From Clostridia bacterium (GTDB lineage Bacteria; Bacillota; Clostridia; Christensenellales; Aristaeellaceae): 64,000 nt of DNA. This document shows positions 1 through 64,000 of the stretch, piece after piece. The notes beneath the pieces were generated by a model. That model searched no databases. It had not been told where the DNA came from and worked only from the letters and a program-made list of their open reading frames with translations. How positions within the stretch are numbered: the first letter of the stretch is position 1; the number at the start of each line of letters is the position of its first letter. The translations under genes and the position numbers were made by a program. Where the stretch lies: positions 1 to 64,000 of the forward strand of contig JAFYFC010000037.1 in NCBI GenBank assembly GCA_017543905.1, given 5' to 3'.

Positions 1-10
1 AATTCTATTT

Positions 11-174
11 GAGCCAAAGCGTCCCGCATAGCGGGATCAACTTGCCAGCAGGCAAGTTGACCTCGTACGGTGCGAGGACGCGATTTTTGCGCAGGGAGCG
101 AAGACGACCGGAGCAAATAATCGCTTCCTTACAGTTTTTGCGCCCGGAAAATCCCGCAGGATTTTCAGCAAAAA
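11..174 (+). repeat. Mosaic intergenic repeat, copy 1 (modules B-A-C)
   Basis: Three modules are visible. Module B (11-64) holds two short hairpins, GTCCCGC/GCGGGAT and AACTTGCC/GGCAAGTT. Module A (74-124) is 51 bp. Module C (140-174) is 35 bp and folds around AAAATCC/GGATTTT. Modules A and C recur, identical but inverted, at 32034-32084 and 31903-31937. Module B recurs in the same orientation at 31966-32020. An ORF can be read through the element (9-233), but it resembles no protein I know. I treat the stretch 1-294 as non-coding intergenic DNA. Confidence 0.8.
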
Positions 175-251
175 CTGCTTTCCTGCCTCAGCGCTTACCG
201 AAAGTCTGCCGTTTTATCCAAGAACCTTACTAAGCTACAGAAAACCCCACC

Positions 252-284
252 CGATCGAAATGAAGCGCAGCTTCATTTCGATCG
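252..284 (-). terminator. 15-bp stem hairpin downstream of the araM-like gene
   Basis: The inverted repeat has arms CGATCGAAATGAAGC and GCTTCATTTCGATCG with a 3-nt loop. It lies just past the stop codon of the leftward gene at 295-1650. The same stem, with a different loop, forms the terminator at 31796-31837. On the minus strand the stem is followed by GGTGGGGTTTTC, a weak U-tract, so termination is likely but not textbook. Confidence 0.6.
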
Positions 285-294
285 AAACTTTGCG

Positions 295-1650
295 TCAGCA
301 AATCGGATAATCCTTCAAATACTTGTCCTCCAGCCCGCACTCGCTTATCAGCTTGAACAGCGTATAGCGGGTGCGGTAATCCTTTGCGCAGCGCATGGAG
401 AGGTTGAGAAGCGGCGTATCTATTCCCAGCTCCGCGGGCGTCATCGGCGCGCCGAGCCGCTTCATCGCGTCCTCGAGCCGTGACACGGGCGGCATCTCGT
501 CTATGCAGCGCCTGATTTCGGAAAACCTTGCTTCAGCGCGCGTTATGCGGCGCTTTTGCTCCTCCCAGCTAAGGAAGTCGCCCTCGTTTTCTTCCATGAT
601 CGCGTCCGCGGCGGGCCCGTAGGCCTTTTTCATCCATACGGTACGTGCCGCGCGGTCAGGCGCGTTTTTGCGTATGGCTTCGTAATCGAGGGCAGATAAG
701 TCCTCGTTCGCAAAGCGCTTGAATATCGGCCATACCAGAAGCGTGGAAACGCCTACCGACGCGCCGTGACCCGGCGCAGGCTTGCCGGCGAACATCTGCA
801 TCATTTCCCAGTAATGGGCGATATTGTGCTCCACCGACGCCACCGCGCGGGTATGTCCGATTATCATTATGGTCATGCCGGAAAGCAGCAGCGCCTCCGT
901 AAGCAGCCTTATGCCCTTTTCGCTGCGCGCTTTGATTTCGTCTATATTGTTCAAAAGCCGCTCGAGCGCGTCCGTGACTATTTCGCCGCACACGTCGCAG
1001 TAGACCTCGTCGTTGATTATGCGCCCTATCTTCCAGTCCGCCTTGGCTATGTATTTGCCCAGCACGTCTCCGACGCCCGCGCACACCATGTCCATCGGCG
1101 CGGTTTTCAGTATGTCCGTGTCACACACGATTATCTCCGGACATTTGCCGGGGCGATGAATCTTTACGCCGCGGTACGTGAGCGGACAGATAGAGGAGGT
1201 ATAGCCGTCCATGGAGGGCGCGGTTCCCACGCACACCTGCGGCAGATTGACCCGTGCCGCGACCACGCGCACTGTGTCCGTTATCGAGCCCGAGCCCACG
1301 GATACCAGAAAGTCCGTGTCTGGCTGCAGCGCCAGAAACACCTCGCCTACGGCGGTTTCGTCCGGCTCGAGCCGTCCATTGCGCCTGAGTATGCACTCGC
1401 TCACCGCGTATCCGGCGGACCTCAGATGCGCGCTCAAACGCGCGCCCGCGATGTCCCAGGTGATATTGTCCGCCACCAGCACGCAGTGCGCGCCGTAATT
1501 GCGCTTTTTTATGTAAGCAGCAGTTTTGTCTATTATCCCGCTGCCCACGTAGATATCCTGCGTAGGCTCGTTGTGCTGCGAACCGCACGCGCATTCGATG
1601 CCCGAGATTATCAGCCGACCGTCCTCGTCGTAGCTCATTTTGTAAGACAT
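295..1650 (-). CDS. araM: AraM/EgsA-type glycerol-1-phosphate dehydrogenase family protein
   Basis: This 451-aa cytosolic protein belongs to the metal-dependent dehydrogenase superfamily (COG0371), whose AraM members interconvert DHAP and sn-glycerol-1-phosphate with NAD(P)H. The sequence shows the nucleotide-binding GSGSITD (about 119-125). Putative metal ligands are Asp195 in GVGD, His275 and His295 in PGHGASVG, with spacings close to those of archaeal G1P dehydrogenase. The start was chosen because AGGGGG lies 9 nt upstream of the first ATG; a second ATG is four codons later. It has its own promoter (1706-1734) and lies beyond the terminator of the sugar operon. In Bacillus, araM sits in the arabinose operon, so a role in sugar rather than lipid metabolism is possible. 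The real substrate is unproved. Confidence 0.85.
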   Translation of the reverse strand: MSYKMSYDEDGRLIISGIECACGSQHNEPTQDIYVGSGIIDKTAAYIKKRNYGAHCVLVADNITWDIAGARLSAHLRSAGYAVSECILRRNGRLEPDETAVGEVFLALQPDTDFLVSVGSGSITDTVRVVAARVNLPQVCVGTAPSMDGYTSSICPLTYRGVKIHRPGKCPEIIVCDTDILKTAPMDMVCAGVGDVLGKYIAKADWKIGRIINDEVYCDVCGEIVTDALERLLNNIDEIKARSEKGIRLLTEALLLSGMTIMIIGHTRAVASVEHNIAHYWEMMQMFAGKPAPGHGASVGVSTLLVWPIFKRFANEDLSALDYEAIRKNAPDRAARTVWMKKAYGPAADAIMEENEGDFLSWEEQKRRITRAEARFSEIRRCIDEMPPVSRLEDAMKRLGAPMTPAELGIDTPLLNLSMRCAKDYRTRYTLFKLISECGLEDKYLKDYPIC

Positions 1651-1705
1651 GCAGCAAGCCCCCTGTATAAAGCATAAGCGTTAGCCGTATTTTGGAACCA
1701 AGCTC

Positions 1706-1734
1706 ATTATACCCCCAAACCGAGGAATAATCAA
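1706..1734 (-). promoter_or_regulatory. Sigma-A promoter for the araM-like gene
   Basis: On the minus strand, TTGATT (1734-1729) and TATAAT (1711-1706) are separated by exactly 17 bp. The gene starts about 55 nt downstream. Confidence 0.75.
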
Positions 1735-1823
1735 CCGGAAGACCAAAAAACGCTGTGCGCGCCGCGATTGCGCCGGTGCGGCGTAACTGCCTCACCTGCA
1801 CATCCCTCTTAATAAGTCCATAG

Positions 1824-1856
1824 AAAAAGGAACTGCGAAGAGTGCAGTCCCTTTTA
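1824..1856 (-). terminator. Intrinsic terminator of the sugar-transport operon
   Basis: On the minus strand the stem AAAAGGGACTGC / GCAGTTCCTTTTT has a 7-8 nt loop and ends in a U-run. It begins about 20 nt after the stop codon of the FAD oxidoreductase gene. It separates that operon from the araM-like gene. Confidence 0.85.
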
Positions 1857-1877
1857 TAGGTTTTTACAGCCCGGTCA

Positions 1878-3848
1878 TCAAAGCTTTGCTTTATCGAAGC
1901 CCTCGTCCCAGAAGCCGTCCGGATAGGGGTATTTGTGCTTCATCTGCAGGGCGAGGATGTTGCGCTTGAATTTGTCCATGTGCTCCGGAGAATCGCAGCT
2001 GTAGGGATTAAAGCGTATCCAGCCTATATCCTTGAAGTGATACGCCTCCATGCTGCCGTAGCCGCAATGGAACGCGTCCGGCACGGGTACGCCCGCTGTA
2101 AGCGCCTGTTTGAACTCGTCAAGGTATTTTTCATAAACGTCCCTTGGATAGGCCGAGTGTCTGCGGCAGACGGTCGCGGCAAGCCCCGCGACCTCGCCCA
2201 GCGCGCCCAGCGTCCTCATAACGCGGATCGCCGAGAACGCGACGCGGCTCGTCGAAATCACCCTGCCGCCCAAAAACAGGTTTTTGGCGTCCCGCGCGTA
2301 CAGACAGCGATACGGCACGGGATACGGATACGGGTATCCGCGGTGATACGCAAAGGAGCGGAACGCCTCGCCGAAGCGGTTCTCGTTGTCGGGCTCCGGG
2401 AAATGCAGGTCTATCGACCAGGTCATGCAGGCAGTCGCGTCTTCGTAAATCGTGGGCGTTTCGATGTCCTGCTCGGTCAGGACGTGGTCGCCCACCACGC
2501 GGTAGCTTTCACGCTTTCCGCCCAGCGCGGATATCCATTTGAGCGCGCAGGCAGCGTATTCCTCCCGCCGCACGGAGAGATTCTTCTGATAATTCCAGTT
2601 GGAGAAAATCGCGCGCAGGCCGTAATCGCGGATATATTCCGTCTCCTCCGCCATGTCGCGTCTGAAGCCCGTCTCCTGCTCCCAGTCGCCGTTCAGCACG
2701 TGATAGCACGTGTCCTCCGTGAACGGGATGCCCCAGTCTATCTGCGGGAAGGGCTGCGCGGTATCCTTCTTTTCACTGTACCAGCGCAGAGAATGTCCCA
2801 TTACGAGCTTCTGATACTCGTTGCCCGCCAGGTCCTCGCCGAAGGCGTCCCGTCCCTCGCGTCCGTACATAACCGCGCAGCCCGCGCGCCGCGCGATCAC
2901 GGCGTCGCCGGAGCAGTCCGCAAACAGCGTGCCGCGGTAGCGCCTGCGCTTGCCTGTGTGGATGTCGACTGTCGTAACGCTCCTTATCAGCCCGTCCGCG
3001 ACGTCTATATCTATAACGTGCTCGCCCAGCGCCAGCGTATACGGTGCGTTTTCGCCTCCGGTAAAGCTGTCGCACCAAACCTCGAACGCCTGCTTTTTGC
3101 GGTCGTCCTCGTAGTACTGCCCGCCGAAAATCTGCGGCGAGCCCATTATGGGCGCGATCTGCTTTACCACGCTGCCTATCTTTTCGTACGGCGGCAGGTT
3201 GATCATGCCGCCCATGCATACTCTGATTTCGGACGAATTGCAGCCGCCCAGCACGTCTCTGTCGTTTATGAGCAGCGTTTTCGTGCCCGTGCGCTTCGCG
3301 GCCAGCGCCATGCATACGCCGGCTACGCCGCCGCCCACGATCACGAGGTCGTATTTATCCGCTATGTCCTCCACCTCGCCCCAGCTCAGCTTCTGCCGGA
3401 AGGCTTCCAGCTCCGCGCTTTCGTCAGGCGGCGTAAACGCGGGATCGTTCGACAATACCAGCGCGTCGCAGCGACCGTTAAAGCCGGTCAGGTCGCGCAG
3501 GCGCAGCTCGTGCGTTCCGCTGTTCAGGCGCACCGCGCCCGCAAGCTGCCACTTCCAGTCCGGGCCGTTCGTGCCCAGCACGTTTTCCAGCGGATAGCCG
3601 TCCACCAGCGCAATAAAGCGTCCCGCCGAGGAGGGCGCGTTCCATACCGCCGTCCAGTCGCGCGTGCGCGCCCAGAGCCTGTACAGCCCCTCCTCTTCCA
3701 CGCAGATTTGCGTATGCGCGTCCTCCACCGGCACGCCCATGCCGTGCGCCATAATGTAGGCCGAGCCCATCTGGTCGATGGACTGCTGGTCGATCACCCA
3801 GCCGCCCAGCGCAGAAAACGATTCCGCCTCGATAAACCTTGTAGTCAT
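1878..3848 (-). CDS. FAD-dependent oxidoreductase with N-terminal beta-sandwich domain
   Basis: A 656-aa protein. Residues 1-140 look like a carbohydrate-binding-type beta-sandwich (many aromatic and Gly residues, a short hydrophobic beta-strand pattern). Residues 165-656 form a PF12831-like FAD oxidoreductase, with the dinucleotide motif VGGGVAG at about 171-177 followed by a GG-C-N-S segment near 201-205. There is no signal peptide, so it should act in the cytosol. GGAGGAG lies about 9 nt before the ATG. It is the last gene of the importer operon, 24 nt after the second permease, so it probably oxidises the imported glycan or a derived sugar. Related proteins are common in sugar loci of Bacillota, but most have no assigned substrate. 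Substrate unknown. Confidence 0.8.
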   Translation of the reverse strand: MTTRFIEAESFSALGGWVIDQQSIDQMGSAYIMAHGMGVPVEDAHTQICVEEEGLYRLWARTRDWTAVWNAPSSAGRFIALVDGYPLENVLGTNGPDWKWQLAGAVRLNSGTHELRLRDLTGFNGRCDALVLSNDPAFTPPDESAELEAFRQKLSWGEVEDIADKYDLVIVGGGVAGVCMALAAKRTGTKTLLINDRDVLGGCNSSEIRVCMGGMINLPPYEKIGSVVKQIAPIMGSPQIFGGQYYEDDRKKQAFEVWCDSFTGGENAPYTLALGEHVIDIDVADGLIRSVTTVDIHTGKRRRYRGTLFADCSGDAVIARRAGCAVMYGREGRDAFGEDLAGNEYQKLVMGHSLRWYSEKKDTAQPFPQIDWGIPFTEDTCYHVLNGDWEQETGFRRDMAEETEYIRDYGLRAIFSNWNYQKNLSVRREEYAACALKWISALGGKRESYRVVGDHVLTEQDIETPTIYEDATACMTWSIDLHFPEPDNENRFGEAFRSFAYHRGYPYPYPVPYRCLYARDAKNLFLGGRVISTSRVAFSAIRVMRTLGALGEVAGLAATVCRRHSAYPRDVYEKYLDEFKQALTAGVPVPDAFHCGYGSMEAYHFKDIGWIRFNPYSCDSPEHMDKFKRNILALQMKHKYPYPDGFWDEGFDKAKL

Positions 3849-3872
3849 AGCCTTTGCTCCTCCGGATATCTC

Positions 3873-4775
3873 TTATCCCTTTACGCTGCCCATCACGATG
3901 CCCTTGGTGAAGTGCTTCTGCAAAAACGGATACACGCACAGTATAGGTATCATCGCAAGGAACATCTGTGCGGAGCGTGTGGACGACTGCGCGGCCTTCA
4001 GCGCGAGCATTTCGGGATCCATGTACTCTATATCCGTCTTAGACCAGTCGATTATCTGCGTCTGCAGATAGGTCTGCAGCGGATAATCCTTGTAGCTCTG
4101 CATATATATGCTGCCCGCGAACCAGTCGTTCCAGTGTCCGACCATTACGAACAGCGAAATCGCCGCAAGCGACGGCTTGCATAACGGCAGTATCACCTGC
4201 GTGAGCGTGCGCCAGTGCCCCGCGCCGTCTATGAACGCGGCCTCGCTTATCTCGTCAGGCAGCGCCTTCATGAAATTCTGAAGCAGTATTATATTGCTGA
4301 CCTGCACCGCGCCGGGCAGTATGAGCGCCCAGATCGTATTGAGCAGACCGGTGTTTGCAACGATCAGGTACGTGGGTATCAGGCCTGCGCCGAAGAGCAT
4401 GGAGAAAATGAATATCCACACGTACACCTGCCTGCCCGCAAACTCGCTGCTCCGCTTGGACAGCGGATACGACGCCAAAATGATAACCGTCATATTGATG
4501 ACCAGTCCGAGCAGCACGCGCTTTACTGATATCCACATGGATATAAAGAACTGTTCCTTGGCGAGCAGGTCCTTGTACGCGGTCAGCTGCAGTCCCTTGG
4601 GCACCAGCAGCACCATGCCGGAGTTTACGTACTTAGACGCGCTCAGAGACAGCGCCATTACGTGTATCATCGGCGCAAGGCAGAGCAGCGCCGTCAGACA
4701 GCAGAAGCAGTAATTGAATACCTTGAATACGCGCCTTGCCGTGTTTTCGCGGTAATTTCTCTTGATTTTGAACAT
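3873..4775 (-). CDS. Carbohydrate ABC transporter permease, LplC/YtcP type
   Basis: A 300-aa membrane protein with about six hydrophobic segments. It carries the cytoplasmic EAA loop (EAAFIDGAGHWRT, about residue 178 on) that docks the ATPase. The segments KYVNSGMVLLVPKG near the start and HFTKGIVMGSVKG at the C-terminus are typical of the LplC/YtcP branch. It forms the membrane channel with the permease encoded just upstream (12 nt apart). GGGAGG lies 7 nt before the ATG. No ATPase gene lies in this locus; importers of this type usually share a general MsmX-like ATPase encoded elsewhere. Confidence 0.92.
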   Translation of the reverse strand: MFKIKRNYRENTARRVFKVFNYCFCCLTALLCLAPMIHVMALSLSASKYVNSGMVLLVPKGLQLTAYKDLLAKEQFFISMWISVKRVLLGLVINMTVIILASYPLSKRSSEFAGRQVYVWIFIFSMLFGAGLIPTYLIVANTGLLNTIWALILPGAVQVSNIILLQNFMKALPDEISEAAFIDGAGHWRTLTQVILPLCKPSLAAISLFVMVGHWNDWFAGSIYMQSYKDYPLQTYLQTQIIDWSKTDIEYMDPEMLALKAAQSSTRSAQMFLAMIPILCVYPFLQKHFTKGIVMGSVKG

Positions 4776-4787
4776 GCGCGCCTCCCG

Positions 4788-5720
4788 TTAAAACAGCCTG
4801 TAGCCCGAAAAGCGGAACGCCAGCCGATAGGAGATGATCATAAGTATCATGGATATGCTGGATTTGAACAGGCTCGCAACCGTCGAAATGCTGTAATTGG
4901 AATTGGTGATGCCGTAGCGGTACACCATCGTATCCAGTATGTCGCCCGTTTCCATAACGGCGGAGTTGAGAAGATTGTACACCTGGTCGAAGCCCGCGTT
5001 CAGTATGTTGCCTATCGAGAGCGTGGACATAAGTATGATCGTGGGCACGATGCTGGGCAGCGTGACATGCAGCATGCGCTTCCAGTAGCCCGCGCCGTCG
5101 ATCTCCGCCACCTCCAGCAGCGACGGATCAACGCCCGCCAGCGCGGCGAGGTATACGATGGTGGAGTAGCCGAAATTTTTCCAGATGCTGGATATTATAA
5201 GCACGGGCCTGAACCACGTGTTGTTTCCGAGGAAGAAAATGGTATTGCCCGTTATTTTCTCAAGCAGTACGTTAACGACGCCCGTCGCGGGGGACAGTAT
5301 CGTGCCCACTATGGACGCCATGATGACCCAGGATATAAAATGCGGCAAATAGATAATGGATTGGATGACGCGCTTGGTGCCCTGACTGTTCATTTCGTTG
5401 AGCAGCAGTGAAAAGCTGACCGGCACTGCTATCTGCAGTACTATTTTCCAGACGGCGATTATAACGGTGTTGCGCAGCGCGCGGGCAAAGCCGCTGGTCT
5501 GAAACAGCGTCTGAAAGTTCTCAAAGCCCACCCACGTGGAGCCGAATATGCCCTTTGTGCCCTTATAATTCTTAAAGCCTATGATTATGCCCGCCATAGG
5601 CACATAGTGATACAGTATAAGCAGCAAAAGCGGAAGCAGCAGCATGACATGCAGCGCTCCGTCGCGCTTGAACGTCTTTCTGAATCTTTGCCACGCAGTC
5701 AGGCCGGCACCTGTTGTCAT
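4788..5720 (-). CDS. Carbohydrate ABC transporter permease, LplB type
   Basis: I chose the ATG at 5720 (310 aa) because GGGAGG lies upstream and the sequence from there starts as LplB proteins do, with a short basic N-terminus and a first membrane segment near MLLLPLLLLILYHYVPMAG. The open frame extends further upstream but would run through the hairpin at 5813-5844. The EAA motif (EVAEIDGAGYWKR) is clear. The protein pairs with the LplC-type permease to move the substrate delivered by the binding protein encoded upstream. Confidence 0.92.
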   Translation of the reverse strand: MTTGAGLTAWQRFRKTFKRDGALHVMLLLPLLLLILYHYVPMAGIIIGFKNYKGTKGIFGSTWVGFENFQTLFQTSGFARALRNTVIIAVWKIVLQIAVPVSFSLLLNEMNSQGTKRVIQSIIYLPHFISWVIMASIVGTILSPATGVVNVLLEKITGNTIFFLGNNTWFRPVLIISSIWKNFGYSTIVYLAALAGVDPSLLEVAEIDGAGYWKRMLHVTLPSIVPTIILMSTLSIGNILNAGFDQVYNLLNSAVMETGDILDTMVYRYGITNSNYSISTVASLFKSSISMILMIISYRLAFRFSGYRLF

Positions 5721-5812
5721 AAGCGAAACCTCCCAAATGCCCCTGCGGCGCAATCGCAGGCGACGGAAACGATATTTGAACGATACCTGAATAATGCTCT
5801 GAAAAGTTATAG

Positions 5813-5844
5813 TTTCCCCTGCGCGCATAAACGCGCAGGGGAAA
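5813..5844 (-). other. Strong hairpin between binding-protein and permease genes
   Basis: The arms TTTCCCCTGCGCG and CGCGCAGGGGAAA (13 bp, perfect) enclose a 6-nt loop. The hairpin sits 17 nt after the binding-protein stop codon and about 90 nt before the permease start. No long U-run follows. Such hairpins in importer operons often give partial termination or protect the upstream mRNA, so that the binding protein is made in excess. Confidence 0.7.
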
Positions 5845-5860
5845 TAAACGGGACGAAGTG

Positions 5861-7459
5861 TTACTGAGCGCTGTACCAGGCGTTTACCTCGTCGGTCATG
5901 GTCTGACCGCCGTTGGTATACCACTCTTCGACAGCGTCGTACCATACCTGAATATCCGCGCCCATTATGACCTTGTTGGCTGCGTCGAGCAGCAGGGTAT
6001 CAAGCAGCCCGCGCTTTTCGTTCATCGTTTCGGTGGGCGGCGCTACGTATACGGTGTTGTTCATGCGGCCGTCCAGCATGGCGCGGTACATTACGCCGTA
6101 GGTGCCGTCCGGCACGCGGTAGATCGCCTCGTACTTGCCGAGCGAGCGGTCGCCCGCCTCAAAGGCCACGATGCGGTCGTAGTAGGTTTTGGCGTTGGCG
6201 GTATTGAACTTCGTGGTGTCGCCCGTGTTGTAGGCGTACTCGATGTCCGCGTAGTAGATTACGCGCTGCCACGCGCTTTCGCACTGTGCGCACAGCGGGC
6301 TGGCAGAGCGGCGATAGCCCCAGTCGTAGTCGAAGTCCGCAAACAGGCGCTGAGTCAGATCGTATGCAAGCATTATGGCCTGCTGCTGTTCTTCGTTGGC
6401 TGCGGTGGTCACCACGAAGAAGCTGCTGGGAACGGCCGCGTCCCAGTATTCAGGCTTTTCGCCGTCCAGCGTAGGCGCGTCAACGCCCACGATCTCTACC
6501 TTGCCTTCGGTATCCAGCGCGTACAGGTCAACCGTCTGGACCGCGCCGTAGTTGATGCCGTAAATCAGACCGGCCTCCCCGGCGTTGAAGCTCTCGTTGG
6601 CGGGAGTGCTGATATAATCCTCGCGGATGAGGCCCGCGGTATACAGCTCCTGCAGGCCCAGCAGCGCGTCAGCGACCTTCTTGTCCGTCGCGCCGTAGAT
6701 GACCTCGCCGCTCTCCTCGTCCAGTATCCAGCAGTTGCTCTTCCAGGCGACGCCGTAGCCGGTCATCCAGCCCTGTATGGTACCCCAGTTGGAGCCCATG
6801 TTCGTGCCTGCCTGCGTGCCGAGCACCAGTATGTACTTGCCCAGACCGGCGTCGACGAATTCCTGGCCGAGCTCGACGAGCTCCTCGATGGTGGTCGGAT
6901 ATTCAGTCGCGCCGACCTCGTCCATCCAGTCCTTGCGGATGTGCAGCATGTCGTAATTGCCGTAGGAGGGAGATACCACGGGCAGACCGTAGAGCTTGCC
7001 GCCGCGGGTCATGTACGCCATTTCGGGGCTGTCGTCGCACAGCTCGTGTACTGTCTCGCTGGCGTACTCTTCGTACAGGTCGCTCATATCGACCAGCAGT
7101 CCCGCCTCCAGCAGCTCTTCGTACTGCTTGGCGTTCACCGTGCCGCACATGGGCAGGATGCCGTTGGCGATCGCGAGATCCCACTGCGTGGACGTGCTCT
7201 GCGCGCTGTCTCCGGTCAGCAGCCAGGTGTTGTCGAACTCGACGTTCAGGTAGTCGCGGATCGTGGTGATCCACTTGTTGTCCTCAGGAGATACCCAATC
7301 GGGATCGCCCAGATTGTAGCCTTCGAAGCCGTCGGCACGAAGGCACGCGATGACTACGGGCTCCTCGAAGGGCGTGTAGTCGTCCTTGCTGACCTCGGCC
7401 ACAGCGAACGCGCTCAGCACGAACACAGCCGCAATCAGTACAGACAAAAGCTTTCTCAT
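5861..7459 (-). CDS. Extracellular solute-binding protein of the LplA/YtcQ type
   Basis: A 532-aa protein with an N-terminal signal sequence (MRKLLSVLIAAVFVLSAFAV). The long mature part has the features of large sugar-binding proteins of cluster D/LplA type, for example RKDWMDEVGATEYPTTIEE near residue 170. It should capture the sugar outside the cell and hand it to the two permeases encoded downstream. AGGGGG lies upstream of the ATG. The signal sequence has no cysteine, so there is no lipobox and I cannot say how the protein stays at the cell surface. A strong hairpin follows the gene. Substrate unknown; the family binds oligosaccharides. Confidence 0.9.
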   Translation of the reverse strand: MRKLLSVLIAAVFVLSAFAVAEVSKDDYTPFEEPVVIACLRADGFEGYNLGDPDWVSPEDNKWITTIRDYLNVEFDNTWLLTGDSAQSTSTQWDLAIANGILPMCGTVNAKQYEELLEAGLLVDMSDLYEEYASETVHELCDDSPEMAYMTRGGKLYGLPVVSPSYGNYDMLHIRKDWMDEVGATEYPTTIEELVELGQEFVDAGLGKYILVLGTQAGTNMGSNWGTIQGWMTGYGVAWKSNCWILDEESGEVIYGATDKKVADALLGLQELYTAGLIREDYISTPANESFNAGEAGLIYGINYGAVQTVDLYALDTEGKVEIVGVDAPTLDGEKPEYWDAAVPSSFFVVTTAANEEQQQAIMLAYDLTQRLFADFDYDWGYRRSASPLCAQCESAWQRVIYYADIEYAYNTGDTTKFNTANAKTYYDRIVAFEAGDRSLGKYEAIYRVPDGTYGVMYRAMLDGRMNNTVYVAPPTETMNEKRGLLDTLLLDAANKVIMGADIQVWYDAVEEWYTNGGQTMTDEVNAWYSAQ

Positions 7460-7524
7460 GTATAAACCCCCTTTTTTTTATACTTAGAAGCTCTCTGAGC
7501 TTGCTAATTCTTCGTCCGGCCGCT

Positions 7525-8238
7525 TTACAGCGGGCTGACCTCCTGGTCTATGCCCCACACGGTCATTTCTTCCACATATACGTGCTCCTTCATGGAGCAG
7601 ATCGCCTCGATGGCGTCCGCCACGTCCGCGCCGGTAAGCAGGGCGTTATTGGCCTCGAGCCCCGCGGCAGGGTTGAAGTTTGTATTCGCTGCGGCGGGGA
7701 TGAAATTGGTTACCTTTACGTTATAAGGCTGCAGCTCCTCGTACAGGCATCTGGAGAACATCCGAAGCCCCGCCTTCGCCGCGGAATACACGCTCCAGCT
7801 GCCCCACGCGTGCGTCGCGCAGACGGAGAGCACGTTGATTATAAGCCCGCTTTTCTGTTCCTTGAGCATGGGCGCAAGCACGCGGCAGCCGTACATCGCG
7901 CCGCTCAGGTTGAGCGCCACCGCCGCGTCGATCTGCGCCTTGTCCTGCTCGAGGAAGGGCTTGATCGCGACCCCGCCGCCCGCGTTGTTAAGCAGTATGT
8001 CAAGCCGTCCGAATTTCTCTTCTATAAGCGCTTTGGCGTTCAGCCAGTCCCCGTAGCTCGTCACGTCCATCGGCAGAGCGAAATCCGCTCCCGTTTCAGC
8101 CTGAGCGCGCGCGAGCGCATCTTTGTTTCGCGCGGCGATTATTACGCGCATGCCGCGCGCCTTTAGCTTGCGCGCAGTCTCCAGCCCCATTCCGGAGGAG
8201 CCACCCGTAATCAGAATCACTTTGTCTTTCAAACGCAT
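7525..8238 (-). CDS. SDR-family NAD(P)-dependent dehydrogenase
   Basis: A 237-aa classical short-chain dehydrogenase. The sequence shows the cofactor motif TGGSSGMG (about 11-18), the structural NNAG, a catalytic Ser region before YSAAK (Tyr-x-x-x-Lys), and the usual family length. It should oxidise or reduce a hydroxyl of a sugar or polyol. It is first in the leftward operon, reads from the promoter at 8276-8304 and lies 65 nt ahead of the binding-protein gene. The start codon directly follows a G-rich run (AAAAGGGGGGT). It is not closely similar to the second SDR at 9793, so the two probably act on different substrates. Confidence 0.88.
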   Translation of the reverse strand: MRLKDKVILITGGSSGMGLETARKLKARGMRVIIAARNKDALARAQAETGADFALPMDVTSYGDWLNAKALIEEKFGRLDILLNNAGGGVAIKPFLEQDKAQIDAAVALNLSGAMYGCRVLAPMLKEQKSGLIINVLSVCATHAWGSWSVYSAAKAGLRMFSRCLYEELQPYNVKVTNFIPAAANTNFNPAAGLEANNALLTGADVADAIEAICSMKEHVYVEEMTVWGIDQEVSPL

Positions 8239-8275
8239 ACCCCCCTTTTAAAGCATTTAACATCGGCACGAGTAT

Positions 8276-8304
8276 ATTAAAACACATAATTCACATTTTG
8301 TCAA
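8276..8304 (-). promoter_or_regulatory. Sigma-A promoter of the leftward sugar operon
   Basis: On the minus strand, TTGACA (8304-8299) and TTTAAT (8281-8276) are 17 bp apart. The -35 box lies inside the left dyad of the regulatory region. Confidence 0.8.
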
Positions 8305-8331
8305 GAGAAAAATTACATTTGTCTTGACAAA
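8297..8331. promoter_or_regulatory. Paired operator-like dyads between divergent promoters
   Basis: Two 14-bp dyads fit TTTGTCnnGAsAAA. They are at 8297-8310 (one mismatch) and 8318-8331 (perfect), with centres 21 bp apart, i.e. two helical turns. Each covers the -35 box of one of the two divergent promoters. Read together they also form TTGTCAAG-N16-CTTGACAA. The SorC-family regulator encoded at 12469 is the obvious candidate to bind here. Confidence 0.65.
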
Positions 8332-8352
8332 AGTTATAATTACATCTATAAT
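8324..8352 (+). promoter_or_regulatory. Consensus sigma-A promoter of the rightward sugar operon
   Basis: TTGACA (8324-8329) and TATAAT (8347-8352) are perfect consensus boxes 17 bp apart. The kinase start codon is 35 nt downstream. Confidence 0.9.
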
Positions 8353-8386
8353 AAACATTGTGAGGACAGTAAAGGAGGGCGCGCTT

Positions 8387-9793
8387 ATGCGTGAATACCG
8401 TCTGCTGGGTATAGACTGCGGACTTACAAACGTAAAGGCCGTCGTGTTCGACGCATGCGGCAACGCGCTCGTCAGCGCTGCCCGGCATACCCCGCCTGCG
8501 GAAAAATCCATCGACGCCACCGCGCTCTGGGAGGCTGCGTGCGACTGCATACGCGAGGTATGCGCAGGGCACGAGATAGCCGCCGCAGGCATATGCGGTC
8601 ACGGCAACGGGCTGTACGCGCTGGATTCAGACGGAAAGGTGCTGTGCGCGCTGCCGCCTATGGGCGGCGCACAGGCGGAGGCCGCACTCTCGGACGAAAC
8701 GGAATTTTTCCGCATAACGCGCCAGAATCCGTGGGCAGGGCAGCCTATGCAGCTGCTCAGGCGCGTCAAGGCCGAAAGCGAAGACATATACGCGCGCGTC
8801 GCCTGCGTACTGCACTGCAAGGATTATATACGTTACAGGCTGACCGGAGATTTGTACACGGATTACTCCGACGCTTCCGCCTCCGCGCTGCTGGACGCGC
8901 AAAAGGGCGTGTATGCGGACGAGCTTTTCCATATAAACGGGCTCGGCGCGCCGCGCGGCGTTTTTCCGCCGCTGCTGCGCGGATACGACGTCGCGGGCTG
9001 TGTCACGCATAAGGCCTCCGCGCTTACCGGTCTTAAGCAGGGCACGCCCGTCGCCGCCGGACTTATTGACTTAGACGCGTGCCGCATCGGCGCGGGCGTT
9101 ACCATGCCCGGGCAGGTCAGCGTCACGGCGGGCACCTGGGCGATCGCGACGGCTCCGACGAATAAGCTTATAGACGCGCGCTGCATCACTCAGAACTGCT
9201 TCAGCTTCGACCCCGCCGCGCGCATCGCGGTGGTTTCCGCGCCCGTGTCCTGCGTCAATCTGGATTGGTTCCTTGCGCGCTTCATGCCGGGCGTATCATA
9301 TAATGAAGCCGAACGCATCGCATCTGACGCCGCCAAAGAGCAGTCCGTGATATATCTGCCCTATCTTTACCGCGACATGGCCCGTCCGAAGCGCGAAGCG
9401 GCGTTTATCGGCATGACGCCGGACACCACAGCCGCACAGATGCTCAGGGCGGTATACGAGGGCGTGCTGTTCGCGCACATGGATCAGCTGCGCCGCCTCA
9501 AAAAGGCGGGCGTTCCCGCGAGCTCGGTGCGGCTGTCGGGAGGCGCGGCGCACTCCGCGTTTTGGCGGCAGCTGTTCGCGGACGGCTTCGGTCTGCCCGT
9601 GGAAACGACCCATGAAGCGCAGGTGGGCGCTTTAGGCGCGGCGATCATGGCCGCCTGCGCCTGCAATATATATCCAAACGTATCGGACGCTGCCGCCCAT
9701 ATGGTAAAGCCGGAGCAGGCGACGCTGCCCCGCGGCGCAGATTTGTTCGAAACGCAATTTTCAAGATTTATGGAATTGGCAGGTGAAGTCTGA
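8387..9793 (+). CDS. FGGY-family carbohydrate kinase
   Basis: A 468-aa sugar kinase. I chose the ATG at 8387 because AAAGGAGG lies 8-9 nt upstream; the open frame extends back to 8324, which would start inside the promoter. The sequence shows the N-terminal phosphate-binding motif (GIDCGLTNVKAVVFD), the FGGY signature region near CKDYIRYRLTGD, the AGTWA loop, and the C-terminal LSGGAAHSAFWRQLFAD adenine-binding segment. It should phosphorylate a ketose or polyol with ATP in the cytosol. It heads the operon kinase-SDR-aldolase-dehydrogenase-regulator. The branch resembles L-xylulose or tetritol kinases, but I cannot name the substrate. Confidence 0.88.
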   Translation: MREYRLLGIDCGLTNVKAVVFDACGNALVSAARHTPPAEKSIDATALWEAACDCIREVCAGHEIAAAGICGHGNGLYALDSDGKVLCALPPMGGAQAEAALSDETEFFRITRQNPWAGQPMQLLRRVKAESEDIYARVACVLHCKDYIRYRLTGDLYTDYSDASASALLDAQKGVYADELFHINGLGAPRGVFPPLLRGYDVAGCVTHKASALTGLKQGTPVAAGLIDLDACRIGAGVTMPGQVSVTAGTWAIATAPTNKLIDARCITQNCFSFDPAARIAVVSAPVSCVNLDWFLARFMPGVSYNEAERIASDAAKEQSVIYLPYLYRDMARPKREAAFIGMTPDTTAAQMLRAVYEGVLFAHMDQLRRLKKAGVPASSVRLSGGAAHSAFWRQLFADGFGLPVETTHEAQVGALGAAIMAACACNIYPNVSDAAAHMVKPEQATLPRGADLFETQFSRFMELAGEV

Positions 9794-10539
9794 TGGATTT
9801 CGGTCTTAAAGGAAAACACATACTCGTAACCGGCTCCTCCGACGGCTTCGGGAAAGCGCTCGCGCGAGTACTGAGCGCGGAAGGGGCGCGTCTGACGCTG
9901 CACGACCTTGCGATGAACGAAGACAAGCTTAAACAGCTGTGCGCGCAGCTGCCCCAATGCGATTACGAATGTGCGGACCTGTCCTCGCCGGACGAGGCCG
10001 CCGCGCTGTTTCACAGGGTGGACGGCCGTCTCCCAGTGGATATGCTGGTCAACAACGCGGCCGTCTGGCCCACCTCCTACGTCAGGGAGATGACGAGCGG
10101 AAGCTTCGAAAAGACTCTGTACATAAACCTCGTCGCGCCGTTCGTGCTCTGCCGCGAGTTTACGAACGCGCTGCGCGCAAGAGGCGCGAAGGGCAAGCTG
10201 GTAAACATGGTGTCGCAGGCGGCGTTCCACGGCTCGACCAGCGGCCACGCGCATTACGCGGCCAGCAAGGCGGGACTGGTGGGCTTTTCGATCTCGCTGG
10301 CGAGGGAGGTCGCGCCGGAGGGCATAAACGTGAACTGCGTGGCTCCCGGAATGATGCGCACGCCCATGAACCGCAAGGCTTTGGAGGAACGGGAGGAAGA
10401 GTATCTCAGGCGCATACCGCTGGGGCGCATAGCAGATCCGGAGGAGGTCGCCTACGCGGTGGCGTTCCTGCTGGGCAACAAGAGCGATTACATCACCGGC
10501 GCCACCCTGGATCTCACGGGCGGCATGCTGATGCGATAA
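9793..10539 (+). CDS. SDR-family oxidoreductase
   Basis: A 248-aa short-chain dehydrogenase with the cofactor motif TGSSDGFG (about 13-20), NNAA near 83, and the catalytic YAASK preceded by a Ser in MVSQAAFHGSTSGHAH. The C-terminal part (DYITGATLDLTGGMLM) is typical of FabG-like sugar dehydrogenases. The ATG overlaps the kinase stop codon (TGATG), so translation is coupled. It probably makes the keto-sugar used by the kinase or acts on the phosphorylated product. Substrate not determined. Confidence 0.88.
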   Translation: MDFGLKGKHILVTGSSDGFGKALARVLSAEGARLTLHDLAMNEDKLKQLCAQLPQCDYECADLSSPDEAAALFHRVDGRLPVDMLVNNAAVWPTSYVREMTSGSFEKTLYINLVAPFVLCREFTNALRARGAKGKLVNMVSQAAFHGSTSGHAHYAASKAGLVGFSISLAREVAPEGINVNCVAPGMMRTPMNRKALEEREEEYLRRIPLGRIADPEEVAYAVAFLLGNKSDYITGATLDLTGGMLMR

Positions 10540-10557
10540 GAAGCGGAGGGCAGGAAT

Positions 10558-11439
10558 ATGGCACTTACCAATCTTACCGGGATGCTGAACGACGCGCGGC
10601 AGAAGGGCTACGCGATCCCGGCTTTCGACGTAAGCAACTTTGAGATGATACGCGCGGTCGCTGAGGTGTGTGAAGAAGAGAAAAGCCCCGCGATATTCAT
10701 GCTCCTGAACGCGGACATGCCGGGCATTTCGCTTAAGCTGCTGGTGGATCAGATCAGATCCGCCGCCGCGCAGATCAGCGTGCCAGTGTGCATCCATCAC
10801 GACCACGCGACAAGCTTCGAGCAAATCGCCCGCTCGATCGACGCGGGCGTGACCAGCGTTATGATAGACGGCAGCACTCTGCCCTACGACGAAAACGTGC
10901 GCGTAACCCGGCAGGTGACGTCTTACGCTCATCCCCTCGGCATCACCGTAGAGGCAGAGCTCGGGCACGTAGCGGACGCAATAGGCGGTCTTACCGAAAC
11001 GCGCACGGCCAGCGCCAGCGACGACGATATAGAGCGCGCGCTCACCCGTCCCGAGGAGGCCAGGCGCTTTATAGAGCTGACGGAAGTGGACTGTCTTGCT
11101 GTTGCGATCGGCACCGCGCACGGCGTATACGTAAGCACGCCCACGCTGCGCTTCGAGCTGCTCAGGCGCATAAACGAACAGTCCCCCTCTCCGCTGGTGC
11201 TGCACGGCGGCAGCGGCACGCCCGACCCGGACGTTCAGCGCGCGATCAGTCTGGGCATAACCAAAATAAACATATACTCCGAGGTGCTCGCCGCCCTGAA
11301 CAGCGGGCTTAAGGATAAGCTCGATACGCTCGAAAACCTCTCCGCGTGGCCCTGCGTGGTGTATTCGCTGGCGAGGGAGCGCATGCGCGAGGTGATACGC
11401 CACAAGATACGCACCTTCGGCTCGAACGGGAGGGCATAA
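10558..11439 (+). CDS. Class II (zinc) ketose-bisphosphate aldolase
   Basis: A 293-aa member of the FbaA/GatY/KbaY family, which cleaves a ketose phosphate into DHAP and an aldehyde. Zinc-site elements are visible: IHHDHA (about 79-84), AELGHVAD (about 137) and LHGGSGTPDPDVQ (about 220). The GITKINIYSEV segment near the C-terminus is the usual DHAP phosphate-binding end. Length is normal. It lies 18 nt after the SDR gene with GGAGGG upstream of the ATG. With a kinase in the same operon, the substrate is more likely a ketose-1-phosphate or tagatose-type phosphate than glycolytic fructose bisphosphate. Confidence 0.9.
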   Translation: MALTNLTGMLNDARQKGYAIPAFDVSNFEMIRAVAEVCEEEKSPAIFMLLNADMPGISLKLLVDQIRSAAAQISVPVCIHHDHATSFEQIARSIDAGVTSVMIDGSTLPYDENVRVTRQVTSYAHPLGITVEAELGHVADAIGGLTETRTASASDDDIERALTRPEEARRFIELTEVDCLAVAIGTAHGVYVSTPTLRFELLRRINEQSPSPLVLHGGSGTPDPDVQRAISLGITKINIYSEVLAALNSGLKDKLDTLENLSAWPCVVYSLARERMREVIRHKIRTFGSNGRA

Positions 11440-11442
11440 AGC

Positions 11443-12456
11443 ATGAAGCTCGTAGGCATCGGCGATTTGTTCATCCCCGCGCGCTACATCGAAAAGGGCT
11501 TCGCGCCGCTCAGGGAAAAGGGGCACGAGTTATATACGCTCGACTGGCCGCTTGAAAGCTTTCAGGCGCTGCAGGCGATCAATCTCGACATAGAGCAGCA
11601 CGGCTGCGAGGCCGTGCCCGCGCCGGAGTGCGCATTTGAGGCGTGCAGGGACGCGGAGGTAATAATCACACAGTTCTGTCCGGTGAACAGCGCGCTTATC
11701 GAAGCCTGCCCGGGTCTCAGGGCCGTGGGCGTGCTGCGCGGCGGCACCGAAAACGTAAACGCCGAAGCGCTTAAAGCCAGAGGCATAGAATTATTCAACT
11801 CCCCCGGAAGAAACGCCGAATCTGTTGCAGATTTTACAGTAGGCATGTTAATATGTGAAACGCGCAACATCGCAAGAGGCTTTTTAGGGCTCAAAACCGG
11901 CAAATGGATACGCGAATATCCAAACAGCGGTGCGATCCCCGATCTGTGCGGACACACGCTCGGCCTTATCGGCTGCGGCGCGATAGGTCAGAAGGTCGCA
12001 AGAAAGCTGAGCGGCTTCGATATGCGCGTGCTGGGCTTCGATCCCTACGCGAACGCAGAGGCGTGCGCGGCCGTGGGAATAGAAATCGTCGAGCTTGAGA
12101 CGCTGCTCAGGCAGAGCGATTACGTGAGCGTGCACGCGCGTCTTACAGCCGAAAACCGGGGCATGCTCGGCAAGGACGAGTTCGCGATTATGAAGGACGG
12201 CGCTTACCTCGTCAATACCTCCCGCGCGGGGCTGATAGACGAAAACGCGCTGTGCGAGGCGCTTGCCTCCGGTAAGCTTGCGGGCGCGGCGCTGGACGTG
12301 TTCGAGCACGAGCCTCCCGCGCCTGACGATCCGCTGCTCAGCCTGCCCAACGTAACTCTGACGCCGCACATGGCAGGCGGCTCGAACGACGCGTTTTTCA
12401 ATACGCCCCGCCTGCTGCTGGGCAGGATGGAGGGATGGTTCGATGCCCATACGTAA
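11443..12456 (+). CDS. D-isomer-specific 2-hydroxyacid dehydrogenase
   Basis: A 337-aa NAD-dependent dehydrogenase. The Rossmann motif GLIGCGAIGQKVA is near residue 172. The catalytic Arg lies in NTSRAGLID (about 262), an acidic residue follows, and the His lies in TPHMAGGSNDA (about 308). It should interconvert a 2-keto acid or glyoxylate-like product and the D-hydroxy acid. It begins 3 nt after the aldolase stop codon. The neighbours suggest it disposes of the second aldolase product after oxidation, but this is inference. SerA/PdxB-like family members share the fold; there is no ACT domain, so it is not a standard serine-pathway SerA. Confidence 0.85.
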   Translation: MKLVGIGDLFIPARYIEKGFAPLREKGHELYTLDWPLESFQALQAINLDIEQHGCEAVPAPECAFEACRDAEVIITQFCPVNSALIEACPGLRAVGVLRGGTENVNAEALKARGIELFNSPGRNAESVADFTVGMLICETRNIARGFLGLKTGKWIREYPNSGAIPDLCGHTLGLIGCGAIGQKVARKLSGFDMRVLGFDPYANAEACAAVGIEIVELETLLRQSDYVSVHARLTAENRGMLGKDEFAIMKDGAYLVNTSRAGLIDENALCEALASGKLAGAALDVFEHEPPAPDDPLLSLPNVTLTPHMAGGSNDAFFNTPRLLLGRMEGWFDAHT

Positions 12457-12468
12457 GGGAGTGTGACG

Positions 12469-13416
12469 ATGCAGTCAAAAGGGGAAATGCAGTCGCTGCT
12501 GCAGGTAGCGAGCATGTACTACAAGGATCACATCAATCAGCAGGAGATCGCCGACAAGATGGGCATCACCCGCCAGACGGTGAACCGTCTGCTCAAAAAG
12601 GCGGAGCTGACGGGGGTGGTCGAATTCCGCATACACAATCCCCTCGAGGCGCTGCCGGAGCTTTCCGCAAAGCTCGAGCAGCGCTTTGGGCTTAAGCGTG
12701 CGCTGGTGGTGCCCTGCAAATTCCGCGACCGGGAAATGGTGACGAACATCATCGCGCAGTTCGCGGCGCAGTATATCGCCGCGCTGGTCGAAGAGGGCGC
12801 CGAAAACATAGGCCTGTCGTGGGGCCGTACCGTATATCATTCCATACTGAATCTGCCCGTGGCTTACTGCGGGGACGCGACCTTCTTTCCCCTTGTCGGC
12901 GCCAGCAGCCAGACTGCGGAATACTTTATGATAAACGAGATCGTGCGGCGCGCCGCGTCCACCATGAACGCGCGCGCGGTCTACACCTATATACCCGCAG
13001 ACCCCGGCTCCCGTGAAGACGCCGAGCTGTTCAGGCGCACGAAGGTATACGAGATCATAGACAATTATTGGAAGCATATCGATCTGGCCGTGATGGGCAT
13101 CGGCGTGAACCCGGTGCTCGAAATCGGCAGCCGCGCGGAGTATCCCGGCGAGAGGTACGTGCGCTCCAGCGTGCTCGACGACGCGGTCGGCGATATGCTG
13201 ACCCATTATTTCGACGCGAGCGGCAGATTTATTCCCCTCGATCAGGCCAATATACTCTGCGCCAGTATAGACAACCTGCGCGCGGCCAAGCGCGTGCTGG
13301 CGATCGCCGGCGGCAAGGACAAGCTCATGCCCATCTGCTCCGCCCTGAAAACGGGCATAATCACGGACTTCATAACGGACGAGCTCGTGTGCGAGTGCCT
13401 GCTCAAAATGAGATAG
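12469..13416 (+). CDS. SorC-family sugar-binding transcriptional regulator
   Basis: A 315-aa protein counting from the ATG at 12469, which has AAGGGA 8 nt upstream; a GTG two codons earlier is less well placed. The N-terminus is a helix-turn-helix (INQQEIADKMGITRQTVNRL, about 19-38). The rest is the SorC/DeoR-type effector domain that binds phosphorylated sugars and resembles a sugar-phosphate isomerase fold (GLSWGRTVYHSI near 120; GIGVNPVLEIGS near 208). It is last in the operon it probably controls. The dyads at 8297-8331 are candidate operators. The ligand would be an intermediate made by the kinase. Confidence 0.9.
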   Translation: MQSKGEMQSLLQVASMYYKDHINQQEIADKMGITRQTVNRLLKKAELTGVVEFRIHNPLEALPELSAKLEQRFGLKRALVVPCKFRDREMVTNIIAQFAAQYIAALVEEGAENIGLSWGRTVYHSILNLPVAYCGDATFFPLVGASSQTAEYFMINEIVRRAASTMNARAVYTYIPADPGSREDAELFRRTKVYEIIDNYWKHIDLAVMGIGVNPVLEIGSRAEYPGERYVRSSVLDDAVGDMLTHYFDASGRFIPLDQANILCASIDNLRAAKRVLAIAGGKDKLMPICSALKTGIITDFITDELVCECLLKMR

Positions 13417-13446
13417 CCACGGCTGAGATAATCATTTCGCATGAAA

Positions 13447-13483
13447 AAGCGCGCCCTCCGCAGTGCTGGGGAAAGGCGCGCTT
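13447..13483 (-). terminator. Terminator of the hisS operon, between convergent genes
   Basis: The arms AAGCGCGCC and GGCGCGCTT are followed on the minus strand by a TTTTT run. On the plus strand the stem also lies 30 nt after the regulator gene but lacks a U-run there. Confidence 0.7.
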
Positions 13484-13519
13484 CGATATTATAGAACGCT
13501 TTATGTAGCCTGACTGGTT

Positions 13520-14362
13520 TCAGAGTATCCGTCCGGCGTTTGCGAGCAGCAGCGTGAGGACGCTGTTCAGGCCCACGCCCGCGAGAGTCACTATCCCGCC
13601 GAAGGAGCGGTTTTTGACAGGAGACGTCGCAAGCAGCGCTATTATGCCCGCCGCGCACAGTCCCGCGGTTATCCACAGCGGCCACACGCTCACGCTGTCC
13701 CACAGGAACACCTCGAGCACGCACACCGCCGCGGGCAGCAAGCCCGCCAGCGAAAAGCCGTTCAGCGCGAAATCCACCGCCCAGCCGGTCAGCGCGGCCA
13801 TGCTGATTATCTCTATATATTCCTTCCAGTCCAGCGGTCCGCCGTTTTTGTAGCAGTACAGGTTGCCCGCCATCAGCAGTATGCCCAGCGCCGCCTTCAG
13901 CCACTGGGTGTTCTCGCTTCCGCGCACGAGCGCGCAGGCCCACAGCGCGGTGCCGACCTCGAAGCCGAGGCGGACCAGCTCCTTCCCTCCGGCCAGAAAC
14001 TCGAAGCCCTTGTACACCTTCGCGCTCTCGACAGTGTAGGCGGGCTGCGCGCAGTACCACGCGGGCATCAGAAACAGCAAAAGCCCCGGTATCAGCAGAT
14101 ACTGCCTGCGCGTGTCCGAAAGCAGCAAAAGTATAAGCCCGATTATCCATGCCGCCTGTATGATAACGTTGGCTGTGAACTCGCCGTTTCCGAGCGCGTC
14201 GAGAAAGCGCCCCGGCGCGGGCACGGACAGGCAGTTGTATTCCTTCACGAAATCCAGCAGCTTATAAAACACGAACGCGAAGGGTATCAGCACGAGCTTC
14301 CACGCCCATGCCTGCGGGGCCGATTTCGCGCCGGCTTTCCTTTTTTTCTTTTTTGCAGCCAT
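13520..14362 (-). CDS. Conserved-looking polytopic membrane protein, function unknown
   Basis: A 280-aa protein with a lysine-rich N-terminus (MAAKKKKRKAG) followed by roughly seven to eight hydrophobic segments. I recognise no catalytic motif. It starts 14 nt after the hisS stop codon, on the same strand, so the two are co-transcribed and end at the terminator 13447-13483. The positive N-terminus predicts that end lies in the cytoplasm. The codon pattern matches its neighbours, so the frame is real. Function cannot be assigned from sequence alone. Confidence 0.75.
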   Translation of the reverse strand: MAAKKKKRKAGAKSAPQAWAWKLVLIPFAFVFYKLLDFVKEYNCLSVPAPGRFLDALGNGEFTANVIIQAAWIIGLILLLLSDTRRQYLLIPGLLLFLMPAWYCAQPAYTVESAKVYKGFEFLAGGKELVRLGFEVGTALWACALVRGSENTQWLKAALGILLMAGNLYCYKNGGPLDWKEYIEIISMAALTGWAVDFALNGFSLAGLLPAAVCVLEVFLWDSVSVWPLWITAGLCAAGIIALLATSPVKNRSFGGIVTLAGVGLNSVLTLLLANAGRIL

Positions 14363-14376
14363 GTTCCGCCTCCGGC

Positions 14377-15624
14377 TCAGCCGACGCTCTTGCCGCCCAG
14401 CGGCTTTATTTCTTCGTTGTCGAAGAACGCCGCCGCGCTGAAGCCCGCGCTTTCGAGCGCGCCGAACTGTTTGCCGAGCTTTTTCTGCTGCTTAAGCACG
14501 GTCACGCTGTATTCGCTTCTGAGCCGCGCCGCCTTTTTGAGCACCTCGCCAAACGGCGCGTCCTCAAGGTACAAAAGCGCGAGCTTTTTGGGCGCGGGGG
14601 TCTGGTACGCCTGCTGTTCGAGTATCGCGCAAATGCGCTCGAAGCCTATCGAGAAGCCCACCGCGGGCACATCGGTGCCCGTAAACTTGCCCACCATGCC
14701 GTCGTAGCGTCCGCCGCCCGCGATCGCGGCATTAAACGCCGCGCAGCTTATTTCGAACACGCAGCCCGTGTAATAGCCCTGTCCGCGCACGAGCGAGGGC
14801 GCGTACTGCACGGAGTAGGTGCCGCCTGATACCGCGCGCGCGGTGTCTATGATGTATTCAAGCCTGTCCGCCGCGGACGTGTCGTTTAGCATGCGCTTTA
14901 CGTCCTCAAGCGTCAGACTGCCCTTGGTCAAAAGCGCGCTGAGCGCGTCGATTGCCCCTGCGGGGAAGCCCTTTTCCGTCAGCTCGTCCCGCACGCCGTC
15001 CGCGCCGATTTTATCGAGCTTGTCGAACGTTATGCACACGCTGTCCAGCTGCTCCGGCGCGAAGCCCATGTTTTCGAGCATGCCGCGCAGCATACGCCGG
15101 TCGTTTATGTTTACGGTGAAGTCGTTAAAGCCGATGTTCAGAAGCGCGCGCGCGGTGACGTCTATAAGCTCGATCTCCGCCTGCGGGCTGTCGTCGCCGA
15201 GTATGTCTATGTCGCACTGCACGAATTCGCGCCAGCGCCCCTTTTGCGGTCTTTCCGCGCGGAACACGCGGTCGGTCTGTATTACCTTGAACGGAGAAGG
15301 CAGCTTTTCGCGGTTAAGCGCGTAAAAGCGGGAAAGCGGCACGGTCAGATCGTACCTGAGCCCCATGTCGCACAGTGCGGCCTCGCCGCCCGAGGCGAGC
15401 GCCTCGTCCAGCTTCTCGCCGCGCTTCAAAACCTTGAAAATCAGGTTCAGGTTGTCTCCGCCGTCGCTCTTGTCGAGGTTTTCCATATCCTCGAGCATGG
15501 GCGTGGATATGCGCTCGAAGCCGCTTTGGCGGTAGGTTTCGAGTATTTTGCCCTGTACATAGTCTCTTAAACGCATTTCCGAGGGCAGATAGTCCCTCAT
15601 GCCCTTTACGGGATTCGTCTTCAT
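14377..15624 (-). CDS. hisS: Histidine--tRNA ligase
   Basis: A 415-aa class II synthetase that charges tRNA-His. Motif 1 is in the ERISTPMLE region. Motif 2 is RAERPQKGRWREFVQCDID. The histidine A loop is GQGYYTGCVFEI, and motif 3 is GFSIGFERI. The N-terminus (VKGMRDYLP) and a C-terminal anticodon-binding domain are present, so it is a full synthetase and not the HisZ paralogue. It has its own promoter at 15664-15692. It sits apart from the secDF-recJ-relA-dtd run at 48-58 kb, with which hisS is usually linked in Bacillus and relatives. Confidence 0.93.
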   Translation of the reverse strand: MKTNPVKGMRDYLPSEMRLRDYVQGKILETYRQSGFERISTPMLEDMENLDKSDGGDNLNLIFKVLKRGEKLDEALASGGEAALCDMGLRYDLTVPLSRFYALNREKLPSPFKVIQTDRVFRAERPQKGRWREFVQCDIDILGDDSPQAEIELIDVTARALLNIGFNDFTVNINDRRMLRGMLENMGFAPEQLDSVCITFDKLDKIGADGVRDELTEKGFPAGAIDALSALLTKGSLTLEDVKRMLNDTSAADRLEYIIDTARAVSGGTYSVQYAPSLVRGQGYYTGCVFEISCAAFNAAIAGGGRYDGMVGKFTGTDVPAVGFSIGFERICAILEQQAYQTPAPKKLALLYLEDAPFGEVLKKAARLRSEYSVTVLKQQKKLGKQFGALESAGFSAAAFFDNEEIKPLGGKSVG

Positions 15625-15663
15625 AATTAGTATGCTCCTTGCGGTAATCGCCGTTTTGACAGG

Positions 15664-15692
15664 ATTATATCATCGCCGTATTAATTTCACAA
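15664..15692 (-). promoter_or_regulatory. Sigma-A promoter of hisS
   Basis: On the minus strand, TTGTGA (15692-15687) and TATAAT (15669-15664) are 17 bp apart. The leader to the ATG is only about 35 nt, so there is no room for a T-box riboswitch. Confidence 0.75.
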
Positions 15693-15698
15693 CACGCC

Positions 15699-16655
15699 TC
15701 ACAGCGCTTTTCTTATATATTCCGCCTGCTCCGCGCTTATGTCCGCGTCCGCCGCCTCGAATACCGGCTTCAGCTGCTCCGGTCTGCTCGCGCCGACCAG
15801 CGGGACCAGCGGGAAGGGCTGTCTGCGCAGCCACAAAAGCGCCAGCGCGCCTACGCTGAGTCCGGTCTCATTGCTGATTTCTTTGCATCGCGCGTATATC
15901 GCGCGGTTTTCGTCCGTGAGGAAGCGGCGTCTCGCCTTGTCCGGCAGCCCCTCCTCGCCCTTTTCGTCGAGCAGCGTCAGAAAGCCCTTGGCCTGCGAGG
16001 AGTACGGCGTCATGAGCATGCCCGCGTCTTTGTGCATTTTAAGCATTTCCGCGTCCGCCTGCACGAGGCTGTGATCGTCGGGCTTGGTCTGCACGGCCAG
16101 CGAAAACTGCGGCTGGTTTGCGTAAAACGGGGTCAGGCCGTGCGCGCGGGCGTACGCGTTCGCCTCGAGTATGCGCGCGGTCGACCAGTTGCTCGCGCCG
16201 AGCAGGCGCGTCATGCCGCGCTCGACAAGCTCCTGCAGCGTTTCCATCACCTCGCCTGCGCTGAAGGCGGTATTGTCGCGGTGCAGCCAGTAGATGTCCA
16301 CGTGATCCGTTCTGAGACAGTCGAGGCTTTCGCTGACGTCCTTAAGTATCTCCGCGCGCGAAAGGCGGCCCGCCGGCGCGGTCCCCAGCACGTGATGCGC
16401 GCCCTTGGTGCTTAAAAATATCCTGCCGTGCAAACGGTTTTCGTCCATCCATTTGCCTATGACGCGCTCGCTCTCGCCGTTTTTGGGCGTAACGAAATCT
16501 CCGTATACGTGCGCGGTGTCTATGTAGTTTCCGCCCGCGTCCGCAAACGCGTCCAGCAGCGCACGCGAGGCAGCTTCATTCAGCTTGCCGCCGAAATCCG
16601 TGCTGCCCAGCGCGAAAACCGAGGCCTGACGTCCGCCGATCGATATGTATTTCAT
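15699..16655 (-). CDS. Aldo/keto reductase
   Basis: A 318-aa NADPH-dependent reductase with a TIM-barrel pattern. The catalytic tetrad is visible: Asp in NYIDTAHVYG, Tyr in HVYG, Lys in LSTKGAHH and His in YWLHRD. The C-terminal cofactor segment is VPLVGASRPEQL. It belongs to the YghZ/Tas-like broad family that reduces aldehydes and ketoses. The start codon overlaps the stop of the upstream DUF523 gene by 4 nt (ATGA), so they are translationally coupled. No specific substrate can be deduced. Confidence 0.9.
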   Translation of the reverse strand: MKYISIGGRQASVFALGSTDFGGKLNEAASRALLDAFADAGGNYIDTAHVYGDFVTPKNGESERVIGKWMDENRLHGRIFLSTKGAHHVLGTAPAGRLSRAEILKDVSESLDCLRTDHVDIYWLHRDNTAFSAGEVMETLQELVERGMTRLLGASNWSTARILEANAYARAHGLTPFYANQPQFSLAVQTKPDDHSLVQADAEMLKMHKDAGMLMTPYSSQAKGFLTLLDEKGEEGLPDKARRRFLTDENRAIYARCKEISNETGLSVGALALLWLRRQPFPLVPLVGASRPEQLKPVFEAADADISAEQAEYIRKAL

Positions 16656-17122
16656 ATTTCTTTCCTCCGTAGGGTATGTATTTCCGTCCCGCGTTCCACG
16701 TCCTCCTCCGTGAGCACGCGCACGCCGTTTTGCTTAAGCAGCGCGGCGCACACGCCGTCGCCGGGCACGCGCGTGCCCGTAAACGTGCCGTCGTATACGC
16801 ATCCCGCGCCGCAGGAGGGCGAACGCGCCTTTAGCACGGCCGTATGCGCTGCGCATATACGCGCGACGCGCAATACCGCCTGCGCGCCCTCGCAAAACGC
16901 GTCCGTCACGTCCGCGCCGCTTTTCGTGAACACGCGCCCGCCTTTCTGCTCGGCAGGCTCGCGGGGCGTAGGCAGCCCGCCCAGCTGCTCCGGACACACG
17001 GGAATAAGCGTGTGCTCCCGCGCGAGCGCAATGACGCTTTGGCAGGTCTTGACCTCTCCGCTGTAACGGCATTTTAAGCCCAGCAGACACGCGCTCACGA
17101 CGATATTCGCCACATTTCTCAC
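16652..17122 (-). CDS. DUF523 family protein
   Basis: A 156-aa cytosolic protein of the YbbK/DUF523 family. It shows the conserved cysteine motifs VSACLLGLKCRYSG (about 8-21), CPEQLGGLPTPREPAE (about 43-58) and KARSPSCG. The cysteines suggest metal or Fe-S binding, but the biochemical role is not known to me. Gene start: GAGGTGAG just before the ATG at 17122. It heads a two-gene operon with the aldo/keto reductase from the promoter at 17133-17161. Confidence 0.88.
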   Translation of the reverse strand: MRNVANIVVSACLLGLKCRYSGEVKTCQSVIALAREHTLIPVCPEQLGGLPTPREPAEQKGGRVFTKSGADVTDAFCEGAQAVLRVARICAAHTAVLKARSPSCGAGCVYDGTFTGTRVPGDGVCAALLKQNGVRVLTEEDVERGTEIHTLRRKEI

Positions 17123-17132
17123 CTCTGAGGAA

Positions 17133-17161
17133 ATTTTATCTCAAAAACGCGCACGTGTCAA
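17133..17161 (-). promoter_or_regulatory. Sigma-A promoter of the DUF523-aldo/keto reductase operon
   Basis: On the minus strand, TTGACA (17161-17156) and TAAAAT (17138-17133) are 17 bp apart, only about 10 nt before the start codon. Confidence 0.7.
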
Positions 17162-17228
17162 CCGAAGCGCAAAATTTCATCTTTTCCGTTTGTACGGTAT
17201 TTGTACAGCCGATTTAATCGTGATTCTC

Positions 17229-17257
17229 TTGCATTATCCTTATTTATATGATAAAAT
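17229..17257 (+). promoter_or_regulatory. Sigma-A promoter of the ATP synthase operon
   Basis: TTGCAT (17229-17234) and TAAAAT (17252-17257) are 17 bp apart. The first gene starts at 17279, with AGGAGAG before it. Confidence 0.75.
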
Positions 17258-17278
17258 ACCTGTTCAGGAGAGATTGTT

Positions 17279-17530
17279 ATGAAGGACGCAAGGCTGCTGG
17301 TGTGGATAACGCAGCTGGGGCTGACGGTCGCGTCGCCCCTTACGCTGTTCACCCTTGCGGGCATATACCTCGCAAACAGGTTCGTTCTGGGCAAATGGGC
17401 GATACTCGCGGGCATCGCGCTGGGGCTTATAAGCGCCGTGCAGGGGCTTAGGTCTACGCTCAAAGCGCTGGACGCAGCCGAACGCAGACGCGACAAAAAG
17501 CAGCCTCCGTCCTTCAACGAGCACGACTGA
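17279..17530 (+). CDS. AtpZ/AtpI-like small membrane protein
   Basis: An 83-aa protein with two hydrophobic segments (about 7-30 and 38-58) separated by NRFVLGKW and ending in a charged tail. It sits first in the ATP synthase operon, where Bacillota commonly encode AtpZ (DUF-type F0 accessory protein). AtpZ and AtpI have been linked to assembly of the c ring and to ion supply for the enzyme. AGGAGA lies 8 nt before the ATG. The assignment rests mainly on position, size and topology. Confidence 0.75.
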   Translation: MKDARLLVWITQLGLTVASPLTLFTLAGIYLANRFVLGKWAILAGIALGLISAVQGLRSTLKALDAAERRRDKKQPPSFNEHD

Positions 17531-17543
17531 ACGCGGAGAACAA

Positions 17544-17945
17544 ATGGATTCACGCAAAGAGCTGATAAATAAGACGCTGCTCCTGGCGGCGGCGGAAACT
17601 GTGTGCGCGCTTATAATGACGGGCGTATTCGCGCTCGCCGGCAGGCTTGACGCGTCTGTGTGGCTGGGCGCGCTTGCGGGCGTGATACTCGCCTGCGCGG
17701 ATTATTTCGTGATGGCGTTATACGCCTACACCGCGTCGGACAAGGCAGTCAGGGGCGACGTATCCGGCGGCAAGCGCGTGATGACCGCGTCCTACATAGG
17801 GCGCCTTGCAGTGCTGTTCGGCGTTTTGTTCGTGCTGGTAAAAAGCGGACGCGTAAACGCGATCGCGGCGATAGTGCCTTTGGCGCTTATGCGCTTTATA
17901 CTTACGGGAATCGAATTTTTCAAAAAGAAGGGCGGTGCGCAGTAG
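17544..17945 (+). CDS. atpI: ATP synthase subunit I-like protein (AtpI)
   Basis: A 133-aa protein with four hydrophobic segments, of the size and topology of ATP-synt_I family members encoded just before atpB. These proteins help assemble the c ring and are not part of the mature enzyme. Its stop codon overlaps the GTG start of the a-subunit gene by one base. Sequence similarity in this family is weak, so position in the operon carries much of the weight. Confidence 0.75.
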   Translation: MDSRKELINKTLLLAAAETVCALIMTGVFALAGRLDASVWLGALAGVILACADYFVMALYAYTASDKAVRGDVSGGKRVMTASYIGRLAVLFGVLFVLVKSGRVNAIAAIVPLALMRFILTGIEFFKKKGGAQ

Positions 17946-18877
17946 TGGATTTACAGGTAACGGGCGCATTCGTCTATTATACCCTGCCAGTACTGGGCGG
18001 TATCCCTATCACGCAGACCACGGTATCGTCGTTTCTGGTCGCGCTGTGCATGATAGTGTTTTCCGTGTGGATGGGAAAGCGTCTTAAAAAACGGCCCGAC
18101 GGGCTGCAGACGCTGGTCGAAAAGGGCGTAAGCATGCTGTACGGCATGGTTGGCGAGACCATGGGCGAGCACAACCTTAATTGGGCGCCGTTCATAGGCA
18201 CGATCTTTCTGTCCAGCATACTCGGCAGTCTCATAGGTCTTACAGGCTTTCTGCGCTCCTCCACGGCGGATCTTTCGTGCGTGCTGGTATGGGCAGTGGG
18301 CGTGAGCCTGATCATATGGTACAACAACATAAAGCACAACGGCTTCTTCGGCTGGCTCAGGGGCTTTACCAGGCCCATAGCGGTAATGACGCCGATGAAC
18401 GTGATAAGCGAGCTCGCGCAGCCCGTATCGATGGCGTTCCGTCATTTCGGGAACGTGGCGGGCGGCGGCGTGATAACGTCGATACTGTATATCGCGCTGT
18501 CGGGCGCGAGCGCGGCGCTTTTAAGGCTCGTCGCCTCCAGCGGTTATATCGCGGGCGGCGCGCTGCTCGTTGCGGGGGCGGGGCTTATTTGGCTGTACAA
18601 AAAGCGCTCCGCGTATAACGCGGTCAAGCTCAAAAAGGAGCGCAAGCCCGCCGCGAGATACCTTATACTCGGCTGCGCGTGCGCGGTGATCGGCGTATTC
18701 GGGCTTTTACAGGCGGCGGGCGCGCTGTCGGGCGTGCCGGTGCTCGCCCTGGGCATACCCGCGCTGTTTTCCTGCTACTTCGACCTGTTCTCGGGCTTTG
18801 TGCAGGCGTACGTATTTACGCTGCTTACAATGGTATACATTTCCAATTCGCTGCCCGCCGAGCCGGCAGGCAAATAA
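17945..18877 (+). CDS. atpB: ATP synthase F0 subunit a, with a large insertion
   Basis: A 310-aa membrane subunit that forms the ion half-channels beside the c ring. I chose the GTG at 17945, which overlaps the previous stop codon; the open frame upstream is out of context. The essential stator arginine is Arg166 in SMAFRHFGN. The last helix motif is FVQAYVFTLLTMVYIS (about 285-300). Most a subunits have about 60 residues between these motifs; here there are about 115. The extra stretch includes two more hydrophobic segments and a basic loop (LYKKRSAYNAVKLKKERK, about 217-234). Family identity is secure; the insertion is unusual. Confidence 0.92.
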   Translation: MDLQVTGAFVYYTLPVLGGIPITQTTVSSFLVALCMIVFSVWMGKRLKKRPDGLQTLVEKGVSMLYGMVGETMGEHNLNWAPFIGTIFLSSILGSLIGLTGFLRSSTADLSCVLVWAVGVSLIIWYNNIKHNGFFGWLRGFTRPIAVMTPMNVISELAQPVSMAFRHFGNVAGGGVITSILYIALSGASAALLRLVASSGYIAGGALLVAGAGLIWLYKKRSAYNAVKLKKERKPAARYLILGCACAVIGVFGLLQAAGALSGVPVLALGIPALFSCYFDLFSGFVQAYVFTLLTMVYISNSLPAEPAGK

Positions 18878-18930
18878 GCCGAGGCCTGCATAAAATACAA
18901 AAATCATTATATTTCAGGAGGAATTACCAT

Positions 18931-19182
18931 ATGGATCCGACCATCGCAGAAGCGATCGCAAGCGCGGGAAAGGCAATCGGCGCGGGACTGTGCATGGGCA
19001 TAGGCGCCATCGGCCCGGGCATGGGCGAGGGCACCGCCGTAAGCAAGGCGCTGGAGGGCATGGCGCGTCAGCCCGAAATGGCGGGCACGCTGCGCTCCAC
19101 GATGATAATGGGCTGCGCAATCGCCGAAACCACCGGCATATATTCGCTGCTCATCGCGTTTCTTATACTGTTTGTGCTGTAA
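18931..19182 (+). CDS. atpE: ATP synthase F0 subunit c (two-carboxylate, Na+-type)
   Basis: An 83-aa hairpin protein forming the rotor ring. Helix 1 has GIGAIGPGMGEGTAVSKAL, the loop has ARQPE, and helix 2 has AIAETTGIYSLLIAF. Aligned to the Na+ c subunit of Ilyobacter (Gln32, Glu65, Ser66, Thr67, Tyr70), this protein has Glu33, Glu66, Thr67, Thr68 and Tyr71. Glu in place of the Gln gives the two-carboxylate motif described for Fusobacterium nucleatum, which uses Na+. CAGGAGG precedes the ATG. Na+ coupling is predicted, not shown. Confidence 0.95.
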   Translation: MDPTIAEAIASAGKAIGAGLCMGIGAIGPGMGEGTAVSKALEGMARQPEMAGTLRSTMIMGCAIAETTGIYSLLIAFLILFVL

Positions 19183-19209
19183 GCGGCGCAAGCCTTTCCG
19201 AAGGGAGAA

Positions 19210-19722
19210 ATGCACTTGGGCCGGTTTGAAGGTTTTATCGGCGTCGATTTCTGGACAGCGCTGTTCGTGCTGCTGAACACGCTGGCTATATTCTTTGTAG
19301 CCAGAAAATTCCTGTTCGCGCCGGTGCACAAGCTGATAAGCGACCGTCAGAAGGAGATAGACGACTCCTACGCAGGCGCGGAAAAAGCCAGGGCGGACGC
19401 CGAGGCGCTCAAAAGCGAATACGAAAGCAAGCTCGCGCAGGCACAGACGGCCTCCGAGCAGATACTTTCCGACGCGCAGAAGCGCGCACGCGCGCGCGAG
19501 GAGGAGATACTCAAATCCGCCCGCGCGGAGGCAGGCGCGCTTTTGGACAAGGCAGTTGCCGATATAGAGCTCGAAAAGCGCAAGGCCGTCAGCGAGGCGG
19601 AGCACGAAATCTCCTCCCTCGCCCTCGCGCTGGCCGAAAAGGTGCTGGAGCGCGAGATCACGGACGCCGACCGCGAGGCGCTGACCGACAGGTTCATAGA
19701 CGGATTGGGTGAGCGCAAATGA
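19210..19722 (+). CDS. atpF: ATP synthase F0 subunit b
   Basis: A 170-aa peripheral stalk subunit. It has one N-terminal membrane helix (about 14-34) and then a long heptad-rich, Ala/Glu/Lys-rich helix ending in an F1-binding part. The start of the soluble region (FLFAPVHKLISDRQKEID) is typical of AtpF. It links subunit a to the delta subunit. Its end overlaps the delta gene by 4 nt. AAGGGAG precedes the ATG. Confidence 0.94.
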   Translation: MHLGRFEGFIGVDFWTALFVLLNTLAIFFVARKFLFAPVHKLISDRQKEIDDSYAGAEKARADAEALKSEYESKLAQAQTASEQILSDAQKRARAREEEILKSARAEAGALLDKAVADIELEKRKAVSEAEHEISSLALALAEKVLEREITDADREALTDRFIDGLGERK

Positions 19723-20258
19723 CGCAGACAGGCAGGGAATACGCAAACGCGCTGTTTGCTTTGGCGCGCGACGAGGGCGCGGACGACGCGGTCATGGACG
19801 GGCTTAAGCTGGTAGGCGAAACGTGGACGCGGGAAGGCGGGCTCGTGCGGTTTCTTAATTCCCGCAGCGTGAGCAAGGCGGAAAAAAGCGCGGCGCTCGA
19901 AGCGTGCTACGGCGCGTACGTGCACGTATACGTGCTAAACGTCCTTAAAATCCTGTCTCACATGTGCGCCGCGCAGCTCGTGCCCGAGGTGTGCGCCGCC
20001 TACAAAAGCGAGTATAACGCTCATCACGGCATACTGCCGGTCAGGGCGGTAACGCCGCGTCCGCTTAATGGCGTGCAGCTTGCGCGCCTCAAGGAAAAGC
20101 TCGCCGCGCTCACCGGCAAGCAGATCGAGCTTGCGAACGACACCGACGCGCGTCTGCTTGCCGGCGTGCGGCTCGAATACGACAAATACATGACCGACGA
20201 TACCGTAAGGCGGCGGCTTGAGGATATGCGCGCGCTGCTTACGGAAAAACCTATGTGA
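19719..20258 (+). CDS. atpH: ATP synthase F1 subunit delta
   Basis: A 179-aa subunit that joins the b stalk to the top of the alpha/beta hexamer. The N-terminal helical domain begins [17 protein letters not shown], and the C-terminal [22 protein letters not shown] matches the family signature. The start overlaps atpF (ATGA). Position between atpF and atpA is canonical. Confidence 0.93.
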
Positions 20259-20277
20259 CAGCGAAAGCAGGAAGCAG

Positions 20278-21792
20278 ATGGATTTAAGAGCGGAAGAAAT
20301 CACGAAGCTTATTCGTGAACAGATAAAAAACTACGAGACGCGCGTCAAAACGGACGAGACCGGCACCGTCATACTGACCGGCGACGGCATCGCGCGCGTG
20401 AGCGGACTGGACGAGTGCGTGGCGGGCGAGCTGATCGAATTTCCGAACGGCTCCTACGGCATGGCGCAGAATTTAGAGGAAAACAGCGTCTCGGTAATAA
20501 TACTCGGCAGCGATTCCGGCATACGCGAGGGCGACACGGTAAAGCGCACGGGCAGGGTCGTGTCCGTGCCGGTGGGCGAAAAGCTTATCGGGCGCGTGGT
20601 GAACGCGCTGGGCGAGCCGATAGACGGCAAGGGCCCCATAGACAGCGCGGCGTTCATGCCCATCGAGGCGCCCGCGCCGGGCATTATAGACCGCAAGCAC
20701 GTCGACACGCCGCTTATGACGGGCATAAAGGCGATAGACTCCATGATACCCATCGGCCGCGGTCAGAGAGAGCTTATAATCGGAGACCGCCAGACGGGCA
20801 AGACCACTATCGCTACCGATACGATACTTAACCAGAAGGGCACGGGCGTGATCTGCATATATGTCGCGATCGGCCAGAAGCGCTCGACCGTGGCGCAGGT
20901 GGTGCAGGCGCTCACGCTCAGAGGCGCGATGGACTATACCATAGTCGTGTCCGCAAGCGCGAGCGAGCTATCCCCCATGCAGTACATCGCGCCTTATTCC
21001 GGCTGCACGATGGGCGAATACTTCATGAAGCAGGGACGGGACGTGCTGGTGGTGTACGACGATTTGAGCAAGCACGCGGTCGCGTACCGCGCCATCTCGC
21101 TGCTCATACGCCGCCCGCCCGGACGCGAGGCCTACCCCGGCGACGTGTTTTACCTGCATTCGCGGCTGCTGGAGCGCGCCGCGCACATGTCCGAGGCGCA
21201 CGGGGGCGGCAGCCTTACCGCGCTGCCCATAATCGAAACGCAGGCGGGCGACGTGTCCGCTTACATTCCCACAAACGTCATATCGATAACCGACGGGCAG
21301 ATTTTCCTTGAGACGGAGCTGTTCAATTCCGGCATAATGCCCGCCGTAAATCCGGGCATATCCGTATCCCGCGTAGGCGGCGACGCGCAGATAAAAGCGA
21401 TGAAAAAGGTCGCGGGCTCGCTTAAGCTGCTGTACTCCCAGTACAGAGAGCTGCAGAGCTTTTCGCAGTTCGGCAGCGAGCTGGACGCGGACACCCGCGC
21501 GCGCCTGGCGCTGGGCGAGCGCATAGTGGAAATACTCAAGCAGAAAAACGAATCGCCCGTCGAGGCGGCGCATCAGGTGTGCATTATTTACGCCGTAGTC
21601 AACGGACTGCTGAACGACATAGCCGTAAGCCGTCTGCAGGCGTTCGAGACGCGGCTGTACGAATTTCTGGACAACCGGCACGAAGACGTGCTTCAGGCGA
21701 TACGCACGAGCGGAAAGCTCGAGCCCGAGACCGAGGAAAAGCTAAAAAACGCGATAGCAGAGCTCAAGCGCGAATTCGGCACGGATAAATAA
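20278..21792 (+). CDS. atpA: ATP synthase F1 subunit alpha
   Basis: A 504-aa non-catalytic nucleotide-binding subunit of the F1 head. I chose the ATG at 20278, 19 nt after atpH, which gives the usual N-terminus ([19 protein letters not shown]); the open frame runs 20 codons further upstream inside atpH. Walker A is GDRQTGKTT (about 169-177), and the conserved [16 protein letters not shown] is present near 362. Length is normal. Confidence 0.96.
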
Positions 21793-21809
21793 CACTCAGG
21801 AGGAATTGC

Positions 21810-22661
21810 ATGGCCGGCGTTTCCGCCAAGGCGATAACCACGCGCATACGCACGCTCAGAAGCACGCGCCAGATAACCAAGGCGATGGAAATGGTAGCAT
21901 CGAGCAAGCTGCGCCGCGCGCAGGCGCGCATCGTGTCGTCGCGGCCTTACTTCAATATCATATACGGCGTGATACAGGACATCGCCGCCGCCAACCGCGA
22001 ACACACGCTGCCCTATCTCGCGTGCGAAAAAAACTGTGCGGACAAGATCACCTACGTGGTGATCGCGGGCGACAGAGGGCTTGCGGGCGGCTACAACTCC
22101 AATATACTGAACAAATGCTACGCGGAGACGGCCGGCTGCGCGTGCGAGGTGCTGCCCATAGGCAAAAAGGCGGTGGACTTCTTTTCCGCGCGCGGGACCG
22201 CGCTGCTGAGCACGAATTACGCGGGCGCTGAGCACGTGGACGTGGGCGACTGCTTCACTCTGGCGCGCAGCCTGTGCCGGAGGTTCCGGCGCGGCGAATG
22301 CAAAGAGGTGCGCATAGGCTATACGAACTTCGCCTCCGTCCTCACGCAGACGCCGGTAACGCTCAAGCTGCTTCCGCTGGAGGGAGGCCACAGCGCGCCG
22401 GGCGCGTCCGCCGACATACTCTACGAGCCCTCGAGCGAAGAGGTGTTCGAAACCATAATCCCCGAATACATAGGCGGAGTGATATACGGCGCGCTGTGCG
22501 AAAGCCGCGCGAGCGAGCAGGCGGCGCGCAGGGGCGCGATGGACACCGCCACTCAGAACGCGGACGACATGATAGCCGATCTCAGCCTTAAATACAACCG
22601 CGCGCGGCAGGCGGCGATCACTCAGGAAATCACCGAGATCGTGGCAGGCAGCCAAAGCTGA
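21810..22661 (+). CDS. atpG: ATP synthase F1 subunit gamma
   Basis: A 283-aa central shaft subunit. The N-terminal helix (ITTRIRTLRSTRQITKAMEM) and the C-terminal helix (MDTATQNADDMIADLSLKYN followed by RARQAAITQE) form the rotating coiled coil, as in all AtpG. The middle shows VVIAGDRGLAGGYN. CAGGAGG precedes the ATG. Confidence 0.96.
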   Translation: MAGVSAKAITTRIRTLRSTRQITKAMEMVASSKLRRAQARIVSSRPYFNIIYGVIQDIAAANREHTLPYLACEKNCADKITYVVIAGDRGLAGGYNSNILNKCYAETAGCACEVLPIGKKAVDFFSARGTALLSTNYAGAEHVDVGDCFTLARSLCRRFRRGECKEVRIGYTNFASVLTQTPVTLKLLPLEGGHSAPGASADILYEPSSEEVFETIIPEYIGGVIYGALCESRASEQAARRGAMDTATQNADDMIADLSLKYNRARQAAITQEITEIVAGSQS

Positions 22662-24493
<1,832 letters not shown>

Positions 24494-24537
24494 ATTAATA
24501 CATTCGTTTATTTTCGGGCTTAAAGGCAAAGGGCATT

Positions 24538-25014
24538 ATGATAATAAGACGCGCGAAAATCTCCGATATACCGGACATAAACAGGCTGCTGTATCAGGTG
24601 TGCGCAGTGCACGCCGCCGTGCGGCCGGATCTGTTCAGGACGGGCGGCAAAAAATACACTGACGCAGAAATAAGCGAAATAATCGCGGACGATTCGCGCC
24701 CGATATTCGTATACGAGGAAAGCGGCAGCGTGTGCGGATACGCGTTTTGCATATTCCAAAGACACGAAAACGAAGGCGCTCTCAACGACCTCGTCACCCT
24801 GTACGTCGACGATCTGTGCGTGGACGAGACCTGCCGCGCGCGCGGCATAGGACGCGCGCTGTACAGGCACGTGCTCGCCTTCGCGGAAAGCGCCGGCTGC
24901 TACAACGTGATGCTGAACGTGTGGGCGGGCAACGAGTCCGCGCAGCGCTTTTACGAAAATCTGGGGCTGAAGATACAGAAATACGGCATGGAAACGATAC
25001 TAAAGCGCGCCTGA
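24538..25014 (+). CDS. GNAT-family N-acetyltransferase
   Basis: A 158-aa acyl-CoA-dependent acetyltransferase. The acetyl-CoA pyrophosphate motif is CRARGIGRALYRHV (about 103-116), followed by the AQRFYENLGLK segment typical of the C-terminal GNAT core. The N-terminus (IIRRAKISDIPDINRL) also matches. It lies 44 nt after atpC with AAAGG before the ATG. The acetyl acceptor cannot be predicted. Confidence 0.88.
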   Translation: MIIRRAKISDIPDINRLLYQVCAVHAAVRPDLFRTGGKKYTDAEISEIIADDSRPIFVYEESGSVCGYAFCIFQRHENEGALNDLVTLYVDDLCVDETCRARGIGRALYRHVLAFAESAGCYNVMLNVWAGNESAQRFYENLGLKIQKYGMETILKRA

Positions 25015-25042
25015 GCTAAGCTTTTAATTGGAGGGAATACCG

Positions 25043-26557
25043 ATGAAAAAACTGATTGCGCTTATACTTGCGCTGTGCGTGTGCGCGGGCGCGGCGTCCG
25101 CAGAGGGCTTCGGCTCGTGGTTGAGCGGACTGTGGGGCAGCGGGACGGAGACCGACCAGACCTCCGAGCGCAGCCAAAGCGAATTTGATGCTTTGTTCGA
25201 CTCCGGCAAAACGCCCGTGCTCGAAAAGGAGTACATAGACGTCAGCGACGTGCCCGTGTACGTGAGCGCGGAGTTCGCGCGCGCGAACGCGGAGACCTTA
25301 GGCGTCGCGCCCGAGCAGATCGGCGACGGGCTCGTGTACGTAGGCAGCGGCGGCATGCTGGCCGGCGAGGACGCGAAATACTTCTATCCCCTGACCGTAT
25401 CGCCGGACGGCAGCAAAATGTGCACGGTATTCGGAAGCTTAGCCTTATGCTACGACGGCGAAAAGCTGATCGCGCAGACCATATCTACTGAACGCAGCGT
25501 ACCCGACGAGGACGGCGGCCACGCGCTCGAAAAGCAGCTCGCGTCAGGAACGAATACGTTCGTATATCTGTTCGGTTCCACAGACGGCGTTATCTGGTCG
25601 CCCGACGGCAGCAAGGCTGTGCTTCTGAACAGCTACGCTTTCCTTACCACTATGAACCCGACTTATTCGCAGCTGATGATAATGGACGTGGAAGCGGGCG
25701 ACGTATACGTCGCGCACAAGTTCTCCGAGAAGAGGTTCGTCGATAAAACCGAAAACGAGGATTACGGCGCGGTAATGGGCGCGTGCTTCGACGAAAGCAG
25801 CAGATATATATACTATACCGTGTACTCGAATCCGCCCTCTCTGCGCAGGCACGACACCGAAACCGGCGAGGACGTACTCGTTCAGAAGCTGCTTGAGACC
25901 ATGGGAGAATATCCCAGCCGCCCGCGCCTGTACCTTATGCGCGACGGCAGCGCGCTTGCACTGTACGAGGGCCATACCCGCGGCGATTTCGGGCTTTTGT
26001 ACATGTACGAAAGCGCCGGACAGCGCTATTACAGGCGCTACGCGACCGGCTTTGAGCCTTACGGACGGCTGACGAGCTTCGAAATGAACGCGCAAAGCGG
26101 CCTGGGCATCGCGTACAATTGCGATGTCCTGGCGATGAACACAGACGCTTCTTCACTGCTGATAATCGACACCGACAAAAAAATGGACGGGCTCGGAAGG
26201 CCTGTGTTCATAACTCCGGACGGCAGCGCGGTCAGGCTGAGCAAGGCGGAATACATAAAGCAGTGCGACGAGGGCGCGCTGCCGGGAGCTTACGCTTATA
26301 TCTATTCCGCCTGTCTTTCGCCGGACGGCGAATACGCGCTTTTGGCTGTGCACACGCCCAAGACAAGGGACAGCTGCATGTACATACTCCGTCTGCGCAC
26401 GCTCGCGCTGCTCAGACTGGAATTGCCCGAGGGCACGGAGATCCGCGATTTCGCGTACAATATAAACCTGAACCGAAGCTTCCTGCGCGGGATCGAATGG
26501 TTCACGGGAGACGTGATCTGCTCCGCCCGGGGCATGTACAGGCTCACGTGGAAATAA
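25043..26557 (+). CDS. Secreted beta-propeller (PD40-like) protein
   Basis: A 504-aa protein. I chose the ATG at 25043, with GGAGGG upstream. It begins with a clear signal peptide (MKKLIALILALCVCAGAASA, cut probably after ASA). The mature part has repeated SPDGS/SPDGE strands near VSPDGSKMCTVFG, WSPDGSKAVLLN and LSPDGEYALLAV, as in TolB/PD40 propellers. It has no anchor motif, so it is probably released or wall-associated. Partner and substrate are unknown. The gene ends just before the terminator at 26582-26605. Confidence 0.75.
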   Translation: MKKLIALILALCVCAGAASAEGFGSWLSGLWGSGTETDQTSERSQSEFDALFDSGKTPVLEKEYIDVSDVPVYVSAEFARANAETLGVAPEQIGDGLVYVGSGGMLAGEDAKYFYPLTVSPDGSKMCTVFGSLALCYDGEKLIAQTISTERSVPDEDGGHALEKQLASGTNTFVYLFGSTDGVIWSPDGSKAVLLNSYAFLTTMNPTYSQLMIMDVEAGDVYVAHKFSEKRFVDKTENEDYGAVMGACFDESSRYIYYTVYSNPPSLRRHDTETGEDVLVQKLLETMGEYPSRPRLYLMRDGSALALYEGHTRGDFGLLYMYESAGQRYYRRYATGFEPYGRLTSFEMNAQSGLGIAYNCDVLAMNTDASSLLIIDTDKKMDGLGRPVFITPDGSAVRLSKAEYIKQCDEGALPGAYAYIYSACLSPDGEYALLAVHTPKTRDSCMYILRLRTLALLRLELPEGTEIRDFAYNINLNRSFLRGIEWFTGDVICSARGMYRLTWK

Positions 26558-26581
26558 ATAACAAAGGATAAACAAAGCCAT

Positions 26582-26605
26582 AAAAGCGGCTGCAAGGCCG
26601 TTTTT
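26582..26605 (+). terminator. Intrinsic terminator after the propeller gene
   Basis: The stem AAAAGCGGC / GCCGTTTTT (one G-U pair) ends in a U-run. The ATG of the possible YitT start at 26606 directly follows. Confidence 0.75.
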
Positions 26606-27508
26606 ATGTGCAGAAATTGGATAGGTGCACCCTTGAGCATAACAGAAAAGCTGAAGCTTATAAACAAAAAGCAGCTCGCGGTATCGTACGCGCATATCGT
26701 GCTGGGCTGCGTGCTGGGCGGAGCGGCGTATCCGCTGTTTCTGACCCCTAACAACATCGCCCCCGGCGGGCTTACCGGCGTGGGCATAATACTTAACTAC
26801 ATATTCGGTCTGCCCGTCGGCATGACCTCTCTGGCGCTTAACGTGCCTCTGTTCATACTAAGCTATAAGGCGATAGGCGGCACGTTCGCCTTCAGGAGCC
26901 TTATCGCGACGCTTCTGTTCAGCGTATCGATAGACGCGCTGCCCTTCAGCGCGCTGACGGACGATCCGCTGCTGGCCACGCTGTTCGGCGGCATACTGCT
27001 CGGCATCGGGCTGGGGCTCATAATGCGCGGCAACGCCACCACCGGCGGCACAGACATGATCGCGCGCGTGGTGCACAGGAGATTTCCGTTTATAAGCGTC
27101 GGCTCCTTCCTCTTCGCGCTGGACTTCGTGGTGGTCGTGTGCGCGGGCTTCGCGGTGGGCGCGGAGCAGGCGCTGTACGCGCTGATAAGCATATTCGCCG
27201 CAGGCAGGATAGTCGACGCGGTGATGATAGGCTTTACCGCGGACAAAGCGTGCTTTATAATCTCGCAGAAGTGGGAAGCCATCACGCAGGGCATACTTTC
27301 TGGAATGGACAGGGGCGTTACGCTTCTGAGCGCGAAGGGCGCTTACACCGGACAGGAGCGGCCTGTGGTATTGTGCGTGGTGGACAGACGCGAGGTCATG
27401 TTACTAAAGCACGTAGTAAAGCAGCACGACGAAAACGCGTTCATGTTCATAACCCAGGCGCACGAGGCCATAGGCGAAGGCTTCGCGGGACTGAAGGAAG
27501 AGGATTAA
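26606..27508 (+). CDS. YitT family membrane protein (DUF161 + DUF2179)
   Basis: About 300 aa. The N-terminal half has five or so hydrophobic segments with the family motif LTPNNIAPGGLTGVGII (about 48-64). The C-terminal half is the soluble DUF2179 domain (GVTLLSAKGAYTGQERPVVLCVV). The function of the family is not established. The start is uncertain: the ATG at 26606 touches the terminator U-run, while the TTG at 26633 has GGATAGG upstream and gives a start more typical of the family. Either choice leaves the domains intact. Confidence 0.88.
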   Translation: MCRNWIGAPLSITEKLKLINKKQLAVSYAHIVLGCVLGGAAYPLFLTPNNIAPGGLTGVGIILNYIFGLPVGMTSLALNVPLFILSYKAIGGTFAFRSLIATLLFSVSIDALPFSALTDDPLLATLFGGILLGIGLGLIMRGNATTGGTDMIARVVHRRFPFISVGSFLFALDFVVVVCAGFAVGAEQALYALISIFAAGRIVDAVMIGFTADKACFIISQKWEAITQGILSGMDRGVTLLSAKGAYTGQERPVVLCVVDRREVMLLKHVVKQHDENAFMFITQAHEAIGEGFAGLKEED

Positions 27509-27523
27509 ATCAAAGGCGCGGAT

Positions 27524-27793
27524 ATGGTACCAAGCGCGAACAGTCTGTCCGCGAACCTGCTTGTTACCGACGCGGTGCTCGCGCCGGTGTTCGTGCTCCC
27601 GTTTGCGGACAGGCGCATAAGCAGGCGCGCGGGGCTCAGCCTGCACGGCGGGATCAGCACGAACCCGCACGCGGAGCGCCTTGAGCAAAACGGCATAACG
27701 CCCGGACTTCTGCGGCAGGACGCGTACAGCACGCGCAAATGCGTGCGCTTTTCAGGCCCGGACGGCACTGAAATAACCGTGCCGGAAAGCTAA
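27524..27793 (+). CDS. Small hypothetical protein
   Basis: An 89-aa ORF in the same direction as yitT, 15 nt after it, with AAAGG upstream of its ATG and GC-rich third positions like the neighbouring genes. The sequence is not clearly membrane or secreted. I recognise no family. It fills the gap between yitT and the convergent addA gene. It may be real or an open frame caused by high GC. Confidence 0.4.
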   Translation: MVPSANSLSANLLVTDAVLAPVFVLPFADRRISRRAGLSLHGGISTNPHAERLEQNGITPGLLRQDAYSTRKCVRFSGPDGTEITVPES

Positions 27794-27823
27794 GCGCCGC
27801 TCAGTCCCCGCCTCGTCCCCGCT

Positions 27824-30800
27824 TCACGCGTTTTCCTTTTCCCATCTGCCGGGAGTCAGATATATCTCCTTTTTCTGTGAGACCAGACAGATCACCGCCT
27901 GCCTGACGGGTCTGCCGGTCAGCTCGCTCAGCGCCTCCGCGTATATGTCCAGCTGGGGCTTGTAGCGCTTTATAAGCTCCTGCTCGTCGGCGCTTCGCTC
28001 GGTTTTATAGTCCGCAAGTATCCATTCGCCGTTTTCGATGAAGCACAAATCTATCGTGCCCTGCACGAGTATGCTGCCCTCCGTGTACTCCGGACACACG
28101 CGGCTTATCGGCATGCGCAGGGAAAAGCTCCACTCGCGCCGGCATACGTCTGCGGCGAGCGCGCGCTTCGCGACAGGACTCATTATGAAATCCGCGATCA
28201 GCGCGGGGCTTACGAGCCTGCGCTCCTCCTCGTCTATAAGGCGCTTAGCTGCCATCAGATCCAGCTGCCGCGCCGCTTCGACGGTCATTTCCGTATATGC
28301 CGACATGCGCCTGAAGGGCTCGTAATCCAGATACCTGAGAGAGGCGTGTATCGCAGTGCCCCGCGCGGTGTACTTTTTGGGGTCGCGGCCGCTTATAAAA
28401 TCCGGCGCCTCTTTTACCTCCGGCACTATGTTCCCGCCCGTGAAGTCGCGGCCAAGGCCCGTAACAGCCAGCTTGAGCGGTGCATACGGCATAGCCTTGT
28501 AGGGATATTTCCAGTTTATTACGCGCTCCGTTTCGGGGTCGTATACGTCTGAGGCAAGCAATTCGTCCATCCGCCCGACGACGCTGTTTTCCTGCTTCTG
28601 CGTTTCCGCGCTTATATCCGCGGCGTTTATTATCCGCGTCAGCACGGCGGGCTTGCCCTCCTCCGCCGCGCAGCCGAGGCATTCGCTGCCCGGACAGCCG
28701 AGCGCGGCGGCAGCGGCTACGTCGAGCGCGCTTTTGTACAAATTCGGTCTGTCGCGCGACGCCGCCCAGTCGACGGCCGCCTTCGAAAAGTCCTTTACGC
28801 TGCCTATAAGTATAAGCCTGTCCTGCGCGCGGGTAAGCGTAACGTACAAAACGCGCAGATCCTCCGCGAGCTCCCTGACCGAGTCGTTTACGCGTATCGC
28901 GCGCATAACGGCAGTTTCGCGCGTGCTGCACAGGCGCTCGTCCATATGCATCACCGCCGCGCCCAGATGCTTGTCCGCAAAAAAGCGCGTCTCGGCAGTA
29001 TCGTTCGGGGGCTTGCTGCTGAAGCTTCTGCCCAGCATAGCCGCGAACACGACCCTGAATTCGAGCCCCTTGCTTTTGTGCGCGGTCATCAGGCGCACGA
29101 CGTCGTCGTTCTCGCCCAACTCGTGCGCGGCGCTGCCGTCTCCGCGCGTCTTCATTTCTTCGGTGTATTCCAGAAATTCCGAAAGCGAGGAGCCCCGCGC
29201 GTGCTCGAAATTGAGCGCCGTCTGGCACAATACGTCCAGATTGCCCATGCGGTGTTTGCCGTCCGGCAGCGCGCCCGCGAAGGTGTAAAAGCCGGTGTCG
29301 TCATATATAAGGCGTATCAGGCGGTTGAGCGCGATGCTGCCCGCCATGAGCTTCCACTTGTTTCTGAGGGTCAGAAAGCGTTCAAGCTGCGGGTATTTGT
29401 CACGCACGTTTTCGACCGCCTCCCACCAGCTCACGCCCTCCGACATAACGCGTATCTCCGCAAGCTCCTGCGTGCTCACGCCGAACATAGGCGAACGCAG
29501 CACGGCCAGCAGCTCTATCTCGTTTGCGCGGCTTACCAGCAGCTTGAGCGCGCTTATGACCACCGCCACCTCGTAAGCCTCGTAATAGCTTTCGCTGCCC
29601 TCCGCGTAGGCGGGTATCCCCTGCGACGCCAGCATCGCTGCCATCGGCTGCAGCACGTTTCTGCCCGTGCGCGTGATAACGCAGATGTCGCGCAAAGCGA
29701 GCGTCTTGTCATCGTCCATAAGCTCGCGTATGCGCCGCGCGATCACCACCGCCTCGCGCTCGCTGTTTTCGAGCTCCTCGGCGTCCTCGTCGCTCGTCCC
29801 GGCGTCGTCCTCCCGCGCTTCCTCGAAGACGTCGCCCTGCATATCCTCCCCTGCCGTGCCCGCTCTGTCGATTATTATAAGCTCTGTAGGCGCGTCCGCG
29901 CCGTCTGCTTTGCGCCCCATGTGGAGCTTTGCGTCCTCGTCGTAGACGATTTCGCTCGCGCCGCCGTTCATGACCCGCTCAAACAGCAGATTCACAAAAT
30001 CGATCACGCCCGCGCGGGAACGGTAGTTCGTGCCCAGCACTATAAGCTCGTTGTTCCCGCCCTGCCGGTATGCGGCGTACTTTTCCAGAAACAGCTGCGG
30101 CTCGGCGTCACGGAAGCGGTATATGCTCTGCTTTATGTCACCCACCATGAAGCGGTTGTCGTCCCCCGCGACCGCGGAGACTATCGCCTCCTGTATGTCG
30201 CTCGTGTCCTGATACTCGTCCACGAACACGTATTTATATTCGCCGTGCACGCGCGTGCGCACTTCCTCGTCCTCAAGCAGCTTTATGCTCAAATGCTCCA
30301 GATCGTCGAACGTAAGCGCCGCCCTTTCCCGCTTGACCTCGGTTAAGCGGTTTTCAAGCTCCCGCGCGAGACGGTACAGCGTTTTTACCGCCGGCGCGTC
30401 CGCCCGGACGTCCTCGAGCGTCTCCTGCCTGTCGAGGGACAAAAGCGATTTGTATATCACGTCCTTGAGCGTCTTGGACACCTTTTCGCGCAGCTTTTTG
30501 ATTTCCTCGCGTTTTTCAGGGTCGCCGCCCCCGCCTTTTTTGGCGCGCGGCGGCTCGGTGTTTTTATACGCGGCGGCAAACGCGCGCAAATCGTCGTATG
30601 AAAGCGCGTCGGTGCTTTCAAGCCTGTCAAGGTCCTGCTCGAGCGCGGGCACGTAATTTGCGGGGCCGTCCGCGCTTTTCGCGATTTCAAGCGCCTGACT
30701 GCACCACAAACGCGCGCCCTCGAGCTTTGCGCGCGCGGCGGAAAGCAGGATATCGAACCACGTACCCCCGTCCGTTTCAAACAGCGTCAGCGTGCGCTCG

Positions 30801-31354
30801 TACCATTCGTCCGGAAAGGGCTGCGCGCTTACGAAGCCGTACATAGCCTCAACGAGCGCGCGCACCTCGCCCGGACGTCTCAGCGTGCAGAGTATCTTAA
30901 GCCCCTCGTCCGGCGCGCCGAAGGCCTCCTCCATCACGTCGTCCAGAGCGTCGCGCATGAGCAGCGCGTTTTCCGTATCGTCGAGTATCCTGAAATCGGG
31001 ATCGACGTCCGCCTTTTCGAAAAACCTGCGTATAAGGCGCGTACAGAACGAGTGCAGCGTGGATATCGAGGCGAATTCGAGCCTCTCGCACTGCTCGTTA
31101 AAGCGCGCGCAGGTCTGCCTGTCCCCTGACTCGGCGCGCGCGCGCAGCTTTTCCTCAAGCTTGCGGCGCATATCCGCGCTCGCGGCGCGGGTAAAGGTGA
31201 CTATCAGTATCTCGTCGATATTGACGCCTTCTTCGATGAGCCCGAGCACGCGCTCGACCAGCACGGTGGTCTTGCCGCTGCCCGCCGCGGCGGAGACCAG
31301 CAGGTTTTTGCCGCGCGATTTGATTACTCGTAGCTGTTCGGGTGAGAATTGCAT
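27824..31354 (-). CDS. addA: ATP-dependent helicase/nuclease subunit A (AddA)
   Basis: A 1176-aa UvrD-type helicase with a C-terminal nuclease, part of AddAB, which processes double-strand DNA ends for recombination. Walker A is AAAGSGKTTVL (about 18-28), motif Ia is VTFTRAASADMR, motif II is FVDEYQDTS, motif III/IV is GDIKQSIYRFR and motif V is MTAHKSKGLEF. The nuclease motif is LADYKTERSADEQ, with QLDIYAEAL. Length is normal. GGAGGAG precedes the ATG. The partner gene addB, usually directly upstream, is not in this window. Confidence 0.95.
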   Translation of the reverse strand: MQFSPEQLRVIKSRGKNLLVSAAAGSGKTTVLVERVLGLIEEGVNIDEILIVTFTRAASADMRRKLEEKLRARAESGDRQTCARFNEQCERLEFASISTLHSFCTRLIRRFFEKADVDPDFRILDDTENALLMRDALDDVMEEAFGAPDEGLKILCTLRRPGEVRALVEAMYGFVSAQPFPDEWYERTLTLFETDGGTWFDILLSAARAKLEGARLWCSQALEIAKSADGPANYVPALEQDLDRLESTDALSYDDLRAFAAAYKNTEPPRAKKGGGGDPEKREEIKKLREKVSKTLKDVIYKSLLSLDRQETLEDVRADAPAVKTLYRLARELENRLTEVKRERAALTFDDLEHLSIKLLEDEEVRTRVHGEYKYVFVDEYQDTSDIQEAIVSAVAGDDNRFMVGDIKQSIYRFRDAEPQLFLEKYAAYRQGGNNELIVLGTNYRSRAGVIDFVNLLFERVMNGGASEIVYDEDAKLHMGRKADGADAPTELIIIDRAGTAGEDMQGDVFEEAREDDAGTSDEDAEELENSEREAVVIARRIRELMDDDKTLALRDICVITRTGRNVLQPMAAMLASQGIPAYAEGSESYYEAYEVAVVISALKLLVSRANEIELLAVLRSPMFGVSTQELAEIRVMSEGVSWWEAVENVRDKYPQLERFLTLRNKWKLMAGSIALNRLIRLIYDDTGFYTFAGALPDGKHRMGNLDVLCQTALNFEHARGSSLSEFLEYTEEMKTRGDGSAAHELGENDDVVRLMTAHKSKGLEFRVVFAAMLGRSFSSKPPNDTAETRFFADKHLGAAVMHMDERLCSTRETAVMRAIRVNDSVRELAEDLRVLYVTLTRAQDRLILIGSVKDFSKAAVDWAASRDRPNLYKSALDVAAAAALGCPGSECLGCAAEEGKPAVLTRIINAADISAETQKQENSVVGRMDELLASDVYDPETERVINWKYPYKAMPYAPLKLAVTGLGRDFTGGNIVPEVKEAPDFISGRDPKKYTARGTAIHASLRYLDYEPFRRMSAYTEMTVEAARQLDLMAAKRLIDEEERRLVSPALIADFIMSPVAKRALAADVCRREWSFSLRMPISRVCPEYTEGSILVQGTIDLCFIENGEWILADYKTERSADEQELIKRYKPQLDIYAEALSELTGRPVRQAVICLVSQKKEIYLTPGRWEKENA

Positions 31355-31476
31355 GGCTCTCCTCCATGTCTATTGTAAATTATTTATTAAATCAATTTTG
31401 CGTGCAGGAAAAGAACAGACTTTGGTCGAATTATTTTGCGCTTAAACAGACCGAGGTCTTAAAATGGAGCCTTCAG

Positions 31477-31767
31477 ATGCAGCGCAGTAAAAACCGCTTC
31501 GTTCGCTTTATCTCCAAAAACAAAATCCATGCCGCAGTATTTGTAATATTTGTGGCTTTTATCGCGCTGCAGATCGCCATCAGCAGCTCCAGGGCCTCTT
31601 ATCAGAAAAATTACGAGCTCACTCAGGCGCAGAACCGCGCGCTCGAGGCGGAATACTATTCCCTGCAGCGGGAGCTCGAATTTGTCAAGTCCGACAAGGG
31701 CATAGAGCTTTACGCGCGCGCTCAGGGCATGCAGATGCCCGGCGAAACACGCTACAAGGCAAACTGA
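31477..31767 (+). CDS. Septum formation initiator (DivIC/FtsB-like)
   Basis: A 96-aa bitopic membrane protein: a basic N-terminus (MQRSKNRFVRFISKNKIH), one membrane helix (about 20-38), then an extracellular coiled coil and the short conserved GIELYARAQGMQMPGE tail of the DivIC/FtsB family. These proteins scaffold the divisome with FtsL and DivIB. I chose the ATG at 31477 because GGAG lies 8 nt upstream; the open frame runs back to 31342. It diverges from addA and ends at a perfect terminator. Confidence 0.82.
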   Translation: MQRSKNRFVRFISKNKIHAAVFVIFVAFIALQIAISSSRASYQKNYELTQAQNRALEAEYYSLQRELEFVKSDKGIELYARAQGMQMPGETRYKAN

Positions 31768-31795
31768 AAATCTACGGGGCTGTTGCCAGCCCCAT

Positions 31796-31837
31796 CGATC
31801 GAAATGAAGCTTTGCTTCATTTCGATCGGTTTTTTTA
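31796..31837 (+). terminator. Intrinsic terminator with the shared 15-bp stem
   Basis: The arms CGATCGAAATGAAGC and GCTTCATTTCGATCG, loop TTT, are followed by GTTTTTTTA. The same stem occurs at 252-284. Confidence 0.92.
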
Positions 31838-31902
31838 TTCTGCATTATAGACCATCTGTTTCAAAACGTCGGGCGGCAGGAGGAAATCCAACAGGATAAC
31901 AA

Positions 31903-32084
31903 TTTTTGCTGAAAATCCTGCGGGATTTTCCGGGCGCAAGGCGCACCGCCTCAAATCACAGATTTGAGCCGATGCGTCCCGCCGAAGGCGGGATTGATTT
32001 GCCGATGGCAAATCAACCTCAAATTGAGCAGTAGCGATTATTTGCTCCGGTCGTCTTCGCTCCCTGCGCAAAAATCGCGTCCTC
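31903..32084 (-). repeat. Mosaic intergenic repeat, copy 2 (modules C-B-A on the plus strand)
   Basis: On the plus strand the order is C inverted (31903-31937), a spacer with a CTCAAATC/GATTTGAG hairpin, B direct (31966-32020) and A inverted (32034-32084). A and C are exact inverted copies of 74-124 and 140-174. In B the stem bases differ from copy 1 but remain paired. The gap between genes here (31838-32178) holds only this element and further hairpins. An ORF across it (31835-32137, minus) shares peptide blocks with the ORF in copy 1 and is probably not a gene. Confidence 0.8.
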
Positions 32085-32115
32085 GGGCGGGCAAAGCTCG
32101 CCCTGCGGATTGTAG

Positions 32116-32137
32116 TTGGAGGGGCAAGCCCCTCCAA
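32116..32137 (-). terminator. GC-rich hairpin after the GT2 gene
   Basis: A perfect palindrome with arms TTGGAGGGGC / GCCCCTCCAA lies about 40 nt after the GT2 stop codon. No U-run follows on the minus strand, so termination is uncertain. Confidence 0.4.
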
Positions 32138-32178
32138 GCCTCCCCTGGGCTTTTGTATTTCTGAAGCAGCTCATCATT

Positions 32179-33111
32179 TTATTCGTCCCGCCGCGCGGTT
32201 TCCTTGATTATGTATTTGGGTCTGCGCTTGGTTTCGGCGTATATTTTGCCGGCGTATTCCCCTGTCACGCCCAGCGCGGTCAGCAAAAGCCCGCCTATAA
32301 ACCACACCGAAAACGCCGCAAAGCCCGTCTGAGTGCCGGGCACGCAGACGTCTATTATGCCCATCACGAGAGACGCAAGCAGTACGCACAGCCCCGTTAT
32401 CCATATAAGCCGTATCGGCTTTACGGAAAACGAGGTTATGCCCTGAAACGCGAGGGCGAGCATTTTTTTGAGCGGATAATGGCTCACGCCCGCGAAGCGT
32501 TCCGCGCGCTCGTAATACACCTTCTCGGTATTGAAGCCCAGCAGCGGCACCATGCCGCGCAGGTACAGATTGACCTCGGTATAGCTCATAAGCGCGCCAA
32601 GCGCGCGCGCGGACAGCAGGCGGAAATCCGCGTGATTGTACACGCTCTCCGCGCCCATCGCCGTCATCAGCTTATAAAACGCCTCCGCGCTCAGACGCTT
32701 GAAGACAGAATCGGTCTTGCGGCTGCTTCTTACGCCGTAAACGACGTCCGCGCCCGCCTGCAGCTTCTGCACGAACACGCGCATCGTATTCACGTCGTCC
32801 TGAAGGTCCGCGTCGATGCTTATGCACGCGTCGCATTTGCCGCGCGCGTATTCCATGCCCGCCCACACCGCGTTCTGATGCCCGCTGTTGTGCGCGAGGG
32901 AGATCCCCTCGAAGCGCGCGTCGTTCGCACTCGCGCGTATAATGTCCCACGTGCCGTCGCGGCTGCCGTCGTCCACGAATACCACGCGGCTGTTTTCCGC
33001 CAGCAGATCCGCGTTTTCGTCCAGAAACGCGCCCAGACGCCTGACCGTCTCCGGCAGCACCTCCTGCTCGTTATAGCAGGGCACGACTATATACAGTACG
33101 GTTTTGTCCAT
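32179..33111 (-). CDS. Family 2 glycosyltransferase with two C-terminal membrane helices
   Basis: A 310-aa membrane-bound enzyme of the GtrB/DPM1 type. It shows the N-terminal VVPCYNEQEVLPETV, the donor-binding VFVDDGSRDGTW and the metal motif ISIDADLQDD. Two membrane segments lie at about 231-251 and 263-290. Such enzymes move a sugar from a nucleotide donor to a lipid (polyprenyl phosphate) carrier for wall or polymer decoration. It starts 12 nt after dnaE ends, so it is probably co-transcribed. The acceptor polymer is unknown. Confidence 0.9.
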   Translation of the reverse strand: MDKTVLYIVVPCYNEQEVLPETVRRLGAFLDENADLLAENSRVVFVDDGSRDGTWDIIRASANDARFEGISLAHNSGHQNAVWAGMEYARGKCDACISIDADLQDDVNTMRVFVQKLQAGADVVYGVRSSRKTDSVFKRLSAEAFYKLMTAMGAESVYNHADFRLLSARALGALMSYTEVNLYLRGMVPLLGFNTEKVYYERAERFAGVSHYPLKKMLALAFQGITSFSVKPIRLIWITGLCVLLASLVMGIIDVCVPGTQTGFAAFSVWFIGGLLLTALGVTGEYAGKIYAETKRRPKYIIKETARRDE

Positions 33112-33123
33112 GCACGTTCTCCT

Positions 33124-36100
33124 TTACGACTTAAGCACCACGCAGTCCTCGCCCAGCAGCTGCTCAAGCCCCTCCCTGTCGTAATCCGCGCTGACCCAGC
33201 ACGAGGACGGCGCGAGGTAGTTTTTCTTTTCCTCGGCGAAATAGAAATATACCCTTATGCTGCCGGGCGTAGTTTCAAGTATGAACTTAACCGCCTCCAG
33301 CATGTCCCGCGTAAGCTTCAGGTAGAGCTTCCCCTCTGCGCCCGCGCCCGCCTTGCGCGCCGACGTGCCCTCAGAGCGCCCGTCCGCCTGCGCGGAGTCC
33401 GGGCTCAGGCTTCTCGCGCTTTCGAGCACGAGATTGGGCGCCTTGCCGTCACGGCTCGAAAAGCGGCCGCTCATCACCACCGTGTCGCCCTCGTTGAGCT
33501 CTGAGCCTATGCGTTCGTATACCTTCGGAAAAGCGAGCACCTCGGTCGAGCCGTACAGATCCTCCAGCACGTAAATGCCCATCATCTGCCCAGATTTGGT
33601 GGCCTTGGCGGTCTTGGACGCGATTATCCCGCCCATCTCCACGCGCCGCCCGTCCAGCTGCGCGTAAGCGTCCTCCTGCCCCTCCTCGCTTTCGAGCGAG
33701 GACAGGTACGCGGAGTTCATATCGAGCCGCGAGAGCTGCCTTGCGTACTCGTCCAGCGGGTGTCCCGTCAGATATATGCCGGTATACTCCTTCTCCATCA
33801 TCAGGCTCTCGCGCTTTCCGAAGGGCGCCATATCCGGAAAGTCGTCGCCCACCTCCGGCGCGTAGGTGTCGTCGTCGAACAGGGACATCTGTCCCGAGGA
33901 AATCCCGCCGGATTTTTTGTTCGCCGCATCCATCACCGATTCATAGACGCACAGCTTCTGTCTGCGGTTTCCCGGCAGCGTGTCAAAGGCGCCCGCTTTT
34001 ATAAGCGATTCCACCGCTTTTTTGTTTACCGCGCCGCCCGAAAGGCGGTTTATGAAATCCGTAAGACCCTTGTAAGCGCCCTCGGCGCGGTCCTTAAGTA
34101 TCGCCTCTATCGCGTTGTGTCCCAAATTCTTGACCGCGTTCAGGCCGAAGCGTATCGCGGGCTTTTCCTCGAAGGTCTCGACCGAAAACTTCTCGCGGCT
34201 GCTGTTTACGTCCGGCGGCAGTATCTTTATGCTGTTTTTGCGGCAGAACTGTATGTAATACGCCACCTTCGTAAGGTTGCCCGCGATCGAATTGAACATC
34301 GCCGCCATGAACTGCGCGGGATAGTGGCATTTGAGCCACGCGGTCTGCACGGCGACCACCGCGTAGGCGGCGGCGTGCGCCTTATTGAACGCGTAGGACG
34401 CGAACGCCGTCATTTCGTCGAATATCTGCTCCGCCGCCTGCTCGCTTATGCCGCGCCTGAGCGCGCCGGGCACGTCCACGCTGCCGTCCTCGTTAAGCTT
34501 GCCGTGAATGAAGTATTCCTTCTCCTTCGCCATCACGTCGTGCTTTTTCTTGCTCATCGCGCGGCGCACGAGGTCGCTTCTGCCCATGGAATAGCCCGCC
34601 AGATCGCGCACTATCTGCATTACCTGCTCCTGATACACCATGCAGCCGTAGGTCACGTCGAGCACGGGCTCGAGCTCCGGCGTCACGTAGCGTATGGACG
34701 AGGGGTCCTGCTTGCCCTGTATGAAGCGCGGAATGGAGTCCATAGGTCCGGGCCGGTACAGCGAGATCGCGGCGATTATATCCTCGAAGCAGCGCGGCTT
34801 CATGCTCATCAGAAACGCGCGCATCCCGCCGGATTCGAGCTGGAACACGCCGTCCGTGTCGCCCGCGCAGATCATGTCGTATACCGCGCTGTCCTCCATC
34901 GGGATTTCGTCGCCTGCCGGCGCGTTCCCGACGCTTTCTTTTATATATTCGAGGCTGTCGCCGATCACGTTTAACGTGCGCAGACCGAGAAAATCCATTT
35001 TGAGCAGACCGAGGCTTTCCAGCGTGCCCATCGGATACTGCGTGGTGATCACGTCCGCGTTCGTCTGAAGCGGCACGTAGTCGCTGACGGGACGCGCGGT
35101 TATGAGCACGCCCGCCGCGTGCGTGGAGGCGTGGCGGGGCATGCCCTCCAGCCTGCGCGCTATGTCTATCATGCGGCGCACGCTCTCGTCCTCGTCGTAC
35201 GCGCTTTTAAGCTCAGGGTTGATCGATAGCGCCTTGTCTATCGTCATGTCGAGCGCCGCGGGAACCATTTTGGAAATCTGATCCGTGCGGGAGTAGCTTA
35301 TGTCGAGCACGCGCCCGACGTCGCGTATCACCGCCTTTGCGGCGAGCGTGCCGAAGGTTATTATCTGGCTTACGTGGTCGTGCCCGTACTTGCGCGCCAC
35401 GTAGTCTATCACCTCGCCGCGCCGCTCGTAGTCGAAATCGGAGTCTATATCCGGCATCGACACGCGCTCTGGGTTTAAAAACCTTTCGAACAGCAGCTTG
35501 TATTTGAGCGGATCGATCGAGGTTATGCCCAGCGTGTAGGCGACTATCGACGCCGCGCCGCTCCCGCGCCCGGGGCCCACGAGTATACCGTGCTCGCGTG
35601 CGTAGTTGATATAATCCCAGACTATGAGGAAATAGTCCACATAGCCCATGTTTTCGATCACGCCCAGCTCGTATTCGAGCCGCTCGCGCGCGTCGGCGCG
35701 TTCAGGCGCGTATCTGCGTTTTAGTCCCTCCTCACACAGGCGTCTGAGTAACCCCTTCGCGGTCTCGCCCTCAGGCAGCGGATAGGCGGGCAGGTGCTTG
35801 GTTTTGAAGTCGAAGGTGACCTTACAGCGCTGCGCGATCTCCTCCGTGCGGTCGAGCGCGTCCTGAAACTGCGGAAACACATCCAGCATTTCCGCCTCGC
35901 TCTTCACGTACAGCTGATCCGTGTGCATGCGCATGCGGTCCTCGTCGGAGAGCTTTTTGCCCGTCTGTATGCACATCAGCACTTCCTGAGCCTGTGCGTC
36001 CTCGCGCTTCAGGTAGTGGCAGTCGTTCGTGATTACCAGCGGTATGCCCGTATCCTCCGAGAGGCGGATGAGCCCGGGCAGCGTCTGCTTTTCGTCGGGC

Positions 36101-36627
36101 AGACCGTGATCCTGGAGTTCGATAAAAAAATTGTTCTTTCCGAATATATCCCTGTATTCAAGCGCGAAACGCTTCGCGCGCTCGTAATCGCCGTTAAGCA
36201 GCGCCTTCGGCACGTCTCCGGACAGACACGCGCTCAGCGCGATAAGCCCGCCGGCGTATCTGCGCAGGCACTCGTAATCCACGCGCGGCTTATAGTAAAA
36301 CCCGCGCGTAAAGCCCTCGCTCACGAGCTTGCAGAGATTGCGGTAGCCCTCCTGCGTTTCGCACAAAAGTATCAGGTGGCTGTATTCGCGCGCCGCGCCG
36401 GTTTTCTCGTTCATATCGCGGCACACGTATACCTCGCAGCCTATTACGGGATGTATGCCGCGCTTTTCCGCTTCCGTATAAAAATCCACCGCGCCGTACA
36501 TGACCCCGTGATCGGTCACGGCGCAGGAGGTCATACCGAGCTCCTTTATCCTGTCCAGCAGCTCGTCTATGCGATTTGCGCCGTCGAGCAGGCTGTAGCA
36601 GGTATGCATATGCAGGTGGGCAAACAT
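33124..36627 (-). CDS. dnaE: DNA polymerase III subunit alpha
   Basis: A 1167-aa replicative polymerase of the DnaE type. The N-terminal PHP domain starts HLHMHTCYSLLDGA. The polymerase core has VGPGRGSGAASIVAYTLGI and the catalytic aspartates in SMPDIDSDFDYERR. Helix-hairpin-helix and OB-fold regions follow (VEMGGIIASKTAKATKSGQM, about 1000 on). There is no exonuclease insertion, so it is not PolC. GGAGG precedes the ATG. Many Clostridia also carry PolC; whether this one does cannot be seen here. Confidence 0.96.
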   Translation of the reverse strand: MFAHLHMHTCYSLLDGANRIDELLDRIKELGMTSCAVTDHGVMYGAVDFYTEAEKRGIHPVIGCEVYVCRDMNEKTGAAREYSHLILLCETQEGYRNLCKLVSEGFTRGFYYKPRVDYECLRRYAGGLIALSACLSGDVPKALLNGDYERAKRFALEYRDIFGKNNFFIELQDHGLPDEKQTLPGLIRLSEDTGIPLVITNDCHYLKREDAQAQEVLMCIQTGKKLSDEDRMRMHTDQLYVKSEAEMLDVFPQFQDALDRTEEIAQRCKVTFDFKTKHLPAYPLPEGETAKGLLRRLCEEGLKRRYAPERADARERLEYELGVIENMGYVDYFLIVWDYINYAREHGILVGPGRGSGAASIVAYTLGITSIDPLKYKLLFERFLNPERVSMPDIDSDFDYERRGEVIDYVARKYGHDHVSQIITFGTLAAKAVIRDVGRVLDISYSRTDQISKMVPAALDMTIDKALSINPELKSAYDEDESVRRMIDIARRLEGMPRHASTHAAGVLITARPVSDYVPLQTNADVITTQYPMGTLESLGLLKMDFLGLRTLNVIGDSLEYIKESVGNAPAGDEIPMEDSAVYDMICAGDTDGVFQLESGGMRAFLMSMKPRCFEDIIAAISLYRPGPMDSIPRFIQGKQDPSSIRYVTPELEPVLDVTYGCMVYQEQVMQIVRDLAGYSMGRSDLVRRAMSKKKHDVMAKEKEYFIHGKLNEDGSVDVPGALRRGISEQAAEQIFDEMTAFASYAFNKAHAAAYAVVAVQTAWLKCHYPAQFMAAMFNSIAGNLTKVAYYIQFCRKNSIKILPPDVNSSREKFSVETFEEKPAIRFGLNAVKNLGHNAIEAILKDRAEGAYKGLTDFINRLSGGAVNKKAVESLIKAGAFDTLPGNRRQKLCVYESVMDAANKKSGGISSGQMSLFDDDTYAPEVGDDFPDMAPFGKRESLMMEKEYTGIYLTGHPLDEYARQLSRLDMNSAYLSSLESEEGQEDAYAQLDGRRVEMGGIIASKTAKATKSGQMMGIYVLEDLYGSTEVLAFPKVYERIGSELNEGDTVVMSGRFSSRDGKAPNLVLESARSLSPDSAQADGRSEGTSARKAGAGAEGKLYLKLTRDMLEAVKFILETTPGSIRVYFYFAEEKKNYLAPSSCWVSADYDREGLEQLLGEDCVVLKS

Positions 36628-36676
36628 ATCTTTCCTCCGAAGCTTTATCCTTATAATATTCGCCGGAACGCAGAAA

Positions 36677-36717
36677 TATCCTGCATGTAAAAAAGCTATT
36701 TAATTTGCCGCAGGATA
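36677..36717. promoter_or_regulatory. Inverted repeat in the dnaE / HTH-receiver intergenic region
   Basis: TATCCTGC (36677-36684) and GCAGGATA (36710-36717) form a perfect 8-bp inverted repeat with a 25-nt spacer. It lies in the AT-rich gap between divergent dnaE and the HTH-receiver gene. It might be an operator for either gene. Confidence 0.35.
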
Positions 36718-36750
36718 AGCACTGAGTTTGATTATTAACTATGCTGGATA

Positions 36751-36779
36751 TTGCATTTTTTTACGGTTTTTCATATAAT
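36751..36779 (+). promoter_or_regulatory. Sigma-A promoter of the HTH-receiver gene
   Basis: TTGCAT (36751-36756) and TATAAT (36774-36779) are 17 bp apart. The start codon lies at 36835, after AAGGGGG. Confidence 0.85.
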
Positions 36780-36834
36780 AATTCTTTGAGAAATATGTTT
36801 TGATTGCGCAACAAATTAAGGGGGTTTTCCTTCC

Positions 36835-37734
36835 ATGAATATAAATCTTACGCAGACCGTCGTACAGCTTTGTTCAAGACTTCACATAACTATGGCCGAG
36901 CTTTCAAGGCGCACCAATCAGTCGCCTCAGAACCTCTGCCGCAAGGTGAAGAACGAGACCATAGGCTACGACGAGTTTCTGCGTATACTCGAAGTGCTTG
37001 GCGTAAAATACGAATACACTCTCACCATACCCGGCGAGGACGAGCCGGTAACCGTGCGCGAAAACGACCGCAGCAAGGAAAACGCCGAAATACTGCAGGA
37101 CGAGCTGCGCCTGGCACAGCGCAAAATCGCCTATTACAGCGGACTTCTGAACGACACGCGCGCGGCGCTGCACGCAATAAACAGCAGCTCGGACACCGCC
37201 ATCAAAAACGCGAAAAACAGCGCGCGCGTAAACGAATGCCTGAAAAAAATACACTTAAGCTCGCGCCAGCTGGAGCTGCAGCTTAGCGAGGCCGCCAGAG
37301 CCGACACGGGCAAGGCCGCAGAGCTTGCCTCTCCCCTGCCTCTGAACGAAGAAAACCTGAAGGGACGGCGCATACTGCTCTCCGACGACAATTCCTCCTC
37401 CTGTGACATCACCCGCGACACGCTCGAAAGCAACGGCATAAACGTGCATGCGGCAAGCGGCGACGACGTCGTAACGCTCGTCAAAAACTCCGCCGCGGGC
37501 TATTTCGACTGCGTAGTGATAGACGTGCACGCGAAGGGCGCAGACGGTCTTGAGATCGCAAAGCGCATCCGTTCCATACCGAACCGCGCCAAAGCGGGCG
37601 TGCCGCTGATCGCGCTGAGCTCGAGCGTGTTTGAAAGCGAGCGGCTCAAATGCTACGAAGCGGGCTTCGACGCATGCCTGTCCAAGCCGGCAGACGCAGT
37701 GAGCCTGATAAGGACTATATCGAAATTCATCTGA
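36835..37734 (+). CDS. HTH / degenerate histidine-kinase DHp / receiver protein
   Basis: A 299-aa cytosolic protein. Residues 10-62 resemble an XRE-type helix-turn-helix (ITMAELSRRTNQSPQNLCRK). Residues 100-160 align by eye with the DHp region of hybrid histidine kinases: YYSGLLNDTRAALHAI against the usual SNMSHDIRTPMNAI, then VNECLKKIHLSSRQLEL. The phospho-accepting His is Asn106. No ATP-binding domain follows. Residues 178-299 are a receiver domain with Asp184, Asp185, phospho-acceptor Asp230, Ser262 and Lys284. It looks like a kinase-derived protein that can receive but not make phosphoryl groups. The HTH suggests DNA binding. A kinase partner is not in the window. Confidence 0.8.
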   Translation: MNINLTQTVVQLCSRLHITMAELSRRTNQSPQNLCRKVKNETIGYDEFLRILEVLGVKYEYTLTIPGEDEPVTVRENDRSKENAEILQDELRLAQRKIAYYSGLLNDTRAALHAINSSSDTAIKNAKNSARVNECLKKIHLSSRQLELQLSEAARADTGKAAELASPLPLNEENLKGRRILLSDDNSSSCDITRDTLESNGINVHAASGDDVVTLVKNSAAGYFDCVVIDVHAKGADGLEIAKRIRSIPNRAKAGVPLIALSSSVFESERLKCYEAGFDACLSKPADAVSLIRTISKFI

Positions 37735-37740
37735 GAAAGT

Positions 37741-37780
37741 AAAAGCCGGCGCCGGAGCTTAGCCTCCGGCGCCGGCTTTT
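37741..37780. terminator. Bidirectional terminator
   Basis: A perfect 17-bp stem (AAAAGCCGGCGCCGGAG / CTCCGGCGCCGGCTTTT) with a 6-nt loop lies between convergent genes and ends in U-runs in both directions. Confidence 0.9.
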
Positions 37781-37788
37781 GTCATCTG

Positions 37789-38601
37789 TCAGTATCCGAG
37801 CGTCTTTAAATATTCGCGGCTCAGGCGGGCTGCCTCAAGCGGCGTCCTGCCCACGGACATATCCTGCTCGACTACCATCCAGAGCGCGCCCGCGTCCTCT
37901 GCGGCCCGGCATATCTCGCTAAAATTCTGGCAGCCGTAGCCCACCGGACGGAACTCGAATTCCGTCTCCCCGGGCTTGGCGCTTTTATCCTCCATGCCGA
38001 TCAGCGCGTAGGGGTTTTTGCCGCCCTTCACGCCCACGTAATCCTTAAGGTGCACGATAGGGGCGCGGCCGGCGTAGGAGCGCACGTAAGATGCGGGGTC
38101 CTCGCCCGCGTATTTCACCCAGCAGGTATCGACCTCTGTTTTAAGCACGTCCGCGTCTATCGCCGAATATATGAAATCCAGCCCGTAAACGCCCGAAATC
38201 TTCACGAACTCGAAGTCGTGATTGTGATACAGCAGCGTGAGCCCCGCTTCGCGGCACAGACGGCCGAATTTCGCGATCGTATTAAGCGCGCGCGCAAACC
38301 CGCTGCCGCCCGGACGGCTGGTTTCGTCCGTGTAGGGCACCGCGATGTATTCGCAGCCCAGATATTTATAGTCGGATATGGTTTTGAACATATCCTGCTC
38401 GATTTCCTTGAGCGGCACGTGCGCGCTCACCGCGCGTATCCCCGCCTTGTCGAGCGCGGATCTGAACTGTGCGGCGCTTTTTCCGTACAGCCCCGCCAGC
38501 TCTATGCCGTCGTAGCCCATTTCTTTGATGGCCTTGAGCGTGCCTTCCAGATCACGTTCGGCGGCGTCGCGCGCGGAATACAGCTGATATCCTATTTTCA
38601 T
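37789..38601 (-). CDS. Sugar phosphate isomerase/epimerase family protein
   Basis: A 270-aa TIM-barrel protein of the xylose isomerase-like / AP endonuclease 2 family. Candidate metal-site residues are visible in the strand ends GIELAG, LLYHNHDFEF, TEVDTCWV, IVHLKDY and VVEQD. It may isomerise or epimerise a sugar or inositol derivative. The start overlaps the stop of glgA by 4 nt (ATGA), so it is translated with the glycogen operon. Its substrate is not known, and the link to glycogen may be through operon position only. Confidence 0.85.
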   Translation of the reverse strand: MKIGYQLYSARDAAERDLEGTLKAIKEMGYDGIELAGLYGKSAAQFRSALDKAGIRAVSAHVPLKEIEQDMFKTISDYKYLGCEYIAVPYTDETSRPGGSGFARALNTIAKFGRLCREAGLTLLYHNHDFEFVKISGVYGLDFIYSAIDADVLKTEVDTCWVKYAGEDPASYVRSYAGRAPIVHLKDYVGVKGGKNPYALIGMEDKSAKPGETEFEFRPVGYGCQNFSEICRAAEDAGALWMVVEQDMSVGRTPLEAARLSREYLKTLGY

Positions 38602-40304
38602 TTGGCTTCCTCTCCTGCCCCTGCTTTCTTTTTCGCGCTGCGCTTTACGGGCACGGGCGCGTCGGCGTCTGCGGGAGCCTGCGCCTTTTTGGCGGCCGTC
38701 TTTTTGGCGGGCTTTTCCGCTGCCGCTTCCGCGGGCGCGGCTTCCGCCTTCTTCGTGCGGGTCTTTCTGGCGGGCTTTGCCTCCTCCGTCTCCGACGCGG
38801 CCTTCTTCGCCCTCGGCTTGCGCACGGGCTTCTCTACCGCCTCGGCGGTTATGGGAGGCTCGTTTTCCGCTCCGGTAAGAGTTTCGTAGAGCTCGATATA
38901 CTTGTCCGCGCTCTTGTCCCAGCCGTACTGGCCGAGCATGGCGCGCTTGGCGAGGTGCTCGAACAGAGGCCTGTCGTTATGATATATGCCCACCGCGCGC
39001 TCTATCACGTGCAGCATGTCGTGCGCGTTGTAATTGAAGAACGTGAAGCCGTTGCCGTCGCCGGTATATTCGTTGTAGGACAGCACCGTGTCTCTGAGCC
39101 CGCCGGTCTCACGCGTTATCGGCAGCGTGCCGTATCTGAGGGAGATAAGCTGAGACAGGCCGCAAGGCTCGAACATGGAGGGCATCAGGAACATATCGCT
39201 GCCTGCGTATATCCTGTGCGCGAGGCGGTGGTTCATCTGGAAGGAGGCCGCGAGCCTGCCCGCGTACTTCCACTGCGCCCAGCCGAACAGATCCATGTAC
39301 TTGCTTTCGCCCATGCCCAGCACCACCATCTGTGCGCCGGTGTTCATTATGCCCTCGAGTACGCGCTCCACGAGGTCGAGCCCCTTCTGGGAGGACAGGC
39401 GCGTGACCATGCCAATGATCGGCGCGTTTTCGTCCTCGTCGAGCCCGAGCTCCTTCTGCAGGGCGAGCTTGTTGGGCTTTTTGTTTTCGTACGTCTCGCT
39501 CGTGTACCTGCTCTCGATCAGCGGATCGTTTGCCGGATCGTATTCTATCGTGTCTATGCCGTTCAGTATTCCGCTAAGAACGCTTTTGCGCGCGCGCAGC
39601 AGGCCGTCCATGCGCTCCCCGTAGTAGGGAGAAAGTATTTCCTCCGCGTAGGTGGGAGACACCGTGGTTATGCGGTCCGCGAACACGAGCCCGCCCTTTA
39701 TGAACGAAGCCTGTCCGTAGAACTCCAGATTGTCCGGCGTATACGCCCACGCGCCCAGAGACAAAAGCTCCTCGGTCGCGTCGATCGGATACAGCCCCTG
39801 GAACTGCAGATTGTGTATGGTGAATACCGTTTTGATGTCCTTGTACAGGGGCAGGTTTTTGTACTGCGCGGTGAACAGCGCGGGAATGAGCCCCGTCTGC
39901 CAGTCGTGGCAGTGCAAAACGTCCGGTATAAAGCCTATCTTGGGCAGCGCCTCGAGCACCGCCTTGCAGAAGTAGGCGAACCTTTCGCCCTCGTCTCCGC
40001 CCTTGCCGTAAATGTAATCGCGCCCGAAATACTGCTCGTTGTCCACGAAATAGAACGTCACGCCGTCGTGCACGAGCTTTTCGATGCCCACGTACTGCCG
40101 CCGCCAGCCCAGATTGATATAGAAGTACAATACGTGCTCCATGCGCGAACGGTAGGACTGATCCACCGCCTTGTACAGAGGCAGTATAACGCGCATGTCC
40201 GCGCCCTTCTTGGCTATTTCCTTGGGCAGCGCGCCTATAACGTCCGCCAGGCCGCCGGTCTTTACGAACGGCATGCCCTCAGACGCCGCAAACAGAATTT
40301 TCAT
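38598..40304 (-). CDS. glgA: Glycogen synthase with a Lys/Ala-rich C-terminal tail
   Basis: A 568-aa GT5 enzyme that extends glycogen from ADP-glucose. The ADP-glucose motif is KTGGLADVIGALPKE (about 16-30), and the catalytic C-terminal half has MPSMFEPCGLSQL and the acceptor region near ETGGLRDTV. The usual enzyme ends near residue 478. About 90 residues follow (38598-38870), rich in Lys, Ala, Pro and Glu, with AKK, PARK and KRSAKKK repeats, like a histone-H1 tail. Domain and operon (glgC-glgD-glgA) leave no doubt about the enzyme. Confidence 0.96.
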   Translation of the reverse strand: MKILFAASEGMPFVKTGGLADVIGALPKEIAKKGADMRVILPLYKAVDQSYRSRMEHVLYFYINLGWRRQYVGIEKLVHDGVTFYFVDNEQYFGRDYIYGKGGDEGERFAYFCKAVLEALPKIGFIPDVLHCHDWQTGLIPALFTAQYKNLPLYKDIKTVFTIHNLQFQGLYPIDATEELLSLGAWAYTPDNLEFYGQASFIKGGLVFADRITTVSPTYAEEILSPYYGERMDGLLRARKSVLSGILNGIDTIEYDPANDPLIESRYTSETYENKKPNKLALQKELGLDEDENAPIIGMVTRLSSQKGLDLVERVLEGIMNTGAQMVVLGMGESKYMDLFGWAQWKYAGRLAASFQMNHRLAHRIYAGSDMFLMPSMFEPCGLSQLISLRYGTLPITRETGGLRDTVLSYNEYTGDGNGFTFFNYNAHDMLHVIERAVGIYHNDRPLFEHLAKRAMLGQYGWDKSADKYIELYETLTGAENEPPITAEAVEKPVRKPRAKKAASETEEAKPARKTRTKKAEAAPAEAAAEKPAKKTAAKKAQAPADADAPVPVKRSAKKKAGAGEEAK

Positions 40305-40330
40305 AAAAGCTTCCTCCGAGTAAAGTTTTG

Positions 40331-41464
40331 TCAGGCGGTCACGTTTTTGCCCAGCACGATCGGGTACTGCTTAAGGCCGATCAGCTTGCCGCCCGAGAGT
40401 ATTGTAACATCCTTGTCAAGTATGGCGTTTTCAAGCTCCACGCCCTCGCCGATGTCGCAGTCCTGCATTATTATGCAGCCCTTTATTTTTGCGCCCTTGC
40501 CTACGTGCACGCCGCGGAACAGCACGCTGTTTTTAACCTCGCCCTCCAGCACGCAGCCGTCCGCGACCAGAGAATTCTTTACGTTCGCGCCGGGCTGATG
40601 CCGCGCGGGCGCGTCGTCGCGGGTTTTGGTGTACACGGGATTGTTGCCGAACAGCTCGCGCCTTACCGCAGGGTTCAATAAATCCATGTTCATGCTGTAA
40701 TAGTTCATGATGGTCTCCATGCGCCGGCAGTAGCCCTTGAACTCGAAGCCCATCACCCTCAGGCTCTGGTCGTAAACGCCGCCGCGCAGGATATTCGCGT
40801 ACATCTCGTGGAAGCCGCGCGCGGACGCCACGTCCACCAGATGCATAAGCAGCGTGCGCTTTACGAGTATCACGTCCATGAGTATGTTGGGGTAGTTTAT
40901 GACGTTCGGGTTTATCTCCATGTCCGTTACCTTGCCGCTCTCGTTCACGTTCACGAACACGCGCGCGTTGTGAGAGGAGCCGGAATAGTCGAACGAGATC
41001 GGATCGAAGCGCGTATACATCAGCGTGACGTCCGCCTTGCTGTCCTCATGGAAGCGTATCATGTCGTAGAAGCGGGTGTTGAATACGATCCTGCCGCCTA
41101 TCATCAGCACGTATTCCTGCGTGGAGCGGCGCAGAAAGTCCATATTCGCCTTGAGCGCGTCGAGCATGCCCGTATAGCCGTCCGCGCTGTTTCCGCCGAA
41201 GGGCGGGAGTATGTACAGACCGTTGTTCCTCGTGTGCAGGTTCCATTCCTTGCCGCCGCCCAGATGATCCATAAGCGAACGGTACGAGCCCTGCATTACC
41301 ACGCCCACCTTCTTAATTCCGCTGTTGACCATGCTGGAGAGCAAAAAGTCGACCAGGCGGTATCTCGCGGCCACGGGCAGCGCGGTGACGGTGCGCTTGC
41401 TGGCCAGCTCTCTCATTGAAAACTCGTCCTTCGAGGCGAAAATTATACCCATTGCGTCTTTCAT
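40331..41464 (-). CDS. glgD: Glucose-1-phosphate adenylyltransferase subunit GlgD
   Basis: A 377-aa partner subunit of ADP-glucose pyrophosphorylase. It has the nucleotidyltransferase fold followed by a left-handed beta-helix (hexapeptide turns such as GCVLEGEVKNSVLFRGVHVG near 307). The N-terminus lacks the full GGxGxRL loop that GlgC has; GlgD proteins are usually non-catalytic or regulatory. It follows glgC with a 1-nt gap, as in Bacillota that use GlgCD, so the two are probably made in equal amounts. Confidence 0.93.
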   Translation of the reverse strand: MKDAMGIIFASKDEFSMRELASKRTVTALPVAARYRLVDFLLSSMVNSGIKKVGVVMQGSYRSLMDHLGGGKEWNLHTRNNGLYILPPFGGNSADGYTGMLDALKANMDFLRRSTQEYVLMIGGRIVFNTRFYDMIRFHEDSKADVTLMYTRFDPISFDYSGSSHNARVFVNVNESGKVTDMEINPNVINYPNILMDVILVKRTLLMHLVDVASARGFHEMYANILRGGVYDQSLRVMGFEFKGYCRRMETIMNYYSMNMDLLNPAVRRELFGNNPVYTKTRDDAPARHQPGANVKNSLVADGCVLEGEVKNSVLFRGVHVGKGAKIKGCIIMQDCDIGEGVELENAILDKDVTILSGGKLIGLKQYPIVLGKNVTA

Positions 41465-41465
41465 G

Positions 41466-42656
41466 TTATTTTGCCTCCTCCAGGGTTTCGTTGTTGACCT
41501 GCGCGCCCGCCTTGACGGTATAACCGTCCGGGAGCACGGTATCGTCGCCCACCAGCGCGATGCCGCCCTTGTCCGCGCCTACGCGGCAGCCAGCGCCGAT
41601 CACGGCGTTCTCCGCGATTATCGAGCGCTTTACCACGGCGCCCGCTTTGACTGTGCTCAGGGGCATTATCACACTGTCCTCGACCACTGCGCCCTCTTCT
41701 ATCACCACGCCCGCGGAAAGCACGCTGCCCTTGACGCTGCCGTAAATCTCGCAGCCCTCGGTAACCATGCTGTTTTCCACGTGCCCGTTCTCGCCTATGA
41801 AATGCGGGGGCATGATCGGGCTTTTTGCGTATACCGGCCATCTCGCGTCGTTCAGGTCGACCTCAGGCGGGTTCTTGAGCAGGTCCATGTGCGCCTCCCA
41901 CAGGCTCATGATCGTGCCGACGTCCTTCCAGTAGCCCTCGAAGGCGTACGCGTACAGACGCATGTCGTCCTTGAGCATGTTGGGGATTATGTTCTTGCCG
42001 AAGTCGTTTTTGCTCTTGGGATCGGCGTTGTCCGCCACCAGATACTGCTTGAGCTTGTCGAAGGTGAATATGTACACGCCCATCGAGGCCAGATTGCTCT
42101 TGGGCTGGGCGGGCTTCTCCTCGAATTCGAATATGCGCCCGTCCTCGCGCGTGTTCATTATTCCGAAGGAAGGCGCGTCCTCCCAGGGCACGGGCCGCAC
42201 GGCTATGGTTATGTCCGCCTTGTTCTGTATGTGAGAGGCCAGCATGCGGCTGTAGTCCATCTTGTATATATGGTCGCCGGACAGGATGAGCACGTACTCC
42301 GGATCGTACTGCTCTATGAAGCCGAGGTTCTGATATATCGCGTTGGCAGTGCCCGAATACCAGCGTCCCTCGCTGCCCTGCACGTAGGGCGGCAGCACGA
42401 ACACGCCGCCTCCGGAAAGGTCCAGATCCCAGCTCGCGCCGGAGCCGATATAGCTGTTGAGCTCGAGCGGCTGATACTGCGTGAGCACGCCCACCGTGTC
42501 TATGCCGGAATTCGTGCAGTTCGAAAGCGGAAAGTCGATTATGCGATAGCGCCCTCCGAACGGAACGGCCGGCTTCGCGTTCACCCGAGTGAGCAGACCA
42601 AGCCGCGAGCCCTGGCCGCCTGCCAGCAGCATTGCTATCATCTGCTTGTTTCTCAT
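41466..42656 (-). CDS. glgC: Glucose-1-phosphate adenylyltransferase GlgC
   Basis: A 396-aa enzyme that makes ADP-glucose from glucose-1-phosphate and ATP, the committed step of glycogen synthesis. The catalytic loop is [14 protein letters not shown] (about 11-24), with [15 protein letters not shown] near 28 and the substrate motif [14 protein letters not shown] near 123. The C-terminal beta-helix is present. AAAGGAG precedes the ATG. It heads the leftward operon glgC-glgD-glgA-epimerase. Confidence 0.96.
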
Positions 42657-42700
42657 TAGGAATCAGTCTCCTTTCATAATGGGTAACACCTTAATTATAT

Positions 42701-42729
42701 ATTATACAGCAAATACTTATAATTTTCCA
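42701..42729 (-). promoter_or_regulatory. Promoter of the glycogen operon
   Basis: On the minus strand, TATAAT (42706-42701) has a weak -35 box, TGGAAA (42729-42724), 17 bp upstream. Confidence 0.6.
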
Positions 42730-42772
42730 TATATAAATTGCTAAAATTCCGCCAATCGGCTAACATTTTTCG

Positions 42773-42801
42773 TTGACGTAATGCAATTTATCATATATAA
42801 T
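42773..42801 (+). promoter_or_regulatory. Sigma-A promoter of the AAA+ gene
   Basis: TTGACG (42773-42778) and TATAAT (42796-42801) are 17 bp apart. The start codon is at 42853, after CAGGAGG. The promoter is divergent from that of glgC. Confidence 0.85.
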
Positions 42802-42852
42802 ATGCAGGGAACGTTTAAATATCCGTTCCGCCATAAAACAGGAGGCCCGGTT

Positions 42853-45231
42853 ATGACACTGCCAGGAAAGATCACACTTTGTCAGCTTGAAGAGGACAAC
42901 CCGCAAAAATCCTATTTCCGCATCAAACCACTTTTTTTCGCCGAGGACGGCGTATTCATAAAGGCGGACACAAGCGCCGCGGAATTCCCGGACGAGGGCG
43001 GCATCCGCATCGTGCCGGACAAAAACGAGGCCCTGCGCTTCAAAAGCCGCATGCGCACGCTGGGACATTACTGTCTGCTCGACCTGACCCGTCACACAGG
43101 CGAAAACGAAAAGATACGCTTCAACAAAAACTACTCCCCTGACCGCGGCGAATACAACCGCTCCATCGTATATTCCGACGTGATACACGCGTGCCCCGAT
43201 TATATGGCGATGGAGGTCGTGACCCCGGAAAAAAGCGCGCAGGGCATATTCACGCTGCGCGGAGACCGGACGATATACACCAATCGGGTGTTACTGAAGG
43301 GCGACGGCAAGGTGAGCGGCCCCTTCATACCCGAGCGCGAGTCCGATATGGGCGCGTACACATTCACGCCCGATTCCGTGAGCCCGCAGCTGGAAGTAAG
43401 CGAGGACAGCCTGTACAGCGTAAGCATGGGCGCGGACACGGTGCTTTTATACGTATCCGCGCCGCCCGCGCCGAGCGCGCACGCGCCCGAAACGCTGACG
43501 CACGAAAGCGCGCCTCTGCCTAAGGACGCCGCGTCCGTTCACGAAGCGGAGGAGCAGCCCGTTCAGGAAAAGCCGGTACCAGAAGCCGCGTCTGCCGCGC
43601 CCGCCTCTGAAAACGGCGCAGCTGCGCCCGAGTTAAGGCCGGAAACGGTCACGCCCCCGCACGACAGCGCTCCGTTTACCGAGCGCCGCGCCTCCCGTGC
43701 GCAGCGCGACAGTCAGGTGGGACTCAATCCCCGCCGGGGCAAATCCCTAAACGAAATCGTGGACGAAATGTGGCGGCATTCCCGCATGGAGCAGCTCGGC
43801 GCGCAGGTGCCGTCCGAGGCGCAGGGCAATCCGTTTATAGGCCCGGTCGAAAAAGCGCGCCGCGCGCTGAACGAAGCGTGGCGAAGCGAGGAAGGCCGCA
43901 ACACGCTCATGAGCGAGCTTTCGCGCATAGACGGGCTAGCGGAGGAATTGGCCGCCCGCACGGGCCTTGCGGGCGCGTGTAAAGCTGCGCGCAGCGAGGA
44001 GCTCAACGAGCTCGAGGCGGAAAGGCTGCGCCTGCTGCGTGAGATAGACGCGCTCAAGCTCGACCGTACCAACAAGCGCGCCGAGCTTATGGAGGAAACG
44101 CGCAAGGCGCACGAAAAGGAGATCGCGCGCTTCGAAAACGAAGAAAAACGCCTGACCGAGGAATGCGCCGCCCGTCAGCGCGCCGCCGAAAACGCGCGCA
44201 GCGCGCAGCAGGAGGCGGAGCGTCTGCTTAGCGACGAAACCAGAAAACGTCTCGATACGGATTTCCTGAAATTCGCGATGTTCACACGCGCCGCGCGCAT
44301 ACTTGAAAGCGAGCCCGACGCGGACGCGGACGCGTTTTCGGGAATACCCGAGGTCTCTGCGCCGACCGCCGCGCAGATCATAAGCGACGTAAGGAGCGCG
44401 TTTGAAAACTGCGGCATAAGCGTTTCGCACGACGAAGCGCTCAATCTGCTCTCTGCGCTCGCGCTGGGCAGGATAGTTATACTCTCAGGCCCCACAGGCT
44501 GCGGCAAAACCTACTGCGCGGAGGCGCTCGCCGGCGCGCTGGGGCTTACACAGAGAGGCCGCCTCAGGTTCATAAAGCTAACGCCGGACGTGACGGAGGC
44601 GCGCAAAAATCCCGCGTTCCGCTGCCTGAGCCGCGCCTGCGACGGCAAAACCTGCCGCATCGTGCTGCTGGACGATATAAACGCCGTGCCCGTGCACGAC
44701 CAGGCGCGGGGACTGCTCAGTCTGGCGGACGAAAGCCAGTGCGGCATAAAGCTTATGATGACCTGCCTGGACGATCAGACCGGCTACCCGCTGGATCCGC
44801 GCGTGCTCGACAGGGCGTTCCTCATACGCTTAAAGCCCGCAAGCCCGGACGGCTGGCAGCTCTGCGCGGACCTGCCGCAGGCTAAAACGGCGCCTTCGTT
44901 CGAAGCGTTCAAAAAAGCGTTCGCGCCCGCCGCGGAGATACCCGGCGAGGTCGTGAACCGCTTCAAGGTCCTTAAAAAGCGGCTGACCGAGGCGGGCATA
45001 TATCTGTCTCCCCGCACGCAGGCGGACATGTACGCCTACTGCAGCACAGTCATACCGCTTATGACCGGAGAGCCCATGCAGGCGTTCGACCGCGCGGTAT
45101 GCGAGCGCGCGCTGCCCTATATCCTCGCCACCGCAAGCGCGGACGAGCTTAAGCGTCTGCCCGAAATACTCTGCGGTCTGCCCGAGAGCCTCGCGCTGCT
45201 CGACGCACCGCTCGCGCTTCCTCCAATCTGA
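42853..45231 (+). CDS. Large AAA+ ATPase, function unknown
   Basis: A 792-aa protein. Residues 1-205 are a beta-rich region of no family I know. Residues 206-300 are Pro/Ala/Glu-rich and probably disordered. Residues about 370-480 form a charged coiled coil. Residues about 500-720 are an AAA+ domain with Walker A GPTGCGKT (about 545), Walker B IVLLDDIN (about 603), and a sensor-1-like LMMTCLDDQTGY. The domain resembles the MoxR/McrB-like (AAA_5) group. No nuclease, methylase or VWA partner lies nearby. The start follows CAGGAGG. It may remodel an unknown complex. No signal peptide. Confidence 0.75.
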   Translation: MTLPGKITLCQLEEDNPQKSYFRIKPLFFAEDGVFIKADTSAAEFPDEGGIRIVPDKNEALRFKSRMRTLGHYCLLDLTRHTGENEKIRFNKNYSPDRGEYNRSIVYSDVIHACPDYMAMEVVTPEKSAQGIFTLRGDRTIYTNRVLLKGDGKVSGPFIPERESDMGAYTFTPDSVSPQLEVSEDSLYSVSMGADTVLLYVSAPPAPSAHAPETLTHESAPLPKDAASVHEAEEQPVQEKPVPEAASAAPASENGAAAPELRPETVTPPHDSAPFTERRASRAQRDSQVGLNPRRGKSLNEIVDEMWRHSRMEQLGAQVPSEAQGNPFIGPVEKARRALNEAWRSEEGRNTLMSELSRIDGLAEELAARTGLAGACKAARSEELNELEAERLRLLREIDALKLDRTNKRAELMEETRKAHEKEIARFENEEKRLTEECAARQRAAENARSAQQEAERLLSDETRKRLDTDFLKFAMFTRAARILESEPDADADAFSGIPEVSAPTAAQIISDVRSAFENCGISVSHDEALNLLSALALGRIVILSGPTGCGKTYCAEALAGALGLTQRGRLRFIKLTPDVTEARKNPAFRCLSRACDGKTCRIVLLDDINAVPVHDQARGLLSLADESQCGIKLMMTCLDDQTGYPLDPRVLDRAFLIRLKPASPDGWQLCADLPQAKTAPSFEAFKKAFAPAAEIPGEVVNRFKVLKKRLTEAGIYLSPRTQADMYAYCSTVIPLMTGEPMQAFDRAVCERALPYILATASADELKRLPEILCGLPESLALLDAPLALPPI

Positions 45232-45233
45232 GC

Positions 45234-45262
45234 TTGCATTTTCAGAAGAAACGCGCTATAAT
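45234..45262 (+). promoter_or_regulatory. Sigma-A promoter of the small P-loop gene
   Basis: TTGCAT (45234-45239) and TATAAT (45257-45262) are 17 bp apart, right after the AAA+ gene stop codon. Confidence 0.8.
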
Positions 45263-45300
45263 ACCTCAGGCACCTAAAAAACTGATCGGAGTGATATCAT

Positions 45301-45729
45301 ATGATTCGGGTAATCGCCGGAAACAAGGGCAGCGGCAAAACCAAGCGCCTTATAGACATAACGAACGACGCGCTCAAGCAGGAGCACGGCATAGTAGTGT
45401 TCATAGACGACGACAAGCGCTATATGTACGACCTGCGCCACGAGATCCGCTTTGTGGACGCCAGCGAATACGAGGGCGTGCACGGCGCGACCGCGGACGT
45501 GTTTCTGGGCTTTCTGAGCGGCATGCTGTCGGTGAATTACGACATAACGCTCATCTGTATCGACGCGTTTCTGAAGCTTATAAAATCGACGCCCATAGAA
45601 GAGACCGAAGGCTTTTTCGCACGGCTCGACGCGCTTTCCCGCCAGAGCGGCTGCAATTTCGTTATGAGCGTGAGCCACGACGCGGAGACGCTCCCGCCCT
45701 TCGTGGGTCAGTACGTATCTGCCGAATAA
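45301..45729 (+). CDS. Small P-loop ATPase-like protein
   Basis: A 142-aa single-domain protein. Walker A is GNKGSGKTK (about 7-15). The strand DITLICIDAF (about 81-90) acts as Walker B, and MSVSHDAETLP follows. It resembles the short P-loop proteins often labelled PilT-like in Clostridia; no pilus genes are near, so I do not use that name. GGAG lies 7 nt before the ATG. It has its own promoter, so a link to the AAA+ gene is only by neighbourhood. Confidence 0.75.
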   Translation: MIRVIAGNKGSGKTKRLIDITNDALKQEHGIVVFIDDDKRYMYDLRHEIRFVDASEYEGVHGATADVFLGFLSGMLSVNYDITLICIDAFLKLIKSTPIEETEGFFARLDALSRQSGCNFVMSVSHDAETLPPFVGQYVSAE

Positions 45730-45761
45730 ACGGCAAAACCCGTATTTTCTAATACAAAGCG

Positions 45762-45789
45762 AAAGCTCCGCCTGCGCAGGCGGAGCTTT
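45762..45789. terminator. Bidirectional hairpin terminator between convergent genes
   Basis: A perfect palindrome AAAGCTCCGCCTGC / GCAGGCGGAGCTTT lies 32 nt after the P-loop gene and 28 nt after the convergent C39/LRR gene. Confidence 0.75.
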
Positions 45790-45817
45790 GATATGTTTAA
45801 AACCACGTAAAGCCGGC

Positions 45818-47506
45818 TTACAGACCTGCACTCTCCTCGAACGGGATATAGCTGCCTGTTTCGAATATCCTGCAGATCACGTCGTAATGCGGCACGCTTC
45901 TGCCGTACAATTCGCGCCAGCCGCCGTCGGTGCCCAGCGCGGTCCAGCTAAGCGTGCATTCGGGCAGCGAGAGCCTGAGCTGCCGCTTAACTGCGTCGGT
46001 AAGGTAGTCGTGATAGCTGCGCGACACGCACGCGGAGCACATCCACAGGCGTCTGAGGCTCTTCATGTCCGCCAGCGCCTCCGGATTTTCTATATCGTTG
46101 ATAGTCAGGTTCGCGTCCATCAGGCGCGTGCACGCCCTAAGCGGGCTTATGTCCTTTATGCGGTTTGAAAACGCCTCGAGGTATTCGAGCTTGGTACATG
46201 CGCTGATCGCGCTTATGTCGCTTATATTGTTGCCCGCGATTATCAGCACGCGCAACTCCGGCATCGAGCGCAGAAACTCCACCTGCGTCAGATCGTTGTG
46301 TCCCAGATCCAGCGCGAGCATATGCCGGCAGTATTTCAGCACCTCGAAATCCGCGTCCGAATGATGGGCGCTCACGGTGTTGTGGTTGGTGGTGAACACC
46401 TCGTCGTCCGTGCGGATCACATGCGTATGGATGCCGCACTCTATCCGGAACGTCCAGCCGAATTCCACCTGCGGGTATCTTTCGGTGAGCGCCTCGGCCC
46501 AGTCCGCGCTCATGCGCGTATAATACATGTCGCACTTTTTGAGATTCGGAAATCCGTCCAGATACGCCGTAAGCTTGTCAAAATCCGTCCATCTGACGCG
46601 CCCGAGGTCTATGCGCTCGGCCGTGCTGTCGTAGTTCTTCGGCGGCACGTTCACAGGCTCCGGCGTGGGCGTGGGAGTGGGAGTGGGCGTGGGCGTAGGC
46701 GTAGGTCTGGGCGTGGGCGTGGGGCGCGGCGTAGGCGTGGGAGACGGCGTGGGCGTGGGCGTGGGAACGTATGTGTATGCGCCCATTATAAAGCCGTTGT
46801 CGTGGCGGAAACGCGCAAAGTCCTTGTATTTCATCCAGTACGCGCCGGAGGCCGCATAGCGGAAGCGCGTGCGCTTGCTTATGTCCTCGAACGTATAGGC
46901 GGTTTTCTCCGAGACGACCGTGGTGGTGTAGGGCGAGGAGTCGACTATGAGTATATACAGCGTGTCCTCGTATTCGGTATAGCCCACGCTGAGCAGATAA
47001 TGCCCGCCGGGATTGGCGATTATCACGCCTCCCTCGTCAAAAAACTCCTTAAGCGCGGGAATGTCCTTTGCGAGCTGCTGGGTCTGGGAGGCTTCGACTA
47101 TCGTAAGCGCGCTGCCCAGCTTCGTGCTTATCCAGTCGTTGTACGCGCTGGTAGAGGACACGTGCCGTCTGCCCTCGACGCCGCCGCAGTAGGTATGCCC
47201 CGAATCCTCCGGCGCAAGCCTGCCGTCCGAGGGATTGCGGCACACGTTCAGCAGCTCCCTGATCAGATCGTCGTCCGTGCGCTCTCCGGTCATGTACTCG
47301 TAGGTGTGCGCGTAGGCGAAAATATGACAGCCCGCGCCGTCCACGCGCCCCGGGTTGGCCCTGCCGCGCAGCGCCCACTCGTAGGTGTTGTAATCCGCCT
47401 GAGTGTAGATGTATATCTTTTCGTAAGGGTTCTCGTAAGCGAGCGCCGAAAGCGAAACGATCGCAAGCACTATAAGCGTAAATCCAATTAGAGCGTATTT
47501 TTTCAT
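45818..47506 (-). CDS. Secreted C39-like peptidase / Pro-Thr linker / LRR protein
   Basis: A 562-aa exported protein. I chose the ATG at 47506 because it gives a clean signal peptide (MKKYALIGFTLIVLAIVSLS) with GGGA 6 nt upstream. Residues 50-235 resemble a C39-type papain-fold domain, with Cys60 in DGAGCHIFAYAH, His169 in GGHYLLSVGY and Asp189 in LIVDSS. A Pro-Thr linker (about 248-283) follows. Residues about 385-480 have leucine-rich repeats (MLALDLGHNDLTQVEFL, LRVLIIAGNNISDISAI). It may cleave or bind a surface or matrix protein. No anchor is seen. It is last in the lgt-secDF-relA run. Confidence 0.75.
   Translation of the reverse strand: MKKYALIGFTLIVLAIVSLSALAYENPYEKIYIYTQADYNTYEWALRGRANPGRVDGAGCHIFAYAHTYEYMTGERTDDDLIRELLNVCRNPSDGRLAPEDSGHTYCGGVEGRRHVSSTSAYNDWISTKLGSALTIVEASQTQQLAKDIPALKEFFDEGGVIIANPGGHYLLSVGYTEYEDTLYILIVDSSPYTTTVVSEKTAYTFEDISKRTRFRYAASGAYWMKYKDFARFRHDNGFIMGAYTYVPTPTPTPSPTPTPRPTPTPRPTPTPTPTPTPTPTPEPVNVPPKNYDSTAERIDLGRVRWTDFDKLTAYLDGFPNLKKCDMYYTRMSADWAEALTERYPQVEFGWTFRIECGIHTHVIRTDDEVFTTNHNTVSAHHSDADFEVLKYCRHMLALDLGHNDLTQVEFLRSMPELRVLIIAGNNISDISAISACTKLEYLEAFSNRIKDISPLRACTRLMDANLTINDIENPEALADMKSLRRLWMCSACVSRSYHDYLTDAVKRQLRLSLPECTLSWTALGTDGGWRELYGRSVPHYDVICRIFETGSYIPFEESAGL
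46658..46765 (-). repeat. Tandem Pro-Thr codon repeat inside the C39/LRR gene
   Basis: About 18 copies of a 6-bp unit (GTGGGC/GTAGGC on the plus strand) encode alternating Pro-Thr, with a few Ser and Arg changes. Such arrays are prone to length change by slippage, in steps of two residues. Confidence 0.85.
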
Positions 47507-47540
47507 GTGCGTTCCCATCTCCGTCAGCGTTTTTATGAGT

Positions 47541-48215
47541 TTACGGCGCGGCCGATGCGTCGGGTTCATGCGTCTGCGTCTCCTCGCCGCTTTTTATAAC
47601 CTCGTATACGTAGCCCTTCGTGTCCACGCGTATGCTTTTTATGATCTGCTTATCCATGGGGCGGTAGGACTTGTCGAGCGTATAGGCGGCGATCGCGTCC
47701 AGCGCGGCAAGGCTCGCGCGGTCGTTTTCGTCTATACGTCCGAAGGCGGCGTATTTGCCGTTGTACTCGCTGTGATCCGAGAGCATTATGAAAAACTGGC
47801 TGCCCGCGGAATCGTAATCGTCCGTAAGACGGCACATGGATATCGTGCCGCGCGTATGAGCAAGCCCTTCGAGCGGAAAGCCGTTTTCGCTAAATTCGCC
47901 GTCTATCGTGTAGTCCGGCCCGCCCGTGCCGTCCCCGTTCGGGTCGCCGCCGCGGATAAAGTACGTGGGATACACGTAATCCACGGTCAGCCCGTCATAG
48001 TAACCCGAATTCGCAAGGGATATAAAATTGCTCACCGTGTTCGGCGCGACGGATGGATACAGCGTTAAGCGTATCACGCCGCCGTCGTTCATCGTAAGCG
48101 TGGCGACCGGGCGCGGGATGTCCTCGTAGGGGCTTACGTACTCCACGCCGCAGCCCGACAGCGCTATAAGGGCAAGCAGCGCGCCGAGGGCGAGTATCGT
48201 CCTTTTAAGCTTCAT
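47541..48215 (-). CDS. Cyclophilin-type peptidyl-prolyl isomerase lipoprotein
   Basis: A 224-aa lipoprotein. The signal ends in a lipobox (ALSGC, Cys22), so the protein is anchored outside the cell membrane. The cyclophilin fold shows SVAPNTVSNFISLANSGYYD, RGTISMCR and SAGSQFFIMLSD. It should help fold exported proteins. It begins 5 nt after hemZ and is followed 34 nt later by the C39/LRR gene. The GGDPNGDGTGG segment resembles the active-site loop. Confidence 0.92.
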   Translation of the reverse strand: MKLKRTILALGALLALIALSGCGVEYVSPYEDIPRPVATLTMNDGGVIRLTLYPSVAPNTVSNFISLANSGYYDGLTVDYVYPTYFIRGGDPNGDGTGGPDYTIDGEFSENGFPLEGLAHTRGTISMCRLTDDYDSAGSQFFIMLSDHSEYNGKYAAFGRIDENDRASLAALDAIAAYTLDKSYRPMDKQIIKSIRVDTKGYVYEVIKSGEETQTHEPDASAAP

Positions 48216-48220
48216 TTATT

Positions 48221-49672
48221 TCAGTCCTTTAATATAAGTTCGCGTTTGCGCGCTATCATTTCGTCCGCACGGGAAATGTATTCCTCTATGTTTTTAAGGT
48301 TCGCCGCGCGCTCGATGCGCTTCTCGCGCGGGAACAGCCATTTGCTTATCGAGCCCGCTCCCACCGCCAGCACGCACGCGGTCTCCTCCATGTTGCCTAT
48401 GTTGTACAGGCACGCGTAGCCCGGCTTTGCGTAGCCGACGTTTTCAAGGTTGCCCGCCATATACTTCTGGCGGTACAGGTAGTAGGGTCTCCACCCGCCC
48501 GATTCGAGCGTTCCGCGCGCGGCGGATATCATGTCCGCGGCGTAAGCCGCGTCCGCCTGATTGTGGCTGTCCCCCGCGACGGTGAGCGCCTCGTGCAGCT
48601 TGCTCGAACGCTTGATCGCGAGCGAATGCACGGTTACGCTTTCGGGAGCAAGCTCTGTCACCCTGTCCAGCGTGCGCGTGAACATATCCATATCCTCGCC
48701 CGGCAGCGCGGCGATTATGTCCATGTTTATGTGGTCAAAGCCCGTTTCCCGCGCCAGACCATACGCCCTGAGCGTATCCCCGGACGTGTGCGCGCGCCCG
48801 ATAAGCTTAAGCGTCGCGTCCGAAAACGTCTGCGGGTTCACGGAAATGCGCCCTACCCCGCGCGTCTTGAGCATGAGCAGCTTTTCGCGGTCTATCGTGT
48901 CCGGACGTCCCGCCTCGACCGTCCATTCCGCCGCGTTCGGAAAGCATTCCATCGCCGCGTCCAGTATCCGCCCAAGCTGCGTACACGAAAGCGCGGTGGG
49001 CGTGCCGCCGCCTACGTATGCCGCGCGCAGGGACAGCCCCTTTTCGCGCATTATCTCCGCGCTGCCGCGTATCTCGCGTATGAGCGCGTCCGTATAAGGC
49101 TCGGTAAGTCTGCCGTTTCCGATCTCTCCGGAGGAAAACGAGCAGTACGCGCAGCGCGTCACGCAAAACGGTATGCCTATGTACAGGTCGAACGTGTTTT
49201 CGGGCGGGTCAATGAGCCCGCGCTGCATTTCGATTATCTCGCGCAACAGGCTCGCCTTTTCCGCCGAAACGTAAAACTCCTCCCGCATGCGTGCTTCCGC
49301 CTCGCCTGCGCTCAGCCCCGCCTCCATCGCCTCGTACATAAGGCGCGTCGGGCGTATGCCCGTCAGAGAGCCCCACGGCGGGTTTATACCGCTCCTGTCC
49401 CGCATCAGCAGAAACAGCGCGGTCTTCGCGGCGCGCTTGACTGCGCGCTTTTCCTCGAGCTCTCCGCGTGCGGCGGGGGTTTTGCGCGCGTATACGCTTT
49501 TCCCGTCCGTGACGCGCTCGATCCAAACGCCGCCCGCCGCTTCGTGCGTATGCGTTATGTGCAGCGCGCCCTCGCTTTCGCTTATCGGCACGTCTCCCAA
49601 AAACAGGCGAACGACGTCGTTAAGCTCTTGTCTCAGATATTCGAACGCGCAGGTCAGTCTGACTGTAGTCAT
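48221..49672 (-). CDS. hemZ: HemZ-like radical SAM coproporphyrinogen dehydrogenase
   Basis: A 483-aa radical SAM enzyme. The iron-sulfur motif is CVTRCAYC (CxxxCxxC, about 169-176), followed by the AYVGGGTPTAL strand and the HemN-type C-terminal extension. The N-terminal 150 residues match HemZ rather than HemN or HemW. Members are annotated as oxygen-independent coproporphyrinogen dehydrogenases, but HemZ activity is not firmly established in many Clostridia without heme pathways. Sits between the MBL hydrolase gene (4-nt gap) and the cyclophilin gene. Confidence 0.88.
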   Translation of the reverse strand: MTTVRLTCAFEYLRQELNDVVRLFLGDVPISESEGALHITHTHEAAGGVWIERVTDGKSVYARKTPAARGELEEKRAVKRAAKTALFLLMRDRSGINPPWGSLTGIRPTRLMYEAMEAGLSAGEAEARMREEFYVSAEKASLLREIIEMQRGLIDPPENTFDLYIGIPFCVTRCAYCSFSSGEIGNGRLTEPYTDALIREIRGSAEIMREKGLSLRAAYVGGGTPTALSCTQLGRILDAAMECFPNAAEWTVEAGRPDTIDREKLLMLKTRGVGRISVNPQTFSDATLKLIGRAHTSGDTLRAYGLARETGFDHINMDIIAALPGEDMDMFTRTLDRVTELAPESVTVHSLAIKRSSKLHEALTVAGDSHNQADAAYAADMISAARGTLESGGWRPYYLYRQKYMAGNLENVGYAKPGYACLYNIGNMEETACVLAVGAGSISKWLFPREKRIERAANLKNIEEYISRADEMIARKRELILKD

Positions 49673-49676
49673 TTGT

Positions 49677-50282
49677 TCAGCGTTTTCCCCATCTTGCCTT
49701 TATGTCGCCCAGATACGCGCCCTGTCCGTGCCCGGGGCAGATATACGTCCCGTTCGGCAGGGCGAACAGATGCATTATCGAATCCGCCAGTTCCCGCACG
49801 CTGCCGCCCGGGAAGTCCGTGCGCCCGAAGCCGTCCGCAAACAGCGTGTCCCCCGTGAACATGACCCCGTCCTCTCTGCACAGCAGACACACGCCGCCCT
49901 TTGTATGCCCGGGCGTGGGTATGATCTCAAATTCGTGCCCCGCAAGGCTTATTTTACCGGCTTCGAGAAAGCCGTCCGCTTCGAGCGGCTCAAAGCGCGA
50001 AAGCGCGTACTCAGGCACCAGCGCGATCCCGGCGTCCGCAAGCGCGGGCGCGTCCGCGCGGGAAATCAGTATTTTCGCGCCGCAGCGTTTTTTAACGTGC
50101 GCGCAGCCCAGTATATGGTCGAAATGGCCGTGCGTGAGCACTACTGTACCTATATCCGCGTGCTCGCTTTTTATAAACTCGTCCAGCCCCGCGGTATCGT
50201 CCCCGGGGTCTATCATGACGCTTTTATCTATCATATAGCAGTTCGCGCCGATCGGCCCCAGCGCCCTTACGCTTATCTCCAT
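49677..50282 (-). CDS. MBL-fold metallo-hydrolase, glyoxalase II-like
   Basis: A 201-aa metallo-beta-lactamase-fold enzyme. The metal motif is LTHGHFDHILG (THxHxDH). Further ligands are in PTPGHTKGGVCLL, FTGDTLFADGFG and CPGHGQGAYL. Small hydrolases of this type cleave thioesters such as S-lactoylglutathione or related compounds. It lies in a housekeeping operon with dtd directly upstream (1-nt gap). The exact substrate cannot be told. Confidence 0.9.
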   Translation of the reverse strand: MEISVRALGPIGANCYMIDKSVMIDPGDDTAGLDEFIKSEHADIGTVVLTHGHFDHILGCAHVKKRCGAKILISRADAPALADAGIALVPEYALSRFEPLEADGFLEAGKISLAGHEFEIIPTPGHTKGGVCLLCREDGVMFTGDTLFADGFGRTDFPGGSVRELADSIMHLFALPNGTYICPGHGQGAYLGDIKARWGKR

Positions 50283-50283
50283 G

Positions 50284-50733
50284 TCAGAACGCCTTTCCGC
50301 TGTCGAGCAGTATGGTCACGGGCCCGTCGTTCAGAAGCGTTACCTCCATGTGCGTGCGGAAGCGGCCGGTCTCAACCCTAAGGCCCGCGTTTTTAAGCCC
50401 GCAGGCGACCTTTTCAAACAGCGCCTCTGCGTATTCGGGACGCGCGGCGGTCGAAAACGAGGGACGGTTGCCGTGTCTTGCGTCTCCCGCGAGCGTGAAC
50501 TGGCTTATAAGCAGCACGCTGCCGCCCACGTCTTTGAGAGACAGGTTCATTTTGCCGCCCTCGTCTTCGAATATTCTCAGCCCCGCTATCTTTTTTACGA
50601 CGTAGTCCGCGTCCGCGTCAGTGTCTGCCTCCATCGCGCACAAAAGCACCGTGAAGCCCTTTTGTATGCTGCCGACCCGCTCGCCCTCCACGTCCACGTA
50701 CGAATATGCCGTTCTCTGTACTACCGCGCGCAT
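50284..50733 (-). CDS. dtd: D-aminoacyl-tRNA deacylase
   Basis: A 149-aa enzyme that removes D-amino acids from mischarged tRNA. The family motifs [18 protein letters not shown] (about 76-93) and GPVTILLD near the C-terminus (GP-containing cis loop) are present. The N-terminus MRAVVQRT is typical. It lies 12 nt after relA, as in many Bacillota. Confidence 0.95.
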
Positions 50734-50745
50734 GTACGCCTCCGT

Positions 50746-52920
50746 TTACTGTCCGGTCCTGAATACTTCTATTATGTCGCTGCGCTTCTGAAGCTGGCGG
50801 ATGACCTTGTCCAGCTGCGCTGTGTTTTTGATCGAAAGGGTCAGGTTTATCTGCGTGGTCCCGTTTTTCTGCGCGCGCGCGGACACCGCCACCAGCGGCA
50901 CGTTGAGCCCCGCGAAGAGATTGCTGAGGTCAGCAAGCAGCCCCGCTCTGTCGTAGCCGCGCACCTGTATCTCCGCCTCGTAGTCGGTGGAGGCGTCCTG
51001 CGCCCAGCTTACGCGCACCACGCGCCCCGGTTCTATCGACTCGTCCAGCATGTTCACGCAGTCCGCGCGGTGTATGGACACGCCTCTGCCCCGGGTGACG
51101 TAGCCGACTATCCTGTCGCCGGGCAGGGGGTTGCAGCAGCGCGCGAACTTGACCAGCATGCCCGCGTCGCCCTCCACCTCCACGCCCTGACTGGAATGCG
51201 TGGAGGGTCTGAGCACGCTGCGCTCGGGCAGCTCGGGCTTTGCTTCCTGCCTGACGGTCTTTTTGTATTCGTCCGCAAGGCGGTTTATCACCTGCACGGC
51301 CGAAAGCCCGCCGAAGCCCACTGTCACGTACAGATCGTCAAGGCTCGACAGCGAATTGCGCCTGAATATCACCTCGAGATACTCGGGCCTAAACAGCTGC
51401 GCGTAGGTATAGCCCAGACGCTTCATCTCGCGCTCTATCATGTCGCGCCCGCGCGCAAGGTTTTCGTCCTTGGAGGCGTTTTTAAGGAAGGAGCGTATCT
51501 TGGCCTTCGCCTCGCCCGTCTTAACGATGCTCAGCCAGTCCAGCGACGGGCCCTTCGAGGACTGCGAGGTGATCACCTCGACCACGCTTCCGCTGCTCAG
51601 CTGCGTGGAAAGCGGCACCATTTTTTTGTCCACCCGCGCGCCCACGCATCTGTTGCCCACGGCGGTATGTATACGGTACGCGAAGTCTATGGGCGTCGCG
51701 CCGCGCGGCAGAGAAATAATATCGCCCGCAGGCGTGAACACGAACACGTCGTCTGCGAACAGGTCCGTGCGCAGGAAGGAGGAAAACTCCTCCGCGTCGC
51801 CCGTCTCGCCCGACCAGTCGATTATGCGCCTGAGCCAGGAGAGCTTGTCGTCCAATTCGTCCGCCGCGCGGCCCTCCTTATAGCGCCAGTGCGCGGCGAT
51901 GCCGTACTCGGCGTTTCGGTGCATTTCCTCCGTGCGTATCTGCACCTCGAATATCGAGCCGGATTTGTCTATCACGGTCGTGTGCAGCGACTGGTATATG
52001 CCGTATTTGGGCGAATGTATATAGTCCTTTATGCGGTCCGGCACGGGCTGCCACAGAGAGTGCACCACGCCCAGCGCGCCGTAGCAGTCCTTAAGGCTTT
52101 TTACCACCACGCGCACGGCGACCAGGTCCATTATCTGGTCGAAGGATTTATTCTGTGCCTTCATTTTGCGGTATATGGAATAAATATGCTTTATCCTGCC
52201 GCTTATCTCGAAGCCCTCTATGCCCTGAGAGGCAAGCTCTGCCTTGAGGCTCAGCTTTATATGCTCTATGAGCGCCTGGCGCTCCTGCGCGCCCTGCTCG
52301 GTCTTTTCCTTTATCGAAGCGTAGGCGGGGGGATCCAAATATTTGAGCGAAAGATCCTCCAGCTCGCTTTTGATCGCGTAAACGCCCAGACGGTGCGCAA
52401 GCGGCGCGTATATCTCAAGCGTTTCGCGCGCTATGGGCGCCTGCCGCTCGGGCTTTTGGGTATCGAGCGTCCTCATATTGTGCAGACGGTCCGCCAGCTT
52501 TATGAGCACCACCCGTATCTCGCCCGACATCGCGATGAACATTTTGCGTATGGATTCGGCCTTCTGCTGCTCCTTGTTGAAAAAATCCACGTGGTTCAGT
52601 TTCGTCACGCCGTCCACCATCGCCGCGATCTCGCTGCCGAAATTCTTTTCTATGGTTTCGAGCGTCACGTCCTCCACATCCTCGACCACGTCGTGCAAAA
52701 GCCCCGCCGCGACGGTGGCCGGGTCCATCATGATATGCGCGAGTATGAGCGCGACCTGACAGGGATGGATAAAATACGGCTCCCCGCTCATGCGCGTCTG
52801 CCCCTCGTGGCATTTGCCGGCGAACTCATACGCTTTCTGTATTACGCCCATGTCGTCCGAGGGATGGTATTTTTTTGTACAGGCGATTATTTCCTCACAC
52901 GTTACGATTTTGTCAGACAT
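50746..52920 (-). CDS. relA: Bifunctional (p)ppGpp synthetase/hydrolase
   Basis: A 724-aa Rel protein controlling the stringent response. The N-terminal HD hydrolase domain has HEGQTRMSGEPYFIHP and LLHDVVEDVEDV. The synthetase domain has YGIYQSLHTTVID and AEYGIAAHWRYKEG. The TGS domain has VFTPAGDIISLPRGATPIDF, and a C-terminal ACT domain ends the protein. Both active-site sets look intact, so it is probably bifunctional. It lies between recJ and dtd, a common Bacillota order, except that apt is missing here. Confidence 0.96.
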   Translation of the reverse strand: MSDKIVTCEEIIACTKKYHPSDDMGVIQKAYEFAGKCHEGQTRMSGEPYFIHPCQVALILAHIMMDPATVAAGLLHDVVEDVEDVTLETIEKNFGSEIAAMVDGVTKLNHVDFFNKEQQKAESIRKMFIAMSGEIRVVLIKLADRLHNMRTLDTQKPERQAPIARETLEIYAPLAHRLGVYAIKSELEDLSLKYLDPPAYASIKEKTEQGAQERQALIEHIKLSLKAELASQGIEGFEISGRIKHIYSIYRKMKAQNKSFDQIMDLVAVRVVVKSLKDCYGALGVVHSLWQPVPDRIKDYIHSPKYGIYQSLHTTVIDKSGSIFEVQIRTEEMHRNAEYGIAAHWRYKEGRAADELDDKLSWLRRIIDWSGETGDAEEFSSFLRTDLFADDVFVFTPAGDIISLPRGATPIDFAYRIHTAVGNRCVGARVDKKMVPLSTQLSSGSVVEVITSQSSKGPSLDWLSIVKTGEAKAKIRSFLKNASKDENLARGRDMIEREMKRLGYTYAQLFRPEYLEVIFRRNSLSSLDDLYVTVGFGGLSAVQVINRLADEYKKTVRQEAKPELPERSVLRPSTHSSQGVEVEGDAGMLVKFARCCNPLPGDRIVGYVTRGRGVSIHRADCVNMLDESIEPGRVVRVSWAQDASTDYEAEIQVRGYDRAGLLADLSNLFAGLNVPLVAVSARAQKNGTTQINLTLSIKNTAQLDKVIRQLQKRSDIIEVFRTGQ

Positions 52921-52923
52921 AGA

Positions 52924-55224
52924 TCAATTCTCCGCGCACGCCCTGAGAGATATGTACAATGCGTCGTCCTCGAGGCTTTTCCTTTCCCATTTGCAAAACA
53001 GCTTTAAGCCGTCTTTTGTGCGCTCGAGCCCCGCAAGCCCCATATGCGCGAGCACGCCGTATCCCAGCGCGGCAGAGGGTACGCTTATGCCCGCCTCCCG
53101 CGCGAGCATGCGCGCCGCTGCGCCGCAGGACGCGAACACTCCGCCCGAAAGCGCTTTGATTTTTCTGTATATTTCACCCAGCTCGTCCCGCCCGGGCACG
53201 GTTTTGAAGCATTCCGCGAGCGGTATCTGCCTGATTTTTTCCCCTCCCGCGCACAGGCACGCGGGCACTCCCGCGTAGTATATATGCCTGTAGCCGGGCA
53301 TGATACATCCCTCCGGCGCGACGCAGACGGCGTTAAACAGCCGCGCGTCCGTGGGATACGCGTCTATAAGTATGTCGCGCATGTCGCCCGCGTAAGGCAG
53401 GGCCGCGTTCGCGCTCTTCGCGTCCGCCGCGATTATTATGCTGCCCTTGTGCAGGCTTGAAAACGCCTGCGCAACGCGCGAAGCGTCCGCCTCGGGCGCG
53501 CAGGGACCAAAGCGCGCGCACGCGTCTATTATGAAGCCCGACGCCTCGCCGCCCTCGCCCGCTTCGGAGTGCGCGAGGGTCTTTACCTCCGCCTGTATGC
53601 TGCGCCTGCCCTGATACTCGTTTACCGAGGGGGCGTACAGTATTTCCGCCGCGCTGCCCGGCGCGGGCGCGTCGGCGGCGTGTCTAAACCAGATGCCGGG
53701 CAGGAACGTGCCGTCCTCCGTTTTGAGGGCGAGCTTTAAATGCTCCTTTTCCCGTCCCACCGGATACGCCTCTGTCACCTCGCCGCGCGACAAAAACACC
53801 GCACCGGGATTCTGACAGCCCGTGGGCGCGAGCCGCTCGGCGTCCTGCGTAAGCTCCGGCGTAAGCTCCCTACCCCCTATCGCCCAGTCGTATTCGAGGC
53901 AGGGTATCCAGAGCCTGAAATCGTATGTAGTTTTTATGTATTCGCCGAGGCGGCGCGAAAATTCGCTCAGGTTTTCGGGCGCCAATTTGAGTCCCGCGGC
54001 CATTTTGTGTCCGCCGAAGCGTTCAAGCAGGTCCGCGGTGTGCGTGAGCGCCTCGAATATATCCACTCCCTCTATCGAGCGGCAGGAGCCCACCAGAGAG
54101 CCGTCCTCGTCGTTCGTGAACACTACGGTGGGATAATGGTATTTTTCCGTCAGGCGGGAGGCGGCAAGCCCTATCACGCCCAGATTCCAGCCCTCGCCCT
54201 TCACGATTATGACCGAACGGTCGTAGAAATCGTAGGCGGCAAGCTGCGCCTCCGCCTCGTTTATCGCTTTGTTTTCAAGCTCCTTGCGCTTAAGGTTTTC
54301 CTCGTCCAGCTCCGCGGCAAGCTGCATGCATTCCTCGCGGTCGCGCGAAACCATGAGGCTGTAGGCGCGCATAGCGTCGCCGATTCTGCCGCTCGCGTTC
54401 ATGCGCGGCGTCATCTGAAACGCCACGTTGCCCGCGTTTATGATGCGGCCGTCCAGTCCGCTTACCTCCATAAGCGCGCGTATGCCGGGGCGCTTGTATT
54501 CGTAGTTGATGCGCTTAAGACCCAGATAGGCTATCGCGCGGTTTTCGTCCCGCAGGGGCACGATGTCCGCGATCGTCGCAAGCGCGGCGAGATCCACGTA
54601 CTCCATCGCCTTCGACCGTCCCGCGAGCGCCGCCACCAGCTGAAACGCCACGCCCGCGCCGCACAGGTACCTGAACGGATACTCGCCCAGCAGCGGATTG
54701 ACCGTCGGGCAGGGCGGCAGCCTGTCGCCTATCTGATGGTGGTCGGTAACTATCACCTGCATGCCCTCGGAGAGCGCGCGCTCCACCAGCTCGAAGGCGG
54801 TTATGCCGCAGTCCACGGTTATAAGCAGGTCGTATTCGCGGGCGAGCCTGTCCACCGCGTCCGCGTTCAGCCCGTAGCCCTCCTTATGGCGCGAGGGCAG
54901 GTACGGCTCGCACTGCGCGCCCCTTTCACGCAGGTACAGCGTAAGTATCGCGCTCGCGCAGACGCCGTCCACGTCGTAATCCCCGTAAACGCAGATGCGC
55001 TTATGCGCTTTGAGCGCGGCGTTTATCACGTCCACCGCCCTGCGCATGTCGTGCAGCAGGAACGGATCGTGCAGCATCCCCATTCCCGGATGCAGAAACG
55101 CGCGCGCCCCGTCGTCGCTCGTCACGCCGCGCGTAAGCAGCATACGGTGCAGTATCGGGTTCATCCCCCTGGGGCACTCCCACGCCGCGCCCGCCTCCGC
55201 GGGCCTTTGTCTCATTATCAGCAT
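52924..55224 (-). CDS. recJ: Single-stranded-DNA-specific exonuclease RecJ
   Basis: A 766-aa DHH-family nuclease. The metal motifs are YGDYDVDGVCASAI (about 79-92), ITVDCGITAFE and VIVTDHHQIGD (DHH), then CGAGVAFQL and MNASGRIGDA of DHHA1. A long C-terminal part holds the RecJ OB and a further domain typical of Bacillota. It resects DNA in recombination and mismatch repair. It sits between secDF (upstream, 9-nt gap) and relA (3-nt gap). Confidence 0.94.
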   Translation of the reverse strand: MLIMRQRPAEAGAAWECPRGMNPILHRMLLTRGVTSDDGARAFLHPGMGMLHDPFLLHDMRRAVDVINAALKAHKRICVYGDYDVDGVCASAILTLYLRERGAQCEPYLPSRHKEGYGLNADAVDRLAREYDLLITVDCGITAFELVERALSEGMQVIVTDHHQIGDRLPPCPTVNPLLGEYPFRYLCGAGVAFQLVAALAGRSKAMEYVDLAALATIADIVPLRDENRAIAYLGLKRINYEYKRPGIRALMEVSGLDGRIINAGNVAFQMTPRMNASGRIGDAMRAYSLMVSRDREECMQLAAELDEENLKRKELENKAINEAEAQLAAYDFYDRSVIIVKGEGWNLGVIGLAASRLTEKYHYPTVVFTNDEDGSLVGSCRSIEGVDIFEALTHTADLLERFGGHKMAAGLKLAPENLSEFSRRLGEYIKTTYDFRLWIPCLEYDWAIGGRELTPELTQDAERLAPTGCQNPGAVFLSRGEVTEAYPVGREKEHLKLALKTEDGTFLPGIWFRHAADAPAPGSAAEILYAPSVNEYQGRRSIQAEVKTLAHSEAGEGGEASGFIIDACARFGPCAPEADASRVAQAFSSLHKGSIIIAADAKSANAALPYAGDMRDILIDAYPTDARLFNAVCVAPEGCIMPGYRHIYYAGVPACLCAGGEKIRQIPLAECFKTVPGRDELGEIYRKIKALSGGVFASCGAAARMLAREAGISVPSAALGYGVLAHMGLAGLERTKDGLKLFCKWERKSLEDDALYISLRACAEN

Positions 55225-55233
55225 GCGCGCACC

Positions 55234-57702
55234 TTATTCCACGTCCCTCGGGCGTTTGTCGCGTTTCTTTTCCGCCCGATTAAGCAGCTTCGCCCAAACG
55301 GGCGTGTTTATAAGGTTAGAGGAGAACGCGCCCGCGAGCATGCCTGCGATAAGCGGGAATGTGAATTCCTTTATAGACGCTACGCCCAGCACGTACAGCG
55401 CCAGCAGCGTAAACAGCGTGGTGACGGAGGTGCTTATCGTGCGCGAGAGCGACGAGGTTACGCTTATGTCCGCTATCGCCTCGTTGGACGCCTTTTCAAG
55501 CTGCTTTTTGTTTTCGCGCACGCGGTCGAATATGACTATCGTGTCGTTTATGGAATAGCCGACTATCGTAAGAAGCGCCGCTATGAAGGGCGAGTTTATC
55601 TGATACCAGCGGGAGAAAAAGCTCATCGCCGCCAGCATTATAAGCATGTCGTGCGCCAGACCCGCAAGCGCGGCCACGCCGGAATACAGATCGAAGCGTA
55701 CAGCTATATAGATCAGCATCAGTACGAGAGCCACCGCGAGCGACAAAAGCGCGTTTTTGATGAGCGCGGCGGAGGACACCGCGCCGGCGTGCTCCATGCT
55801 GACGTACTGAACAGACGGGTATTTCTGCCTGAGCGCGGCGTCTATTACGCTGCGCGCCTGCACGCCCTCGCCCGCCGGCAGGACGTAGAGCAGCAGCTGT
55901 CTGCCGTCCGCGTCGTCGTCCAGCTCGTATGCGTGCACGCCCGTATACGGTATGTGCATTTCCTCGAGGGCGTCGATTACGCTGTCTGCGACCTTGTCGC
56001 TGTCTGCGTCGCCGTCGTAAAGCAGCACGCGCGCGCCTATGTATTCTTCCTCAAGCTCGTGGGCGAGCACGTATTCCCTGTCCGCCGCATAGGACGAATT
56101 CAGTGTAAGAAGCGGATACGCCTCAAGCGCGCGTTCGACTGCGGGCAGTACGTCGGGCGCCTCGTCGTATTCAAGGCGCAGACGGATCTGAAGGTTCCTG
56201 CCGCCGCCGTCCAGAGCGCGCACTCCCGACACGCTCACGTCCGTGTAGCCTGTGTCGGCGAGGAGCGCCTTTACCTCCTCGGCGCTGAATTCCTCGTCCA
56301 TCGAATACTCTATTAACGTGCCTCCGGTAAAGTCGAGGCCCGGGTCTATCCCGTGTCCGAAAATATTGAGAACTGCCGCAGCTAAAATCAGTACCGCAGG
56401 CACCCATCTCGTGTATCTGAACAGCGCGCAGACGCCGAAGGGCTGTCTTTCCCTGAGCGGGCGGGCGTACAGCGCGGGATTTGTAAGCCCCAGACGCACC
56501 GCGCGCTTAAGCAGAAAGCGCGTGACGACCACCGCTGTGAACATGGACACGACGACGCTGATGCACAGCGTATAGCTGAAGCCCCTTACCGAGCCCGTGC
56601 CGAAGTACATAAGCACGAACGCGGCGATAAGGGTGGTGACGTTCGCGTCCGTGATCGCCCTGAGCGCGTTTTTGTAGCCCGCCTTGAGCGCCGCCTCGCC
56701 CGAACGTCCCGCGTTCATTTCCTCGCGGAAGCGTTCGAATATGACCACGTTCGCGTCCACCGCCATGCCTATGCCCAGCAGTATGCCCGCGATGCCGGGC
56801 AAAGTGAGCTGTATCCTGAACAGCACCAGCAGAGCGAACACTATGATTATATACCATACCAGCGCGATATCCGCCATCAGTCCGGGCACTCTGTACATCG
56901 CGAGCATGAACAGCATAACCAGCGCGACGCCGATAAGCCCCGCGGTATACGCGCTTGAAAGCGCGTCGTCGCCCAGCGTGGCGGAGATCGTGCGGGTCTC
57001 GATTTCGTGTATGTCCAGAGGCAGCGCGCCGGACTGTATGCTCGTGGCGAGGTTCTCCGCCTGTGCCAGCGTGCCGCCGCCCAGCGTGATGCGGCCGCGT
57101 CCGTCCGTTATCGGCTCGCTCACGCGGGGCGAAGAGATCGTCACGCCGTCGACGACTATGGAAATATAGCTGCCCACAAGCCGCGTCGAGGCAGCCGAAA
57201 ACGCCTGCGCGCCCTCGTCCGTCAGCACGAACGCCACGCAGTAGCCGCCGCTTTGGGTGTCGAACTCCGCGTTCACGCGCTTTATGTCGCGCCCCTGCAT
57301 TATCACGTTCCCGTTTGGATCGCGGAATTCGAGGTGCGCGGGCGTGCCTATGAGCTTTACGATCTCCTGCGGGTCGTTAATATCGGGTATTTCTATCCTG
57401 ACGTTTCCGTCGCCCTGTGTGGAAACGTTTGCCTCGGTGTAGCCGCGCTCGGTCAGCATCGCGCGCAGCGCCTCGGCGGTATCGCTTAAAAGCGCGTCGA
57501 AATCGCTGTCGGAATACTCGCCCTTCTCGGCGTGAAACACCGTGTATATGCCTCCGCGCAGGTCAAGGCCGAGGCTCAGCCCCTCTCCCGCGGGCTTTAG
57601 GACGGTTTTTCCGCCCACTGTCAGGCCAAACGCCGCGGCGTACGCCGCGAAAGCGGTAAGCAGTACGGCGCAGATAAGTATAAGTATGCTCTTTTTTCTC
57701 AT
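55234..57702 (-). CDS. secDF: Fused protein-export subunit SecDF
   Basis: An 822-aa membrane protein that uses the ion gradient to pull exported proteins out of SecYEG. The SecD half has LGLDLRGGIYTV (about 45-56), a large extracellular region and six membrane segments. The SecF half starts near the second motif DPGLDFTGGTLIEYS (about 455) and has its own six segments. Bacillus also fuses SecD and SecF. It has its own strong promoter. Confidence 0.95.
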   Translation of the reverse strand: MRKKSILILICAVLLTAFAAYAAAFGLTVGGKTVLKPAGEGLSLGLDLRGGIYTVFHAEKGEYSDSDFDALLSDTAEALRAMLTERGYTEANVSTQGDGNVRIEIPDINDPQEIVKLIGTPAHLEFRDPNGNVIMQGRDIKRVNAEFDTQSGGYCVAFVLTDEGAQAFSAASTRLVGSYISIVVDGVTISSPRVSEPITDGRGRITLGGGTLAQAENLATSIQSGALPLDIHEIETRTISATLGDDALSSAYTAGLIGVALVMLFMLAMYRVPGLMADIALVWYIIIVFALLVLFRIQLTLPGIAGILLGIGMAVDANVVIFERFREEMNAGRSGEAALKAGYKNALRAITDANVTTLIAAFVLMYFGTGSVRGFSYTLCISVVVSMFTAVVVTRFLLKRAVRLGLTNPALYARPLRERQPFGVCALFRYTRWVPAVLILAAAVLNIFGHGIDPGLDFTGGTLIEYSMDEEFSAEEVKALLADTGYTDVSVSGVRALDGGGRNLQIRLRLEYDEAPDVLPAVERALEAYPLLTLNSSYAADREYVLAHELEEEYIGARVLLYDGDADSDKVADSVIDALEEMHIPYTGVHAYELDDDADGRQLLLYVLPAGEGVQARSVIDAALRQKYPSVQYVSMEHAGAVSSAALIKNALLSLAVALVLMLIYIAVRFDLYSGVAALAGLAHDMLIMLAAMSFFSRWYQINSPFIAALLTIVGYSINDTIVIFDRVRENKKQLEKASNEAIADISVTSSLSRTISTSVTTLFTLLALYVLGVASIKEFTFPLIAGMLAGAFSSNLINTPVWAKLLNRAEKKRDKRPRDVE

Positions 57703-57737
57703 TCGGTTATCTCCGGCTGCACGTTTATTATTAAAGA

Positions 57738-57766
57738 ATTATACTTAATAGAAGTACTTATGTCAA
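57738..57766 (-). promoter_or_regulatory. Consensus sigma-A promoter of the secDF-recJ-relA operon
   Basis: On the minus strand, TTGACA (57766-57761) and TATAAT (57743-57738) are perfect boxes 17 bp apart. The -35 box lies a few bases after the lgt stop codon. Confidence 0.88.
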
Positions 57767-57770
57767 CACC

Positions 57771-58667
57771 TCACGTTAACGCTTTACGCAGCTGTGCGCG
57801 GACGAGCGCGAACGCCGCAGGCGGCAGCGCGCAGTACACGCACACAGCGGGCAGCGCGCCGCAGCAGGAAAGCGTGACGAATACGCAGGATACGAAAAAT
57901 ACGGCCGCGCTCAGCCTGTCTGCGCGCGCAAGGCGCAGTACGCACGCGCCGCACGCGGTCAGAACCAGCGCGCTCAGCAGCTGGCTTGCGCGGATAGTTC
58001 CCAGATACAGGCTGTCCGTGCGTATGCCCTCCACGGCGCATCTTTCGAATGCGTACATCGTCAGATACCCAAGCGCCGCGCGGCCTCTGGCGGCGAAGCT
58101 TTTTGCACTTTTCGGGACGTTCGTCACAAGGTATATGCCCAGACACCACACGGACTCGTAAAAAAACGCGGCGGCGTAGTAAGCGCCGTCTATATTCACC
58201 GCAAGCGGGAAAAACTGCAGCGCGCGCACGCGCAGCTCTGCGCCGTACGCCTCCTGATTTAAAAAATTGCCCCAGCGGCCGACGCTCTGCGCCAGCGCTA
58301 CGCAGGGCAGGCAGAGATCGCACAGACGTACGAAATCCAGTTTTTTGACGCGCGCGTATATGAATCCGGCCAAAAGCCCCGTTATTACTCCGCCGTAAAT
58401 CGCAAGCCCGCCCGTGCGCAGGTTAAGTACGTCCACGAGCGAATCAAAGCCCGCGGGGTTCAGCAGCACGTAATACAGCCTCGCGCCGACGAAGCCCGCC
58501 GGCAGCACGCACAGCATAAGGTCCAGCACCGTGTCCTTTTTAAGCCCCATGCGTTTTTCGCGGTGCACGCCCGAAACGTACGCCGCCGCGATCCCCGCCA
58601 CGATAAGCACCGCGTACCAGTATATTTCAAAGCCCGCTATGCTCAGATATCTGCGTGTAAACTTCAT
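57771..58667 (-). CDS. lgt: Prolipoprotein diacylglyceryl transferase
   Basis: A 298-aa membrane enzyme that attaches diacylglycerol to the lipobox cysteine of lipoproteins. Family motifs are visible: RTGGLAIYGGVITG (about 84-97), the signature VGRWGNFLNQEAYG (about 129-142) and FERCAVEGIRTDSLYLG. After the last expected helix there is an extra stretch of about 45 residues with hydrophobic segments (AAVFFVSCVFVTLSCCGALP). It diverges from the HlyD-like operon. lspA, the next enzyme of the pathway, is at 61506. Confidence 0.92.
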   Translation of the reverse strand: MKFTRRYLSIAGFEIYWYAVLIVAGIAAAYVSGVHREKRMGLKKDTVLDLMLCVLPAGFVGARLYYVLLNPAGFDSLVDVLNLRTGGLAIYGGVITGLLAGFIYARVKKLDFVRLCDLCLPCVALAQSVGRWGNFLNQEAYGAELRVRALQFFPLAVNIDGAYYAAAFFYESVWCLGIYLVTNVPKSAKSFAARGRAALGYLTMYAFERCAVEGIRTDSLYLGTIRASQLLSALVLTACGACVLRLARADRLSAAVFFVSCVFVTLSCCGALPAVCVYCALPPAAFALVRAQLRKALT

Positions 58668-58702
58668 CCTCCGGCTCTCCGCAAACAGCTTTTACAGGTT
58701 AA

Positions 58703-58732
58703 ATTATAGTACTTATGTCCGATAAATGTCAA
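58703..58732 (-). promoter_or_regulatory. Sigma-A promoter of lgt
   Basis: On the minus strand, TTGACA (58732-58727) and TATAAT (58708-58703) are 18 bp apart. Confidence 0.82.
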
Positions 58733-58749
58733 TCGTTACAAATCATGTG

Positions 58750-58778
58750 TTGAAAAATTACCGAATATCGTATATAAT
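58750..58778 (+). promoter_or_regulatory. Sigma-A promoter of the HlyD-sepF-divIVA operon
   Basis: TTGAAA (58750-58755) and TATAAT (58773-58778) are 17 bp apart; the first gene starts at 58821. Confidence 0.85.
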
Positions 58779-58820
58779 GAAATACATACTGGGATATTGT
58801 GCGGGAAAGGAGACAGCGCT

Positions 58821-59996
58821 TTGAAAATACGCGTGACCGGCAGGTTCTACCTGCTGCTGCTGATAGTGGTCATGGTCGTCGTGCTCATAAATCTGAACAC
58901 CTGCGGCGGCGGCAGCGAGGTGACGGTAGTCATGAGCGGCGTCGCCAGCGACACGCACACGGTGCAGTGCATAATCGTGCGCGACGAAACGCTGGTCACC
59001 GACACGCAGGTCACGTATACGGAATTCGCAGCGCGTGAAAACACGATAGTCCGCGAGGGTGAAGCGGTTGCCTACATATACAAAAACGGCAACATGAAAA
59101 AGCTGATGAACGAGCTGAACACCACGCGCCAGAGCATACAGGAATACCACAAGCTGATACTCGGAAACGAGCTGGACAGCGAGCTGGACGTGCTCGACCT
59201 CGAGGTAGACGCGCGGGCGAGCGAGCTTAAAAGCCTTATACGCGGCGCCTCGCGCGGAAATATCCCGGACGCCGTAAGGGCGCTTAAGGACGCGATGGAC
59301 GCGCGCCGCGCGTATATGAGCTCCAACCGCAGAAGCGATACCAAGCTCATGGGCCTGTACGACCGCGAAAACCAGCGCATAATCGCGATAACCGGCCAGA
59401 GGTCCGTAAAGAACGCGCCCGCCGAGGGAGTCGTAAGCTTTTATCTGGACGGCTACGAAAGCACGCTGAACGCGGATACGGTAAAGGAACTGTCCATATA
59501 CGACGCACAGCGCGTGCTGGCGGGCGAAAAGCTCGAAAGCGGCGAGGGCGCGCGCTCGGTCGCGCGGCTCTTCCGCATAGTGAACCAAAATCACTGGTAC
59601 GCGGTCTTAATGAGCGAAGACGGCGAGTGGAATCCGACGCTGGGCACGGTATATCAGTTCACGGTCGCGGGCTTCGACGAGATCATGTACGACGGCGAAA
59701 TAATAAACGTGGCGAAAAACGGCAAAACGGTCATGGCTGTGCTCGAGGTAAGCAAGCCCATCGGCTCGCTGCTTTACACCCGCACCGGCACCGCGTCGAT
59801 AGGCGCGAACATGTCGGGCCTGCTGGTCTCCAAAAAGGCGCTGGTCACGGTAAGCGGCCAGACCGGCGTATGGAGATACGACGTGCCCGGAGAGACCTTC
59901 GTGCCGGTCGAGGTGCTCGCGTACCGCTCCGACGGCACGGTGCTGATACAGCCGCTAGGTGAGCTTTCAAGCGGCTCGCAGGTGCTTATAAAATAA
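58821..59996 (+). CDS. HlyD-like membrane-anchored protein
   Basis: A 391-aa protein read from the TTG at 58821, which has AAAGGAG 8 nt upstream. It has one membrane helix near the N-terminus (FYLLLLIVVMVVVLINL) and a long extracellular part. That part holds a biotinyl-lipoyl-like strand set, a coiled-coil hairpin (about 88-165) and a second beta region, as in HlyD-type adaptors. HlyD-like genes are often found just before sepF in Clostridia. No transporter partner is near. Role unknown; a cell-envelope or division role is suggested only by context. Confidence 0.8.
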   Translation: MKIRVTGRFYLLLLIVVMVVVLINLNTCGGGSEVTVVMSGVASDTHTVQCIIVRDETLVTDTQVTYTEFAARENTIVREGEAVAYIYKNGNMKKLMNELNTTRQSIQEYHKLILGNELDSELDVLDLEVDARASELKSLIRGASRGNIPDAVRALKDAMDARRAYMSSNRRSDTKLMGLYDRENQRIIAITGQRSVKNAPAEGVVSFYLDGYESTLNADTVKELSIYDAQRVLAGEKLESGEGARSVARLFRIVNQNHWYAVLMSEDGEWNPTLGTVYQFTVAGFDEIMYDGEIINVAKNGKTVMAVLEVSKPIGSLLYTRTGTASIGANMSGLLVSKKALVTVSGQTGVWRYDVPGETFVPVEVLAYRSDGTVLIQPLGELSSGSQVLIK

Positions 59997-60024
59997 AACG
60001 CATTCTTTGGGGGACTGAACTTAA

Positions 60025-60534
60025 ATGGCGCAGATTTCGGGCTTCGCGCAGCTTCTGCAGAAGCTTAAAATAATATCGATAGAGCCGGACGAGGACGAGG
60101 CGGGCGGCATACCCCTCACGCGCTCCAAACGCAAAAACGCGGCGGACGCGGGCTCGAGCATATACGAGGCCGCCTACGCGCGCTCCCGCGGGCAAAGCGT
60201 AAAAAGCGCGCCCGCGCCCGCGCGCCGCGCCTCGCGTGCCTCCACAGGCGGCAGAACGGAAAACCTGCCTGCGCAGCGCGCGGACACTATAGTGTATTAC
60301 GTCAGCTCGCTTTCCGAATGCGCAGGCGTGATACGCGACATAATCGCGGGCACGAGCGTCGTTATAAACTTCGACGACACCGACGACCGCATGAGCCAGC
60401 GCATAATAGACACTCTCGCGGGCGCGGCGTTCGCCCTGAACGCCAAGGTACGCAAGATAACGGATTCCACGTATCTGATCGCGCCCAAGAACGTAAACGT
60501 CAACATGTCCCGTCATATCGAAAGGAGGTACTGA
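60025..60534 (+). CDS. sepF: Cell division protein SepF
   Basis: A 169-aa FtsZ-binding protein. The N-terminal amphipathic helix (AQISGFAQLLQKLKII) should bind the membrane. A basic, Pro/Ala-rich linker (about 50-88) follows. The C-terminal domain has VIRDIIAGTSVVINFDD, RIIDTLAGAAFALNAKV and STYLIAPKNVNV, matching the SepF dimer fold. It is followed after 1 nt by yggT, as in Bacillus sepF-ylmG. Confidence 0.93.
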   Translation: MAQISGFAQLLQKLKIISIEPDEDEAGGIPLTRSKRKNAADAGSSIYEAAYARSRGQSVKSAPAPARRASRASTGGRTENLPAQRADTIVYYVSSLSECAGVIRDIIAGTSVVINFDDTDDRMSQRIIDTLAGAAFALNAKVRKITDSTYLIAPKNVNVNMSRHIERRY

Positions 60535-60535
60535 A

Positions 60536-60820
60536 ATGCTGTTTTTCGGTTTAAGGCTGAGCCTTATGGCTATTCCGCGGATAATCGCCACGATAATCGG
60601 GCTGTACGAGCTGTGCATAATCCTCAGATACGTGCTGCGCTTTTTTCTGCCGCAGGATGGCAGTGTGCTGACCGCGCTCACTGTAATAACTGAGCCTGTG
60701 GTCGGGCGCGTGCGCGCGCTGCTCACGCGCCTGTTCGGCACCTTCAGTATAGACTTCTCCCCCGCAGTCACGATAGTGCTGCTGGAGATATTGGGCTGGC
60801 TGGTCGGAATTATATTCTGA
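60536..60820 (+). CDS. YggT/YlmG family membrane protein
   Basis: A 94-aa protein with two hydrophobic segments (about 8-38 and 70-94) and the family segment ILRYVLRFFLPQD with PVVGRVRALL. It is encoded next to sepF in most Bacillota and is thought to affect division or envelope shape. AAAGGAGG is 7 nt before the ATG. Confidence 0.9.
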   Translation: MLFFGLRLSLMAIPRIIATIIGLYELCIILRYVLRFFLPQDGSVLTALTVITEPVVGRVRALLTRLFGTFSIDFSPAVTIVLLEILGWLVGIIF

Positions 60821-60902
60821 CCCAAGGCAGGAACACCCCGCCGGTACGGCGAATTAGATTAGCTGAGTTTACACAATTCAGGCACTTGAAAGGATGGGCA
60901 GT

Positions 60903-61481
60903 ATGGCAATAACTGTAAAGCAGATACGTGACATGGATTTCCCCACCGAGAAAAACGGCTACAGGCGCGACGACGTCGACGATTTTCTGGACGAGCTCGC
61001 GTCCCAGACCGAGGAGCTCGCACGCGAGATAGACGCGCTCACCGCCGAGCGCGACAAGGCCGTAAGCGAGGCCGCCGCGCTCAGAAAGGAGCTCGCCGGC
61101 GCGAAGCAGGCCGCCGAGGCCGCGAAGGAGCAGGCCGCCGCCGTGCCCGCCGTAAAGGAAGAGGCGAGCGCGCCTACCTTCAACGAGCCCAGCTACTTCA
61201 AAAACCTTGAGACCACTCTGCGCGAAACGCTTATAAGCGCTCAGCGCATAGCGGACGAGACGATAGACGACGCCCGCAAAAAGGCGCGCCGCATAGTATC
61301 CGACGCAGAGGAGCAGGCGGCGAACACCGAGGCGCAGGCGCAGCAGAAGCTCAGCGAGATCCGCGCCGATTACGAGCAGGTCAGAAACGCGGGCGAGGAA
61401 TATCACCGCGCGTTCTCAAAGCTCGTCGAGGAGCAGAACAAGCTGCTTAAGGAAAGCTCTCTCTACGCTCCGGCGGAATAA
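60903..61481 (+). CDS. divIVA: DivIVA-domain protein
   Basis: A 192-aa coiled-coil protein that marks curved membrane at poles and septa. The N-terminal membrane-binding part shows IRDMDFPTEKNGYRRDDVDD and FLDELA. Heptad-rich regions follow, split by an Ala/Pro-rich hinge (about 78-98). I chose the ATG at 60903 because AAAGGA is 8-9 nt upstream; the earlier ATG at 60894 is too close to it. No ylmH gene lies before it. Confidence 0.93.
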   Translation: MAITVKQIRDMDFPTEKNGYRRDDVDDFLDELASQTEELAREIDALTAERDKAVSEAAALRKELAGAKQAAEAAKEQAAAVPAVKEEASAPTFNEPSYFKNLETTLRETLISAQRIADETIDDARKKARRIVSDAEEQAANTEAQAQQKLSEIRADYEQVRNAGEEYHRAFSKLVEEQNKLLKESSLYAPAE

Positions 61482-61505
61482 GCGCTTAAGCGTTTATAGC
61501 CCGAT

Positions 61506-62000
61506 ATGGCTGAGAGCGGCATGCGCGCAGTCAGGCACACGAAAGCGGTGTGCCTGTGCTGTTTTGCCGCGTCCGCGCTCGCATGCGCGGCGTCGGCGCT
61601 TTTGTGCCGCCGGCTGCTCCCGGAAGGCGGCGTAAGCCTGATAAAGGGCTTTCTCTCGCTCGCGCGCGTCACGAACAGCGGCGCGGCGTTTTCACTGTTG
61701 GCAGGCGCGCCCGCTCTGGTCACGGTGCTGAACGCCGCGTTTTTGTGTGCGCTGAGCGCGTTCATACTGAAGGGGAGCATGCGTCTATGCGCGCGCGCGG
61801 CGCTGTGCGCGGTGCTCGCGGGCGGTATAAGCAACTTCCTCGAACGCATACTGACCGGTACGGTCACGGATATGATACGTCTGGATTTCGTCAGATTTCC
61901 GGTATTCAATTTTGCGGACGTCTGCATCTGCGCAGGCGCGGCGGTGTTCGCGTGCGCGTATGTCTGCGCGCCCGCGCGCGCGCCGCAGAGCGAAGGCTGA
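61506..62000 (+). CDS. lspA: Lipoprotein signal peptidase II
   Basis: A 164-aa aspartic peptidase of the membrane that removes lipoprotein signal peptides. The motifs are VTNSGAAFSLL, GGISNFLERILTGTVTDMIR (first catalytic Asp) and FPVFNFADVCICAG (second catalytic Asp). Four membrane segments are present. It is followed after 5 nt by rluD, as in many bacteria. It works after Lgt (58.7 kb). Confidence 0.93.
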   Translation: MAESGMRAVRHTKAVCLCCFAASALACAASALLCRRLLPEGGVSLIKGFLSLARVTNSGAAFSLLAGAPALVTVLNAAFLCALSAFILKGSMRLCARAALCAVLAGGISNFLERILTGTVTDMIRLDFVRFPVFNFADVCICAGAAVFACAYVCAPARAPQSEG

Positions 62001-62005
62001 AACCA

Positions 62006-62902
62006 ATGCGCTGCGTATGCGACTGCGCCGTAAGGCTCGACGTATTCCTGTCCGAAAAGGCGGACATAACGCGCTCCCGCGCAGGCGCGCTTATAAAGGA
62101 CGGACACGCCTGTGTAAACGGAAGCGTGCAGACCAAATCCGGCTACGCGCTCAGATCGGGCGACACGGTGGATTTCGAGCCGCCCGAGCCCGAGCCTGTG
62201 AGCTGGGCGGTCCCGCAGGACATTCACATAGACGTCGTGTATCAGGACGCCGATCTCGCGGTGGTTTTCAAGCCCTCGGGCATGGTGGTGCATCCCGCCG
62301 CGGGCAATCACGACGGCACGCTCGTAAACGCGCTGCTCGCGCGCCTGGACAACCTGTCCGGCATCGGCGGCGCGCTGCGCCCCGGCATAGTGCACCGCAT
62401 CGACAAGGACACGAGCGGGCTGCTGCTCGTGGCCAAAAACGACCGCGCGCACGTAAGCCTGTCCGAACAGATCGCCGCACATACGATAGAGCGCGCATAC
62501 AAGGCTATCATTATCGGCGCAATGAAAGCCGAAAGCGGCAGCGTGGACGCGCCCATAGGCCGGCATCCGGCCGACCGCAAGAAAATGGCGATCGTGCCCG
62601 GCGGCAGGCCCGCGCGCACTAACTGGCGCGTAATCGAAGAGCTGCGCGGCGCGGCTTACGTCGAATGCGTGCTCTCGACCGGACGCACGCATCAGATACG
62701 CGTGCATATGGCCTCGCTCGGGCATCCGGTGCTGGGCGATCCCGTATACGGCCCCAAAAAATCCCCGTATCCCGTGCAGGGCGGACAGCTGCTGCACGCG
62801 GCGCGCATAGGCTTTACTCACCCGACGACGGGCGAGCGAATGATATTCGAAGCCGAGCCTGAGGACAGGTTCATATATTGGCTGAACAAGCTGAAAGGAT
62901 GA
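62006..62902 (+). CDS. RluA/RluD-family pseudouridine synthase
   Basis: A 298-aa enzyme. I chose the ATG at 62006, after lspA; the open frame runs 150 codons further back inside lspA. It has an S4 domain near the N-terminus (RLDVFLSEKADITRSRAG) and the catalytic motif HRIDKDTSGLLLVAK (Asp in RIDKDT), with STGRTHQIRVHMASLGHPV later. It probably modifies 23S rRNA like RluD. The stop overlaps the SD of the next gene. Confidence 0.93.
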   Translation: MRCVCDCAVRLDVFLSEKADITRSRAGALIKDGHACVNGSVQTKSGYALRSGDTVDFEPPEPEPVSWAVPQDIHIDVVYQDADLAVVFKPSGMVVHPAAGNHDGTLVNALLARLDNLSGIGGALRPGIVHRIDKDTSGLLLVAKNDRAHVSLSEQIAAHTIERAYKAIIIGAMKAESGSVDAPIGRHPADRKKMAIVPGGRPARTNWRVIEELRGAAYVECVLSTGRTHQIRVHMASLGHPVLGDPVYGPKKSPYPVQGGQLLHAARIGFTHPTTGERMIFEAEPEDRFIYWLNKLKG

Positions 62903-62908
62903 TGAATA

Positions 62909-64000
62909 ATGCTGGTAAACACTCCCCCGATGGGCTGGAACACCTGGAACACCTTCGGAAGCGACATTTCCGACGCGCTCGTGCGCGAAAGCGCGGACGC
63001 GATAGCGGAGCTCGGGCTTAAGGACGCCGGCTACACGTACGTGGTCATAGACGACTGCTGGAGTCTCAGAAAGCGCGACAGCGTGACGAAGAGCATAGTA
63101 CCCGACCCCGTAAAGTTCCCGCACGGCATGAAGGCGCTGGCGGACTACGTACACGGCAAGGGTCTGAAATTCGGCATGTACTCCTGCGCGGGTCAGCGCA
63201 CCTGCGCGGATTACCCCGGCTCCTTCGACCACGAATTTCTGGACGCGCGGACGTTTGCGGAGTGGGGCGTGGATTTTCTTAAATACGACTTCTGCTACAG
63301 GCCCGGCGGCTTCGAGGGACAATTGCTGTACCGGCGCATGGGCATGGCGCTGCGCGAAAGCGGACGGGACATACTTTTCTCCGCCTGCAACTGGGGCAGC
63401 GACAACGTATGGCAGTGGATACGCTCCTGCGGCGCGCACATGTACCGCTCTACCGGAGACATAATCGACACGCCCGAATCCTTCCGCAATATCGCCATAA
63501 GCCAGATGGACAAGCTGAACGCGAACGCTCCCCAGTGCTTCAACGACATGGACATGCTCACCGTAGGCATGTACGGCAAGGGCAACGTGGGCGTGCAGGG
63601 CATGACCGCGGCGGACTACCGCAGCGAGTTCGCGCTGTGGTGCATGTGCGGCGTGCCGCTGATGCTGGGCTGCGACGTACGCTCGCTCGACAAGGAGATG
63701 CTCGCACTGCTCAAAAACCGCGACCTGATCGCGATAGACCAGGACGCGGAGTGCCGCCAGCCCATATTCCTGGGCAATCCCGAGCGGGAAAAGAAGCTGT
63801 GCGTGTTCAGGCATCTGGACGGCGGCAAATACGCCGTGGCGTTTTTCAACTTTAACGACGAGGCGCGCAACGTCTCCTTCACCTTCAGCGACGTGGGACT
63901 TTCCGCGGCAAGCGGGCTCGGACTGCGCTTCTCGCCGGTGCTGGGAAGCCTCGAGGGCACCTACAGCGAGTACCTGAACGTCACCACGGACGCGCACGAC
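62909..64000 (+). CDS. GH27 alpha-galactosidase-like glycoside hydrolase (3' end outside window)
   Basis: At least 364 aa; the frame is open to the window end. It begins 6 nt after rluD, with AAAGGA about 9 nt upstream of the ATG. The GH27 features are LVNTPPMGWNTWNTFG at the start, VVIDDCWS, FLKYDFCY (nucleophile Asp) and YRSTGDIID (acid/base Asp). No signal peptide is seen, so it acts in the cytosol on imported oligosaccharides. A C-terminal beta-sandwich has begun (KKLCVFRHLDGGKYAVAFFN). Alpha-galactosidase or alpha-N-acetylgalactosaminidase are both possible. Confidence 0.9.
   Translation, partial: MLVNTPPMGWNTWNTFGSDISDALVRESADAIAELGLKDAGYTYVVIDDCWSLRKRDSVTKSIVPDPVKFPHGMKALADYVHGKGLKFGMYSCAGQRTCADYPGSFDHEFLDARTFAEWGVDFLKYDFCYRPGGFEGQLLYRRMGMALRESGRDILFSACNWGSDNVWQWIRSCGAHMYRSTGDIIDTPESFRNIAISQMDKLNANAPQCFNDMDMLTVGMYGKGNVGVQGMTAADYRSEFALWCMCGVPLMLGCDVRSLDKEMLALLKNRDLIAIDQDAECRQPIFLGNPEREKKLCVFRHLDGGKYAVAFFNFNDEARNVSFTFSDVGLSAASGLGLRFSPVLGSLEGTYSEYLNVTTDAHD

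Follow-up and report, generated by a model that had tools for sequence, protein, structure and literature searches.

The window analysed here, a stretch of 64,000 nucleotides taken from the start of contig C31 (positions 1-64000) in a gut Clostridia MAG of 2.75 Mb and 55 contigs, carries two copies of a folded intergenic repeat of about 300-450 bp that is present in about 50 copies in the same genome (the window genome). The repeat is probably a non-autonomous, modular interspersed family that propagates in trans through recognition of a folded single strand. Its modules lie in one fixed order, its stems are held by compensatory change across genera, and its genomic positions turn over.

The relationship between the two copies is seen in two blocks. 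Block A (73-125) recurs in inverted orientation at 32033-32085, where all 53 nt are identical. Block C (138-185) does so at 31892-31939, with 94% identity across 48 nt and an identical core of 35-37 nt; such matches are far beyond chance for 64 kb. The initial annotation had rightly picked out these two inverted shared blocks, together with a hairpin block B that it took to be a single block relocated between the copies. As it had noted, A and C are inverted between the copies and the B-like hairpins are not, being on the + strand in each, but these hairpins belong to distinct modules, B1 and B2, which align in inverted orientation with 63 of 86 columns identical. The apparent orders B-A-C and A-B-C thus came from comparing a copy that holds only B1 with one that holds only B2. 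The element also reaches further than had been noticed. On the 3' side, C is followed by a linker and then by a T hairpin of 33 bp (252-284 and 31796-31828), and on the 5' side of copy 2 there is in addition a GC-rich U block. As the window begins at the contig end, copy 1 lacks its 5' side up to a point inside B1. The features are as follows.

1..72, + strand: copy 1, slot 1 filled by the optional module B1, a series of three palindromes in tandem with the 5' part missing (C31:1-73 matches B1 positions 18-90 at 99%).
73..125, + strand: copy 1, core block A, forming stem P1 with an interior loop (GAGGACGCGATTTTTGC...GCAAATAATCGCT), the pairs of which covary across genera.
132..177, + strand: copy 1, core block C, with stem P2 (CAGTTTTTGC/GCAAAAACTG), GCCCG bulge and hairpin P3; slot 3 is empty.
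178..251, + strand: copy 1, conserved linker 3' of C; the C-to-T distance is 86-89 nt in nearly all copies.
252..284, + strand: copy 1, T hairpin CGATCGAAATGAAGC..GCTTCATTTCGATCG, adjoining the 3' end of the gene at 295-1650 (- strand).
31776..31793, - strand: copy 2, terminal hairpin GGGGCTGGCAACAGCCCC closing the element on its 3' side, next to the putative septum-initiator-like gene ending at 31767.
31796..31828, - strand: copy 2, T hairpin, followed by a T run on the + strand, so that it also reads as a terminator of the gene ending at 31767.
31829..31899, - strand: copy 2, linker from C to T.
31900..31939, - strand: copy 2, block C, comprising the P2 3' arm, P3, the GCCCG bulge and the inner part of the P2 5' arm.
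31940..32021, - strand: copy 2, slot 3 filled by the optional module B2, which splits the P2 5' arm (CAATTT^TTGC), with junctions placed by comparing filled and empty copies.
32033..32085, - strand: copy 2, core block A (P1).
32086..32102, - strand: copy 2, slot 1, with a short GC hairpin (GGGCGAGCTTTGCCCGCCC) in place of B1.
32103..32165, - strand: copy 2, U block (GAGCTGCTTC..AAAAGCCC, CTTGGAGGGG-CTTG-CCCCTCC, ATCCGCAG), the 5' end of the element.

Elsewhere in the window, a GC-rich near-tandem repeat with units of 6-18 bp (GGCGTGGGCGTGGGAGTG..) lies on the + strand at 46650-46775, where it overlaps the ORF at 45818-47569 (- strand) and probably codes for a Pro-Thr-like linker.

When A, B and C are searched for separately across the window genome, all three recur well beyond the two places in the window. 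Block A gives 40 matches and block C 21, against 0 control matches for the latter, whilst a covariance model of the core gives 57; T-type palindromes number 52, nearly all of them within the element. Every catalogued copy, without exception, is ordered as U, slot 1, A, slot 3, C, linker and T hairpin, an arrangement that resembles BOX in having modules in fixed order plus an optional inner module. The U block consists of GC-rich hairpins ending in ..ATCCGCAG. Within A, stem P1 is formed by GCGATTTTTGC/GCAAATAATCGC and its short interior tract holds a variable number of GAGCGAAGCG-like units of about 10 nt, while C is built from P2 with its GCCCG bulge together with hairpin P3. Slot 1 is occupied either by a short GC hairpin or by B1, a module of about 90 bp that occurs in about 20 copies, always directly 5' of A, and that lies in the loop of the slot-1 hairpin. 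Slot 3 is either empty or filled by B2, of about 82 bp and in about 24 full copies, which is found only between A and C and splits the 5' arm of P2 precisely at CAATTT^TTGC. Each of the two consists of three successive palindromes. Aligned in opposite orientations they score 95, whereas 500 shuffles reach 59 at most, which makes B1 and B2 distantly homologous three-hairpin modules. Related module fragments occupy the same slots in congeners, with L327 and L336 as examples for slot 1 and L299 and L345 for slot 3. In another genus, a B2-like third hairpin (GGCTCAAATC..GATTTGAG) lies downstream of the element at L154:669-710, beside a masked N run, and suggests that the B module may predate the genus of the window.

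This anatomy bears directly on the proposal of the initial annotation that A, B and C are independent blocks which a mobile or recombining system, for example a REP-associated tyrosine transposase (RAYT), has shuffled. The homologous B1 and B2 do place B-like hairpins in two slots and two orientations, and the contents of the slots vary independently, such that the copies complete enough to score comprise 10 with both modules, 5 with B1 only, 9 with B2 only and 15 with neither (Fisher p 0.11). Against this, order, orientation and slot rule are unbroken in all catalogued copies, B1 is never in slot 3 and B2 never in slot 1, and the congeners use the same slots. Nor is there a match to the Y1 domain (Y1_Tnp, PF01797) of RAYT in either the window genome, which is about 95% complete, or the congener G006, genomes with more than 55 model matches each, in a search where control genomes were positive, which makes RAYT unlikely. 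Shuffling of this kind is therefore barely credible, and what survives of the proposal is an element that is modular, interspersed, of high turnover and other than a simple REP. The order seen elsewhere is a single fixed one, the outcome under which one of the two window copies was expected to prove a rearrangement artefact, yet copy 2 is not a rearranged copy 1, since their optional modules differ.

Some individual copies depart from the common pattern. On contig C24, one copy (L039:1435-1541) has in the same place a P1 wholly different in sequence (GAATTTTCATGAAGGCGGGCTTGCACGCCGAGAATGAAAATTC), similar to the P1 types of other genera, so that, on sequence grounds, a divergent subfamily coexists in the window genome. 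At L009:1501-1812 on contig C51 there are tandem units, the second of which directly follows the first T hairpin and lacks U and the left half of A, an arrangement that suggests recombination between copies. In L052, L057/L036, L058, L062, L070 and L071, U is closely preceded by another repeat module, D (TTCTCGCCTGCGGGCTCGGTCACGGTTCGGCTCTGACAGTCCACT..). Many contigs end inside B1, B2 or A (C1, C5, C12, C15, C25, C27, C31, C39, C47, C49 and C54, for instance), from which it follows that the repeats fragment the assembly and that copies at contig ends are truncated.

The core fold of the element is made up of P1 and of P2/P3 with the GCCCG bulge. Within the window genome alone, compensatory double changes are found in 12 of the 29 consensus pairs. 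In a family-wide alignment, which was fitted to the covariance model and so leans towards structure, 96.4% of cells are paired and double changes extend to 27 of the 29 pairs; double-change cells number 484, where shuffling yields 118 on average (sd 8), the covariation score is 0.54 against 0.155 when shuffled and at most 0.10 when slid, and sliding the partner by a single column lowers pairing to 44-50%. These gaps are too large to be produced by model fitting alone. The window copies also fold far more stably than shuffled sequence, with z of -7.1 for copy 2 as RNA and -7.6 for window positions 1-300 as DNA. The mismatches on the element strand are asymmetric, with G-T at 30 and A-C at 4 (any nominal p is only a guide, as the alignment rows are related rather than independent), so that the constraint acts on one folded strand, whether RNA or single-stranded DNA; the rarity of wobble (G-U) pairs, at 1-2% of cells, leaves room for the DNA reading. 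Several unpaired motifs are also conserved, namely the GCCCG bulge, a GNA/GGGA interior loop and, in some P3 stems, tandem G-A, so that covarying stems stand together with conserved unpaired positions in the manner of a structured RNA.

Such features would also be expected of a structured non-coding RNA, or of a cis-acting 3'-UTR element, that has been duplicated many times and serves the host in termination, mRNA stabilisation or protein binding. Besides the covariation, the unpaired motifs and the preference of one strand for G-T over A-C, this explanation can draw on the terminator-like ends of the element and on the genes around it, as 38 of 42 copies in the window genome have a T-side gene directed towards them (p 6e-8). 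However, Rfam gives no match at gathering thresholds and nothing on the element at E<=1, and G-U pairing is, in our judgement, low for a transcript selected as RNA. The orientation bias is similar in the congener G003 (13/16) and absent in G006 (12 towards, 10 away, of 22), and across other genera neighbour orientation is random (32 against 30, or 32/62), with gene calls throughout taken from a codon-usage script. A bias that is strong in the window genome and G003 and gone elsewhere is a habit of lineage rather than a defining function, and a universal role at gene 3' ends was rejected on the lack of bias in G006 and the other genera. Among the flanks of the window-genome copies there is no convincing recurrent partner gene. 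Given, in addition, the unconserved positions and the unstable copy number described below, a host-function RNA is unlikely.

The first covariance model detects the element in 6 of 6 congeners and in 11 other genera sampled from the same family, but 24 genomes belonging to the order's other families give it no match. A broader second model recovers low-copy relatives in two other families, f10 (1-3 copies) and f33 (6). The number of copies changes abruptly from genus to genus, and many genomes of the same family have none. A pattern scan of GTDB genomes returned, among the matches listed, mostly ruminant-gut 'Clostridia/Clostridiales' MAGs, along with Christensenella sp. UBA4379, Ca. Faecaligallichristensenella and Ca. 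Alectryocaccomicrobium, and the few outlying matches, such as one to an archaeon, look like chance. A phage or plasmid origin was rejected, as searches of INPHARED and PLSDB were without match; in IMG/VR there was one exact pattern match among 2.9 million contigs, and none for the genus-specific A pattern.

The positions of the element are equally changeable. For instance, copy 2 sits between a family-2 glycosyltransferase gene (32179-33111, - strand) and the gene ending at 31767, a small coiled-coil, septum-initiator-like candidate named by eye. The same convergent pair is adjacent in the congeners G006, G002 and G001 with a short intergenic hairpin and no element, everything from the U block to 31776 being missing from the orthologous region. 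This points to gain of copy 2 rather than loss, although only indirectly because the congeners, at 61-70% protein identity, are too diverged for the junction to be aligned. Of the congeners, five have a clear ortholog of the Fe-ADH-like gene beside copy 1, and in none of these does an element adjoin it. More broadly, only 6 of the 96 proteins that flank window-genome copies have a match among 40 element loci sampled in G006 and G003, and just one adjacency (L022/L024 with L341), hence at most one of about 42 sites, could be shared. As this sample covers about a third of the copies in G006 and G003 (40 of over 110 congener copies), shared sites are under-counted, though strong positional conservation is still excluded.

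Recent amplification is apparent in one relative, RGIG5665 (G060), where 40 copies or more are found in unrelated flanks, with 92-99% identity among the best. Gene conversion, if recurrent, could mimic such amplification for internal modules. The copies in this genome are bounded by 16-bp inverted repeats, AAATTCTGATTTGTCG...CGACAAATCAGAATTT, and neither they, where complete, nor those of the window genome have a target duplication visible by eye. The arms of the palindrome AAATTCTGATTTGTCG-N5-CGACAAATCAGAATTT match 646 times, read as about 320 palindromes, of which many are empty and some enclose the element (loci L253-L282 and L360-L389); about 320 copies of one palindrome in 3.5 Mb is an extreme density. 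In the window genome terminal inverted repeats are weak and imperfect, with 5.3 mismatches against 6.2 for shuffled flanks. It might be supposed that the elements grew in place from gene terminators, by insertion into the loop of a locus-specific palindrome, since the palindrome that encloses the element in RGIG5665 is also found without it and the window-genome copy L033 is bounded by GATAGCGGGGCTG...CAGCCCCGCTATC. Yet the outer flanks in the window genome are no more complementary within a copy than between copies (permutation p 0.27), and growth in place is very improbable.

The favoured reading of trans propagation may be set out as a mechanism. A trans-acting enzyme would recognise the folded strand and copy or move the element into tolerant intergenic DNA, in the species of the window mainly beside gene 3' ends. 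B would be an older hairpin module that entered the ancestral element of this genus on two occasions, once in each orientation, and the B modules would now be gained and lost through recombination between copies. The effect on the host is probably mostly that of a passive, structured 3'-flank or terminator sequence. No mobilising gene was found, and none of the retrieved loci holds an autonomous relative sharing the ends of the element. A further reading, in which a selfish RNA element of Christensenella-like Clostridia, a bacterial counterpart of a SINE, has its transcribed, folded RNA as the mobile form, copied into DNA in trans with the GCCCG-bulged P2/P3 as recognition domain, is quite improbable.

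Interspersed hairpin repeats are common in bacteria, and the importance of their fold is usually unclear. Here the fold has been rewritten by compensatory changes across many genera while positions turn over, which points to selection on the propagation of the element, or on its folded product, and not on each locus. P1 and P2/GCCCG/P3 thereby offer a precise candidate recognition structure, and the element accounts for much of the assembly fragmentation in these MAGs.

With respect to known systems, the element is best read as working like the BOX elements of Streptococcus pneumoniae. BOX (boxA-boxB-boxC) is present as about 100 interspersed intergenic copies with a fixed order, an optional inner module and a stem-loop fold, and is considered parasitic; its insertion duplicates the target, its range is almost confined to a few streptococci, and parasitic repeats in pneumococcus are also in excess between convergent genes (PMC3049150). 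The likeness is one of organisation (intergenic, modular, fixed in order, with an optional inner module, a fold and an excess at convergent genes) and links different orders of Bacillota. Unlike BOX, the present element has two different optional modules in two slots, shows no visible duplication and keeps its fold by compensatory change across many genera. REP/BIME sequences, associated with RAYT (TnpAREP), are likewise palindromic, extragenic and of high copy number, and often lie 3' of genes (PMC3733652, PMC8266576), and a bulged one-strand hairpin is the type of substrate that HuH transposases read. However, their unit is 20-40 bp, against 300-450 bp and about eight hairpins here, the window genome and G006 have no Y1 transposase, and no REP-type GTAG/CGTC tag at a palindrome foot stood out on reading by eye. 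Classical MITEs are similarly short, non-coding and present in many copies, and the 16-bp terminal inverted repeats in RGIG5665 recall them, those of the window genome being weak, but here no target duplication was seen, no parent IS was found and internal stems are constrained over genera. The element can thus be filed neither as a MITE, for want of a visible duplication, nor as a REP, on account of its size and the lack of RAYT. The repetitive hairpin elements of sponge mitochondria have likewise invaded intergenic DNA repeatedly, with different elements in different lineages (PMC2800124), though those reside in organelle genomes and no shared sequence is claimed. What is new in the present element is the depth of its structural conservation together with positional turnover, and its two fixed insertion slots for inverted homologous modules.
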